The position numbers and the translations under genes are program-made. From contig WHVD01000035.1 of the NCBI GenBank assembly GCA_015178975.1, forward strand, positions 186,001-250,000: a stretch of DNA of 64,000 nucleotides, written 5' to 3'. Shown piece by piece: positions 1-64,000 of this stretch (positions are counted from its first letter, which is position 1; each line of letters begins with the position of its first letter). The notes beneath the pieces are model-generated. The model was not told the origin of the DNA and made no database searches. It was given only the letters and a program-made list of their open reading frames with translations. Source of the stretch: Hysterangium stoloniferum. Its lineage: Eukaryota; Basidiomycota; Agaricomycetes; Hysterangiales; Hysterangiaceae.

Positions 1-204
1 TGTCTGTTTCCAATACCTTCCGACACTTCCAATACTACACTCTTTCACACAAGATTTCAAATCATGCCAAAACACTTCACACAAGTCAAGTTAAATAATA
101 ATAAAAAATACAATTAATTCAGTGTTTCCAGCACTCGAAATCCCTCCTCTGCTTCAACTCCCATCTCATTGGCAACTTCCATGCCAATTTCTACACTCTC
201 CACA

Positions 205-846
205 TGTGAAGGGTATGCATATATGCATAATTGGACAGTGGATTAATATGCATATTATAGTACTTTATTATCTAGTTTCTATTCCTTTTCTTTAATTCCC
301 TATATCCTTCGAGCATACCCGTATTTCTTAGTTCGAAGTCTTGTATATACCTATGGGCGCTCTCGGCGCCAAAAGACAGACATCTTTTTACCCAGCAGAC
401 ACCACCTCGTAAACGACCCAGACATCGAATAGTGAGAGGTGTCAAGGGTAACGTCTCAACTACCTATAAAGGTAGTGTTTTCTCGCATACTAACAGACTT
501 TAGACTCAAACTGCGAAGGTCGAGTTCCACTCTAAGGTCTTTGTGCTCGTCGACACTATAGTCGACTCGTGCTACCATCTCTTTACTTTAGATATTCAGC
601 CTCTCGTGATTATCTATTTTACGTCTAGCTATGAGTTGTACCGTAAAGGTCAACTCTTTCATTCTCTCATTCTAGCCATCAAGAGCAACTGTACAGTTGC
701 TCTTGTGACGTGTAGCGTGTCTCCTTGCTAGTACTGTCAGTCTAGTAATCTACGGTATTGCACTGAACAGTCAATACCCGCTAATAGTAGTTGAATAAAC
801 ACTACACTTTGTATATTGAATGGTCAGAATCTATCGACTCTTCACA
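205..846 (+). repeat. 5' LTR of the 205-18397 chromovirus
   Basis: It begins TGTGAAGGG and ends TCTTCACA. A primer-site-like TGGTGATCCGAGCC lies right after it (about 848-861), as expected for tRNA priming starting with TGG. It pairs with 17756-18397, with about 2.3% transitions between the two. Confidence 0.95.
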
Positions 847-919
847 GTGGTGATCCGAGCCGGACCGTTCTTTTCCTACGAAGAAAGATCTTATTATTGG
901 ACTACTAAAACCCGAACAC

Positions 920-3900
920 GTGAATGACATGGGCAAGAACCAAACACCTAGGTCTTCATCAGCTCCGAGTAGCTCCATGCCTCATCAGAAATCCGCTAAT
1001 TTGGAACCACCCCGTAACGTCACCTTGAGGAAGTCTTCGTCGACTCTCCAAGGATCAACTCCTCTGGAGGATCCTTCCGGAGTAGTAGCGGAATCGTCAA
1101 CGAACATTCCACCTGACCCACCTGAAGAACGCTCATCACCCAGGCAGTTGAACGCCCCTGGAGTCGATGTTGAGCCTGGTCGAGCACCCACACCCGTTCT
1201 CAAGTTCCCTCCGAGACAGGTTATTCTCAAGCAGTTCCTCGGAGGTCATATAATTTATGCTCAGCCTATCGACTTACAATGGGATATGTATTACACTGAT
1301 TGAATCTCCAAGGATCTGGTTACTCCCTTTGTAGAGGAGTACAATACAGATTATCCCATTTTACCAGTGACTGTAGCAGTTTGGTTAGGTCGTTACCAGG
1401 TGATCTTATCGGCGCGAGATTTATTCACGCGACCAGGGAACCTTGAGGACTTGACCTGATCGATTCCCAAATGGTCGAATGAGGTGACTACTGCTATGGA
1501 AGGAGGAAGAAGGATTCTCAAGCGGGAGGTGTTTTCTCTATTCCTTGAAGCACTTCGTACGCATGATGAGGCGTTGCAGATCCTGCACATCCTGCTCGGC
1601 GGAGATCATGTCGTGCCTAAGGTTGACTACCAGTACATGTACATCCGCATGTTGGAGGAGTCTCTCAATGGAGTCACACCAAATCTGCCGTTCACATATT
1701 TCACCTTAAGGGGTCGGCTGAAGCGAAATCAAAGAAGACTCAATAAGATGGTTTTAGAGGTACTCCTCCCCTATAATGACTCGATTCAGGTCCCCGATTC
1801 GCCTATCTCCACGACTAATTCGTTTGTTTGCAACCTAAATGGGTCTCCAGATACTCGTTTCCTATGTTCTCTCAACTGTCCTGTGATATTGGAGGACTTT
1901 CCGCTGGACTTGAGGATGCAGGTGATAGAACACCTCCAAGAAAAGAGGATTGAGGTCTGTGCTCCCTTTCATCAACCTCAGCCGTGTCGACTCCTGAACA
2001 CAATGGAGATCGAGAGATGAATCGCGATGGAGATCGAGAGATGAATCGTGATGGAGATCGAGAGATGAATCGCGATGGAACCCGGTCCCACACCTTTTCA
2101 GGGAGATCCTCGCTCTCGCGTCACATTTGAGGGAGTTTCCAACAGCCCTAACATCAAGAATGAGGTGACCACTGTCAGAAACTGATCAGTCACCAGCAAG
2201 GGTCAACCGTCCTTCTCTACAGCATTCACTGAGGGTATAGCTGGCCCAGTCGCTGGTCGAGGATCACTGAACCCAGACGGTCCCCGCCATTCTCTGCCGA
2301 TCACTTCGAATCCCTTCTTGCCATCAGGAGGACCCCCTAGTGATTCATCCGGGAGTTCGAATACTTCAGACCGAGGAGGGAACTCGGGATGTGGGGAGCG
2401 CCACAATGGAGTGCCTAATACCCCTTTTCGAACTCCGATGCAGTCTCAAGCTAGCACGCTTATTGATGGCTTACCTAAGGACAAGAAGATCACTCTTAAC
2501 ACCAACGACCTCAAGATCAAATGGTCTGACCTCCCCGAATACGATGGAGCCCAATCCAAGGCCTTGGATTATATCATGGACATCATGAGTCTTGTGGAGA
2601 TATCAGACTCTTTGAGTGTGATGTTAGGAGTCACTCTGCCAAGACGACTCACAGGAAACACTAAGGTCTGGTGGAGCACCCTAGACCGTGAGCATCGTAC
2701 TGAATTCAGTCAATCTCATGGGTCATTTCTCTGGGGCATTGTGGAAGGATTGCTTGGAACTTGCTGGCATGAATCCTTGGCCTTAGAATGGGAAGCCATG
2801 AAATTTCGACAAGCTGGTCACAATCGCGAGACACCCGTCCACTATATCCAACAGAGAGTTAAACTCTATCATTTCCTGTACGGGTTCCACCAGGACAGAG
2901 GAGATGAGACATGCAGACTCATTCTCATGCTGCCTACAGAATGGCTCTACCTTCTTCAAGGACAACCCATCGACGATATCATGAGTTTGCAGACTTATGC
3001 TAATAACCTGCAAGAAGCTCTGATTAACGCTTGGGTCCAAACACACCGGGAACGTTACAGGTTCCAGAAACTGCGCGTAATGTTAGCAGAGGGTCAGGAA
3101 GTGGATTTTAGAGTCACTGACGACTTCTCTTCACCTAACCAGGTTCTCATTAGTGAGACTAACGAGAGAGGCTCGACGAGAAGGACCATCCCTGATGTCG
3201 CTAATCCAACGCAGGGAAAGCGTCACGGAAAAATGTTCTTCAAGAAGAGTAACAAGAAGAGCTCGGTCAAACCCACCAAGGAATGTTGGATATGCAGAAG
3301 TCCAGAGCATTTCAAGATAGATTGCCCCCACGCTGGCAAAATGTCTCATTATGTCTCTATCAACAAATGCTCCGCACAGGATATGTCGGAGGAAGCTGAG
3401 GAGCAAAGGTTATATGAAGCGGTTCATGGACTATCTATACAAGGACAAGTAAATAGCTCTGATGACAAATTGACTTTTGTTTCCATTTATGCGCCCCGAG
3501 TCGGAGACAAATTAGTAAGGGAGGAAAATCGAACGACTAGTGAAGCTCTTCCGTCTGAAGTTTATGTATCCATACTCGCTGCAGATTTCTTGGAAAAGGG
3601 AGACCGGTTGAGTGCTCATCGGCAGGACCTTGAAGGCCTGACCGAGAAGTACTGTCAGACTGGAGATTCTCACGAACAAATCAGCTCAAACTCACTCTGT
3701 TCGCCTGGAGCTGACGTTGACACATTCCCGTTTGATCCTGGAAACCCCCCCGACTTACTACCGTATGAGGACTCGGATTCGGAGGACAGCGACAATGATC
3801 TGGTATTGGATTCCCCTTCGAAGCATATTCCTTGTCGAAGTGAGCGCAGGAACGTAAGCTTGTCCCTGCGCAAGGAAAGTAAGAGGCCTAGAATCCAATA

Positions 3901-4051
3901 CCTTCGTCCCAGTCGACTGATGAAGGAGGATACTACGATCCTTTATCGAAAATGGGATCCCCCCAGTGGTTACTCTAGTATAGGAGTTGCAGCGCTCCAT
4001 GTTTTCGGTCATGTAGGAACTCCTGATTCACCCGAACACGTTAAAGTCTGA
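920..4051 (+). pseudogene. gag region of the 205-18397 chromovirus (fossil part)
   Basis: Open stretches encode a Pro/Ser-rich N-terminal part (920-1303), a middle part (1484-2020) and a 577-codon part (2318-4051). The last has a capsid-like helical section and a CX2CX4HX4C zinc knuckle (CWICRSPEHFKIDC, near 3283-3325), followed by an acidic linker. It leads straight into the protease. It is broken and recognisable only as a family part. Confidence 0.8.
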
Positions 4052-4510
4052 ATGGACACGGGAGCGGATCTCTCCCTTATATCAGAGGAATTCTACAAGG
4101 GGCTGCAGGGCGTATATAAGTTGAAACAAGGACTCAAGTTACGTCTAATCCAGCCCACGGGTAACGCTAAGGTTATCGGATATGTTAATATTCCTATTTA
4201 CCTGGAGGATGACAGTGGAACGTTACTGAAGTTCGCGGCGGAAACTTACGTCGTTAGAGGAATGACAGTGCCAATTCTTTTAGGAGAAGACTTTCATATT
4301 AATTACGAAATTGGTACTCTAAGAGATCAGCCGTTGGGATCTAGACTTATTCTCCCAGGACGACAGGGTTTTATTCCAGCCAGTTCTTCTAAGGAACCTC
4401 AACCTTTGACCTTCACCGTCAATAAGGCCCCTTTCGGGAAGCATGAGAAGGAGCAACCCAAGTTCACCTCTCTCCCCAATAAAGGCGTGCGTACTGAAAG
4501 AGTCACGTGA
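4052..4510 (+). pseudogene. Aspartic protease part of the 205-18397 chromovirus (fossil)
   Basis: The catalytic motif MDTGADLSLI sits at the very start, followed by the strand-rich flap region and a PILLGEDF motif typical of Gypsy proteases. It lies between gag and the region where a MITE has inserted (4708-5382). Confidence 0.8.
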
Positions 4511-4707
4511 GCCTTGAAGGATTGCACTATCGATCCAGAGTCAGCCAGACTAGTGCCCATTTTTGTTGAAGATCTAAAGGGCGAGGAGTGGATTGTTGAA
4601 GGAATTGTATTGCAAAACAAGGATAGTTCCATATTAGCCACACCAATCACGGCAATTTCAAGGAATAGTGCGGCAGTGCCCTTAGCCAATCCATCGCTAA
4701 CCCCTAA

Positions 4708-5382
4708 GGAGGATATCTGAAAACTATTAAGTATACCAAATTCTAATATACTCTAAAGGTCATTTAAACATCTGGGATGTGATTCAAACATAATTTGGTT
4801 TTTAAAACTTTCAAAAAGTTTTAAACTCTCTCATACATTACAAACTAAAGAATCTTTCTGGACACGAGTAGACAATAAAAAAAATTAGTAGTTTGAAACA
4901 CTAATACTTTTAAAAAGTAGATACCTTTAGATAGTCCATTCCATGCATATGTATATCATTGGCACCTCTAAATACATATGTATTACTTCGGAATAGATCT
5001 GTCAATCTGAACAGATTTCTACTTGATTCAACATACCCAGAATATATAGGGGGTTTTACTTAATAAAGACAGCTGTGGTATGAAAATTTTCCAATAATAT
5101 TTTACATATTTTACATGGAAATAACTTCATTACAACTTTTAAAAAACAAAGTACTAATAAAAGTATTAGTAGGCATCTGTAAAAGGAAGGAAATTATATA
5201 CAATGGAATTTGTTAAATAACTATGGGTTGTATAAGATGTAATATGGAGAACTATTTCTGATGGTTGTTTTTTGATGATATAATTGTTTCAGAATAGATA
5301 TCACTATTTAAAGATGGAGTTTTGTAAAAATAAGACTTTTATTAGTAAATATTTGAGATTATAGTAATTATAAACACCCTCC
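4708..5382. mobile_element. MITE, PIF/Harbinger-like (copy 1)
   Basis: This 675-base AT-rich insertion has short terminal inverted repeats (GGAGGATAT at the left, GGAGGGTGT read inward from the right) and a TAA target duplication (4705-4707 and 5383-5385). Counting the neighbouring C and G, the site is CTAAG, so a 5-base duplication cannot be excluded. No coding frame is visible. A closely similar copy in the opposite direction lies at 45459-46127 with flanks TGA. A T-N-A duplication inside CTNAG is what PIF/Harbinger elements use; the family call is inference from ends and target only. Confidence 0.75.
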
Positions 5383-5473
5383 TAAGACTATCTGATGAGG
5401 GGAGACAATAGGGATAATTCATGACCCCGCTCGTTGGGCTCACAAGCCCAGGTCACTTGAGGAGAAAGGTTTA

Positions 5474-7123
5474 ATGGCAGCAGGCACGACCAAGATTGCA
5501 CACCTTATCGAAAGTCTCTCTCAACTTGAGGAGGACCGTCAATTCGCCTCAGAGAGGCCTAAGCCACCTGTTGAACCAGAGATTGCGGATGATTTCGAAC
5601 CGCCTGGTCCTAAGATGGCTGCGGTGGCTGATAATGAACAATTTACCTCAGAGGATCTTCACAAGCTAGTCAACTTGGGACCAGATATACCAACGGAGGT
5701 CCTGCCACATCTCAGATCAGTTTTGACTGAGAACGTTAAGGCTTTCGGAGTCGACGGACGGTTAGGGCAAGTGGAATGTAGAGTCCCTGTCCCCTTGAAA
5801 GAGGGCGCCCAGCCCATATCCATGCCTATGTTCCCTTCGTCCCCTGCCAATAGGAGAGTTATAGACGAGCAAATGGATACCTGGTTTGAACAGGGTGTCA
5901 TTGAGCCATCTAAAAGCCCCTGGGGGGCGCCAGCCTTTGTAGTATATCGCAATGGTAAACCGTGGGTGGTCATCGACTATCGGAAACTTAATCATCTCAC
6001 TGTTCCAGATGAATTCCCTTTACCATGTCAATTGGAGATCATGCAGGCGCTGTCGGGATCAAATGTTCTTTCTTCTTTCGACACGCTAGCTGGGTTTACT
6101 CAATTAGAAATGTTGGAGGACGATAAGCCCAAAACAGCCTTTAGATCTCATAGAGGGCTGTGGCAATTTAAAAGGATGCTGTTCGGGCTCAGAAACAGCC
6201 CCTCCACATTTCAGCACGTCATGCAAACAGTTTTAGCACCCTACTTGTGGATTTTTTGTCTAGTCTACATCGATGACATAGTCATATTCTCTAAGAACTG
6301 GGATGATCATTTGCTTCACCTGAATCAGGTGCTTGGCGCTATCGCTTTGGCCGGTATCACTCTCTCTCCCAAGAAATGTTTTATCGGATATAATTCGATC
6401 TTGTTGTTGGGTCATAAAGTATCCAGGTTGGGTTTTTCGACCCATCAAGAGAAAGTTCGCGCTATATTAGAACTGGCCCCACCCACTAAGGTCTCTGAAC
6501 TACAACGGTTCCTTGGAATGGTCCTTTACTTTTTGGCGTATATACCATTCTATTCATGGATGGTGTCCCCTTTATTCTCGCTCCTAAAAAAGGGAACACC
6601 CTGGATGTGGACTGCTGAACATGTCTGAGCTTATGAGGATGTTAAAACCGCACTAGGATCAGCACCAGTGCTGGGACATCCAGTTAGTGGGATGCCCTAT
6701 CGATTGTATACGGACACTTCAGATTTTGCCTTAGGTTGTTGTCTCCAACAAGTCCAGAAGATGGCTTTAGGAGACTTGATGGACACTAAAATCTATGCCC
6801 AAGCCAAGTTAGCTTTTGACCGTGCGCAGGATGTGCCATCCTTTGTTCATCGGTACAAAACCAAACAGCCCGAGATTGAGTGGTCAGATTCATGGGGACC
6901 CACTTTTGAGGTGACCGAAGTTACCGTTGAACAAGTCATTGCATATTGGAGTCGCACGCTGAAAAGCACTGAACGTAACTATTCTGCCACTGAATGGGAA
7001 GTGTTAGCAGCAAAGGAGGGACTAGTCCACTTCCAACCCTTCATTGAAGGTGAACACGTTCTACTCATTACGGACCATGCAGCTCTGCAATGGGCTAGAT
7101 TGTACGAGAACACTAATCGTTGA
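5474..7123 (+). pseudogene. Reverse transcriptase-RNase H part of the 205-18397 chromovirus (fossil)
   Basis: RT motifs are clear: VIDYRKLNHLT, FDTLAGFTQLE, the LFGLRNSPSTFQ region and the catalytic LVYIDDIVIFS near 6262-6294. RNase H follows with YTDTSDFALGCCLQQ and the YWSRTLKSTERNYSATEWE motif (about 6700-7000). The nested 7342-14525 element separates this from the integrase part. Confidence 0.88.
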
Positions 7124-7341
7124 CTAGCTGCATGGGGGGCAATATACGCTGCATTTCCAGGTCTCAAAATTTTACATCGAGCAGGAAGAGTTCACAGTAA
7201 CATGGACCCATTGTCCAGACTCCCTCGGGTACCAGCCTTCGTGAGCCCTATTAGAGATTTAGAGATGATATACAAGCTATCACCTCGACCTCTATGGACA
7301 AAAGCACTGAGGAAAAACTATGGAAGGACGAACCTGCTAAG

Positions 7342-7468
7342 TGTTAAGAACTAGAAACTGACTAATGTCGGTGGCCGACGGGGACCGATCGGAAGGACTT
7401 GGCTTCAGCTTATGTGCTGCGCCTTCGGGGACCGTCGGTGTGTGAAGGGTTGCAACACAGTCGTAACA
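7342..7468 (-). repeat. 3' LTR (short form) of the nested Tf1-like element
   Basis: In plus orientation it begins TGTTAAGAACTAG and ends CAGTCGTAACA, matching both ends of the 721-base LTR at 13805-14525. This copy is only 127 bases long. It holds the shared leader block (7395-7423). Confidence 0.85.
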
Positions 7469-7643
7469 GTATCCCCTCATTTGGCCAAAATCCCAAGGAG
7501 GCCGAAAATCTAGATCGTGTATGTAAAACAACGTCGGTTACGGGTTGTGTGTCAGAACGTCATGTGACCGGTAAAATTTTCGCATATAAAAAAAATGGGA
7601 GGTTACAAGGCGCTTGACTCTTCATCCTTTCCTCCCAACCACA

Positions 7644-8650
7644 ATGCCGTTGAACACTGGGACGAAGACCATCCCTGTCAGGCTGACCGTAACTCCTGTG
7701 TCGGGTCCGAGCGGGATGCCGAATGCACAAGAATGTCGGCGCCAACTAGAGGCGAGGAAAAAGGCATGCGAGGAGGAGGAATGAAAGGAGATGGAGGAGC
7801 TGAAAGCGATTGAGGTGGTCGAGGTGGAGGAGAAGAGACGGGTGGAGGTGGAAGCTACGTGCAAGCGTCGGGAGGCCAAGCTTGCGAGGAAAAAACAGCA
7901 GGAGGCCGGTCGGGCCGAGAGGAGGAGGCGAGAAAGAAACGAGAAGGGAAGGTAAGTTAGGAGAAGTATCACACTGTGAATCTTTACTAATGCTCTCTTC
8001 TCAGCGGAAGGCAGTGTCACCGTCGGTATCCAATGAAGAGGACGAGGAATACGAGGATGAGGCTGCAGGGCCTTCGAGCCCGAAGGTTTTTATTTATATA
8101 TATATTTCTTTTTGCTGTTACTGACTTTTAGTGACAGAGACAAAAAGGGGCCCCCAAGGCGGGGCCCGAAAATGATCCTAGGTGTAACTGCTGCACTGCT
8201 CGGAACCGAGCTTGCCATCCTCGAGCAAACAGTCGGGGCCGCACATGTCAAGAGTGTGCAGGTCAAAAGCTTGGTTGTACCTACCTGGGGGCCGACATGG
8301 GTGCGATCTACAGGGAGCGCCAGACGGACGCGATGGAGGAGCAAAACCGCCTTATGTGGTTGTATTTCGTGGAGACCACTTGGTGGCGAACCGAGTCTCT
8401 GCGACAGCAGGGACTCCTTCACGAGCAAATGTGACTGCTGGGGGTGGCCATTGGAGAACAGACGGCCATGTTACAGTGGGTCGGAGGGCAGCTCGAGCAG
8501 TACCTCGAGCCGCCTAGTTCGGACGAGGTTGAGCCGGTTAGGGCCTTGGAGGAAACTGGAGGGAAGGGAATATCGGTTGCCATCGGTGAAGCGCGAGCTT
8601 CGGAGACCGAGGAGGAAGGGGAAGTAGTAGAGGGTACTTTAGATAGTTAA
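7644..8650 (+). pseudogene. Antisense accessory ORF inside the Tf1-like element (fossil)
   Basis: This plus-strand coding region lies between the element's 3' LTR and the end of its minus-strand pol. The frames show a short N-terminal part, a strongly charged Glu/Arg/Lys coiled coil (about 7720-7950), an acidic Ser/Glu linker, and a Cys cluster of the form CX2CX6C...CX2CX6C (about 8180-8280), like a small zinc-binding domain. A Trp-rich helical segment (8290-8440) and an acidic tail ending at 8650 follow. A TATA-like box (CATATAAAAAAA, about 7582-7593) stands roughly 50 bases before the ATG at 7644. Open stretches change frame, which may mean introns (GTAAGT at about 7950) or decay; they are not joined here. 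The function is unknown. Confidence 0.6.
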
Positions 8651-8782
8651 AATAATAATTGATTCAATCTTTTTTTGAAATCGTGAATTGAAAATTGAAA
8701 GCATCAGATAGTGACTTGGTAATTTAAGTTCGACTTGGTGTTTGAGGAATCGGAGGCCGTCGGTTACCGTGTCGTGTGAAGA

Positions 8783-9865
8783 CTAAAGAGAGTCTAAAGG
8801 ACCGGGTTTGTTCAGATACGTTTGATGGAAAACTGAAACGATTTCTGATGTATTGCCAAGTTCGGTGGCTAGGATCCAGGAAGTTTCTTCATCTGTACCT
8901 TCATAGCCAGTCCATTTGACCAAATAAAGTAACTTGCACGATCGCCTGTGATTGTTGATCTTGGAGTCTAGAATTTCCGATATTTCAAGTTCGGGTTCCC
9001 CATCAATGATCACAGGTGGGGGTGGTGGTTGTATGGGATCTGGTATATTGTTAGCAACACAAGGTTCCAACATGGATACATGAAATACCGGGTGCACTGC
9101 ACGCATGTTGTCGGGAAGCCGAAGCGTCCATGACAGCATACTGGCTTGTGCTATAACTTCAAAAGGACCTAAATATTTTTCAGAGAGCTTCTTAGAAGGT
9201 CTAGTAGTTCGGAAAAACTCGGCTTTAATGAATACTCGGTCTCCGATCTTGAAATCAGGAGGCGGAAGTCGGTTTTTATTCGCAGACCATTGGTATCGTT
9301 CTTGGGCCATTGCGATAGTTTTACGAAGTTCTTGATGTAGCTCATCAAGGTTGGTAATGAAGTCTTGAGCACAAGCGGATGCGAGATCACGTTCCGGGTG
9401 GATTGTGATGTTGGGGTTGTAGCCTTTATTTGCGAAGAAAGGCGAAATGCCAGTAGTGGCATTTGGTGCGTTGTTGTATGTGAATTCGGCTAGCGGTAGT
9501 AGTGATTTCCAATTGTCTTGTTGATAGTTGCAATAAACACGGATGTATTGTTCCAAGGTTTGGCTCATGCGTTCGGTTTGTCCATCGCCTTCCGGGTGAT
9601 AGCCCGAAGTGAAATGTAGCTTCATGTCTAGTGCTTTTCCGAGTGCCCTAAAGAAGTGAGAGACGAACTCGGATCTGCGATTGGATGTGACATGCGATGG
9701 AACGCCATGCTTGGAAAATACATGGGTGACGAATAATTCAGCTAACTGTACAGATGTTATTGTGTCATATGTTGGAATGAAAATACTTTGCTTTGAGAGC
9801 CGATCCACAACAACTAGGATTGCTGTGTGACCTTTGGATGCCGGTAGGTGCTCGATAAAATCCAT
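8783..9865 (-). pseudogene. Integrase core and chromodomain of the Tf1-like element (fossil part)
   Basis: The 360-codon frame starts at MDFIEHLPASKGH, continues with VVVDRLSKQSIFIP (DDE core), HPEGDGQTERMSQTLEQY, a GPFEV-type GPY module (GPFEVIAQASMLSWTLRL), and a C-terminal chromodomain (LYLVKWTGYEGTDEETSW). The chromodomain is the mark of the chromovirus/Tf1 group and is thought to guide insertion into marked chromatin. Confidence 0.85.
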
Positions 9866-10093
9866 AGAAATCGAGTTCCAAGGTTTTTCCGGTATCGGTA
9901 ATTGTTTGAGTAGGCCATATGGTTTGTGTCGCTGTGATTTAGAGTGTAGACACGTAGTACAAGATTTACAATAGTGCTTAACAAAATCTCGGATGCCGGG
10001 CCATGTATATTCTCTTCTAATGAGTGAGAGGGTCTTATTGAGGCCGAAGTGTCCCGAGATTGGGTGGTCATGCTTATGTTGTAGGATTCGCAG

Positions 10094-12615
10094 TCAAAGG
10101 GTGTCGAAGTCCGGTACATAAATGTGATTGTCAAGTCTAATGAAACCTTGTGAGTCTAATGACCATCGGGGTTGATCGGGGTCGGACGGGTTATCGAGGT
10201 GTGCTTTGGTGACTGGGTCTAATGGAATTGCCGATAGTATATCTTGATGTAACTTTTCGGTATCCATAAGGATAACACTTCGCAAGACTGGATGAATGAG
10301 GTAAGTGGCTCGGATAGACGCGGACAGTTGTTCCGATGAAAACATAGGCTTGAAATTATGCGGGTTAACTGTGGCATAGTCGCTACTCCCCTCTTTAGGA
10401 TAGACATCCCATCGTCTAGTCATAGCGTCGGGTTTTCCACCAAGGCGGCCGGGATGGAAGCGAATTACCATGTTGAAAGCAGAGAGGTATTCGGACCATT
10501 GAGCCTGTCGACGGGTGAGCAGTTTTGTGGTTGAAAAGTAACTAAATTTTTGTGGTCTGTAATAACATCTACTGTGTGGGTCGAGCCTTCCAAATAATGT
10601 CGCCATGTCTTGAAAGCTTCAAATATTGCGAGTAGTTCCTTATCGTGAACATCATAGTTGAGTTCGGGTGCCGAAAATGTGCGAGATAGAAAGGCTACTG
10701 GGTGTACTTCACCATCGGTGTCCAGAATGGACAATATCGCAGCAAGCGCATAGTCCGAGGTGTCGGTTTCCATGATGAGTTGAACGTCGGGCTTCCAGTG
10801 CGACAGAATAGGGGCAGATGTAAACGCACTTTTCAATTCCTGGAATGCTGATCGGCATTCTTCGGAGAAATTCCACGGGACGTCTTTACGAGTAAGACGA
10901 GTGAGCGGAACGGTAATTTTTGAGTAGTTGTGAATGAAACGACGATAAAAATTGGCGAAGCCTAAAAAGGATTGAATATCCTTAACCTTTCGGGGTTCCG
11001 GCCAATCTTGAATGACTTGAACTTTAGAGTCGTCCATGCGGAGACCATCAGGTCCCATCATAAACCCTAAATATTCAACTGTGTCGACATCAAAAGAACA
11101 TTTTTTACCATTCGCAAAAAGACCATGTTTTTGGAGTCTTCGGAGAACTTCACGAATGTGTTCATCATGAAGTGTAGGATCTTCAGAGAATATGAGGATG
11201 TCGTCTAAGTACATAATGACAAAGATATCAAGGAGGTCGGAAAAGATGTCGTTGATAAAACGTTGAAAGACCGACGGAGCGTTGGTGAGGCCGAAAGGCA
11301 TTACTAACCATTCAAAAGAGCCATAGCGAGTGCAAAAAGCCGTTTTCCATTCATCGCCTTCGGCGATCTGAACCAAATGATAGGCATGCTTGAGATCTAT
11401 CTTTGTATAGATTCGGGCCTTCCGAGGGGCATCAAGTAAATCGGAGATTAGTGGTAATGGGTACTTGTCTTTTCTAGTGATTGCATTTAGTCCTTGAAAG
11501 TCAATGCAAAGTCGAAGGGAACCGTCTTTTTTCCGAACGAATAGGACGGGGGCTCCATAAGGAGACTTTGAGGGTCGGATAAAACCTATAGCCAAATGTT
11601 CGTCCAAGAAATCTTGGATAGCCAATAATTCGGACTGCGAGAGAGGATAAACTGGGCCTAGGGGCGGATGTGAACCATCTTCAATATCAACTTTCAAATC
11701 ATAAGGCCTGTGAGGGGCGAGTCGATCTGCTTTTTGTTTACTGAATACATCTGCAAATTCATGGTATTTTTTGGGACCACCTTCCAAATCTGCAATTGGT
11801 TCAGCCACCGGGGATGCAAAGCGACCGGTGACTTCGTCAATTTTAAGATTGACTGTGAATGCTCGGGAGCCGTCCAACTTGATGGCTCTCATAAAGGCTG
11901 CGGCATTTATTAGAGAGACGGGCGGCGGAGAGCTCGGATTTGCCACTAGGGCTGGAGGTGCTGTAGAGGCCATATTTGCCAAAACAGGCGAAAACGGACC
12001 AGTCGTAACGGGTGCCGACGGGGTTCGGAAATGGATACTGCCCAATACCCAATCAATCAATGGATTGTAGCGGGTGAGCCAGTTATGTCCTAGAACCACG
12101 GAGCAACTCGGGTCCAACTGTGTTACAAAAAACGTAACTGTCTGAAAAGTTCCACATGGGAACCGAAGTCGGAGCTCGCAGGCTTGCGAGATTACGGAGT
12201 TTGAGGTACCATCAAAGAGTCGGAGCGGAATCGGGTCTATTGCATAGGTTTTTAACTGATTTTTTCTGGAAAAACTTGTATCTATAAAACAATGAGTTGA
12301 ACCTGAATCTATGAGGGCTCGAAAAGTGAGACTCCCGAGAGGTTCCGAAGTAAGATTTATGAACAAAGAATTAGGATCATACAAGGCGGATGCGTTAAGA
12401 TGACAATTTTCCGGTGTGCGAGGAGATTCAACGCAACTCTCCAACCGCACGGAATCCAGAGAGTTGCTTAATCTTTTTTCGACTTGGCAGCCGGCTTGGC
12501 CAGTTGTGAGGTCGTGGCCGTATTGGCCGATCGGGCTTTTGTGGCTTTTGGGCATGCAGCGACTCGGTGTCCGGGATCTGCACACAACAAACAAAGGTTG
12601 TTGTCCATTCAGCAT
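10094..12615 (-). pseudogene. Protease, RT, RNase H and integrase zinc region of the Tf1-like element (fossil part)
   Basis: The long open frame (716 codons, 10465-12615) carries the protease motif RALIDSGSTHCFID, RT motifs (LCIDFQGLNAITRKDKYPLP, MPFGLTNAPSVFQ, catalytic IMYLDDILIFSED) and RNase H (METDTSDYALAAIL, NYDVHDKELLAI). The next part (10094-10606) continues through the RNase H/integrase linker ([21 protein letters not shown]). Confidence 0.85.
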
Positions 12616-13007
12616 TGCTTTTCCTGTGGTAGGAGCTTGCCATCGGAGCCGAGTTTGCCAGTTAAGTCGGGTTTGTCTTTGTCTTGAGACTTATTCGACT
12701 GTTTTCCCTTGCCTTTTTTGTCGTTAGTCCCTTTGTTTTCGGACTTCTTATCGGAGGTCGAGTTGCCACTGTTGTTGGTGTTTTGATTACCAGACTTGTT
12801 GGTGTTCTTATTTTCCGATGATTTTTTGTCCGAGGGGTTTTCGCGACTAATTTCCGAATGTCGTTCCCAGTATCGGGCGTCTGTGTTTTGGGCTTTCAGA
12901 CGCATGAGAGGGAGGGTTTTCGGCTTGCCGGTTTCTCCTTTGGAAACTTCATCCTTGAGGTGAGATGGAAGGCCAGAGTAAAACTGGTAACGGAAGGCCG
13001 AATCGCC

Positions 13008-13766
13008 CTAGTCGCAACGCACGGCGAGGTTGTTGAACTGGACGATGTAATCGGTGATGCGCTGAGTGTCTTTCATTTTGAGATTAGAAAGCGCGGTTTC
13101 GGCATCGCCGGTTTGGTTGTAGGGACCGAAGTTGGTTTCGAGTTCCTCGACAAAGGCATCCCAATCGTGAAGCCAATCGGGGTCTTCAGAGGTGAGGCCA
13201 GAGAATGCGGGTTCAAACCAGGCTGCTGCGGAATCCTTAAGGTACGAGAGTGCGAAGTTTACCTTTCGGTCATCCGTTATGAATGCAGCCGGTCGGTCCC
13301 AAAAGTTGAATCGACATTGCATAAGGAATGTCGGCAATTTCTTCGGGTTTGAGCCAGTGAATGGCTCGGGTTTGTTGACTCGGGTTTGCCCAGGTTCCTT
13401 TTCCTTGATATTGCTTTTAAGGAATTCGTTAAGGGATCCTAGAGTACCTGAAAACAATTCCCATGTCTCTTCAGGGTCGAGAGCCGGTTTCTTTTTTGTG
13501 GACTTCTTGGAGCCACTAGCCTGAGGTTGGTCACCATCCTCGGGTTCGTGTTCCGAAACTGGTTGATTGTTAATCTCCTCAGTTGCTTCAGGATCAGTTG
13601 CTTCAGTTACTTCTTCAGCATCGCCGGTAATCTCCACAAAGCGAGATTCTTCGGAGGTTTCTGGTAACGGGGTTCTCTGAGTAGCTCGAGCTGTATACAG
13701 GAAAGGAGACTTGAGAGTGGAAGATTCTGCTTCGCCGCTAGGCTTGGCATTTTTCCTCGGAGGCAT
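13008..13766 (-). pseudogene. gag of the Tf1-like element (fossil part)
   Basis: The frame starts at MPPRKNAKPSGEA at 13766, only 39 bases inside the 5' LTR. An acidic Thr/Glu-rich N-terminal part precedes a capsid-like section (INKPEPFTGSNPKKLPTFL-type, then FALSYLKDSAAAWFEP), typical of Gypsy Gag. The knuckle CLLCADPGHRVAAC follows further downstream near 12600. The same start (MPPRRKAHIQES) is seen after the LTR at 21941-23526, so the two elements are relatives. Confidence 0.8.
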
Positions 13767-13791
13767 GATTAAATGGAAAATGTGAGTGTGA

Positions 13792-13802
13792 AATCAGAAT
13801 AT
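13792..13802 (-). promoter_or_regulatory. Self-priming primer-binding site (Tf1 type)
   Basis: In the element's direction the 11 bases ATATTCTGATT stand two bases inside the 5' LTR. They are the exact complement of AATCAGAATAT inside the LTR (14098-14108), which lies about 30 bases after a TATA-like box, where transcription should start. In Tf1 the first 11 bases of the RNA fold back on the primer site to prime reverse transcription; the same pairing is inferred here. No tRNA-type site beginning with TGG is seen. Confidence 0.72.
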
Positions 13803-13804
13803 AC

Positions 13805-14525
13805 TGTTAAGAACTAGAAACTGACTAATGTCGGTGGCCGACGGGGACCGATCGGAAGGACTTGGCTTCAGCTTATGTGCTGCGCCCTCGCAATTTATCC
13901 ATTGGTTGTCCTTAAATTTCAGACGGGCAAAGACTAAATCCTAAGAAGAACCTTTCGGCGAGATACCGATCGGAACCGAGGGACAAGTCAAGTGTCGGGC
14001 CAAGGGGTTGGGGCCGAGAGTGGGCGAGCACACGTGAAGGCGGATGGGGGATTCTTAGTATGAGACTGCTGCAGACGTATGAGGGTATTCTGAGTCGATA
14101 TTCTGATTGCCTAGTAACTACAACTACAGCGGGTTCATATACAAGTAACAGGCATCTAGAAAATACTAATGGGGAGAAGGGCGGAAAACGGTATTAGCAT
14201 TAAGCTTGACTAGGAACGGGAGGTTTATGATTAGTTCGGAGGCCGATGATAACCGAGAATGGAATTACGATAAAAGGAAATAGTTCGAGGACTACAAATA
14301 TAGATAGACATATGTGAAACATAGAGTGGAACGGATCAACATGATGAAAGGGATGTATCAAAGCATAACCAGACAGAAAGGCGTAGTCAGGTTTGATTGA
14401 CCGGAGAGCATACGTCAGCGTCGGGGGACCGACGGCTTCCGAGGTCTCGTCTTATTGACGACATATAACTACGATATACCATCGGGGACCATCGGTGTGT
14501 GAAGGGTTGCGACACAGTCGTAACA
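13805..14525 (-). repeat. 5' LTR of the nested Tf1-like element
   Basis: The LTR is 721 bases. In the element's direction it begins TGTTACGACTGTGTCG and ends TTCTTAACA. A TATA-like sequence (plus strand 14135-14142) lies about 30 bases before AATCAGAATAT (plus strand 14098-14108), the likely transcript start. The shared leader block is at 13858-13892. Confidence 0.92.
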
Positions 14526-14530
14526 CTAAG

Positions 14531-15118
14531 AAGGCGGTCTTCTCGATCATAAACGATTCCATGGAACCTTTTGGAGTAACTCAGAAGGTCCGACAGTCGG
14601 AATGGGATTTTCATAACGCAGTGAGGGATGATCAGGAGGACGAGTCCGACTTTGCACTGCGTCATCCTCAGCTGCTAATCAGTATTGAGGAGGGATATAT
14701 AAAGAAATTTCTAGAGGGATACTCGAAGGACCCAGTCTTCAGAAACCTCTACGCTCTAGATACCCCTTCACCCAATGTGGTTGTTACTCCTTCTCACTAC
14801 TTTGTGGGAGCAAACAGACTCCTGTACTTTCATGACTCGGACTGGAAAAGTCGAGTCTGCATGCCCAAAACCATGACTAACTCTATTTTAAGGTTGGTAC
14901 ATGATAATCCTTTTGAGGGAGCACACGCCGGAGGTCAGTGGTTGTTCAACCTAATGAAATACCGGTTCTTTTGGCCAAAAATGCTGCAAGATTGCGTGTC
15001 GTACGTGCGTACCTGCGACATCTGCCAAAAGACCAAAATTGATCGCACCGCTCGTCAAGGAGCCCTCAGACCTGCCAATGTACCTTTTAGGCCTTTTGAA
15101 GTAGTTTCTATGGATTCG
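14531..15118 (+). pseudogene. Integrase zinc-binding part of the 205-18397 chromovirus (fossil)
   Basis: The chromovirus resumes after the nested element's target duplication. The zinc-binding signature HDNPFEGAHAGGQWLF... with YFFWPKM-type sequence and CDICQKTK (H-H...C-C) is at about 14900-15040. It ends in the first bases of the catalytic core (FRPFEVVSMDS). Confidence 0.78.
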
Positions 15119-15132
15119 AGGTCCTTGAGAAA

Positions 15133-15456
15133 TTGAACCCTCAAGTATTTAGGCTTAAGATTCCCCCGGAGTATCCGATGCATCCAGTCATTAATCGGGA
15201 TCATCTGCGGAAATATCAACCCTCTCCTCCCAACCTAGGTCCAAGACCCCAACTTGAGAACCTAAGAGAGTTGAAATCAGATCATGAAGAATATGAAGTC
15301 AAAGCTATTGTTGGACATAGAAAACAGCAAAATCGTCTGCTATTTAGGGTGCGCTGGAAAGGTTATGGACCCGAAGAGGATTCGTGGTTAAGCAGCACTA
15401 ACCTCAGAAATGCTCCAGCACTTCTGAGGGCATACAAGACGCTGTTCAAAATCTAA
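15133..15456 (+). pseudogene. C-terminal chromodomain part of the 205-18397 chromovirus (fossil)
   Basis: It shows HPVINRDHLRKYQPSP (end of the integrase GPY region), then a chromodomain: EYEVKAIVGHRKQQNRLLFR followed by VRWKGYGPEEDSWL. This places the element among chromoviruses. Confidence 0.78.
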
Positions 15457-15464
15457 CGGGATAT

Positions 15465-17755
15465 ATGCACTCGAGGAATCATCTATTCTATCATTTATTC
15501 CATTTCTTTCGTAACTTCCTTTCAGAAATATCTCAGTCATTCAGTGAGCCATCTCATTGGCTATTATTCTCTTTCATTTTTCCATCCCTCCGGTCGATTG
15601 GGACAACCACTAATTGGTGGCGGACACATTTACCCAAAACCCAGCCACAATTAATGAATTTTATTTAATGACCAACCGAGCGGAGTTTCAATTCAATATA
15701 TATATAAAAGAAGTACACATAAATTCGCATAAATTTTCTTTATCTTTCATACCATGTCCTTCACCTATCTACAGCCCTTCCCTCTATCTTCAACTTCACC
15801 ACTTTATTGTGCTATAATGCTCCCATCCCAACAAAACAAGCAAGTCCTCCCTAAGTTCAAAAAGGTCCTGCAGGCCCCGACAGCCAGTACATCCATGACC
15901 GGTGGGGGATTCATCACCCGCATGCCTCGTACAGACAATGTCGAGAGCAATTGGGGTACCCAAGAATCAACCCCCCTGTTGACTTTCTCCTTTGGTGCTG
16001 AGCCGGGGGGAAATACCAGTATGGATTGGAGTAAGCCATTAGGGCCCTCCCTCAGACCATCATCAGAGGAAGTCGCTGCTACTATGCGGAGGCAGGAAAC
16101 GTTTATGGAAGAACACAACGCAAGGAGGCTCACCCGCAAAAGAGAAAGGCGCGCTGAGTATAGAAGTCAACAGGAGGCGAGGGGAGCAAGAGAAGGAGTC
16201 CCCTCCAAGTGACAGCGGCATGAGGACAGAGCGCAATTCAGAAACAGAGCTTCCGCGCCGATCCTTCCCCCCCCGGGAGAGAAATGGGCCGACTTCGCAG
16301 AGACCGATGATAGCGAGGGTGGGACGCCTTGCATTAGGACGATGGGAACCAAGAGCTGGAAGGAGAAGGAGGGTACCATCTTTTATGACTGGGAACTACT
16401 TCGATGTATTAAGTTGCAACGAATAGTTCTTACCCGAGGGGACGGTCAAACATTGCCCCAGCGAGAAAAGGGATACCGTAGGGGACCAATTGATTTTTCC
16501 TCGGATGAAGATGAGGAGGAAGATGAGAACAGGAATGGTGCGTACAGCATCCGATATCTGGGAGAGGATTGCCACGAAGGGTTCCTCCTCCCGTCAAAAG
16601 TTCGCTTCATAACCAGCGACCCCAACCAAAGACAAACATGGAAACTGTCATCCAAAGTATGGAGGGGACACCGCCCTAGTCAACCGTCACAGGAACGCGA
16701 ACCTTCCACGATTCCAGTCCCACGTCTTTTGCCAACGTCGAGGCCCTCCCATCCTCCTTCCGGCACTCCCTCAGCCCCAATTCTGGTGCCTCGTCTCTCT
16801 CCCTCCCCGAAAGCTGTACCAGTTTCGACCCCACTTCCGCCATCACCGGGTATCCCTCCCGACTCTCCGTATTCATATTGCGTGTCCTTAGGTAGCCCTA
16901 TCCACGACCTTCCACAAGAGCGAATGGATGTCGATTTGGACCCTTCTACACCGGACGTCATCATTCCCATGACAAGCGGAAAGGCGAAGGAGATGCAGAA
17001 GGCCACCACTCCTCTCCGAGAGTGATCCCCTATTCCCATCCCCGACAGCCCGCTTCCCCCCACTGAGCCCGTATCCACCACTTTCTGGATGCGAGTAGCT
17101 GTCAACTACCCTTCCGAACAGTTTCCTGTCAGAAGGGTGCTATCACAGCTAGTGCCGGTACTTCAGCAACCGGTCCTTCACAGGAGCCTTAAGGGTTGTC
17201 GCAGTCTTGCTCCATTGTCAGAGATAATGGAGGATTTCTATCTCTCCTTCGAGGATCTCGCAGAGGGGAAGAACTTTGCGCAAGCAGCTCAGGAGACTAA
17301 ACTCTCTATGTTCCGGCACATCATAGTGGAGCTCCACTGTCTGCCCCCAGACTCAGCGAGTGTCCTCTCTATTGCTGGCTTTGAAGATTTACTCGAGGTC
17401 CTCGTCCTGACGCCTCCCACAGAGACCACTACGCAGCCACACGTTCCTGCCCTGCTACCCGTGTCTTCGTTTCCCCTCCCCAATGCTCCTCTTCTCGTGC
17501 AGATTTCCGCTCTGCCAGTTAGTGTCCGCGCAGTCATTTGTTGCAGAGAGAAAGCCTACAGACGATGGGCCAACTCCTTGTACAGGAATTCTAGTGATTT
17601 GGCTCGGGCGAGAATAGCCGAATCCTTCAGAGTAAAAAGGGAATGATGGGGAAACATCATTTTGGACCTTGGGGGATCCTCACAGGAGGCTTGGGGCGGC
17701 TTCCCAGATGCTCTTCAACACCTTGTATAGCACATCCCTTCGAACTGGGGGGCAC
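15465..17755 (+). other. Extra 3' region of the chromovirus with open frames of unknown function
   Basis: This 2.3-kb stretch between the chromodomain and the 3' LTR is not accounted for by gag-pol. A TATA box (TATATATATAAAAG, 15697-15710) precedes open frames on the sense strand at 15754-16212, 16342-17025 and 17089-17646. They are rich in Pro/Ser/Arg with an acidic run near 16500-16525, then a helical C-terminal part. No domain is recognised. It may be an accessory sense-strand ORF with its own promoter. It is part of the fossil, and the pieces are not joined. Confidence 0.5.
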
Positions 17756-18397
17756 TGTGAAGGGTATGCATATATGCATAATTGGACAGTGGATTAATAT
17801 GCATATTATAGTACTTTATTATCTAGTTTCTATTCCTTTTCTTTAATTCCCTATATCCTTCGAGCATACCCGTATTTCTTAGTTCGAAGTCTTGTGTATA
17901 CCTATGGGCGCTCTCAGCGCCAAAAGACAGACATCTTTTTACCCAGCAGACACCACCTCATAAACGACCCAGACGTCGAATAGTGAGAGGTGTCAAGGGT
18001 AACGTCTCAACTACCTATAAAGGTAGTGTTTTCTCACATACTAACAGACTTTAGACTCAAACCACGAAGGTCGAGTTCCACTCTAAGGTCTTTGCGCTCG
18101 TCGACACTATAGTCGACTCGCGCTACCATCTCTTTACTTTAGATATTCAGCCTCTCGTGATTATCTATTTTACGTCTAGCTACGAGTTGTACCGTAAAGG
18201 TCAACTCTTTCATTCTCTCATTCTAGCCGTCAAGAGCAACTGTACAGTTGCTCTTGTGATGCGTAGCGTGTCTCCTTGCTAGTACTGTCAGTCTAGTAAT
18301 CTACGGTATTGCACTGAACAGTCAATACCCGCTAATAGTAGTTGAATAAACACTACACTTCGTATATTGAACGGTCAGAATCTATCGACTCTTCACA
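17756..18397 (+). repeat. 3' LTR of the 205-18397 chromovirus
   Basis: It has the same length and ends as the 5' LTR and is followed by the target duplication ccaca. A G-rich tract (ACTGGGGGGCAC) lies immediately upstream as the likely polypurine tract. CpG sites in one LTR are often TpG or CpA in the other. Confidence 0.95.
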
Positions 18398-18692
18398 CCA
18401 CATTTCCTGCACCTCCCCATCTTCACTTCCCCACCTTTCTCCTGACACCCATTTTTTCTCAACCATATCCACCAACAGATCATTCAGCTCATCCTTTTCC
18501 TTATCGGTGTACCTTTCAGAAACTGCAATTATGCCAATGCTGACCATTACCTTTCTAAGAACTCATTTTGTTTCCAGAAGTTCCAATTCAACATCCAGAA
18601 CTCTCTTTCTTGGATGTCATTATGGCACTCTAAAGTCTCCTGAACCTTCATCAACTCCAGTCCAATGAATACCATCACATTAATGGTATCTC

Positions 18693-19440
18693 TGTTACAA
18701 CTATGTCACAACCCAAATATAACCAACAACACTATCACCTCAAGTTATCATCATGTCTTCATATTGGCCACCATCGGTAAATCCGACACTGATGTACACC
18801 CTCATGGTGATCAACCCCTGCTACAGCCCCTGTCAAATTATACTCATACTATCTGGTTGTACTCTGATATGTCCCTTTATCCTTTGATGGTCCATTTATT
18901 CTATGTCTCACCTATACCCGTATATACCATGGACTGTTTCCTTTTTTGTAGTTATCACCCTTGGTTATTCATGGCCTCTGACTTTATCATAACCTTCCTG
19001 TTCTTGGTCAAGTTTATTTGTCATTGGGGCTTTTCTGCTCTTCCCTTAGTTAGTATTTTCTAGACACCCATGACTCATATATAAACCCACTGTAATGTAA
19101 CTACTAAGTAATCAGAATATTGACTCAGAACACCCCTAAATATCTCTCATAGTCTCACTCTAAGTATCCACTCTCCACCTCTGCTTGTGCTCACTCACAC
19201 TCAGTTTCTGACCCTCTGACTTTCTGACCCTCTGACTCTCTGACCCAACCCTCAACTTATCCTTCAGCTTCCAACTGGTGACTTACCATGAGGATTGCAT
19301 GACAGGACTAGTTCTCACCTGCCTGAAATTTAAGGACACCCAATGGTAACTTGCAAGGGGGCAGCATAAAAGCTGAAGCCAAGTCCTTCCATTTGGCCTC
19401 CATTGGTCTTCCAACCTTAGTCACCTTTCTGTTCTTAACA
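18693..19440 (+). repeat. Solo LTR of a Tf1-like Gypsy family
   Basis: It runs TGTTACAACTATGTC...TTCTTAACA, 748 bases, with target duplication atctc (18688-18692 and 19441-19445). It contains TATA (ATATATAAACCC), then AATCAGAATAT (19110-19120) and the shared leader block (19351-19386). It is CpG-poor and looks old. It sits inside the antisense accessory ORF of the outer element. Confidence 0.88.
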
Positions 19441-19498
19441 ATCTCTGAGGAGTTCAATGCTGGTATTGTCGACAATGCTTGGCACTGCAGTTTCCATA

Positions 19499-19757
19499 TG
19501 TTAGGGCAACACTAACAAGGCTACCAAAACACAAAAAGAAACAAGAGAGAGAGGGCAAGATAAGGAGTAAGAGAATAGAAGTTCTAATGACTTAAGAATG
19601 TCACACTTGTATTTAGTGGAAATCCTAAGGGTTTGAAACTGGGGTCTAACTATGTACATCTTAGGGTATTTATACTAAAGAGAAAATTAAATAAAGTTAT
19701 TATTGAAGGTTCAAACCTTAGAAGAAAATTAAATAAAGTTAAGTTTTACATTTGACA
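19499..19757 (-). repeat. Short LTR-like repeat, TGTTAGGG family (copy 1)
   Basis: This 259-base repeat begins TGTTAGGGCAACAC and ends TTTGACA, with a possible 4-base target duplication cata (19495-19498 and 19758-19761). A TATA-like TATAAATA on the minus strand suggests the LTR reads leftward. Related copies lie at 38687-38930 (opposite strand) and from 48715. Confidence 0.6.
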
Positions 19758-20444
19758 CATATATGACATGTGATTGTCATTGTGTGGCTGCAAATGGTTA
19801 CTTACCTTTGGACTCAAAGGCCCAGTGTCCTCCTCCTCATCCACTTCATCAGTTTTCCACTGTTGTTTTCCATTATCAGAGACACCTGGAACATTACTGG
19901 TTCACTCACTTTTCTATCCCATTTCTCTTTTAGTCTTTGCTCTTCTGCCTTGGCCTCCTGCCATCTCTCCTCTGCCTCATCCTGCAACCTCTGATCTTCC
20001 ACTATTTTCTGCAACCATTCTTTCCTCTGCTCCTCCTTTTTTTTCTCTGCCTCAATCCACTCCAACTCCTATTTTTCCACCTCTTCTGCCTCTCTCAACT
20101 CCTGCATCAACTCTTTTGCCTCCTCCTCTTGTTGTTGTCTTACCTCCATCCTCTGTCATTTTTGTTGAAGTTCTTCTACTTTCGACATTTCGGCAATTTC
20201 AGCAATTTTAGCTTCTGAATTTTCCAGAGTGGTGGTAAACAAAGGACAATGAATACACATGCAAGTCATGGTTAAAGAAAAGAAAAATTGCTATTTGAAT
20301 ATTTGGAAGTTTTTATACTCAGATCAGCAGCTGAAACTCTCCACTTCCAACCATGCATTTTTTCATAACACATAATGGATAACTGACAGTTCAATGCTCA
20401 GTACTTAATCACCTCTATGGGGCTTCAGCCTAACAGGGAGGTAC

Positions 20445-21004
20445 TGTTGTGACCCATTCCCAGATACTTCAATCTTCCATAATTATCCAACTTTTCCACC
20501 CCAACTCTCCAACCCAACTTTCTGCCCCAACTTCTGACTCAAATTCCAACTATGGAACATTTATAGTTCCCATACTTCCAAACCTCATCCTTGTTCTGTA
20601 TTTGGTAACTTGTCAGTTGACAAGTATTCACTTGTTTACTTGTTGTATTCCCATTTTAGAATACTTACCTTAATGCATCTTATTATGATCCTAGTTTGTA
20701 GTACAATAATGAAAGAACTTATATTAGTTTCTGTGAATCTGTAATTTACCTTAGATCTGATAGTGACTTAGTTTCTTATTCCTTCCTTCTTTCTGTATGC
20801 TTAATATTCAGAACTCTTTGGAACTCTGAATATCCATAATCTTCTGGCATGAATTTCTGTCATTGAAATTAAGGACATCCCAAGTGTTTGTGTAGAGGTG
20901 CAGCACATACACTGAAGCTGACATCCTGACCCTATCCTGAAGTTTCTGGGTTTCTGGTCGTTTCCCAATAGTTCTGGAATAAGTTCCTGACATGGCACTT
21001 AACA
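20445..21004 (+). repeat. 3' LTR of the outer Gypsy element
   Basis: The LTR runs TGTTGTGACCC...CTTAACA. It is preceded by a purine-rich tract (ACAGGGAGG) followed by TAC, as at the inner edge of the 3' LTR of the 7342-14525 element, and so reads as a plus-sense 3' LTR. It contains the shared leader block at about 20889-20931. The right flank is tttgg; the matching flank would lie outside the window. It sits inside an older LTR, whose remainder is 21005-21259. Confidence 0.6.
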
Positions 21005-21259
21005 TTTGGTCCTCCCAGCTGATTGAGCTAAGTGTTGAATTTCATCTCTATTGTACTATCTGCTGTGTTTGAAATACCAGAGCACCCTAACAGTTCATAC
21101 AAGGGTGCAACACATAAGTTGAATCCAAGCTCCACTATATTTACAGAGTCAGACCTCCTGACTAGTACAATCTCTATCATCAGCCCCCCCAATCAGTTCA
21201 TTTCATATTATTGGCCACCCAACTAGAGACCCCTCCTCTTTTTAGCTTAGATCTTAACA
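21005..21259 (+). repeat. Partial LTR (family C) into which the outer Gypsy inserted
   Basis: It is closely related to the reverse complement of the start of 39023-39749 and ends ATCTTAACA. It carries the leader block (21101-21134). The right flank tcatg (21260-21264) is the likely target duplication, because the related stretch at 37842 has this sequence without any LTR. Confidence 0.65.
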
Positions 21260-21368
21260 TCATGACAGAAGGTGATTCACTAACTGACATATTGATTGAT
21301 ACACAAGTACTTCTATTACAAGTCTATTAAACCCTTGTAGATTGTGTATTACAATGAGTCAACTCATG
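21260..21368. repeat. Shared repeat segment (copy 1 of 2)
   Basis: About 105 bases similar to 37842-37946 (TGATTCACT...TTGATTGATACACA...AGTCAACTCAT). It is bounded by the LTR on the left and a Tc1 terminal repeat on the right. The nature of the repeat is unknown. Confidence 0.6.
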
Positions 21369-21370
21369 TA

Positions 21371-21940
21371 CAGTGACTCAAAAAATCCTTCCAATGTTTG
21401 GTACTTCAGATGTATATCCTTGATAACTCAGAGGATAAAAATGCAGAAATATCAAAACTATTTCTGAGCATACCCAAAAATGGATATTACATAATAATAT
21501 TTTAGAGACTGATTCTACACATGTTTAGCTATATACTGTATTTGTTTGAGATTTTTGCTATTTTATCTCCCCTCTGCCAATATGCAAATGTCAAACATTG
21601 AAAAGGTTTTGAGAGTCACTGTAGATTGTGGAAATACAATTTCATTACATAAGCTCCAAATATGGAAATACTACAAATATTTATATATAGGAGACTCATT
21701 GGAAGGGTTTGCTGGCTGCCTTGATGACTATAAATGCTTATAGTCATGTGACCTTGTTGATTGTTCACCTCCAACTGGGTCCTATCAACAAAATCACATG
21801 ATCTCATGTCATGTCACCACATTGTGCTGGAGTATAAATACATGGCCTTTAGCAACTAGCAATGTCCCAATTCCCAAAATGTCCACTTTGTCTCTTGCCA
21901 GCCAGAATCATATTCTCTCACTGCTTTTGATGTGGCCAAA
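21371..21940 (+). mobile_element. Tc1/mariner element, left part (truncated)
   Basis: TA (21369-21370) is followed by a terminal inverted repeat CAGTGACTCAAAAAATCC that continues for about 50 bases. The same repeat, inverted, is found at about 25500-25554, also followed by TA. After a 5' leader with TATA (AGTATAAATAC), the N-terminal transposase region begins near 21850 (CPLCLLPAR / LSLASQNHILSLL in shifting frames). It ends abruptly at 21940 where an LTR has inserted. No DDE catalytic part is found in the window. Confidence 0.72.
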
Positions 21941-23526
21941 TGTTACAACTGGAATTCCTGCCAGACTCTGGGCACTAACATATATGTACTTGCACCCTAT
22001 ACACACCAATTATCAGTTTACCGGAAATCCCGCCAGACTCTGTATGTCAGACCTGTCCACACTCAACCTTCATTACTTCATGTATCAGTCACTGAAATAC
22101 CTGCCAGACTCTGTCCCTGTCTATCTCTGACCCTGTCCCATGCATCAGTCACTGGACCCCTCTTGGAAAACCCGTCAGCCCTCTAACTGAGCCCCATTCC
22201 TGTTATAGTCAAATGACCTGTCACAATTTGGACTCCACTCCCGCCTGAGTTATCAGGGATGTAAACCTGAAGTACCAAACATTGGAAGGGTCATTGAGGC
22301 ACTTCCAACCATATTGAGACTATTCTGCACAGTTTGAGTACAGATGGACTGGTTGGTGACATTCCTAAGAGCTTTGGCCACATCAAAAGCAGTGTCAGCC
22401 TTCCCAGAGCTGATGAGGTGCTGTGCATAGTGAATGTTGGTAGGGGAAAGCTTTGAGGGATGACCACCAATGGACTTTGAGAGATGAGAACGAAGCTTAG
22501 AGACTGTGCAAATGCTATGGCCAGTAGAAGCTGCAATATGGCTAGCTGAATGGCCAACATCAAGCAATGAGAGGATATGATTCTGGCTGGCAAGAGATAA
22601 AGTGCATATTTTGGGAATTGGGGCATTGCTGGTTGCTAAAAGCCATATATTTATACTCCAGTACAACATGGTCATGTGACATCATGTGACATCATGTGAT
22701 TTTGTTGATAGGACCCAACTGGAAATAAAAAATCAATAAAGTCACATGACTATAAGCACTTATGTATAGTCATCAAACCTGCCAGCAAAAAAACCCTTCT
22801 CATGAATCTCTTGTATATAGAGATTTGTAGTATTTCCATATTTGGAGATTATGTAATGGTATTGTACTTCCACAATCTAGATATGATAGAGCATATTCAC
22901 AAATATTTTTGATATTTTTGCATTTTTATTCTTTGAGTTACATGGAATATACATCTGAAGTATAAAACATGAGAAGGGTTTTTGAGGCACTGTATGACCT
23001 GTCACAATTTGGACTCCACTCCATTCTGTCCCATTCCTAACACCAATTTTGGTGTTTATTTATCTCATTTTATGTTTGCTATTTTAGTTTTCATTATTAC
23101 TAAATTTGGTATGTTATTCATTCCACAGTCTATATAGTCTGGCAGATGTTGTACATACAATCCAGTCAGAAAATCAGCTTAGGTTCTCCCCAGTAATCTT
23201 AGTATATTTTCCGCTCTAAATTCCTCTTTGAAACACACTGCTTTTACTCATTGGAGCCCACGGGCTCTGACCCATCTATCACTTGACCTCTGACCCATCT
23301 ATCACTTGACCTGACCCATCTATCACTCAATCCCTGACTTATCTATCTCGACTCCCTGACCTCTTGACCCATGAACCCCACCCAGACTCCCTGGGATTCC
23401 CGTCCACCTGTTTGAAATTGGACAACACGATTTTGCAAGGGTGCAGCCTATAAGCTGAAGCCAAGTCCTACTGGATTTCCTGTGGGTTTCTCCAGAAACC
23501 CTCCATATACATATGCACCCTTAACA
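21941..23526 (+). repeat. 5' LTR of a Tf1-like Gypsy (family B), split by a Tc1 fragment
   Basis: It runs TGTTACAACTGGAATTCC...CCCTTAACA and contains the inserted Tc1 piece 22243-22992. It is similar to the solo LTR 49671-50533. The likely transcript start AGTCAGAAAAT is at 23164-23174 and the leader block at 23433-23468. Immediately after the LTR comes a primer site ATTTTCTGACT (23529-23539), its exact complement, then a gag start MPPRRKAHIQES (about 23562-23597). The rest of the element is absent; a Ngaro-like sequence begins at 23661. Confidence 0.75.
22243..22992 (-). mobile_element. Tc1/mariner fragment with transposase N-terminus
   Basis: A minus-strand frame (22253-22675) encodes the helix-turn-helix region of a Tc1-type transposase: LASQNHILSLLDVGHSASHI, then TVSKLRSHLSKSIGGHPSK and FDVAKALRNVTNQ. 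The right end is a terminal repeat reaching TA at 22993-22994. On the left the coding sequence runs after about 100 residues into terminal-repeat sequence in the same orientation, so the DDE part is missing and the copy cannot be autonomous. It lies in the LTR 21941-23526 between two native copies of a short repeat (GACCTGTCACAATTTGG). Confidence 0.75.
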
Positions 23527-23660
23527 GTATTTTCTGACTAAGACTCACAGATTGTTCAATATGCCACCAAGAAGAAAAGCACACATACAGGAATCATTAC
23601 CCAGACCATCAGCTCTTCATTCCCCACTTACTTTGTATACCACCCAGACACTCACAAACC

Positions 23661-24169
23661 TCCAGCTTCATCTACTTTGTGATGAATGTGCGAGGAGCTG
23701 TATGGTTGGGTAGGGGGAGAGTGTTAGCTCTCCGCATATGTGTGGGAAGACTCGCCGTTCGGGAGGGTGGGTCTCCTCATGTGTTACAACTCTCACTTTA
23801 ATAAGTTTATTACCATGGTCCTGCATAGATAAATCTGAGATATTGAAACTATCATTAATACCTTCATCAGTCTAAGGGAAGGGAGGGTGGGTAAAACAAA
23901 TATAAGTGACTAAAAGAATGATAATCTGTAAAGAGTGGTGATCCTTGGATTGCAACGACAAAATTGTCACAGTAGGAAAGAAAGAAAGGCATGAGGCACT
24001 TCTGTACGCTCAACTGGATGTTGAGAGCCGAACTACTCCCGGCATGCCAGGGATCGTATGACACTTGGCACTATCCAGCTTCATCTACTTTGTGACGAAT
24101 GTGTGAGGAGCTGTATGGTTGGGTAGGGGGAGAGTGTTAGCTCTCCGTGTATGCGTGGGAAGACTCGCC
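23661..24169 (-). repeat. 96-base direct repeats flanking a 317-base spacer
   Basis: TCCAGCTTCATCTACTTTGT opens both copies (23661 and 24074), and both end GGGAAGACTCGCC (23756 and 24169). The few differences seen are transitions. The position directly downstream of the recombinase suggests split direct repeats of a Ngaro-type element. Confidence 0.7.
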
Positions 24170-25490
24170 ACTCACCCAACAAGGCCTGGCTACAAAACAA
24201 AAATGTGGCAAGGCTATGCTGCTCACCCAACCTATATAGCAATATTTCTGATGGTAAGGTTTCCTGTGTGTCGTGATGCAATTTGTTTGAAAGCTCTAAT
24301 ATATGCTTTGTAGGCCAATGATTTCCATTGTCCTGCCAGTCTCACTATCTCAGGGTCGACTCCTTGTGCTAAGAAAAAGGAAGCTCCTCCAATATGAAAT
24401 GAATGACCAAAGCTTGTTCCCCATCCTATGTGTTGAGGATTGAATTTATTCTGTCTAGTGCCACTTTTTTTATCAATGGTCGTATTTTGTCTTTGTCATC
24501 CTGCCAGCAAAAAAGTGGATTGTCAGGTCCGGCTGGTACAATCCTCAATAGGTTGATGAGCACTTCAATCGGGCAAGCTCTTTGTTGGTCTGTTAGAAAT
24601 ACTGATTGGGATGTGCCAGTTCTGGCAGTTTTCGCTAAAGGTAAGTCCAGGCGTGCATACCGTTTGCCATCATCATCCCGACTAATTAGGGCATCTTTGC
24701 ACTTCAGGTGTTTGTCAACGTTAAAATGTGACCTGGATTGGACTGATACCTCTCCAAATCTCATCAGCCCCCAAAAAGCACATGATGATGTGGCCCAAAC
24801 ACACGTGTCAAAGGGGTTATCCAAATCTAAGGACATTTTCAGAGCAAACAACATCTTCAATTTTACTGGTGGTCTTGGGGGCTTCTTCCAAGTATTACCC
24901 TGTAAGTTTCCCAGTCCTCTCAATGACCACTCTATCCGTGTCTGCTCATCTTCTGATAACGGCAGTGGCCAACCTTGGGCTATGTGCCATGCCCTAATCG
25001 CTGCTAGATATTTCCGTGTGACGCTAATTGAAATTGTCTTGAATGCCATTCCAGCCATCAGTGACTCTCCTAGAAATGATGGATCTGCTGCTGCCCAAAG
25101 GGCAAAGGAATGTAATATTGGGAAGGATGCCGGCAGCCTGTCCACTTCTGCCACTGAAAATATGTCACAAAATATGTGGAACTTGTGCAGGCCTGATCCG
25201 TAGCCATTTGCATCTCATAGTGATGCCTCAGAGGCTATAGATGTGAGCATCTGTAATATTGGGTGGCACACTGTCACTGGTGGTGGTATGTTGACACCTT
25301 TCCATTTAAATAATCTTTCCCCAGATTTGCATGGTGGTCTCAATACCGATGGGGCCAGGTGCAGTTGACTTGGCACTGTTGGTTGCCATGATGTGGTGAA
25401 TGGAGCTGGCACTCTGACTGGGGCTACCACGACTGGATCCAGTGCACCAAGTGTCCAGGGATATCCAGGCTGGCTTGTGTATGTGCTGAT
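23661..25490 (-). mobile_element. Ngaro-like tyrosine-recombinase retroelement, 3' part (fossil)
   Basis: The minus-strand frame 24426-25154 and its continuation to about 24240 encode a tyrosine recombinase of the kind common in Agaricomycete Ngaro/Crypton elements. It has a helical SAM-like N-terminal part (KYLAAIRAWHIAQGWPLPLS), a core (CAFWGLMRFGEVS), HSFHIGGASFFLAQG, and WKSLAYKAYIRAF with the expected tyrosine. Downstream, a 96-base direct repeat occurs twice (24074-24169 and 23661-23756) around a 317-base spacer, matching the B1-A2-B2 end of Ngaro split direct repeats. No reverse transcriptase is in the window, so the 5' part is missing. Crypton is the alternative. It is treated as a broken fossil. 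Confidence 0.62.
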
Positions 25491-25499
25491 GGAAAGCCT

Positions 25500-25554
25500 T
25501 TTCAAGGATATACATCTGAAGTACCAAACATTGGAAGGGTTTTTTGAGTCACTG
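25500..25554 (-). repeat. Tc1/mariner right terminal inverted repeat
   Basis: GGGTTTTTTGAGTCACTG followed by TA (25555-25556) is the inverted partner of the repeat starting at 21371. About 50 bases match with one or two differences. It may close the same Tc1 element around all the nested material. Confidence 0.7.
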
Positions 25555-25738
25555 TATGTCCCCACTGTGTGCTATAGGGTATAGTTCCTGTGTGTAGAGT
25601 GGACAGCTATATATGTGTATGGTATAGTGGACAAGTCTGGACAAAGAGCCAGAGAGGACCTATATTTGCATATAATATTGTTGAGTGCCAGCATTAAGGG
25701 AGTGGGTTAGATTGTGTAATGCTAGCACTGCTCCTTAG

Positions 25739-25810
25739 GGTTAGGTGGTGTGATTGGTAACACCCTTGCTATATATGCAGAAGCTCTGGGTTCAATTCCC
25801 AGTCTGGCCA
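25739..25810 (+). tRNA. tRNA-like sequence, probably pseudo-tRNA or SINE head
   Basis: These 72 bases can fold into an acceptor stem (GGTTAGG with TCTGGCC, using G-U pairs), a D-arm (GGTG/CACC) and a good T-arm with B box (CTGGGTTCAATTCCCAG). The anticodon arm is poor: the loop TATATAT lacks the usual U at position 33 and the stem has a mismatch. The G-U pairs fit C-to-T decay. Either a dead tRNA or a tRNA-derived SINE head; a working tRNA is unlikely. Confidence 0.4.
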
Positions 25811-26968
25811 TTCATTTTCTACACTTTTAAGGTGTACATCATGTATTCGTCACTGACCCATGGGCATTTGGCCCCATAGGCCTGCTGATCCTGCCTCTCC
25901 CACTTCGCGTCTCGGCATCGGTAACTTCTGCCGGAGCTGCAGGTACGGGCCGCTTGGCTTTGCCGTAACAAACGCCCACAATTCTTGACCAATTAAGATC
26001 ACGCGCGGAGTTAGTGCTTCCACATTAGGTAATTATCCCCCGTGAGTGCATCGATCCGGTATGAAGTGTTCGATTGGATGCCGTTCGACATTGCTGCTAA
26101 TCGTGTTTGAGTTGGTTTAAGTTTTTAAAGATAGTGGGTTTCTGTGATTATAGTTGGGGCGCACCTGTAGTGTAAGGGTTCCGCTATGAAGAAGCCTCAG
26201 AGAGCTCTTGCAAAAAGGGAACGAAATGAGTAGGACTAGGTTCCTATTCAAAAGAGACTATTGTAACCATACAAGGGATCTACCTATTTATGATAATAGC
26301 AGTAGAGCCCTTGCAACAAGTCAAAAACCCGTGAAACAAACCAACTAGTAGTCTAAGACACCACCGGTCAGGCGGGCCCGGCGGCCCCGATGCCAAGTCC
26401 GCTCTAACCCAAGTCCGCTACCGTTACACCTGTAGTCAGAGGAGAGTTCTGTAGAATATGAATGAACCCAATATGTTCTGTTATTTCTACCTCTTCCTCC
26501 CAGACTAGAAATACTGTTTCTCGCAGGTTGTACTAATTATTTGTACATAGCATATTCCAACATTACGCAAGTAATATTTCTGCGCAACGTCTCACAGGCA
26601 TCGAATTGCTGGGTACCGCCCAGATCTGATCCGACAACAGAGGTGTCATGTGGTGCATAGTTGATGCAGTGTCACACACACACGGTAGTTTGAATTGTAC
26701 AGATGAATCTGACTCTTACATGTGTGTGTGAACACATTTCTAAGACAATCACCAGGAATAGCCCCGGATCCCCAGCGGATCATCGCGGAGTTGAAATTTT
26801 AGTCAGTGCTCATTAGCATCCTCAACGGGTTCAAAACCCAGAAAGAAACTATTAAGGATCCCTTGAGTTTTGGATTCCGAGATTTTTCCGGTGAGCGTCT
26901 TTAAAGTGTGTTCGGTAGTTCAATATTGGAGGTCTAGCCATTAGCGTTGTGCATTTAGCTTGTTGAAT
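25811..26968. other. Intergenic region upstream of the aldehyde dehydrogenase gene
   Basis: No coding region is recognised. CpG frequency returns to normal here after the depleted repeats, marking the edge of the host island. Two partial matches to the sequence ACCTGTAGT lie at about 26164 and 26425; no complete RNA gene can be built from them. Confidence 0.5.
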
Positions 26969-28788
<1,820 letters not shown>

Positions 28789-29310
28789 TCATGTCAGTGA
28801 TCTTTAGTTATGTTTTTGTAACCATAATATATATGAGGGCTCATAAACAATATGAAGCCACTCCCAAGTTGTATAGATGTACTAGTATGATTCGATTGCG
28901 ACTAACGCTACTCACCGACAAAACCCCCCATCACAGAATCCCTTCAAGGCCCAATGCAGGCTGTTGGTGAAGGAAGCTAATTAAATACGCAAAGCGATGA
29001 CGAAGGGTTTGTAGCTCCACTGGCGAGGTTTAAAATCTCGTTTGAGTACTTGTAAGCCTATAACAGAATACACCCGTCAAGGAGACATTTTGCAAGAAAT
29101 TATTGTATAAACACACAGAAGGATCTCCGTACCCGATGGCAGTCTTAGTCTCATACACCTATATCTCAATTAGCTATAGTAATGTAGCAACTCCATTGTC
29201 CGTTACGAGATATAATTAAATTCCAAGTCAAAGAGAGTCAAACCAGGCGAGCTCACGCACAAAAACGAGACAGCATCACTCACTGCTCAATTGGTATCGC
29301 GAGTCCCTCC

Positions 29311-29426
29311 CCTACTTCGGATGAAGACATCCTTCTGTGTCGAGACTCGACTCACGTCGACCCCCCTACTTCGGATGAAGACATCCTTCTGTGTCGAGAC
29401 TCGACTCACGTCGACCCCCCTAACTT
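29311..29426. repeat. 54-base tandem duplication
   Basis: Two units (29311-29364 and 29365-29418), as far as seen identical, begin CCTACTTCGGATGAAGACAT and are followed by a partial third (CCTAACTT). The unit contains the short palindrome CTTCGGATGAAG. Its length is a multiple of three, which makes a spurious open frame. Confidence 0.9.
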
Positions 29427-29817
29427 TGGAACGAATGATTGGTCGCATCCGGCCCACACTCCAGTCTCTCTGCGACTGCCCCCATCCTTTATCTCATATT
29501 CATAATCACGGTCCATACCCTTCACATCCACACATTTCCATCACATTCTTCCATCTGTTTGGGCTCTAGGGATGCGGGGAGTTTTGACCATCGCTGGGGG
29601 GACGAGCGAGGGGCTTGAGAATGACTTAATTTGTTTTGCCCAAGGCAATCCTTATGAAATGGACTAGTAGATCATTGTGAATATCCTTTCGTAATTGTGT
29701 AGAATAATGGGCGATGCCATCATAAGCTGACAGGTAAATAGTGAACAAAAATATACTCAGCCACAAGCCTTTTGCAATTACTAGTACATATATTAAATTG
29801 TGACTAGTTGGGTATTA

Positions 29818-30173
29818 CGATCGCCATGGTTGTTCATGTTGAGCTACAATGCGGGGCTGGAGGAGTTTTATAATTGAATCAGAGTGTTAGCATTAGATCT
29901 GAGATAATAAATCTATTGGATACTTCCATGCTAGTAGCTCAACATGAACAACCATGGCGATCGTCTTCGTTCGCTATCGTCGATGAGGAAAGGCTTTGGC
30001 GCTTGTAGGTGTGCTAGTGTAATGCAAAACATCGGCATATCCGCCGAGGTTCAAACACCGACAATATCTTTGAAAACTTTATTCAGCGATTCCCACGAGC
30101 CATCATCAAATAGCCCACCTACCAGCGCCAAAGCCTTCTTTTCTTTTCCTCATCGACGATAGCGAACGAAGAC
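29818..30173. repeat. Double foldback: two adjoining long inverted repeats
   Basis: The first pair of arms, 29818-29847 and 29934-29963, matches perfectly over 30 bases (CGATCGCCATGGTTGTTCAT...) around an 86-base spacer. The second pair, 29963-30016 and 30111-30173, pairs over about 50 bases with a small insertion in the right arm. The right arm of the first pair abuts the left arm of the second. The nature is unknown; a foldback transposon or a template-switch product are the options. Confidence 0.8.
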
Positions 30174-30269
30174 ATCCTAGTCTCCTTACTCATAATCCAC
30201 ATAAAAAAAGTATGTGGAAGTGTAGGAAACTTTATGCCCTTGTCAATGCTGATAATAAAGCCCGGCAGG

Positions 30270-30788
30270 ATGTCTGACGCTGGAGATGAAATTCAAGTTG
30301 ACGCACCCGCCGCGGCGGTTGAGGTTGAGGCCAAAGAGGCCCCCAAAGGTAAAATGTCCGTAGAGGACGCTCTTCAGGTTAGTTTTACAATCACATAAAT
30401 ATACTTTATCAAACTCATAATGTTTTCATCTCTACTTGACCTTTGACAGCAAGTGCTCAAAAATGCGCTCGTTCACGACGGTCTCGCCCGTGGTCTGCGT
30501 GAGTGCGCTAAGGCCTTGGATAGACGCCAAGCACATCTTTGTGTGCTCGTTGACTCCTGCACTGAGGCTGAATACATCAAGCTTATCGAGGCCTTGTGCA
30601 ACGACCATAATATCAACTTGATCAAGGTCTCTGATGCCAAGATTCTCGGAACTTGGGCTGGTCTTTGCAAGATCGATCGTGAGGGTAACCCGCGTAAGGT
30701 CGTTGGGTGCTCTTGCGTCGTTGTTAAGGAGTACGGTGTTGAGAGTGAGGGCTTGCATGTGTTACTTGATTTCTTCAAGAACCGTTAA
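30270..30788 (+). CDS. RPS12: 40S ribosomal protein S12 (eS12)
   Basis: Component of the small cytosolic ribosomal subunit (eL8/eL30/eS12 family). Two exons, 30270-30377 and 30450-30788, give 148 residues, the usual length. The N-terminus is the typical acidic/Ala-rich tail ([20 protein letters not shown]), followed by the conserved [53 protein letters not shown] and a [10 protein letters not shown] end. The 72-base intron sits right after DALQ. Just after the stop, GTAAGT (30790) and GGCAG (30965) suggest a second intron in the 3' untranslated region, unusual but seen in ribosomal protein genes; it might host a snoRNA. Expected to be strongly and constitutively expressed. Confidence 0.97.
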
Positions 30789-31530
30789 GGTAAGTCTTGT
30801 TTGGTTTCATACATGCATTTCTTTCTTGGGATGACAGATAGACTCCCTCTACTGAGTTTTGACGTTGAGGATAACAGTCTTCCGGAATCATTATATATTG
30901 TCTGATTTTATGTTCTTTTTTCCATGACTACTTCGAGTTGCGACAATTACTGATTTCTTTGGCAGGCCACCGTCTTCAACAGTTGGATGTTGAGATGCCT
31001 TTCCCATAATTGTCTTAAGCACCACAAAACAGAGCTGGTTCAACCCTTAGTTAAGAATGCAATAGTAGAGTGAGGTGAGACATGAAGATTTATGTGAATT
31101 CTGGTTATGCATGGCTTTTTATGAGTCTTCATCCAACGGTTTATTACGCAGCACTTTGGCTTAAATTCTCGATCTCAGAATATCCTCTAAATTTTTGGAG
31201 AATGTCAATGTTTAAATTGCTGAAAATACAAGGACAATTTTATATATTCCAAATAAACCTCATAATTCAACCGGGAAAAATGCCCGGAGTTTTCTGGACG
31301 AGTTTAAACACTTAATAAATCATTTTCCATTGATTCTAAAGGATATCCCGAGATCGAGAATTTGAGCCTCAGCGCAATTTATAAAGGGATCAGGGTATAA
31401 TTTATTTCTGTGATAGCTTTGCTACATATAGTCCATCGAGCCCTGAAGGTAGTTTTGTTTACAACATGCGTCCCGCTTGTAATGTAAGCGCGGGCTGCAC
31501 GTGAAAGTCGGGACTCTCCTTCCATTCCCT
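30789..31530. other. S12 3' region and intergenic DNA with a MITE-like repeat
   Basis: It contains a probable 3'-UTR intron (30790-30965) and a repeat with terminal inverted ends at about 31157-31374. No coding region is recognised. Confidence 0.5.
31157..31374. mobile_element. Small MITE-like repeat (copy 1)
   Basis: The left end GGCTTAAATTCTCGATCTC is matched by the right end read backwards, GGCTCAAATTCTCGATCTC, and the similarity continues into ATATCCTYTA. It is about 215 bases long and AT-rich. A decayed relative with the same ends is at about 51571-51846. The target duplication is not clear. Confidence 0.6.
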
Positions 31531-34082
31531 ATGGACAGACCATTATTCAACAATGCAAAATTACCAAGCTCTCCACGATATCCACGCAGGAATTTCCCAA
31601 TGCATGCCATTCAGTCATTTGAAAATCTTGTAGCTCTTGCAAACGACCAGGAACGACTTAAGGATGCGAGAAAAATGGTTTGGAGGGACAGGGGGGAACC
31701 CGCGGTGGAGTTGGCGACTATACGAGAATGTTTGATGCATGCTGCTCGTGGTGGTTTGAGTGAGTAATTGTTTATTTATTGAGTAGTGGTCTGGGTGCCT
31801 ACAATACGGAGAGGCGTCCAATTCTGGTATATATCAATTACATTTGCAGAACTGAATTGTCGGATTAGGAGCAGGTACACTGGCTTTTGCAATTCGTTCC
31901 GGATTCAATTTGTTTGTGTTGTTATTTCGAATATGGAAGTTGCCACGGTCAGTATTTTCGATAAAACGCAGTTTCAAATAGACTGGACAATACTTCACTT
32001 GAAGAGGTTTTCGACTATCGTTGATCAGACGTGCTCTTTTCGGTGAAGATTCGTTCAGATTCGGAGCGATGTTAGGTTCGTTACTAAATTAACCCCAAGG
32101 TTAAAGAAAAAAAGGCTAATGATTTTATTCATAGGAACATTCGTAGCACTGTACAAATACATTCTTAATGCCCTCCCCCTCCTCAATCTTAATTTCAACT
32201 TCAATCTCCCGTTCCATTTTCTCTCATCTTCTCCCACGCACCCCACAACTTTCCACAAAGACGACGAGAATGATGCTGACACGGACATGAACGATGACGT
32301 CGATATGGGGGCCATGCGCGCCATGCGAACCTCTCACGCCAGCCGCCGATTGTCAACGCAAGCCAAAGCACACCAAGAGTGGGTCCGGAAACGCACGAAG
32401 CGGTGGCATGCAATTGTTGCGGGAGCTGTGGCTGGTGGCCTGAGCTTGTTATTTGAGAAGAAGAGGCGGAGGGTTACGATTGCGCAGCAGTTGTTTGTGC
32501 GGTGGGTTGACACCTTTTTTTGACTATTATGCTTTTATGTTTGCAATTAATGGCGGGCCGGCGCTGGCTTTACTTTCTTTCGTGTATAGTGGGTTGCAAG
32601 GGTCGTATAATGAGTTCACCACGAGGCATGGTATCAAAGTGCCTTTTGGCGCGGTTATTCTGTTCGGCGTGTGGTATGTTAGCTTATTTTCTTTTCTTCC
32701 GCATATTTATTCATATATTAAACTTTCGAATTATTAGCTCTGGTCAAATTTTATACGCATTCCTTCTTCGACCAGATACCATTCCCGCTGGGTACAACGA
32801 TTGGTATATAATCTCATTAATATCCAATTTCTGTCGTACTCAAGTCTCCCAACTAACGCATGACGGTTCACAGGATCCAGAAGGCATCGAAAGTCCTCCC
32901 TGAAACTATCCGAATAAATATGAGTCTCGTTCGTGAGGGTAATTTCAAACTAGAAGACATAGAGGGGGTGCTCAAATGGGAGGTAAACCCCTTTGACAAT
33001 TTTCTCATGCCATCACATGCGGTTCCTCACATGGAATCTAGGGCGTACACCCCGAAGTTCAGCCTCTCCTCGTCGAAGAGTTAAGACGCGCTCGAGATTT
33101 AGGCGACTTCGGCCCGCATTTCGCTTCGTGCGCTGTTGTGCATCCATGGTTGCCAAGTTGTAAATCGGTCCCAGTGGATCGGTTTGTCTCGGTGTGGAAG
33201 TGGAGTGTGAGTAAAATAAAATAAAACAAAACAAAATATTTTCACCTCCGACTTTGACCTTTGACCCATTTACCTCTCATAGTTTCCAATATACGGCGCA
33301 TTGCATTTCATACCCATGATCCTATTTAAACGCCATCAATTCCTCAAGGAACCCGGTCGGATGCTTTTCAGAGCATTAACGGGCACCGCACGAAGCTCCA
33401 CCTTCCTCGGAGCATTTGTCATTATTTACCAAAGTATGCCATCTCACCCCTCACCCTCCTTGTCTCTCCATATTTATCACACGATTTTCTGACCCGATCC
33501 TCCTTACAAACAGCCTACTTTTGTCTAAAACACAACTTTAACCTACACCTCACCTCTCTCAACGCGCCCATCAAGCTCCCCAAGTTCATCACGGATATTC
33601 TCATCGGTAAATTATCCTTCTGGCTCGGAGGCTTACTTTCCGGCCTTTCGCTGTTCATCGAGGCGAAACATAGAAGGCAGGAGTTGGCGATGTATGTGCT
33701 TCCGAAGGGACTCGAGAGCGCGTGGAAGGTTGGGAGGGGGAAGGGTTTTGTGGTGGGCCCAAGGAAGCATGGAGAGGCGATGGCGAGTCCTTTATGATAT
33801 CTTCGCCAGTTTTTTTCCTCAAAAAATGCTGAATTTGGGTTTTGATTGTTTAGCTTTGTGCGTTGGGAATGGGAATGGTTATGGTGACTCTTTTTCAATT
33901 ATTCCTTTCGCCGCGTAGTTTATTGACTTGGCATTTTCTTTTAATAGAATGCATACCAAGTGAGTCCAAAGCTTCGCACCACCCTCGTTTGGATCAAGTA
34001 GCTGATTACTGTTCAGCACAACCCACAACACCTCTCCGGACTTGTACGACGTATATTGTACCAGTTTATTGGTCCTAATTAA
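31531..34082 (+). CDS. TMEM135-like multi-pass membrane protein
   Basis: Fungal member of the TMEM135 family (Tim17/22-related membrane proteins of mitochondria/peroxisomes with roles in lipid and organelle balance). Thirteen exons keep frame throughout: 31531-31759, 31869-31947, 32005-32075, 32135-32501, 32590-32673, 32738-32803, 32874-32982, 33042-33206, 33283-33433, 33514-33782, 33854-33883, 33948-33959, 34017-34082; 565 residues. Family landmarks: GGLRAGTLAFAIRSG, LIRRALFGEDSFRFGAMLGT, TIAQQLFVRGLQGSYN, GQILYAFLLRPDTIP, the HPWLPSC motif (369-375), WLGGLLSGLSLFIEAKHRR, ELAMYVLPKGLESAW and the end QHNPQHLSGLVRRILYQF. Exon 12 is a 12-base micro-exon (NAYQ), and the intron after exon 10 seems to start with GC (GCGAGT) rather than GT. 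An Asp/Ala/Arg-rich loop lies at about residues 145-185. Confidence 0.88.
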
Positions 34083-37000
34083 TCCTCTTTGATAATGTTG
34101 TTTCTACACTATTCACCTTTACACCGGATAGTAATCGTCACAATTATTACCCTTATAACGTTTACAACAGCTGCAGTTTGGTCACATTTAGAGAGAGAAA
34201 CAGTTTGCTGATAGTCAAGGCTACCCGAAAATGTCCACCAGCATCAACCTGTTATTCACCATACGGAAGAAACCTGTTAGGATCGTTCGCACAAAAGCTG
34301 GGAAGTATGTGTACCATTGCTCATAAATGGACACTTTCGATAGCCCTCTAATATCAGCTCAAAATTGGAGGATGCGATCATGATAGCTAACATTAAGGCT
34401 CTTATTCTATGTAGGGGCCCGCTTTAGGTCATCAAAATAGTCAGTCTATTGTGTACTTATAGGCCTACTGAAAATCGACGAGAATTGATCCCATAAATGT
34501 GTTACGAGGGTGTCATTCTTGGAAAACCATTAATTGCACGGCCACTATCCTTCACGGACTTCAGAGATTCCCCCCTGGCAACATACCGACGCACTATACG
34601 TCCTCCTGCCGCTGTTCCTCGTTGACCGAGGACGTCGGATTAAAGGAACTTCGTTATGTTGCAAAGGGTAAGAACTGGGAGTTTCGACCTAACGTCGATT
34701 GGTGCATCACAGACACTTCTTATAAGTTTTTAAATGCCGGGGAGTTTTCATAGAATGGGGTATGGTGTACAACCGGAGCATCACTGAACCGGGTCGGTTC
34801 ACCAGAACACTAATGCGTTGTATTTGTTGTACAGTCAATCATATGAGCACATGTGGTCCTGCCATGCGTGAGGGTGACCTTATGGCATGCTTCACATGGT
34901 AGACCCTTCAGCTTTGGATATCACATCTCCATTCTGTTGAGCTTTATACAGTGGATTTCAAAAAGACGTCTACGGCGATTGTGTTCGTCACGCGATCATG
35001 TAATTATTACGTATATATATGTATATATACTCTCAAAGCGATGGCTTCGTCAGCATTCTGAGATGCATGCCCATGCGCAACTATGATCTTTTTCATTTAG
35101 CATTTGTGATGCTTCTGGCAGATCACGCCCTCCTGGGGTCGCCGGTATCAGGTGTTAAGTTTTCGTGGTGCTGTTCCTAGACCGTATAACTTTCCGTTTG
35201 TCTGAGTGAGGTGGCAGTACTCGTTGTAAACGGATAAGGACTAAACATATACAAATAGACCTTATATAATCTAAAATACGCGGTGAATTCCCAACCGCAG
35301 CGACCCGAGCCCTAATGCTCGTGATCCCTCGCTAACCCAAATCCCAGAAAAGTCAACATCAGGTTAGTTTTAATAAATACGTTGGTATGAGCGGTGTAAC
35401 AATATTCTAGTAAACTAACTAGTCCTTTTGATGTATGCTCACTGGCAGCAGCGGTCAAAGAGCACAAAGCGGTAGAAAATCTTCATAAATGGTAAAAAAT
35501 CTTCATAAATGGTAATACAACTTCCCAGTCGAGGCGGAGACCCCTAGATTCGCTTCACTGTGCTTCTGTATGTATACCAATATGCCATGTGGTAATTATA
35601 AAACGCTAATTACTACAGATGGTTGTATCTCCCTTTAGGTCGCAAAGGGGGAATTGAGACGAGCGAGATACTGATGGGCAGGGGTAATTGGCACTGACTG
35701 CGGGCTTCCTCTCCTTAGTTCGGTACAGGTCTCCTTTCTACTCAGATTGGACTCTGAAAGCGAAGCTTGCATCCTTCGTCAGGAGGAGATTGGCTAAGGT
35801 ACCTCTTATATAGAGCGATCTAGGAGTACTTGCCAGTTCAGCTCTGGAAAACCGGCTAGACACACTCGTCCGAAGTGCATACTTACTGGCCAATATGATA
35901 GCTTACTATAGAAGCGGGTAATCCAGGGTGCCTATGCAATCTGGTTTAATTTGCTTAGACATTTCCAACTCCCTTATGACGTCAAACGGTGAACTTATTT
36001 TGTAAACATGTTTTCTAGATGTGTAAGCACCCTCAATTGTTGCTGTGAAAAATAAAATACTTCTCTCATACAGTTCAGCGGCGCCCAACATGCGGTGATT
36101 AAAATTTTAATTCTGTAAACAGAACGATTGTACAAACTATGCTTAGCCTGGCACTGTACTGCGGAGCGTGTTGAGGCCGCTTCTTGATCCAGGTCTCTTC
36201 TTATGACAGCTTCTATCCAATCAGTGATGTATGAGAAGACATGGCTACCTAACTTCTCCCTTACTGACTCAGAATTGGAAGTACCTACCATTTGTTTTAC
36301 TAAGCAGGCGAAATATTGGCGTCAGTCACAATACAGAGCAGGGGTGCAGGAGACAGTAACAGGTAAACCATAGTACTAGTCACTAGTAGTATATCGAAGG
36401 AATTCGATGGCTTCTAGCAATATCTAATTTCAGATACGCATCAGTGCGTGGCACCGCTATTTCTGGGGACGTCCACTGACACTCATCTCTCTGGGTGACA
36501 ATGAAAGTTCAAATTATTTGTGTCTCAGGTAAGTAATTGGGGGGAGCGGTGCTTGATATAGACGAACGATACATACTGTCACTTCGAGTGCGGTACAATC
36601 AACTGAAACTTCCTACTCACGGACTCTGATATTGTTAGGAAGGCGCGGCGGCCGGTGACATCGACTACGTGGATATAGTTGACTTCATGATTAGCCGCCG
36701 ATGCCAACTTGCGATGCAATCGTTGCATTATAATCGGGATTAGGGTCAGAACAATTTCCTTTGTCAGTCCTCTGTTCCAAATGTCCTCTATTATCTCTGC
36801 GGTTGCCGGCGGGTCATTGCCATGTTTACATTTGCTAAAACGGTTGTATTTATGCACTGTCCCCGGATACCTCATATGTTGGCCTTTGTCTAACGGGGAG
36901 AATTATCAGTTTCCAAGTGAAGGAGCAGTTACTTTGGGCGTACGCAGCACCACAAATTGTTGATTCTTTCTCTCAACTGGGCTGAGAATTCGCCATAGAG

Positions 37001-37841
37001 TCTTGGGAGAGCAATAATCTGGAGCATTCCTCGTATCATTTATGATAGCGAGGCAATGTCAGCCGATGGCCGAAGCATCGGAATTGCTTCGTTCTCTTTC
37101 GTCGACCGGGATCGTTGCAATCCAATTCAATGTTTAGATCTCGCGTGTCTTCAGGACAACCTGGATTTGGATACAAAGCCCTTAAAAGGATTGGGATCAA
37201 AACAATTGGGGCAATTGAGATCGTGATGATCAATTTCTTAGCCCAGCGTCATATACAAAAGATTTTTTTGCAAGCGAAAAAAAAAAACATGTAATATGGG
37301 ACGAGAGTGACGATAAAGGCCTACAATACGCATTAACTGATGCTTTAGAAATGGCCAGGTCGGTAACATTTAATTTTACCACTTCTCGCATTGAAAAATC
37401 GTTGTCACAGGTCGACAACCCCGATCCACGCCTCACATATGCCATTTTCTCAGCCGTGTTAGAACTAATCACGACGAGCTTCTGGCGAATACCAGAAGAA
37501 TTTGTGGGAGAGTACATAATAATCATGATAATCCTGTAGGCTGCTGCACTCTAGCCGTTTCAACCTCTCATTTTCTGTAGCACTTTGTTAGAGATGTGCG
37601 AAAGGTGCCGAAATCTGCATACTATAAGACATTGTGTCATATCCACTTTACAGGTTTTATATTTGGAAAAACTAGTAGACAAGGTTAACATAGATGATGT
37701 TGGACATGGTGATGATACACCCACTTTCTAGGGGGTGCACCCTTCTCCTACCAAATACGTGAAAATGCATATTGTGGACCATACTCAGTGGCTGATCCAT
37801 CATTTAACCCATGTACACCTAAACTATCACCAAACTTATCA
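34083..37841. other. Gene-poor stretch, no confident gene
   Basis: Only short frames are present. The most protein-like is minus-strand 36579-36875 (98 codons, EIIEDIWNRGLTKEIVLTLI ... NYIHVVDVTGRRAFLTI), faintly recalling the DALGRR segment of fungal ubiquitin-like-domain proteins. This is too weak for a call. CpG content is normal, unlike the mobile-element zones. Confidence 0.4.
36579..36875 (-). CDS. Possible hypothetical protein exon, not recognised
   Basis: A 98-codon minus-strand frame, helical in the middle (AEIIEDIWNRGLTKEIVL) with a C-terminal IHVVDVTGRRAFLTI. It could be one exon of a multi-exon gene, with neighbouring frames at 37036-37233 and 37230-37526 on the same strand, but no splice chain could be built. 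It may equally be chance. Confidence 0.2.
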   Translation of the reverse strand: MRYPGTVHKYNRFSKCKHGNDPPATAEIIEDIWNRGLTKEIVLTLIPIIMQRLHRKLASAANHEVNYIHVVDVTGRRAFLTISESVSRKFQLIVPHSK

Positions 37842-37946
37842 TGTCAGAATGTGATTCACTGAATGACACATTGATTGATACACATACTTCACTACAAGCT
37901 TAGTAAACCCTGGTAGTTTCTGCATTTACAATAAGTCAACTCATAC
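37842..37946. repeat. Shared repeat segment (copy 2 of 2)
   Basis: Similar to 21260-21368. Here TTATCATGTCAGAA runs through without the LTR found next to the other copy, so it serves as an empty-site reference for that LTR insertion. Confidence 0.6.
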
Positions 37947-38686
37947 CTTTTTTTAATAGATGACTTGTTTGCTACGCCAATGACCAGAGCAGAAATTGGT
38001 ATGAAATAACAATGTTTTCTGGTCAATGCACAAATACCCTTGAGGTGTCTCGGTTATGACAGGATACAAAAAATATGGGGCTTGATTATCTTTAGGTTTT
38101 TGAAGGAGATCACTACACCTCTCATGTCACTGTGAGTATCTGTGTACCATTCCACTGTTCTGATTTTTGTTTTCCCTTCCTAAATAGAGCTTTCATCAAG
38201 AATTACCAGCCCACCAAATTTACTGGATTGAATAACAATAGCAGCCAGATGAACACTCAATACCAATGGAATTATCAATGTGGTGGGAGACCATCTACAT
38301 ACAGATATTCCTACATCATGGGCCCTCCTGCCAGTGCCTTTGGATGATACTGTTTGTCAACACATATATCTCCCAGGCCACAAGGTATTCTGTCTTGAGA
38401 TAGGAAATACTTGGCAGCTCAGAATCATCCATTTTGGTCAATCCTTAAATTGTTAACATTGATACTGATTGAAGTGTGGAAGAAGCACACACTTCATCAA
38501 TTTTTTCCTGTGGAGAATATCCTTATGCTGAAATTATTGAGTTTGCTGATATGAACAGAAAATTCACATTTGAAGGGAGGAGATCTTGGCTGATGTGTCA
38601 GGGCTCTAAATATTTGCCTTGTTTTTATCTCAATTTAAAATTGTCTTTATTTTTGTTAAGTCTAGTTTATTTAGTCATGTGTCACA
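37947..38686. other. Decayed CpG-poor sequence of unknown origin
   Basis: The plus-strand frame around 38132-38347 (FIKNYQPTKFTGLNNNSSQ...) looks protein-like but was not recognised. CpG depletion matches the mobile-element zones, so a decayed transposon is likely. Confidence 0.35.
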
Positions 38687-38930
38687 TGTCAAAATATTAA
38701 GTTTAAACTTTATTTAGTTCCTTAAACTTTATTTTAGTTTTTTCTTTAGTATAAATACTTCAGGATGTATATACAGTAACTAGACCCCAGTTTCAATCTC
38801 TTAGGATTTCCACTAAATACAAGTGTGATATTCTCAAGTCATTAGAACTTCTATCCCTCTACTCCTTATCCTTGTCTTATCTCTCTTTCCTTCTTTGTAT
38901 TTTGGTAGCCTTGTTAGTGTTGCCCTAACA
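38687..38930 (+). repeat. Short LTR-like repeat, TGTTAGGG family (copy 2)
   Basis: It is the reverse complement of the 19499 copy and reads TGTCAAAA...GCCCTAACA. It contains TATA (AGTATAAATAC). No matching target duplication was found. Confidence 0.55.
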
Positions 38931-39022
38931 ATACCTGTGCTCTGCCACCAAAGCTCCTGGAGTTCATTTGGTAGTATTGTTTAGAGGATATGCACATATA
39001 TACTAATGTTATTCTACATGTC

Positions 39023-39749
39023 TGTTAAGATCTAAGCTGGTAAGAGGGGGAGTGCTCTAAGTCAGAGGGCTGATGATGGGAAATGAGTTAATTGGGGGGC
39101 CAACAATAGAGATCATATTAGTTGGGAGGTCTGACTCTATAACCATAGTGGAGCTTGGCTTCAACTTATGTGTTGCACCCTCACACAAACTGTCAGGGTG
39201 CTCCAGTATTTTAAAGAGAGTGGATAGTACAATATGAGTAAGAGTCAACACTTAGCATAATTGACTGGAGGGCCAAATCACTAAGAGTCAAGAGATAGAG
39301 GGTCACAGCTTGCCAAAGACCACTCTTTAGAATATAGCAATGAGAGGGGAAGGTGAAAAACTGAGAGGAGCTAATCTAAGTCAATATTTGAACTGAAGAA
39401 CTGTAGTGTACATGGAAAGGGCTTTATACTACATTGAGATGGGTGATTGGAAGGCCAATCAGAGAAGCAAAGTGTAGGATGGATCAAAGGGAAGTGATGA
39501 TGAGGTGGGGAGTGATAGAAACCAATCTATGGTACTAAACAACAATATTAGGTGGCAATAAGGAGTATACGTGGAGATGGGAACAGAGGAGCAGATGGAG
39601 TGGAGATAGAATGGGATGCTGGTTCATTATAAACAAGTATTGAAAGCACCACAAGGGTAATGATGTGGGCAGAGGCTCCAATAATGAGATGATGAGGGTT
39701 TCTTGGTGAAAAGCAAGGTGCATGGGTCCAAAATGATGGGATCCTAACA
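39023..39749 (-). repeat. LTR (family C)
   Basis: It begins TGTTAAGATCTAAGC and ends GATCCTAACA on the plus strand, 727 bases. It carries the shared leader block at 39151-39184 in the minus-sense direction. The flanks (atgtc and gaatt) do not match, so it may derive from recombination between elements. Confidence 0.65.
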
Positions 39750-39828
39750 GAATTAAAATTTGTGTTGTACTATTGGATATTGTATTTCCAATTCCAACAT
39801 ACATATACATACTTGCAACATCAATTGC

Positions 39829-40180
39829 TGTAATCCTGACCGCATTACCACATGGACCTCATTGCCGATCGTGCTATCATTATCTCCCAATCGCCATCAC
39901 ATCGTTCCTCTGACTCGATTGAAATCTACGGTCTCACCTCTCCACCTTGACCCCTTTTGTTCTTCCTATTTCTTGTTCCTAAAACCCCAATTAACACCGC
40001 TCCACTGTTGACTGCGGATATATTAGACTGGCTACACCTCTCGAAGTTATGGTCCTTTTTTAGTACACACCCTCAGAAATAGCGATCGCACATCTGTATT
40101 TTCACATACTACTGTCTACAACAAGAACCTTTTGTCTTGTCTGCTACCGACTGAGTGAGGCTGATACCGACAGCCTTTCA
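39829..40180 (+). repeat. 5' LTR of the second chromovirus
   Basis: It runs TGTAATCCTGACCGC...CAGCCTTTCA, 352 bases. It differs from its partner by about 3.4%, transitions only. Confidence 0.95.
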
Positions 40181-40835
40181 CTTTTTTTTTGACAACTGAC
40201 AAGAAATCTTACCACCGTGTCTTGCCTACCATTGACACCTACACCACTGCTCACTCGATCAGAAATGAGATGGAGACACCAACTTGGATTACCTCCTTTA
40301 CTCATAAATCCCTTCGTGAACAGCACATTCACTTCACCTTCACCATCAACACCATTGCCAAACGAATCAGATTCAGATACGGACACAGATATTGAGTATC
40401 AGAAACTCAGAACATATCCCTCCAATCACGAACGTTCACTACCACACAACCAAGAAACGAAGAATGTCACAAACAGAAAATACTCAACCTGTAGCCGAAG
40501 TCAAGGTTGGTAAGTTGAAAGAATGTCCGATGCTTACCGCTGGACACTATACTCCTCTAGTTCACCAAAGCTGGTCAATTGCCTGCCACCGATAGATGAA
40601 ATTCGGAGAAAAAAAACCTGAGGAAATCGTCAGCTACGTAGCCGATCCTATGATGGAACCATGATTAATGGCCTGGTACTAGGGAGATTAAGCACGTATT
40701 GATGCCCTTACCTTAAACTAATATCTTGATGAGCTCTCTAACATCACACTTGAAAAGAACTGGGCACACCTTATTAGGGAAAAGATCCTCACGACCCCTC
40801 AAGGTAACCAGAGGTTCATTGATTGGAAAATCGAG

Positions 40836-43145
40836 ATGGAGAACCTCAACGCAATACTCACCACCTCTGCCAAACCTTTCGCATTATCAACTGCCGCCTT
40901 GAAAACCCAACTTGAAGCCAATCTGGAAAAGGCACTCAAACACAATCTTCTTGTTGAACCTGTCCTTTCAACAGAGCTCGCTGCATGGGCTAACGAGGTG
41001 AAAGAACGTGATGAACGTGTGCGTGAGCAGCAGCAGACTGTCCTAGAACAGATATTAGCCAACAATGCTACTCGTGCCCTCCGCCAAAATGAGAGGAAGG
41101 ACGTAGCTTCTCAATTATCTGATCCCCCTTCCAGTTCCTCTACCAAAACAACTGGGACCAAACTTCCTGAGCTGACCGAGGAAGAACGAACACTCCTTCA
41201 TGACCATGAAGGATGCACACGTTGCCGTGTCTTCTATGTTGGCCATCGCTCTGACTCATGCCCCATGAAAACCAATAATTCCTGGCCAGACGCTGGAACA
41301 TACAAAACCCTCACCTTATCAATGGCCCATGCAGCTGCACCCCGTGTCACTGCTGGCCTTGCCATAGCCAACATTGAAGAGTGTCGAGATGATGATACCG
41401 ACACGTATGTCACTTCTTTTTCTGAACCACCACTTCCCTTTTTGGTCCCACATCTCTACGCACCTGTAGAGTTAACAGGACCACTCATCTCCGACTTCCC
41501 CCTCTCTGTAAAAGCCTTAATTGACATAGGATGTCCCTCTGCAGTGATTAGCGACACCCTAGTCTCACAATTAGGCCTTCGTCGATTTCCCCTTCCTAAA
41601 GAAGAAGACAACCTATCATCCCTGTCAGATACACCGCTGAGTTGTAGAGAGTTTGTAAAGATGAGAGTTACATCAGGGAATGGGATGTGGCAGTCACGAG
41701 TTTTTCAAGCTAAAATAAATGTCAGGTTACCAGTACCACTCATCCTTGGCATGTCATTCCTTTCACCACACCACATTGTGATTGATACCGCCAAACGTAC
41801 TGCATGTGATAAATGGGTTAACTACGATCTTGTCAACTCCAAAACCCCTAAGCAAGACAAGAAACCACACACATGTCAACAAACACATGAGAAACAGTCA
41901 CCACTGCTCACCCAGAGCAATGTCACCTCAGAACCCCCACTAGCAGGTTATCTGCTACCAGTTCCCATTATGGCAGTCATACGAGAATGCATTGAAACAC
42001 TGGCATTTCAAGAAATATTAATGCAGAAAGATTTGGAATTTAAGAACACCTTTGCTGATCGCTTCCCACTGCGACTACCAGACACTGCCGATTTACCTAC
42101 ACATATATATCATCGTATACGGCTCAAAGACCCCTCCAAGGTCACCACTGGACGGGGGTACTCTGCCCCCAAAAAGTTCCACGACTCCTGGAAACTTCTC
42201 CTTGAAGATCATTTGATGGCTGGACGGATAAGACCATCCTCATCAGAATATGCATCACCTGCCTTCTGTGTTCCTAAATACCGCAATGGAATACCAGTTT
42301 TCGACATCCCACCATGGTGGGTAAATGACTACCGTGAATTAAATAAAAACACTGTACGTGACAACTACCCACTCCCTCGGGTTGATGACATCCTTGCAGA
42401 CTGCGGTCATGGCAGGATTTTTGGGAGGTTAGACATGACCAACTCCTTCTTCCAAACCAGGGTACTCCCAGAATATATACATTTAATGGCAGTCCGTACC
42501 CCTTGGGGACTCTATGAGTGGACTGTCATGCCCATGGGGGGATGCAACGCCCCATCCACACATCAATGGTGTATGACTGATGCATTGTGGCACCTCTTAG
42601 GAAAAATATGTCATGTATACCTAGATGACATAATCATTTGGTCTAAAAACTTGGAGGAACACGAGCGAAATATCACTGCAGTTTTGGAAGCACTCCACAC
42701 TGCCCAACTTTACTGCAACTCCGACAAGTCCCTACTATTTGCAACAGAAATATCCTTCCTTGGACATCATATCTCAGCTACAGGGATACATCCAGATGTA
42801 TGCAAGACAGAGTGCATCATCAATTGGCCCCAACCAACTACTGCTACCAATGTCTGTGGATTCTTGGGGCTTACTCGATACATTTCCGCATTTCTCCCGG
42901 CCTTAGCAGAACACACCAGCATACTTACCTCACTCACAACCAAAGAATGTGATCGTCAATTCCCCAGGTGGACTTCCGAACATCAAATGGCCTTCGATGC
43001 CATCAAACAGTTAGTCACAAGTGCCGACTGTCTTACAGTCATCGATTATGATGACCCCACCAGCAAGATCTTCCTGACCACTGATGCTAGTGACAGATGT
43101 ACAGGTGCTGTCCTCAGCTTCGGCAAGGATTGGGCTACTGCATGA
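40836..43145 (+). pseudogene. gag-pol frame of the second chromovirus (fossil part)
   Basis: This 769-codon open frame has a gag-like coiled section, a knuckle-like CTRCRVFYVGHRSDSC, a protease-like ALIDIGCPSAVISD, and RT motifs (VNDYRELNKNTVRDNYPLP, MPMGGCNAPSTHQ, catalytic HVYLDDIIIWSK near 42612-42647). RNase H then starts with FLTTDASDRCTGAVLS. It is the longest intact stretch of any element in the window. Confidence 0.88.
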
Positions 43146-43256
43146 CCAGTTGCTTACGATTCTTACCAGCTCAATCAAGCTGAGAAGAACTACCCAGTAC
43201 ATGAGAAGGAACTCCTCGCCATCATCAAGGCACTCAAAAAATGGCGTACCAGCCTG

Positions 43257-43895
43257 TTGGGATGTCATTTTAAAGTGTACACTGATCACTGGACACTGGA
43301 ATATTTCCAGTCCCAGAAGGACATGTCCCACAGACAACTGCGTTGGTCCATGTACCTCGCAGATTTTGATTTCGATATCATCTACATCTGTGGTGAAGAC
43401 AACACAGTTGCAGACGCATTGTCCCGTATGCCTGACACTAACCCAGATGCTCTGCAGGCTACCTGTGCATTGGCGTACACTCGTTCCCCATGCAGGGTGC
43501 CTGCAGGAGGGATCCTACACATTTCCTCTGACCCCTTGCTCCTCACAAAGATCCAACAGGGATACCTTGAGGACGAATTCTGTAAACAACTGGCCAATGG
43601 CATCACTGCAGGCAGCATTGAGGGTGCACAAAATGAGTTGGGACTCTTATATGTTGGACACTGACTCGTAATTCCTCGAGATCCCACCATTCGTGAAATA
43701 TTCTATCATCTTGCTCATGACACCCTTGGCCATTTTGGCTTCGACAAGAGCTATGAATCGTTACGGCACTCATACTACTGGCCCAACATGAGGCGAGATC
43801 TCGAAAATGCCTACATACCCTCATGCACAGAGTGCCAACGTAACAAAGATCAGACTAGCCTCCCACATGGCCCACTTCACCCACTCCCAGTTCCA
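43257..43895 (+). pseudogene. RNase H end and integrase zinc region of the second chromovirus (fossil part)
   Basis: It shows GCHFKVYTDHWTLEYFQ, then FDFDIIYICGEDNTVADALS, followed by the HHCC zinc region (HDTLGHFGFDKSYESL, YYWPNMRRDLE, CTECQRNKD) at about 43700-43850. It is cut by the solo LTR at 43901. Confidence 0.8.
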
Positions 43896-43900
43896 GACGG

Positions 43901-44928
43901 TGTTAAGAGCAGAAACTGACGGATGTCGGCAGACTGACGGGGACCGAACGGAAGGACTTGGCTTCAGCTTATGTGCTGTGCCCTCGCAAGTCACCGTCAG
44001 GTGTCCTTAAATTTCGGGCAGGCGAAAACTAGTCCTGTCAAGTAAACCTCTCGGTAAACTACCGATCGGAAACCAAAGGATAAGTTGAGGGTTGGGTTGA
44101 GGGGTCGGAGACCAAGAGTCGGAGGCTGAGAGAGTCAGGGACTGAGAGTCGGAGATTGAGAGTCGGGGACTGAGAGTCGGAGACTGAGAGTCGGAGACTG
44201 AGAGTCGGAGACTGAGAGTCGGAGACTGAGAGTCGGAGACTGAGAGTCGGGGACTGAGAGTCGGGGACTGAGAGTCGGAGACTGAGAGTTGGAGACTGAG
44301 AGTTGGAGACTGAGAGAGTCGGAGACTGAGAGTCGGAGATTAGAGGTTGAAGTCGTAAATGTAGGTTGAATCATAAATCGGATGGAGTCGGAATGTGGTG
44401 TTTGTGAATAGATAATGGAGTCGGAAATTAGAGGGGTATATAAGTCGATCTAAGTCGATATTCTAAGTCGATATTCTGATTGTCTAGTAGTTACATTACA
44501 GCGGGTCTTATATACGAGTTATCGGCGTCTAGAAACTACTAACTAAGGGAAGAGCGGAAAACGGCATTGACAAATAAGCTTGACTAGGAACCGGAAGGTT
44601 ACGATAAGATCGGAAGCCGAGATTTAGCCGAGAGCGGGATTACGAGAAAAGGGAATAGTCCACGGACTACAGGTATATATGGGCATATGTGAAACATAGA
44701 GTAAAACGGATCATCATAATGAAAGGGGAAGTATCAAAGCATAACCAGATGGTAGAGTATATTTGACAGGGGCGTAAACGAGGTTTGATCACCGTGAAGG
44801 TATACGTCAGTGTCGGTGTTCCGAAGGTTGCCGAAATGATGACTTGATCAATAACTTCGAACATTGATAGACTGTAGTATTCTTGGAGACCATCGGGTTG
44901 CGACATGGGTTATGACACGGTCGTAACA
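43901..44928 (-). repeat. Solo LTR of a Tf1-like family inside the second chromovirus
   Basis: On the plus strand it begins TGTTAAGAGCAGAAACTG and ends CACGGTCGTAACA, 1028 bases, with target duplication gacgg (43896-43900 and 44929-44933). It is related to the LTR 13805-14525. In its own direction: TATA, then AATCAGAATAT (plus strand 44471-44481) and the leader block (plus strand 43954-43988). It is longer than its relatives because of a minisatellite at 44104-44345. Confidence 0.92.
44104..44345. repeat. Minisatellite inside the solo LTR
   Basis: About sixteen units of roughly 14 bases (GAGAGTCGGAGACT and variants) lie in tandem, with G/A and C/T variants. The related LTRs 18693-19440 and 21941-23526 have only a few similar units at the matching place. 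Confidence 0.9.
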
Positions 44929-44929
44929 G

Positions 44930-45455
44930 ACGGACATTTTGACACTGTGGCCATTGATTTTGTTGGACCACTCCCTGAGGAAAACGGCAAAGACACTGTT
45001 ATGACCATGACCGACACACTAGGGGCTGACATCTGTTTGGCCACAATCCACTCCTCCTACACTGCTGCACAGGTCACTGTGGTTCTTTTCGATGAATGGT
45101 ACTGCAAGAATGGGTTGATGCTCAAAAAACATCATCTCAGATTGTGACCCTCTTTTCACCTCAGACATTTGGGCTGCCCTACACAAGCTCTCCGGCATCA
45201 GGCTGAACATGTCCACTGCTTATCACCCACAAAGCGATGGATCCAGTGAACGAACCAATAAGATGCTCAACCAGGTCATAAGATATCACGTCGACATCAA
45301 CCAAAAAGGTTGGTCGGCACAGTTACCTCATGTGCGTTTTGCGATGATGAACACTGTGAACACATCCACAGGGTTCTCCCCATTCCAACTCAAAACTGGA
45401 TGCTCCCCCCATGTCATTCCACCCCTGGTGCCTTTAGCCACAGATGCCACCCCGC
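44930..45455 (+). pseudogene. Integrase core of the second chromovirus (fossil part)
   Basis: It shows FDTVAIDFVGPLPEENGKDT, then the AYHPQSDGSSERTNKMLNQV motif with the catalytic-type Glu. It is bounded by the solo LTR on the left and the MITE on the right. Confidence 0.78.
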
Positions 45456-45458
45456 TGA

Positions 45459-46127
45459 GGAGGGTGTTTATAATTACTATAATCTCAAATATTTAGTAAT
45501 AAAAGTCTTATTTTTACAAAACTCCATCTTTAAATAGTGATATCTATTCTGAAACAATTATATCATCAAAAAACAACCATCAGAAATAGTTCTCCATATT
45601 ACATCTTATACAACCCATAGTTATTTAACAAATTCTATTGTATATAATTTCCTTCCTTTTACAGATGTCTACTAATACTTTTATTAGTACTTTGTCTTTT
45701 AAAAGCTGTAATGTAGTTATTTCCTAGTAAAATATATGAGATGTCATTGGAAATTTTTCATCCTATGGCCTTCTTTATTAAGTGAAATTACCTATATATT
45801 CTGGGTATGTTGAATCAAGTAGAAATCTGTTGACAGATCCATTCCAAAGTAATACATATGTATTTAGAGGTGCCAATGATATACATATGCATGGAATGGA
45901 CTATCTAAAGGTATCTACTTTTTAAAAGTATTAGTGTTTCAAACTACTAATTTTTTTTATTGTCTACTCGTGTCCAGAAAGATTCTTTAGTTTGTAATGT
46001 ATGAGAGAGTTTAAAACTTTTTGAAAGTTTTAAAAACCAAATTATGTTTGAATCACATCCCAGATGTTTAAATGACCTTTAGAGTATATTAGAATTTGGT
46101 ATACTTAATAGTTTTCAGATATCCTCC
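45459..46127. mobile_element. MITE, PIF/Harbinger-like (copy 2)
   Basis: 669 bases, nearly the same as 4708-5382 but in the opposite orientation. The ends are GGAGGGTGT and, read inward from the right, GGAGGATAT; the target duplication is TGA (45456-45458 and 46128-46130), in context CTGAG. It lies within the integrase/chromodomain part of the second chromovirus. No coding frame. Confidence 0.78.
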
Positions 46128-46139
46128 TGAGGTCTCAGC

Positions 46140-46715
46140 ATGCAAAATCATATGCCGTTTGGAGTTTGATGTCCAAGAAGCACAGGACAACCTCATTGCT
46201 GCCAAGGTTCAACAAGCCTATCACACCAATGAACGAAGAGCACCCGAGATACCTTACAAGGTCGGGGATTTGGTCATGCTATCCACCACACACCGACATC
46301 GCAATTACAAACGCAAGGGCAAGAAGCGTGTTGCCAAGTTTATGCCATGTTTTGATGGCCCTTACAAAATCACCCATGCCTTCCCAGAAAAGTCTGTATA
46401 CACATTACGCCTACCCAACAACCCCACCTCCTACCCGGGATTCCACTCCAATCTACTCAAGCCTTTTATCCCGAATGACCCCTCTCTCTTCCCCAACCGT
46501 GCACTCGTCCAGCCTGGCATCGTTGTCATGGAAAACGGCACTGAGGAAACCCTCATCGACAAGATAGTCGACGCGTGCCGTCGTGGCCAAGGGATCCAAT
46601 ACCTGGTGGGTTGGGTGGGGTTCGGAAAGGACCATGATGAATGGCTCCCCCACAAAGCCCTCGAAGACACCGAAGCCTTGGACATTTGGGAAGCTGAAAA
46701 TGGCTTCGAAATCTA
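46140..46715 (+). pseudogene. Integrase C-terminus and chromodomain of the second chromovirus (fossil part)
   Basis: It shows YKVGDLVMLSTTHR, then FDGPYKITHAFPEKSVYTLR (GPY module), then a chromodomain-like QYLVGWVGFGKDHDEWLPH and EALDIWEAENG at the end. Confidence 0.82.
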
Positions 46716-46747
46716 ACCACACCGAAAATTTTCAGAGTGGGGAGGGG

Positions 46748-47099
46748 TGTAATCCTGACCGCATTACCACATGGACCTCATCACTGATCGTGCTATCATT
46801 ATCTCCCAATTGCCATCACATCGTTCCTCCGACTCGATTGAAATCTATGGTCTCACCTCTCCGCCTTGACCCCTTTTGTTCTTCCTATTTCTTGTTCCTA
46901 AAACCCCAATTAACACTGCTCCACTGTTGACTGCGGATATATTAGACTGGCTACACCTCTCAAAGTTACAGTCCTTTTTTAGTACACGCCCTCAGAAATA
47001 GCGATCGCACATCTGTATTTTCACATACTACTGTCTACAACAAGAACCTTTTGTCTTGTCTGCTACCGACTGAGTGAGGCTGATACCGACAGCCTTTCA
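46748..47099 (+). repeat. 3' LTR of the second chromovirus
   Basis: It has the same ends and length as 39829-40180 and is preceded by a purine-rich GAGTGGGGAGGGG. Confidence 0.95.
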
Positions 47100-47175
47100 A
47101 TTGCACTATTATGTGACAATTCACCTTATTTGGCAAAGTTTTGTTAGGACATCTGATACAATTAATGCAAACACA

Positions 47176-47786
47176 TGTTAAGCTCAGGGCTTATGGGTAG
47201 GGTCTGGTGGGGAACCTGTGGATAGTCCAGTATGCAGGTACTGTAGGACTTGGCTTCAGCTTATATACTGTGCCCTCATGAGATTGTTATGTCCAATTTC
47301 AAAGGGGATAAATGGAAGGTCCAAGGAGTCCAAAAGGATGAAGGGATAGTGACAGGAAGTCTAAAGTTTCTCAGGTGGAGGGCCTACAGGTTCTGAGAGT
47401 ATACACAGAGGTTTAACTAATGGAGAGTACAGGGGTAACTTATGTAGTTGATTTTCTGATTGGATTGTAAATACAAATTTGTCTAGTTTATATAGATGAG
47501 TCATACTACAATCCTGGCAGAACAGTTAAAGAAATAATGGGGTGGAAGATGGGGAACAGCAGGGTTGGCCAAAGTCTGGGGAAAGTCCAAGATGAACTAG
47601 GAACATACACATGGAAAATAATAATTTAACTGACAACCAGGTACCAAAGCTGATTGGGGCAGATATTTCATATATCATGAGAGCCAGGATCTCTGGGCAG
47701 GATTAGGTCACTGATTTGTACATAAAGTGAGTGATGGAGACATATAATGAAGGTCTTGGGTCCCAGTGGGTTGTCTGGTTCTAACA
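47176..47786 (-). repeat. Solo LTR of a Tf1-like family
   Basis: It begins TGTTAAGCTCAGGGC and ends TGGTTCTAACA, 611 bases, with target duplication acaca (47171-47175 and 47787-47791). In the minus sense it has TATA (CTATATAAAC), then AATCAGAAAAT (plus strand 47450-47460) and the leader block (plus strand 47246-47280). It is very CpG-poor. Confidence 0.88.
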
Positions 47787-48714
47787 ACACACCACTAAGG
47801 TGAGTTACTGTAACATGCTCCCTTATTTCACATATATGTAATATATAAAGAATAGAATATTGGATTATGCTCTATCTATGAGTCAAGCAAGAGAGAGTCT
47901 GCCAGTGATGATACTATACCTATTTGAAGCAACAGTTCTGAACTGGTCAGAAATAATCCCATGATATGAAATCACAGAGCTAACAAACAACTCTCATTTT
48001 CAACTTGATGCTGAACAACATGGTTATATATACATTCTACTTTGTGTAATGGAGGATTTCATATCACAGTATAGCTTCATCTGGGTTGCAAGTAGAAGAT
48101 GGTTAATACCCTGGCTAATGTGTCTCATAAAGTACTCTTCAGTCCTGACATGGATCAAATTTTCTTGACAAATATCAAAGTAGTAATTGAATGTCTTCAA
48201 CTCTGTTGAATATGAAATTGCTTCTTTCAATGAAGCATTAATTCATCCTGCAGATGAAGTGAGAGGCTAACTAGGACACGAGGGGCTCATGAATAGATAT
48301 GTCAAAATAATCTTGAAGGATGAGATGAAACAGATTTCTCTCAATTAAGTTGAATAATATTCTACCAATTGAGTGCAGAAACCTTGTTGGACAAAGTATA
48401 AATTCACCCTGTTGATGAAGTAAAAGGCTAATTACCAGTCACAAAAGCTCACAGATGATAATGTTGAAAGGTTACAATGATTATGAAAGATAATATTGAG
48501 ACTAGATTAATAATACAGACAACTAATGTACAATGGAGAGATTTTCTGATTGATTTCCCTCACTCTTTCCATTGCCCTTTTATGCCTTTCTTCATTAAAC
48601 TATGATTATACTATGACCTACATATGAATGGAATCATACATATATGATGTTGAAATGAGACAAGTTGAATACAAGTTGAATGTTCATTGAATATTTCCAA
48701 GGTGTCAAAGATGT
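47787..48714. other. Decayed repeat DNA, no gene
   Basis: CpG-poor AT-rich sequence. About 48510-48710 resembles 50534-50740, and both hold a TTTTCTGA(T/C)TGA motif downstream of a TATA-like box on the minus strand, so they are remnants of a further LTR family. Confidence 0.45.
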
Positions 48715-48945
48715 TGTTAGGGCAACACTAACAAGGCTACCAAACACAAGATAGAATATAGAAATATAAAGTGAGGAGAGGACAGCTCAATGACAGGGGA
48801 GATCACACTTGTTTTAGTGGGATTCCTAAGAGATTGAAACTAAAGAAATGAGTATGTACAGGTCCACCATTTATACTATTTATTTAATATTTTTTTAGTA
48901 TTTTTTTATTTATTAGAACTCTGAGAAAAATATTAAAAATGGCAT
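48715..48945 (-). repeat. Short LTR-like repeat, TGTTAGGG family (copy 3)
   Basis: It begins TGTTAGGGCAACACTAACAA like the 19499 copy. The right end is uncertain, somewhere before the TG-rich stretch at 48950. No clear target duplication. Confidence 0.5.
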
Positions 48946-49670
48946 GTATGCACCCTATAGTGCATAGCCGCACTTCAGCACTTATGTAAGCCCACCTGGC
49001 ACTGTGTAGGCCCGCCCAGGGCTGTGCAGATCCACCCGGGGCTGTGCAGATTCACATGGTGTGCCAGCATTCATGTAGGTGCCGACTGCATTTGCAGTCC
49101 TGGTGCACAAGGAGGCCCCATGGGCACACAGTGTGAAGCACTGTGTGTCCATTGGGTATAGGTGGTGGTGGCGGCCTTGTGTCAGCACCAATGTGAGGAC
49201 ACCATAATGCCACTGCACTGTGCACACACATTATGACTGCACAATGCATGCATTTTGTGATTCTGCAGTGTGTGCACTTTGCAACTCTGCAGTGTGCGCA
49301 CATTATAAGTGTGTAGTGCACACACATTGCAGCTGCACAGTGTACCCATGCATCACAATGGTGTGACCACTTTCAATGGCAGTGGCAGCAGTGCAATTAC
49401 ATAATCATTCTTGTGCCATGCATGCACTGCTGTATGCACATGTAGATATAATAAAATAAAATAAACTAAAATCAAAAAATAAATGGCAAATATATATTAT
49501 ATATATTGCCCTGACAGATATCAAATAGAAGGTCAGATCAACGTTTTTGGTCAAAGATGAGTCAAAAGATAGTCAAAGGTTACCTTGAATATTGTAACAA
49601 TGTTGTGACTGTAATGGTTGTGACAAAGGGCCATGACAATGAGTAGGAAATAGATGACAATTAGTAATAC
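48946..49670. other. TG/CA-rich low-complexity stretch, no gene
   Basis: A patch dense in TGCA, TGTGCA and GCACAC words at 48950-49445. Such composition is what a CpG-rich sequence becomes after methylated C to T change. The short open frames here are composition artefacts. Confidence 0.5.
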
Positions 49671-50533
49671 TGTTATGACCAGAAAACCCGCCGGACTCCA
49701 GGCACTACCCTATATGCACTCACACCCTTCACACACCAGTTATCAGTTTACCAGAATACCTGCCAGAACCCAGACATCAGACCTGTCCATGCCCGACCTT
49801 CATTATCTCATGTACCAGTCACTGGAATACCCGCCTGGACCCCGCACACATCATCCCTGTCTATCCCTGACCCTGTCCCACATATCAGTCACCAGACTCT
49901 GCTCAGAAAACCCATCAGCTCTCTAACTGAGCCCCATTCCCATTATGGTCAAATGACCTGTCACATTTCAGACTCCACTCCCACCCCATTCCCATTATGG
50001 TCTAACGACCTGTCACATTTCAGACTCTGCCCAACTCTGTTCCATTCCTAACACCAAATTTGGTGTTTATTTATCTCATTTCATGATTACTAGTTTAGAT
50101 TTCATTATTACTGGATTTGGTATGACATATATTCCACAGTCTATATAGTCTGGCAGATGTTGTACATACAATCCAGTCAGAAAATCAGCTTAGATTCCCC
50201 CCAGTAATCTCAGTACATTTTCCACTCTAATCTCCTCTTTGAAACATACCACTATTTACCTCGTCGGGGCCCACAGGCTCTGACCTATCTATTACTCAAC
50301 CTCTGACTCATCACTGCCTGATCCCTCGACCTCCGTGGGATTCCTGCAGTTGACCCTCCAACCCCTCAACCCACCAACTACTCCCAGCCTCCCTGGGATT
50401 CCCATCCACCCATCTGAAATTGGATGACACGATCTCACAAGGGTGCAGCCTATAAGCTGAAGCCAAGTCCTACTGGCTTTCCTGCAGGTTTCTCCAGAAA
50501 CCTTCTGATAGGCTCCACACACACTCCTTAACA
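49671..50533 (+). repeat. Solo LTR, family B
   Basis: It runs TGTTATGACCAGAAAACC...ACTCCTTAACA, 863 bases, with target duplication aatac (49666-49670 and 50534-50538). It contains TATA (CTATATAG), AGTCAGAAAAT (50175-50185) and the leader block (50435-50470). It also contains the native internal repeat (GACCTGTCACATTTCAGACT twice) that explains the similar duplication in 21941-23526. Confidence 0.9.
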
Positions 50534-51570
50534 AATACACTGAATATGAAATAGACTATGGTACAGATTTTCTGACTGACTTCCCTTGCTCCTTTCATTG
50601 CCCATTTATACCTTTGAATGTCAGTCAATGACCATCATATGACTTAAGAATGAAATCCTGTTTGAAATAATGAATGATATCAATCTGAGACAAGTTGAAG
50701 GTTAAGTGTTGAGAGTGTCGATGGAGAGTCAGGAGGATAACCCAAAACTTTAAAAGTTATTTATCCACTAAAGTGTATATCTCTATATTGTTTGTTGTAA
50801 AATTAATATTTAATCAAATTCAGTCCATCAGGTGATACTCTGGAGAATAAGGAAATATTAATATTTATCTTGTATCTGACAAAAGTTGGTCAAACAAACA
50901 TATATAGATTATCCTTTTGGGGATAAATTCCACAACATGGATTGGTTGGCCAGATAGTTCTGGTTAACTTTCTAAACCAAATAAATTTGAATTATATGAA
51001 CTATATTTGAAAGTTTGCATAATATACAAGAGAATGCATTTCATCCCAAATATTAAGTCATAACCCAAATAATTTTGGTTAACTATAATGTTTGTGGACA
51101 TTTTAAAAGTCACAGAGATACTACAGAATGCATTTTATCCCAAAGATTAGGTAACAACCCAGATAATCTTGTATAACCATGACATTTCTGCATATTTTAA
51201 AAGAGCATACAAGTCTTAAAGATCAAATTTTGGGGTAATGAAATATAAACCCCTAAAACATGTAGTCATAGCCAGAGGAAGTAGTCTCACTTGAAAATAT
51301 GAGGAGTTTTTCATAAAATTTTGTATATTCAATGAATTTTGATTATCCTCTTCAAGTCAAAGAGTCAAAAGGTTGTTGGGAAGTTTGTTGGGACTGGCTT
51401 TGTGATGGTTTCTTTTCCCATTACATCTCTGGCTAATTAAAGCTTAGCATGCAGTATGCCAAATAGCTGAGGTGATGCTAACTAGGATTGCTTGTATTTA
51501 AGCTATTATATATATGTAGAGTCTCAAAACTTGGTTGCCCGTAATACATATCACATAACTTGGCATAGTG
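50534..51570. other. Decayed AT-rich repeat DNA, no gene
   Basis: The first 200 bases resemble 48510-48710. The remainder shows repeated TTTTGGTTAAC-like words and no open frame of note. Confidence 0.45.
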
Positions 51571-51846
51571 CTGAGGGCCAATTTCCCAATCTCAAAATAT
51601 CCCCGGAAAATGTAAAGTTTTCTTGAGAATGCTCACACTTTTGAAAATCCACGGAAAATCTTACATATTCTGATGAATTCTTTAGCTCTTTCCAAATATA
51701 CATATATATAATATAGTTCAATTTGGAAAATGCCCAGAAAATTTTTTAGAATTCTCATGGTACTCTCGAAAATTCGAACATCTCTGGGTTTTATTTTTTA
51801 TTCTCCATGAATTCTAAAATATATCCCGAGATTGAACATTTGAGTC
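51571..51846. mobile_element. Small MITE-like repeat (copy 2, decayed)
   Basis: The ends CCAATCTCAAAATATCC and ATATCCCGAGATTGAACATT match the ends of the repeat at 31157-31374. The interior is extended and diverged. Confidence 0.5.
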
Positions 51847-52147
51847 TTACCTCTGTGTGAGCAGGAGCTGTTATAGTTGAAGATTGCAGGGACCCTGTCA
51901 TAGGGCGTACTTTCGGTCATACTATTGTAATATATTCACAATTTACTTTGAACGTACTACGATAAATCGCGTATTTTGTGAGCGCGGGCAAAATTGTACT
52001 TTGGAGACAAATTTGAAACCTCACCTCAGGTACCCGGAACAGCTGTATACGGCAAACGGTGCTTAGCCGACGGCACTATGATTATGTAAGCAGACGCGTA
52101 GGAGTCAGCGCTATCTTGTTTCATCGAACGCCTTATTGTTTCTGACA

Positions 52148-52934
52148 ATGGCCAAAAATGATGAATTATCTGAACCAAAATCACCGTCTCCAAGAGAGGT
52201 TGATGATGAGCTAGCATCCGAAAAGATAGGGAAGTTGCTCGCTCCCTACTCACATTCACCGTGAGCGAATTCGCCTGAAGACCGCTTTTTGTACTGTTTT
52301 GATGAAAAATATCAGATGGCCTGTTTGGTCACTTTCTACGTTTTGTATGCTTCATATTATCCTAACTTGATTTATCTTATGTCGCGTTTCATACAGTCCT
52401 GGGAACATCGGCGATCGGCTTTTCGAATCCCGCTCTGCCGCCATTTGCTTTGCGTTTTGGGTTCGGATTGATCTTTGCAGGTGCAGGTTATGTCACTTCG
52501 ACAGGTGACGTGGAAAATGGGAGTGCTATTACTACATGTTAGTTCTTTCTTTCAATTCTTTTAGACTGTCCATTGATATCAATTTACGTTGTACAATAGC
52601 ATGGGCAGGTAGTTATTTCCTTATGAATGGGCTGCGAAAGGAATTAGCGAAACATAGAGGTAGACCTATGCCTAAAATGCGGCTGTGGCAACGGCCGCCT
52701 TTGGTACTCGCATTGAACAGCGCGACGTTGATCACAATGGCGCTTTACGGCGCAGAGTATTTTTGGTTTCAGAACTTTAGGAGGAAGACGACACACAATT
52801 TCAATGATATACTCTACCCGTATGGATATTATTTTGATATTATTGGTGCAACACTAAGGGACCTATCCATCGCAGATAGTCTACATAAAGCACCCCTTCT
52901 TCACAAGTGGATTTGCATATTAGCCGGCTCCTAA
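52148..52934 (+). CDS. AIM19-like mitochondrial protein
   Basis: It resembles Aim19 (altered inheritance of mitochondria 19), a small integral protein of mitochondria. The N-terminal exon is 52148-52260 (MAKNDELSEPKSPSPREVDD...), hydrophilic. A membrane-type middle exon starts near 52398 (LGTSAIGFSNPALPPFALRF, GLIFAGAGYVTSTGDVENGS) and ends at 52537. The last exon is 52600-52934 (SWAGSYFLMNGLRKEL, LVLALNSATLITMALYGAEY), stop at 52934. GT-AG ends are clear for the second intron (52538-52599). The first intron cannot be placed with the frame kept by the obvious sites, so there may be a tiny extra exon in 52261-52396. The tail after EYFWFQNF is longer than expected. A fragment of the last exon recurs at 57738-57880. 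Confidence 0.68.
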
Positions 52935-55555
52935 AAATTGTTGTTCCACTGTTAACCCCTCTACTTAGATATATAGTTCATCTTATATCCTCACTATATG
53001 TAACACAGCCCGCTCAGGTGTACATATCTCAATAGAAGCCCTCTCTCCCCAGCTCTTTATACCGGGGGAATCGCCAGAAATTCGTCAATGAAGCCCCTTC
53101 AGCCATTCAATTAGTGCAGAATCAGACCGGGAGTACCATGAAATAGTGGATCTTTTGATCATTGTATTTTCTTACCAGACCCTAGTTTCCTGCGTTTGCT
53201 TGTGCCGTGGACCGGATGTCCACCTACGCCGACCACAGATAATGACTTCCGCTGAAGACATAATTTTATTGTAGCCATCATGTTACCTCCAAGATTTTTT
53301 CACCAGGTCTGAGTACGACCCTCTATTGGTATGTAAAACAGATCCCGGTTTGTCTCCGACGAGTCAAGAGTCTCAAACGAGACTTGGTCGGACTCCCACT
53401 GTCATAGCAGTATGACTGCACAGACCACGAAACTATATAGGGGATCGTTTGACACTAACAACTGCACGCTGTGACAAATTTGGCATTACGGGTATTCATT
53501 TGAATGCTACTTTAGTTGGACTGCCAGATGACTAACATCACGATCAATCAGAATTCAAAATTGAAAACATGGCAAGTGCATCAGTAAAATGGTATTAAAC
53601 GCTGGGAGGAGGTACCCCTATTCTGGGATGCTCCACACGCTCCACAACGTCCAGGAGCAAAAACATCAAAAAAGTCCCCGAGAGAGATCAATACTTCCAA
53701 GCCAGTTGCAGCTTTGACATGCATCCGCAACGATGCCCATAGCTGTTACACTGGTGTTGGTGTCAGCGACGGTTATGCTTCCACCACAACGAGTGCCATT
53801 GGCGTATGTCTCTGTCTCTGTTGCGCAAATGATCATTGTTATCGTATGTCTAGGGAGTCGCCAGACACACGCAGGGCGACGATATCATCACTGTCGCTGT
53901 AGACCTGACCGCAGGCATCGGCGATGCCCTTCTGAAACCAGTAAGTCGCACTTTCAGTGCATTGTTGTGAGCTCATGTTTCATTTGACGAGACGGAATCC
54001 CCTTAGACGTACGTTCCAGAGAATGGCGGACGAGCAGTGAGTTCGTGGGTATTGACGGGATTAGCGAAAGCTGCGTTGGCATCGGCGAGCGCGATGGAGA
54101 CGGTGGAGTAGATAGAGAACATGTGAGTTGCTTTAGTAGGGAGTACTGGGCTCAACAAGAGTGGGACGCTGAAGGAAGTGTAGAATAGTAGCGCACAACG
54201 GCCAATTTCTATGACCATCTGTTGAACCAGTGACGCAGAGGGTAGTCATAAGGCCAGCGCAAGGGATTGGCAAGCAGCCGACCGATCTGGCACACATGCG
54301 ATGGATACCCCAACGGGACTTTCCCAGGTTAAATTACTCAGTGCCGAGGATGGCAAAAGCGCAAACGTTATTTTTCAGGTAATTCAACATTTCCCTTTCC
54401 GTTACGACGAACGATGGCCTACAAACATAACTAATCATGACAGTTAGTCTTTAGTACTTCGAACAGGGGTCAAATAGAAGATACCAAGATGAAATAATCA
54501 TGAGTGGACAATATTTCGAATGTATACCGGCGATGAAATATTCCGAGGGCACTGGTGGCTGCGATATGCACATCTTCGATCACGAGAGCCAGCCAAATGA
54601 CAGTCCTTTGGCCTTCTAACCACTCGAGTGTGTTTTGACACAAGTATTATGGCGGCCCCCCGGTAGGTAAAAAGAAAACAGATTACTCTTTTTTTTAAAA
54701 AGGAAGAGAGGCAAACTAAAGCGTTGAGACTTAGATTTCTTAATAGCCATTGTCCGGCAGACATTCCACAAATGCTTTGGTGGGTTGCGATTTAAATCGC
54801 AGTGGATACCACAGGATAGCGTCAACTAGTAGGGCAGCCAGACGTATATAGCGACTGCAGACAGTATCGAAGATATATATTCCACTTATTTGTCGGACTG
54901 TTAATGGCATAGTAGTCCATCTCTTGACCCAAATTCTCACAAAAGAGGACCTAGTATAAAGAGAACAACTGATCCTAGCATCTATTCCTTATTTCTGCGC
55001 GAGAAAGCATAAGTGGCACTATGTTTGTGCGACCGAGCAAGAAATATCTCTCGAGCAGGACAATACTCACAGGATCCAGCTAGATTTATGCTCTCATAAT
55101 ATTCACGGAAACGCCTTCGAAAACATTACTTCTCGTCGAAACAACACGCTTTTTCACGAGCGATAAGGAAAAAACGTGATGTTTTGGAAGCGTCTCCAGT
55201 CGCGTACTAGGGTGTAGAATTTAAGGCTAAGCGCTGTGCAGGAGAAATTTGAGCAAGGAGTGCCTGATGCCGCTCACCCTGGCATTCAATCGACATTTTG
55301 GGTGACAGTTTGTATCAATAGCGATGCAACAGAAATGTATACATAGAATGTTGAATCTGAATCCCCAATATTTGTGTCTTTAGTTCCCTGAGTCCTACGA
55401 AGCCCTAGGCGCGATGAAGTCTCCGATTTCGGGGCCATATCTGGCTGTGCATGAATCGCTGGCTATGGCAAAACATGAAATTAGGCCAGGCTAACAAGCC
55501 ATCAAGGGATAGATTGGCACGACCAAGTTGTCAGTGCGAGATGGTCACAAACCGG
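52600..55555. repeat. Duplicated host segment, copy A
   Basis: Similar, with interruptions, to 57738-59955 in the same orientation. It contains the AIM19-like last exon, the RlpA-like pseudogene 53512-54122 and upstream DNA. Landmarks shared by both copies: TTGTGCCGTGGAC (53200 / 57980), GGAACGTACGT-type splice junctions, and CAAGTTGTCAG (55525 / 59920). Confidence 0.72.
53512..54122 (-). pseudogene. RlpA-like (double-psi beta-barrel) secreted protein, pseudogene
   Basis: Tandem relative of the gene at 58309-58872, with the same four-exon plan on the minus strand: exon 1 54122-54013 (signal peptide MFSIYSTVSIALADANAAFA), exon 2 53950-53871 (TYWFQKGIADACGQVYSDSD), exon 3 from 53817 (NGTRCGGSITVADTNTSV..., ...SIDLSRGLF) and exon 4 53531-53512 (VIWQSN, stop). 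A run of six T after the second Leu codon of exon 3, where five would keep frame, shifts the reading frame (F then stop instead of FDVFAP), and the 3' splice donor of exon 3 is lost. A sequencing slip in the homopolymer cannot be excluded for the first change. Confidence 0.72.
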
Positions 55556-57737
55556 AGTCAATGGTCCCGAGCCCGGGCTGGAATGCCCCACAGCTACACG
55601 CTTCGGGAATGCCCGGGAGGGGAAATTCAAACTGAGCCTCTGCCTTTACGGGTGGAGTGGTACCAAAAATATATGAATGAATTCAGCCTAAACATATGCT
55701 TTAGGAGCGTTTTGGGAGCGAGAACAAGTCGTATATCGATATTAGACCGACTGTGGGCCCCGCTCTTGATTTGTCGAGTTGAACCAGTCGATCTGAACAT
55801 GGAACCCTTCGGATTACTATACGCCCGAGTCGTTATGGGAAGGCAAAGTTTCTATTTGAATTTATTTGCACCAATTAAATGTTGCCTAATTTAGCACTTC
55901 TCACTCCGCCAGGTGAGTTGAAGGGTATGGGAGGTTGGGAAGGTGCTTGCTGTGTAAAATAACCCTTTAGCGCACTCAAGGTGCATGCTAAGCATGGCGA
56001 TGAAGTGGATGTTATTGTTGACGCCGGCGATGTTGATCATAGTGGCTAACTCTGGTTGGATGAGAGAACCGGCGGTGGAAGGATAAGTTATAAGGCTGAG
56101 TGATGGTAACATTGCAGGATTATCGACTACCTGAATCCACGTAGTACTACGACGATCACGTGAGGCTTGAGGTATGCGGAGTTGCATCGGCTTTATAGGT
56201 TCATAATTCCCACAGTCGTGGTTTATACCCCGCGCATGTTATCACACGCCCAACTTAAGACCCCCAATCGGAGAAAAATAAATCGTTGCTATAACCAGGT
56301 ATTCAAAGGAAGCTCTGAACCGGTAGATGCAATTTCAAGGCGGCTACGTCTATATCTCGGCATTGACCTTTTTGAACCTCTTTCGTTAATGTTAATATGA
56401 CCCGATGCTACCTTTATAATAAATGAGGCTTTGATGGTAAAATGCGCTGTATTTCAAAGCATTGCCAGCGCATGATACTTACAGTGTGCTTGTACTAATT
56501 TATAATACGTCTCCATCGTTACTTTGGAGATGATCAAAGAGAACGAAAAAAGTCAAGACGTCAAGACAGCTCGCGAAATCCAACCGGAGTAACGTTATAT
56601 GAGGTCGAGCATGTTCAGTGTGCTGCAACTTCAGAGTTATTGCCGCGAGTTTATAGCGCTACGTTTAATTTCGCTGTTTATAACGGCTTGTTGAATTTTT
56701 AGCCAGCGATTTCTAACAATGTCATCAATATCCTTTGTGCGTCTGGTAACCGGCAAGATTTTGAAGCCTCCGAAGAAAATTCCTCGAAATGCTTGTGGGT
56801 AAGCACGCAATGAAATGCGATTAATGCAGTGACATACCGGTGGCGTAGGATAAAGTTCGACGTTTTAGGCTTCCATGGTTGTTTCTAAACACTTCAAGTT
56901 TCCTGCTCAGTGTAGGTGCCAGGACCGCCCATAGCGAATTGCAAAATGCTGGAGTTAACTGTGTAAGGTACAATATCCAATTCTACATGAATCAACTGAG
57001 TCTGGTTGCATCACCACTTCTGGGCACCATCGATTATTCCCCAGAAGCGGTGGAACATAGCCTTTCCCCCTATGCTGATAGTAGTAGTGCCAATGTTTCC
57101 TGAATACGATCTCATCGATATAGTTTATATGCTCACGGGCCAAGTGGTGGTGATGCTTACCATAGCAAAACCTCATAACATCCTCCACGGCGTCAGAGTT
57201 TATATGGCTCGGCGTCGTTTTTCATTTATTAGGCATGTCCAACATCCGATGTGTCGACTAGAAAGCTCTAGACACTGAATCCTTATGGACGTTTGTATCC
57301 CAATAGTATAATACACTGTTCTTTATTAGACCCCATTACATGTCCGAAATTCCTACTAGTAGGCAACTTCTCACGGTGGGTTGGTCATGCATTTGATCAA
57401 ATATCTCACTGTGAACCCCTAAAATCATGCAGGACGACAGGTGATCCGTCATTTTTCCGACTCGACGAATACCTTATTACTCAGTGGATAAATTTATGTT
57501 GATTCCGGACGGTTTAACAATTTTTACCCAGTCTCCCTTAATAAACAACAGAAAATATATAACTCGGCACGATCATAAAGATGATATGCATGCGGGCTAT
57601 TTACCGGTAAAAGGTTTCTCAAGAGCATACCTTGTGGACTTTCACAAATCAGCCCAAGTAACGATACAATTTTACCACTTATTTAACGGCTACAGAAGGC
57701 CCACAATCCGTTGAATACCCCTAATAATTCTATACTT
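54123..57737. other. Intergenic DNA, no confident gene
   Basis: The left part (to about 55555) belongs to the duplicated segment. The 147-codon plus frame at 55451-55894 and the 98-codon minus frame at 55891-56187 have no recognisable domain and no splice partners. Nothing recognised in 56200-57737. Confidence 0.45.
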
Positions 57738-57880
57738 TACCATAGATAGATAGTTCTTTATGAATGGGCCTCGAAATGAGTCAGCGAAACATATAGGTAG
57801 ACCATGCCTCAAACGCGTCTGCGGCAGCGACTACCTTTGGTATTCGTGTTTTACATTGCGACATTGACTGTAATACTAAG
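57738..57880 (+). pseudogene. AIM19-like gene fragment
   Basis: About 140 bases match the beginning of the last AIM19-like exon (AGATAGTTCTTTATGAATGG; GCGAAACATATAGGTAGACC). The first exons are absent and the match ends after CATTGCGACATTGACT, so it cannot encode the protein. Confidence 0.7.
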
Positions 57881-58308
57881 TGATAAACAACAAATCGGGC
57901 TAGGAGCTTTAACAAATGGTTGTTTCTAAAGCTTTTATATTCTTAATAATTAATTAGAGCCTGGTCTCTGGCGTTTGTTTGTGCCGTGGACGGGCTCATT
58001 GCCGACCCCAAATAAGTAACTTGCGCTAAAACCGGCTAGAGGTCGGTTAAAGGCAAAAATTATGATAGCGATAGGTTATGGTTGACTCTCTATTTTCTTA
58101 CAAGGTCTGGATGCGAGCCTCTATCAGTGTGGAAAACGGATCTCTGTCCATCTCTCTCAAGAGCGTCAAATGAGACTCGGTCTGACTTCTACTGTCATAG
58201 GAATGTGACCGCACAGATCACAAAACGTATACGGAATCATTCAAACACTAAGAGTTGTACACTGTCTAAATATGGCACTACAGACGTTATCTATTGGAAT
58301 CTTGCTCT

Positions 58309-58872
58309 CTAGTTGAAATTCCAGGTGACTAATACCATGATCATCAATCAGACTTCAGGCTTGATAGTATAGCAAGATATTTACCTGGAAATACGCCTGC
58401 ACTATCAGGAGCAAAAACTTCGAAAAGTCCCTGAGAAAGATCGATACTTCCAGGACCGTTGCATCCCGGACATTGATCTGCAACGATGCCAGTGGCTGTT
58501 ACGCCATTGCTGGTGTCGGTGATAGTTATGCTTGCACCACAATGAGCGCCGTTTGCAAAGGTGCTCGTCTCTGTTGGCGCAGATGATGATGATTATATGA
58601 ATGAGGACTCGTTGGACATACGCAGAGCGACGATATGATCACTATCGCTGTGGACCTGACCACAAGCACCGGCGACGCCGCCTTGAAAATAGAAAGATGC
58701 ACTTCAGTGCAGTTTTGTGAGTTGACATGTTATTCTACGAGATGAAATTTTACGGGACGTACGTTCCAGAGAATGACTGACGAGCAGCAAGTTCTTTGGT
58801 AGTGACGGGGTTAGCGAAAGCTACATTGGCAGCAGCGAGGAAACTTATGACGATAGGGGAGATGGAGAACAT
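58309..58872 (-). CDS. Secreted RlpA-like / barwin-fold (double-psi beta-barrel) protein
   Basis: Small secreted protein of the RlpA-like double-psi beta-barrel superfamily, a fold shared with expansins, barwin and cerato-platanin-like proteins; in fungi often cell-wall associated or plant-interaction proteins. Exons on the minus strand: 58872-58763, 58701-58622, 58570-58385, 58328-58309; introns of 61, 51 and 56 bases with GT-AG ends; 131 residues. Signal peptide MFSISPIVISFLAAANVAFA (1-20), then the domain: YFQGGVAGACGQVHSDSDHI, HCGASITITDTSNGVTATGI, VADQCPGCNGPGSIDLSQGL, FEVFAPDSAGVFPVTWNF to the stop. The conserved Cys pairs and the DLSQGLF strand are present. No enzyme activity can be claimed. 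A broken relative lies at 53512-54122. Confidence 0.85.
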
Positions 58873-61192
58873 GTTAATTGCTTTAGTAGGATATCACTGT
58901 GATCTAGTCAGAGTGCGGATACTGAAGTGCAGAATAAAAGTGAAAAACGGCAGACTTTATAGCCATCCGTTGGCGCAGAGGGTACGTATAAGGTCAGCGC
59001 GAGGCCTTGGCAAACACCCAACCGGTATGAGCCATAGGCGATAGATATCCCTTTGGATCTTCCGCAAGTTAAATTATTTATTCCCAGAACAGGGTGGGGC
59101 GAGCGTTATTTTGCAGGGAATTCGACATTTCCATGTCCATCCCGACGAACGGTGGCCTGCAACCATAACTGATCATGGCTCGTTTTTTGCAATTCGAACA
59201 GCATTCGGACAGCAGATATCAAGAGGGGTGTAATAATTAGTAGTCAATATTTGTGGTGTATACATCATGCACCGAGTGGCTGCGTTGTGCGCATCTCTAT
59301 TCACGTGCACTAGTACATACGATGGTTGTTTGGCAATGTAACCACGACAAGTACCCCTGATATATGTATGACGCGTTTGTTTCAAGGGAGAGGAGGAAAA
59401 TCTGCGCGGTAAAATGTTATATTTGTAGTCGCCATGATCTAACAAACACTTCCACAAACCTCATATCTAAACCACGGGGGATGCTACACGATAACGTCAA
59501 CCGTCGGGCGGTGAAACACATAATAGCAACTACAGTGTTCTATAGGATGCTATTTTGACGTGGACGATGTACCATGCAAGCGATGGGACTTTCCTATATT
59601 CAATAATCTTTTGTAGATCCGAATATAGCACATTAAAATGGAATGGGAAGGATTAATTTCCCAGGGAGTATATTCCATTTATAATCAGACAGTCAAGGGG
59701 ATATCACTTAATCGGTTGATGAAAATGATAACACAAAGGGAACCAGCAAGAAAAATCACCCGCCCTGGCATCTATTCAAATTATTTCAGCGCGAAAAAGA
59801 ATAGGCGCAGCCTTATTACCGACCGAGTAGGACAGCGCCTGCAGGAGGAGGAATTTGGGAGAGGATCCGAAGTGGTAACGGAGACTAGACCAACTAACTC
59901 AGGTACGGGTTGGTATAATCAAGTTGTCAGCGTAAGATGGTAACAAGCTCCGGATGCACCCACACAACCACACCGCCTGCGGAGCCTACAATAAAATTTA
60001 TTTATGTTCACAATACAAGGATGGACCCGTGGGGTGCAAGCCCTCACATACCCCGCAACTTTCCTCTGTATCAACGATTATAAGTAATTATTAGGAGATG
60101 TGATCTAACTCAGAGAAACTTATTTTAAAGTGATTAATGTTTATTAATTATTTACAATTATATACTTTTTGAACCTAAAAGACATAAGTCAGTCTCCTTT
60201 TTCACTCGTGCTGAATACTTACTCATAGGTTCACTATGCACTCACCATTCGCCTTTGTGAGGTGACTGAGCAAGGCGTTAACGCCGCAGGTTTAATGGTG
60301 CTTGGTATTTAGAGCACTATGAAGAATACATGAATGGATTAAAAAATTTCCAAGACTCGGAGGATAATCCTATGGCTTGCGCCAAAGTGAGAAAGGAGCT
60401 TTGGATTAATAGCAGGGACGTATTTGGTTGTTTTTCTCAACTGACTAATTATCAAAGTACCATCACTGGCAGGCAACACGCAAAATCCCGAACGGCGAAA
60501 AGCCCAATGTAGTATTCGCTGGCACGCCGAATGCCATCCTAGAGGCTGAACCGCCGTGATAGCTGAGCACGAAGTTACAATCAATCACCCTCGACCCTGC
60601 ATCTCTTCCGGCTTAAAAAACGCTTCCTTCTTTTCCCGCCCTCTAGCCATTGGTCCCAGTTCCCATGCTTTCAACTCTGCCTCTCTCTCCATTTTCCTGA
60701 TTAATGGATCACATGGGAATAAATCCCAAACATAGGATAACTCTAAACTCCAATTTAGATTTCTGATCTTATTTAGAGACTCGCCTTGTGGTCTCCCGTC
60801 TGTGCCGGCCTGGAGGATCTCGTGCCAGTGTAATTGTCAGATGGATTCAGGCGCTGGAGAACTTCGAAAGCCGGTCAATAATAGAGAAGCAATAGAAGAT
60901 GCCGTAATATTTTCACTTCACATCTTATCACCGGACGTTCATGAGTACCGAATCTCGAATGGAGATGTATAAGATGACTGAGAAAGTACGAGATGCGGGT
61001 CACTGAGTTGCACAGCTAATCCCTATAGCTAGTTTTATTTCGTCTGAGCTGATCTCTCAGCTTACATATTATTCTACGTGTACTAAATATCAGATACGAT
61101 TTAGATCATCACTCCTCCCGTAAGTTTTTTTATCTGAATTTGTGTAATCACTGCTTGTTGAAGGTCTGCCTTTCGGATACGTTCTAAATAGC
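58873..61192. other. Upstream DNA of the RlpA-like gene and intergenic region
   Basis: Up to about 59955 it belongs to the duplicated segment (copy B). From there to 61192 no gene is recognised; frames at 59638-59943 and 60330-60512 have no recognisable features. The promoters of the RlpA-like gene (leftward) and the transporter (rightward) must lie here. Confidence 0.45.
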
Positions 61193-62935
61193 ATGAATAT
61201 CAATCCAGAACAAAACAATGAAGATTTAATCCGCGAGAAATCCACTCCTAGCATAGACATTGTTGAGAAAAATTACACAGATGATTCATTGGGATTTAAC
61301 CCTCCTTCATCCGCTGAACCCGACTCGTTTGATCCTGCCCCTGATGGTGGACTAACAGCGTGGTTGGTGGTGCTCGCTTGCTTTCTGCTGAGCTTCAATA
61401 TCCTAGGTATTCTTTATTCGTCTGGTGGGTGACTCCGATCCTTCCTCGTTGTCTGTTTGCAAACGTTAAATATTCTTGTAGGCGTATATCAAGCTCATTA
61501 CTTGCTACATCAATTCCCCAGTGACTCTGCCGAAGTGGGTCACGACTAAAAATTAAGCATATTGCCAATCATTTAACATGTTCCATCTAGCTAATTGCTC
61601 TTATTGGTACTATTTACGCCACTTTGCTTCTCCTAACCGGCTTCCTGGCCAGTAGATTCATTAACTTGTATGGTTTTCGGCCGGCGTCTGTGGTGGGAAC
61701 TATTCTATTTAGTGGGGGGCTAGTGGCCGCCGGATTCTGTCGCACGGTGCCCACGCTGCTGGCAACTCAAGGCGTAGTGTCAGGCATCGGCTCAGGCATA
61801 CTTTACATTCCTGCCACCACCGGTGAGGGTTGTAATCGCCCTCTACGGTATGCTTCCAACTCATATATAAAAAGGTCCTGTACAGTGGTTTTCAACGAGA
61901 CGGTCTTTGTCCATTGGTCTCTCAAGTGCTGGTGCTGGCATTGGTGGCATTTTCTGGTCTTTTGTCACTCGAGCCATCATATCGAAGTTAGGATACCAAT
62001 GGGCTCTATGGCTGTCTGGAGCAGTGTCTGCGAGTATAAACATCATTGCACTTTTCATGCTGGAGACACGACCGTCAAAGAGTGGTCCCATGAGGACATC
62101 TTCCTGGAGTGAACTTAAAGTATTCAAAAATGCAAAATTTATTACCTTATTTCTGGCTAGCGTTGTGAGCGTACTCGGGTGAGATTAAAGCTTCTCATAA
62201 CATTGGAGAGAGACAAGATAACGTATTTGGTAGTTATATGGTGCCATTCTTGTATATTCCCACATATGCACAGACACAACTCAAAGCAAATGCCTTGGTC
62301 GGCTCTGTTCTCGCAGCTATCATCGATTTAGGGATGACATTTGGGCGGATTATCTTGGGCATTGTTGCTGATTCCCGACTGGGTGCATTGAATTCTGTCA
62401 TCGCTGGGATGATGCTTGCAGGGATCTCCCACTTCGTTTTATGGCTCCCCTCTACTAATTCACTCCCGCTCTTGTATGTGTTCTCTTTCACATACGGATT
62501 CTTTGGAGGTGCATTCTCTGGGTAATGAGTTTCTTTATAACCTGAATTGTATTTTCTCTAACATTGCAACCAGCATGATGCCGGCCGTCCTTGTCCGTAT
62601 TTTTGATTCAAATCAACTGACCTCAATTATGGGTATCTTCTCGACTAGCGAAGTCCCCGGGCAGGTGCGAATGATGTCCTTTTCCAAATCACGATTATTA
62701 ATTCAACACTGCCCCTCTGTACTCTAGTTGGTCGGTGGTCCTATTGCTGCGGCTATATTCAGTCATGCCCATGGTGACTGGACTCCAGTGATCATATATT
62801 CCGGTATGATGCTCTTTTGTGGTTCACTTCTTGCGATCGCAACTCGTTTTCAAGGTATGTGGCTATATCAAGTAAGCCCGTTGTCTACAAACCCGTCCTC
62901 TTATAGTTGAACGGCGTGTCTTCGTGATGATATGA
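61193..62935 (+). CDS. MFS transporter, monocarboxylate (MCT/SLC16)-like
   Basis: Major facilitator permease of the fungal monocarboxylate-transporter-like group, expected in the plasma membrane; the substrate is unknown. Eight exons keep frame: 61193-61406, 61482-61534, 61591-61822, 61875-62178, 62234-62521, 62574-62664, 62728-62854, 62907-62935; 445 residues, usual length. The hydrophilic N-terminus ends in the family signature PDGGLTAW (50-57), just before the first membrane helix. Further landmarks: TGFLASRFINLYGFRPASVV (helix 2-3 loop), GIGSGILYIPATT, then WFSTRRSLSIGLSSAGAGIG, and FGRIILGIVADSRLG between helices 8 and 9. The end RRVFVMI is typical. The exon 3 to 4 junction uses the AAAAG acceptor at 61874 rather than the CAG 13 bases further on, because only this keeps the frame. 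Confidence 0.9.
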
Positions 62936-64000
62936 AACTCAATTCAAAAAAATTGCAATTTTATTCAATTAATTTACCGTTAGTGTATATTTCATTAATG
63001 CATGGCTACAGAAGGCCAGGGACGATGAAGGGCTGGCGGCGGTTGGTGTTTTATACTGGTATTTCAAATTAGCTACAACTTTCTTCCACTCTAAATCGAT
63101 CACTTTGTATGTTATTACACTCCCCAGCAGAACTTAATGTCAGCATGTCATACAAAGCCTCTGACAATAATTCGGTGGCTCAAATTTGTGCCACTCATTC
63201 TTAAAGGATAAGATTTGTACTTCGAAAAACTATTGCAACACTACTTGGAATCTGCAGAAGTAGCATTAAAAATAGGAGCGGGCAGCAATCTGCTTGTGGA
63301 AGTGAATGCTTTATAGCCATAAATTAATTTCAGAGATGGAGCAGATGGTAAGAAGCTTGAAATCTTTTTTTATGTAAGTTACAAACTTTGCTATAACTAG
63401 GGAAGGGCCACGAATATGTCATATAAAATTATTTACTATTCGAAAAAAGGAAGGATGTTGCGACCAAGGGGGCGGGGGAACGGGAAAGTCAGACATCCAC
63501 TCGAATGTGTTTTTTGTTTCAGCTGGCAGCGCCCTCCCACTTCTTCCATATATATACATAGTAATTTCGATCCAGTGCACATGCTCTCCAAGGAACTTTG
63601 ATTTGAATTGTTCTCTGTGCGGTGCAAGAGTAGGCGTTTTGCATACCCAGATACTTGGAAAGAGCCAAAGCAGCTGGGAAGGCGCGACAGCTATGCCGGA
63701 CAGCTCCTTTCCCTTGAAAGCTCCACAAAAAGAGAGAGAGAGTAGGCGTTTTTACCCATCACCATGGTGATGACATAGGGTTGAATAGACGTGAACTTCG
63801 TGGGTGCCGAATTATCACTGTAAAGGTAAAGCGTCAAATGTGCCGCTGTCTGGATACGCTGCTCGTCGAGATCGAGATCAGCACAGGTATACAGTATCAT
63901 TAAATTGCGCGCGAATTCAATAACGCATCACTGGCACCTGGGAAAAAACTATAACAAAGAAGCCAATCACACAGAGTTGCCTTCAATCCAAACATCAGAC
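62936..64000. other. Region downstream of the transporter, no gene seen
   Basis: Short frames only (for example 63507-63770), none with recognisable features. A gene may start beyond the right edge. Confidence 0.45.

Follow-up and report, generated by a model that had tools for sequence, protein, structure and literature searches.

Does a reading frame that runs against gag-pol, between the end of pol and the 3′ LTR of a Gypsy retrotransposon, encode a protein of its own, and if so, what might that protein do for the element? The question is raised by positions 7644–8650 of a 64-kb stretch of the Hysterangium stoloniferum genome (the whole stretch of 64,000 nucleotides that was analysed is called the window below), in which an earlier note, made from the sequence of the window, had proposed an antisense accessory ORF with its own promoter.

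Structure of the Antisense Gene and Its Host Element

The segment 7644–8650 (plus strand) represents a degenerate copy of a gene with three exons, placed antisense between pol and the 3′ LTR. Its host occupies 7342–14525 on the minus strand, between 5-bp target duplications (CTAAG), and its minus-strand gag-pol has Pfam matches to gag, protease, RT, RNase H, integrase, a Tf2-1-type SH3 domain and a chromodomain. With gag, RT, RNase H, integrase and chromodomain all present, it is a chromodomain Gypsy element (chromovirus, Tf2-1-like). Its features are as follows.

7337–7341: target duplication CTAAG, ahead of the 3′ LTR
7342–7468, minus strand: 3′ LTR, internally deleted (98.8% over 86 nt and 93.6% over 47 nt against the two ends of the right LTR)
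7469–7643, plus strand: region from LTR to ATG, with the complement of the polypurine tract and then the putative promoter (TATAA at 7585)
7644–7951, plus strand: exon 1, charged and coil-like, with a frameshift and an in-frame stop in the window copy
7952–8004, plus strand: intron 1, GTAAG...CAG (GT and AG at aligned sites in 27 of 27 copies)
8005–8085, plus strand: exon 2, acidic (codon-position variation 0.027/0.046/0.150)
8086–8137, plus strand: intron 2 (GT and AG at aligned sites in 27 of 27 copies)
8138–8650, plus strand: exon 3, with Cys cluster, helix, acidic tail and stop; one in-frame stop in the window copy
8183–8278, plus strand: CX2CX6CX10CX2CX6C cluster
8783–12690, minus strand: pol frames (protease, RT, RNase H, integrase, chromodomain), convergent with the antisense gene
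13008–13793, minus strand: gag (Pfam Retrotrans_gag, Ty3_capsid)
13805–14525, minus strand: 5′ LTR, followed by the target duplication CTAAG

About 590 bp missing from the 3′ LTR are still present in the 5′ LTR, and the deletion is therefore later than the insertion. The frames flanking the element on the plus strand, 6629–7123 and 14459–15456, resemble pol pieces of another Gypsy element (RNase H-like and integrase/chromodomain-like, respectively, when the translations are read by eye), which suggests that the element is nested. Elsewhere in the window, stretches similar to the LTR are found at 43901–44122 (78%) and 44459–44749 (81%), and long imperfect inverted repeats, with arms 83–91% complementary, at 21381–22983.

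The exon structure was derived from an alignment of 30 genomic copies of the 3′ part of the gene with their flanks, drawn from at least 41 matches (best 40 of 232 candidates scored). Because exon 1 is not alignable in L005, L022, and L025, these three copies were left out of the exon counts, leaving 27 window-family copies, and all four intron borders carry GT/AG in every one of these. A plain ATG-to-stop reading of the window copy runs out of phase and was rejected, the copies revealing two introns and the frameshift. Owing to its lesions in exons 1 and 3, the window copy is a pseudogene and is not one of the 7 copies out of 27 in which all three exons are open. What had been announced as an accessory ORF is thus real as an antisense coding region, while it is divided by two introns and is broken in the very copy from which it was read.

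Selection on the Frame

In the 27 window-family copies, variation at codon positions 1, 2, and 3 is 0.050, 0.067, and 0.126 in exon 1, 0.027, 0.046, and 0.150 in exon 2, and 0.049, 0.049, and 0.127 in exon 3; such a contrast is absent from the introns and the upstream region. Over these and the more diverged copies, the third position is about 1.6 to 5.6 times more variable than the other two. Among more diverged copies, which were sorted into groups A–C and group D, median dN/dS of exon 3 is 0.173 (A–C, 142 pairs) and 0.226 (D, 135 pairs), with no counted pair reaching 1, and that of exon 1 is 0.168 and 0.198, with values below 1 in 96/96 and 117/117 pairs, respectively. For pol, the value in the same A–C loci is 0.137.

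The exon-3 copies had been picked as stop-free, and their open frame is therefore no evidence in itself. Control frames of the same DNA bear stops, and four of the five have a median dN/dS of about 0.9–1.4. Frame −1 shows a dN/dS of 0.29, yet its copies contain a median of 3 to 4.5 stops, and the low ratio arises because this frame and the coding frame share their third positions. Coding of exon 3 in another frame is rejected in view of these stops, the ratios and the third-position overlap.

The codon statistics of the copies indicate that the antisense gene is a genuine protein-coding gene under purifying selection. They also refute a chance open frame, whose probability is practically negligible, even though the window copy taken alone is broken and has a GC/GA-rich composition of the kind that favors chance frames. 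The earlier note had argued for a family trait and had named beforehand several things that would speak against one, among them a frame not conserved among copies and equal rates at the codon positions; in the copies the frame is kept and the codon positions vary unequally.

A different idea is that the antisense transcript itself is the useful product, pairing with the sense RNA or feeding small-RNA silencing, with the frame being secondary. The gene converges on pol, so read-through would yield antisense pol RNA, and antisense noncoding transcripts are known in other LTR elements according to an excerpt of PMC7264820. An RNA-only role of this kind is nevertheless very improbable: dN/dS values of 0.17–0.23 in two groups, together with the kept splice sites and the kept Cys spacing described below, point to selection at the protein level, and the other frames are ridden with stops, four of five evolving at a dN/dS of about 0.9–1.4.

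Copies in the Genome and Their Tie to Pol

Exon 3 is found at no fewer than 355 distinct places of the genome, at least 205 belonging to groups A–C and at least 150 to group D. The exon-3 protein search for A–C gave at least 151 matches (best 150 of 648 candidates scored), and that for group D is represented by the best 150 of 975 candidates, of which 110 are without stops by hand count. In decayed copies from these whole-genome searches the stops are mostly TGA, a pattern that C-to-T change at the CpG of CGA codons would produce.

The gene is closely tied to pol. Among 150 pol ends (best 150 of 3226 candidates), 127 have exon 3 on the opposite strand within 2.5 kb. Eight of the 23 misses were read: seven have exon 1 and/or a truncated exon 3, and the eighth turned out to be the first group D copy, through which this second and larger group was found; its pol is less similar, with 78% identity over 172 aa. 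The antisense gene of this copy is far diverged, at 31% identity in exon 1 and about 41–45% in the Cys part of exon 3. Within group D, among the matches listed, exon 3 stands beside 88 of 119 pol matches and exon 1 near 25 of the other 31, neither exon being listed for the remaining six. Likewise, 11 of 12 diverged exon-3 copies have exon 1 upstream and the pol end downstream on the opposite strand; the twelfth, L070, has neither in its stretch. Almost every pol copy looked at in the two diverged groups thus has the antisense gene. It lies antisense between pol and the 3′ LTR (the aORF-3R arrangement), occurs in most copies of the family and shows the marks of protein-level selection.

One of the guesses of the earlier note was a captured host Zn-cluster protein; the present role would then follow from the host function. 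The introns and a promoter of its own would look like those of a captured gene. Such an origin is improbable, since no host homologue appeared among the matches listed (78 of the at least 205 A–C exon-3 places are without a listed pol neighbor, the pol ends being the best 150), and since the gene is old, its two groups sharing little outside the Cys part.

A diverged second copy is present in the outer element of the window (18403–20270).

19934–20260, minus strand: exon 1 of the outer element's antisense gene, family D-like, with TATA upstream (50% identity to family D exon 1 over 107 aa, E 2.6e-20)
18401–18693, minus strand: C-terminal part of exon 3 of the same gene (52% and 57% identity, E 8.8e-25)

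The Cys part of this gene was looked for and not found; the gap within the gene contains an LTR-like stretch at 19440–18849 on the minus strand (68% to the element's LTR over 608 nt). Of the same plan that had been claimed for both elements, the outer copy accordingly bears out the promoter, the charged stretch and the tail, and lacks the Cys cluster.

Putative Promoter

An exon-1 homologue is found in 60 of 67 loci examined, both elements of the window included. In all 60, which have the start region of exon 1, TATA[A/T] stands 55–60 nt before the start, and the start codon is ATG in 58; the 60 loci are related by descent and do not represent 60 independent events. The distance is kept at 57 in groups A–C and 56 in group D, despite the wide divergence of the proteins. 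In the window copy, TATAA at 7585 lies 59 bases upstream of the start at 7644, and the TATA-like box reported ahead of the ATG is hence confirmed as a conserved feature. A TATA box by itself is no proof of a promoter; given the fixed spacing, a TATA promoter of the gene's own, adjoining the LTR, is most likely.

Protein Product and Cys Cluster

The product consists, in this order, of a charged coil-like part (exon 1), an acidic part (exon 2), and the Cys cluster, helix and acidic tail of exon 3. The Zn2Cys6 consensus has the spacing CX2CX6CX5-12CX2CX6-8C, and Gal4-type factors are arranged in the order of cluster, helix, and acidic tail. Exactly CX2CX6CX10CX2CX6C is kept in 17/18 A–C and 15/17 D copies (32 of 35 diverged copies), a spacing that agrees with the Zn2Cys6 (PF00172) consensus. 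The cluster starting at 8183 is the sole match to this consensus in the window when stop-free frames of 20 aa or more are considered, and none occurred in 30 mononucleotide shuffles. In one profile comparison between A–C and D, the Cys part alone is aligned (50 columns, probability 94%, E 1e-7).

Sub-threshold matches to Pfam Zn_clus occur in 4/18 A–C members (best E 0.0022, 18.5 bits against a cut-off of 21), the best match being two half-matches with a shifted register, and in 4/17 D members (best E 2.2). Because the score stays below the Pfam cut-off, the protein is not filed as Zn2Cys6. PF04195 (TRP28) gave no match at E ≤ 10 among the 35 exon-3 proteins (18 A–C and 17 D). AlphaFold predicts a confident long helix at 54–123 for A–C (pLDDT 91–98), that is, in one of the groups; the Cys region has middling pLDDT in A–C (about 57–65) and low pLDDT in D (38–46), where the model as a whole is poor (mean 44.8). 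Foldseek found no PDB match at E ≤ 10 for the A–C model and returned no chain for the poor D model. The earlier combination of coiled coil, Cys cluster, and acidic tail is retained for the cluster, in 32 of 35 copies, and for the tail; the long helix is predicted in one group, A–C.

A Divergent Island and Probable Exchange of the Coding Cassette

The gene lies in a stretch where groups A and B differ far more than in the rest of the element. In 80-nt steps, A versus B distances are 0.07–0.17 in the distal LTR and 0.05–0.15 in pol, and mostly 0.27–0.49 between about −340 and +1180 relative to the start codon. This island is not uniform, as the A–A distance is also high in the 80-nt step at −260 (0.344) and even A and B stay close at the LTR/polypurine tract junction (0.15 at −180). 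Over 50 pairs of A versus BC, pol has a median dS of 0.50 and the antisense gene one of 1.60, which is near saturation. In a tree of the cassette, A is split from the rest with 100% bootstrap on a branch of 0.48, while the pol tree mixes the groups; a distal-LTR tree was set aside, since L065 and L071 lack that stretch and were placed on long, meaningless branches.

A clear mosaic is found in one of 27 A copies (L030/L048), which has A-type exons amid B-like U3, intergenic region and pol. Its exons are at 0.15–0.17 to A and 0.33–0.35 to B, while its U3, intergenic region, and pol are at 0.12, 0.07, and 0.07 to B and 0.39, 0.43, and 0.11 to A. The U3 of the other 26 A copies is A-like or at least non-B, that of the window copy being poorly comparable (0.43 and 0.54) owing to its LTR deletion. 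Strict co-inheritance of U3 and the antisense gene is contradicted by the single A copy with a B-like U3. Unequal rates alone fail to account for this copy, and the simplest reading is that the coding cassette has been exchanged by recombination, for example by template switching.

Possible Function

Our preferred reading, to which we give a probability of roughly 0.55, is that this is a genuine antisense accessory gene whose product would act as a Gal4-like regulator of the element's own promoters in trans, and which would move as a cassette between element lineages. The product would be translated and nuclear, would bind zinc via the CX2CX6CX10CX2CX6C cluster and dimerize through the helix after it, and would recognize specific DNA sequences in a Gal4-like manner in the LTR U3 and/or the antisense promoter; its acidic parts would serve as effectors. 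As such a regulator acts in trans, an element whose own copy of the gene is broken could still spread. One element with an open pol frame of 1302 aa has exon 1 and no exon-3 match in the stretch read, from which an intact antisense gene may be dispensable in cis. The order of cluster, helix, and acidic tail, and the Cys spacing kept between otherwise far diverged groups, speak for the regulator. Among the guesses of the earlier note, a regulator fits best; the element has a gag of its own, with Pfam gag and capsid matches, which makes a Gag-like role unlikely.

More tentatively, the gene may be a dedicated Gal4-like zinc-cluster trans regulator that serves as an exchangeable specificity cassette, diverging far faster than LTR and pol and swapped by recombination. 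The A-type gene beside a B-type U3 in the mosaic copy counts against a strict pairing of protein and U3.

Cys clusters serve in RNA or protein binding too. The main rival of the regulator is a replication-cycle factor that would bind nucleic acid or the integrase complex, in RNA packaging, nuclear entry, or integration targeting. Such roles are often filled by small zinc-binding proteins that form coils and are both basic and acidic, a retroposition factor could be made in trans, and nuclear roles have been suggested for antisense genes in general in an excerpt of PMC7264820. We regard this factor as rather unlikely, for a promoter apart from the LTR and the cluster, helix, and acidic-tail order suit a regulator better.

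Known Antisense Genes and Implications

Zhao et al. reportedly described brtn in 2011 as an antisense gene of Boty-like elements. Excerpts of two papers likewise present brtn as an additional antisense gene of these elements in Botrytis cinerea (PMC8365987, PMC7264820), and the latter treats antisense accessory genes at the pol/3′ LTR position as established in plants and in Boty of Botrytis. The statement in the earlier note that antisense ORFs occur in some plant and fungal LTR elements is thus borne out by Grande, Retand, and brtn. Brtn is, as here, an antisense gene of a fungal Gypsy element, the likeness being one of description. For Grande, a promoter of its own and a nuclear product are reported, and Grande and Retand resemble the present gene in place, orientation, and presence in most copies (PMC7264820, in excerpt). 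The antisense proteins of Retand carry TRP28 (PF04195) and are suggested regulators in passages of PMC11963269; here, in a fungus, a Cys6 cluster and introns are found instead, with no PF04195 match in exon 3.

With Gal4-type Zn2Cys6 factors, the exon-3 product shares Cys spacing within the consensus, a helix after the cluster and an acidic tail; it differs in a sub-cut-off Zn_clus score, no fold match and a cluster that sits in the middle of the protein, behind the charged N-terminal stretch. In HTLV-1, transcription from the 3′ LTR yields the bZIP protein HBZ. Its gene, an antisense gene on the 3′ LTR side with a nuclear regulator as product according to an excerpt of PMC11963269, is similar in position, and no relationship to the gene described here is claimed. 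A possible earlier sighting of the latter may be the “additional ORF of unknown function” in Gypsy elements, orientation unstated, in a figure legend of PMC2864245. Within an incomplete coverage of the literature, no description of a Cys-cluster antisense gene or of cassette exchange was found. Antisense accessory genes as such are already known; the domain set with the Cys cluster and the exchange appear to be new.

What antisense genes do in LTR retrotransposons is treated in reviews as an open question. With hundreds of natural copies in one genome, a recognizable domain order, strong selection, a fixed TATA spacing and a natural mosaic, function becomes directly testable here, and it could be addressed by binding and reporter assays without an active element. 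In such genomes, many “hypothetical Zn-cluster proteins” may be encoded by retrotransposons, and the elements may carry their own regulator.
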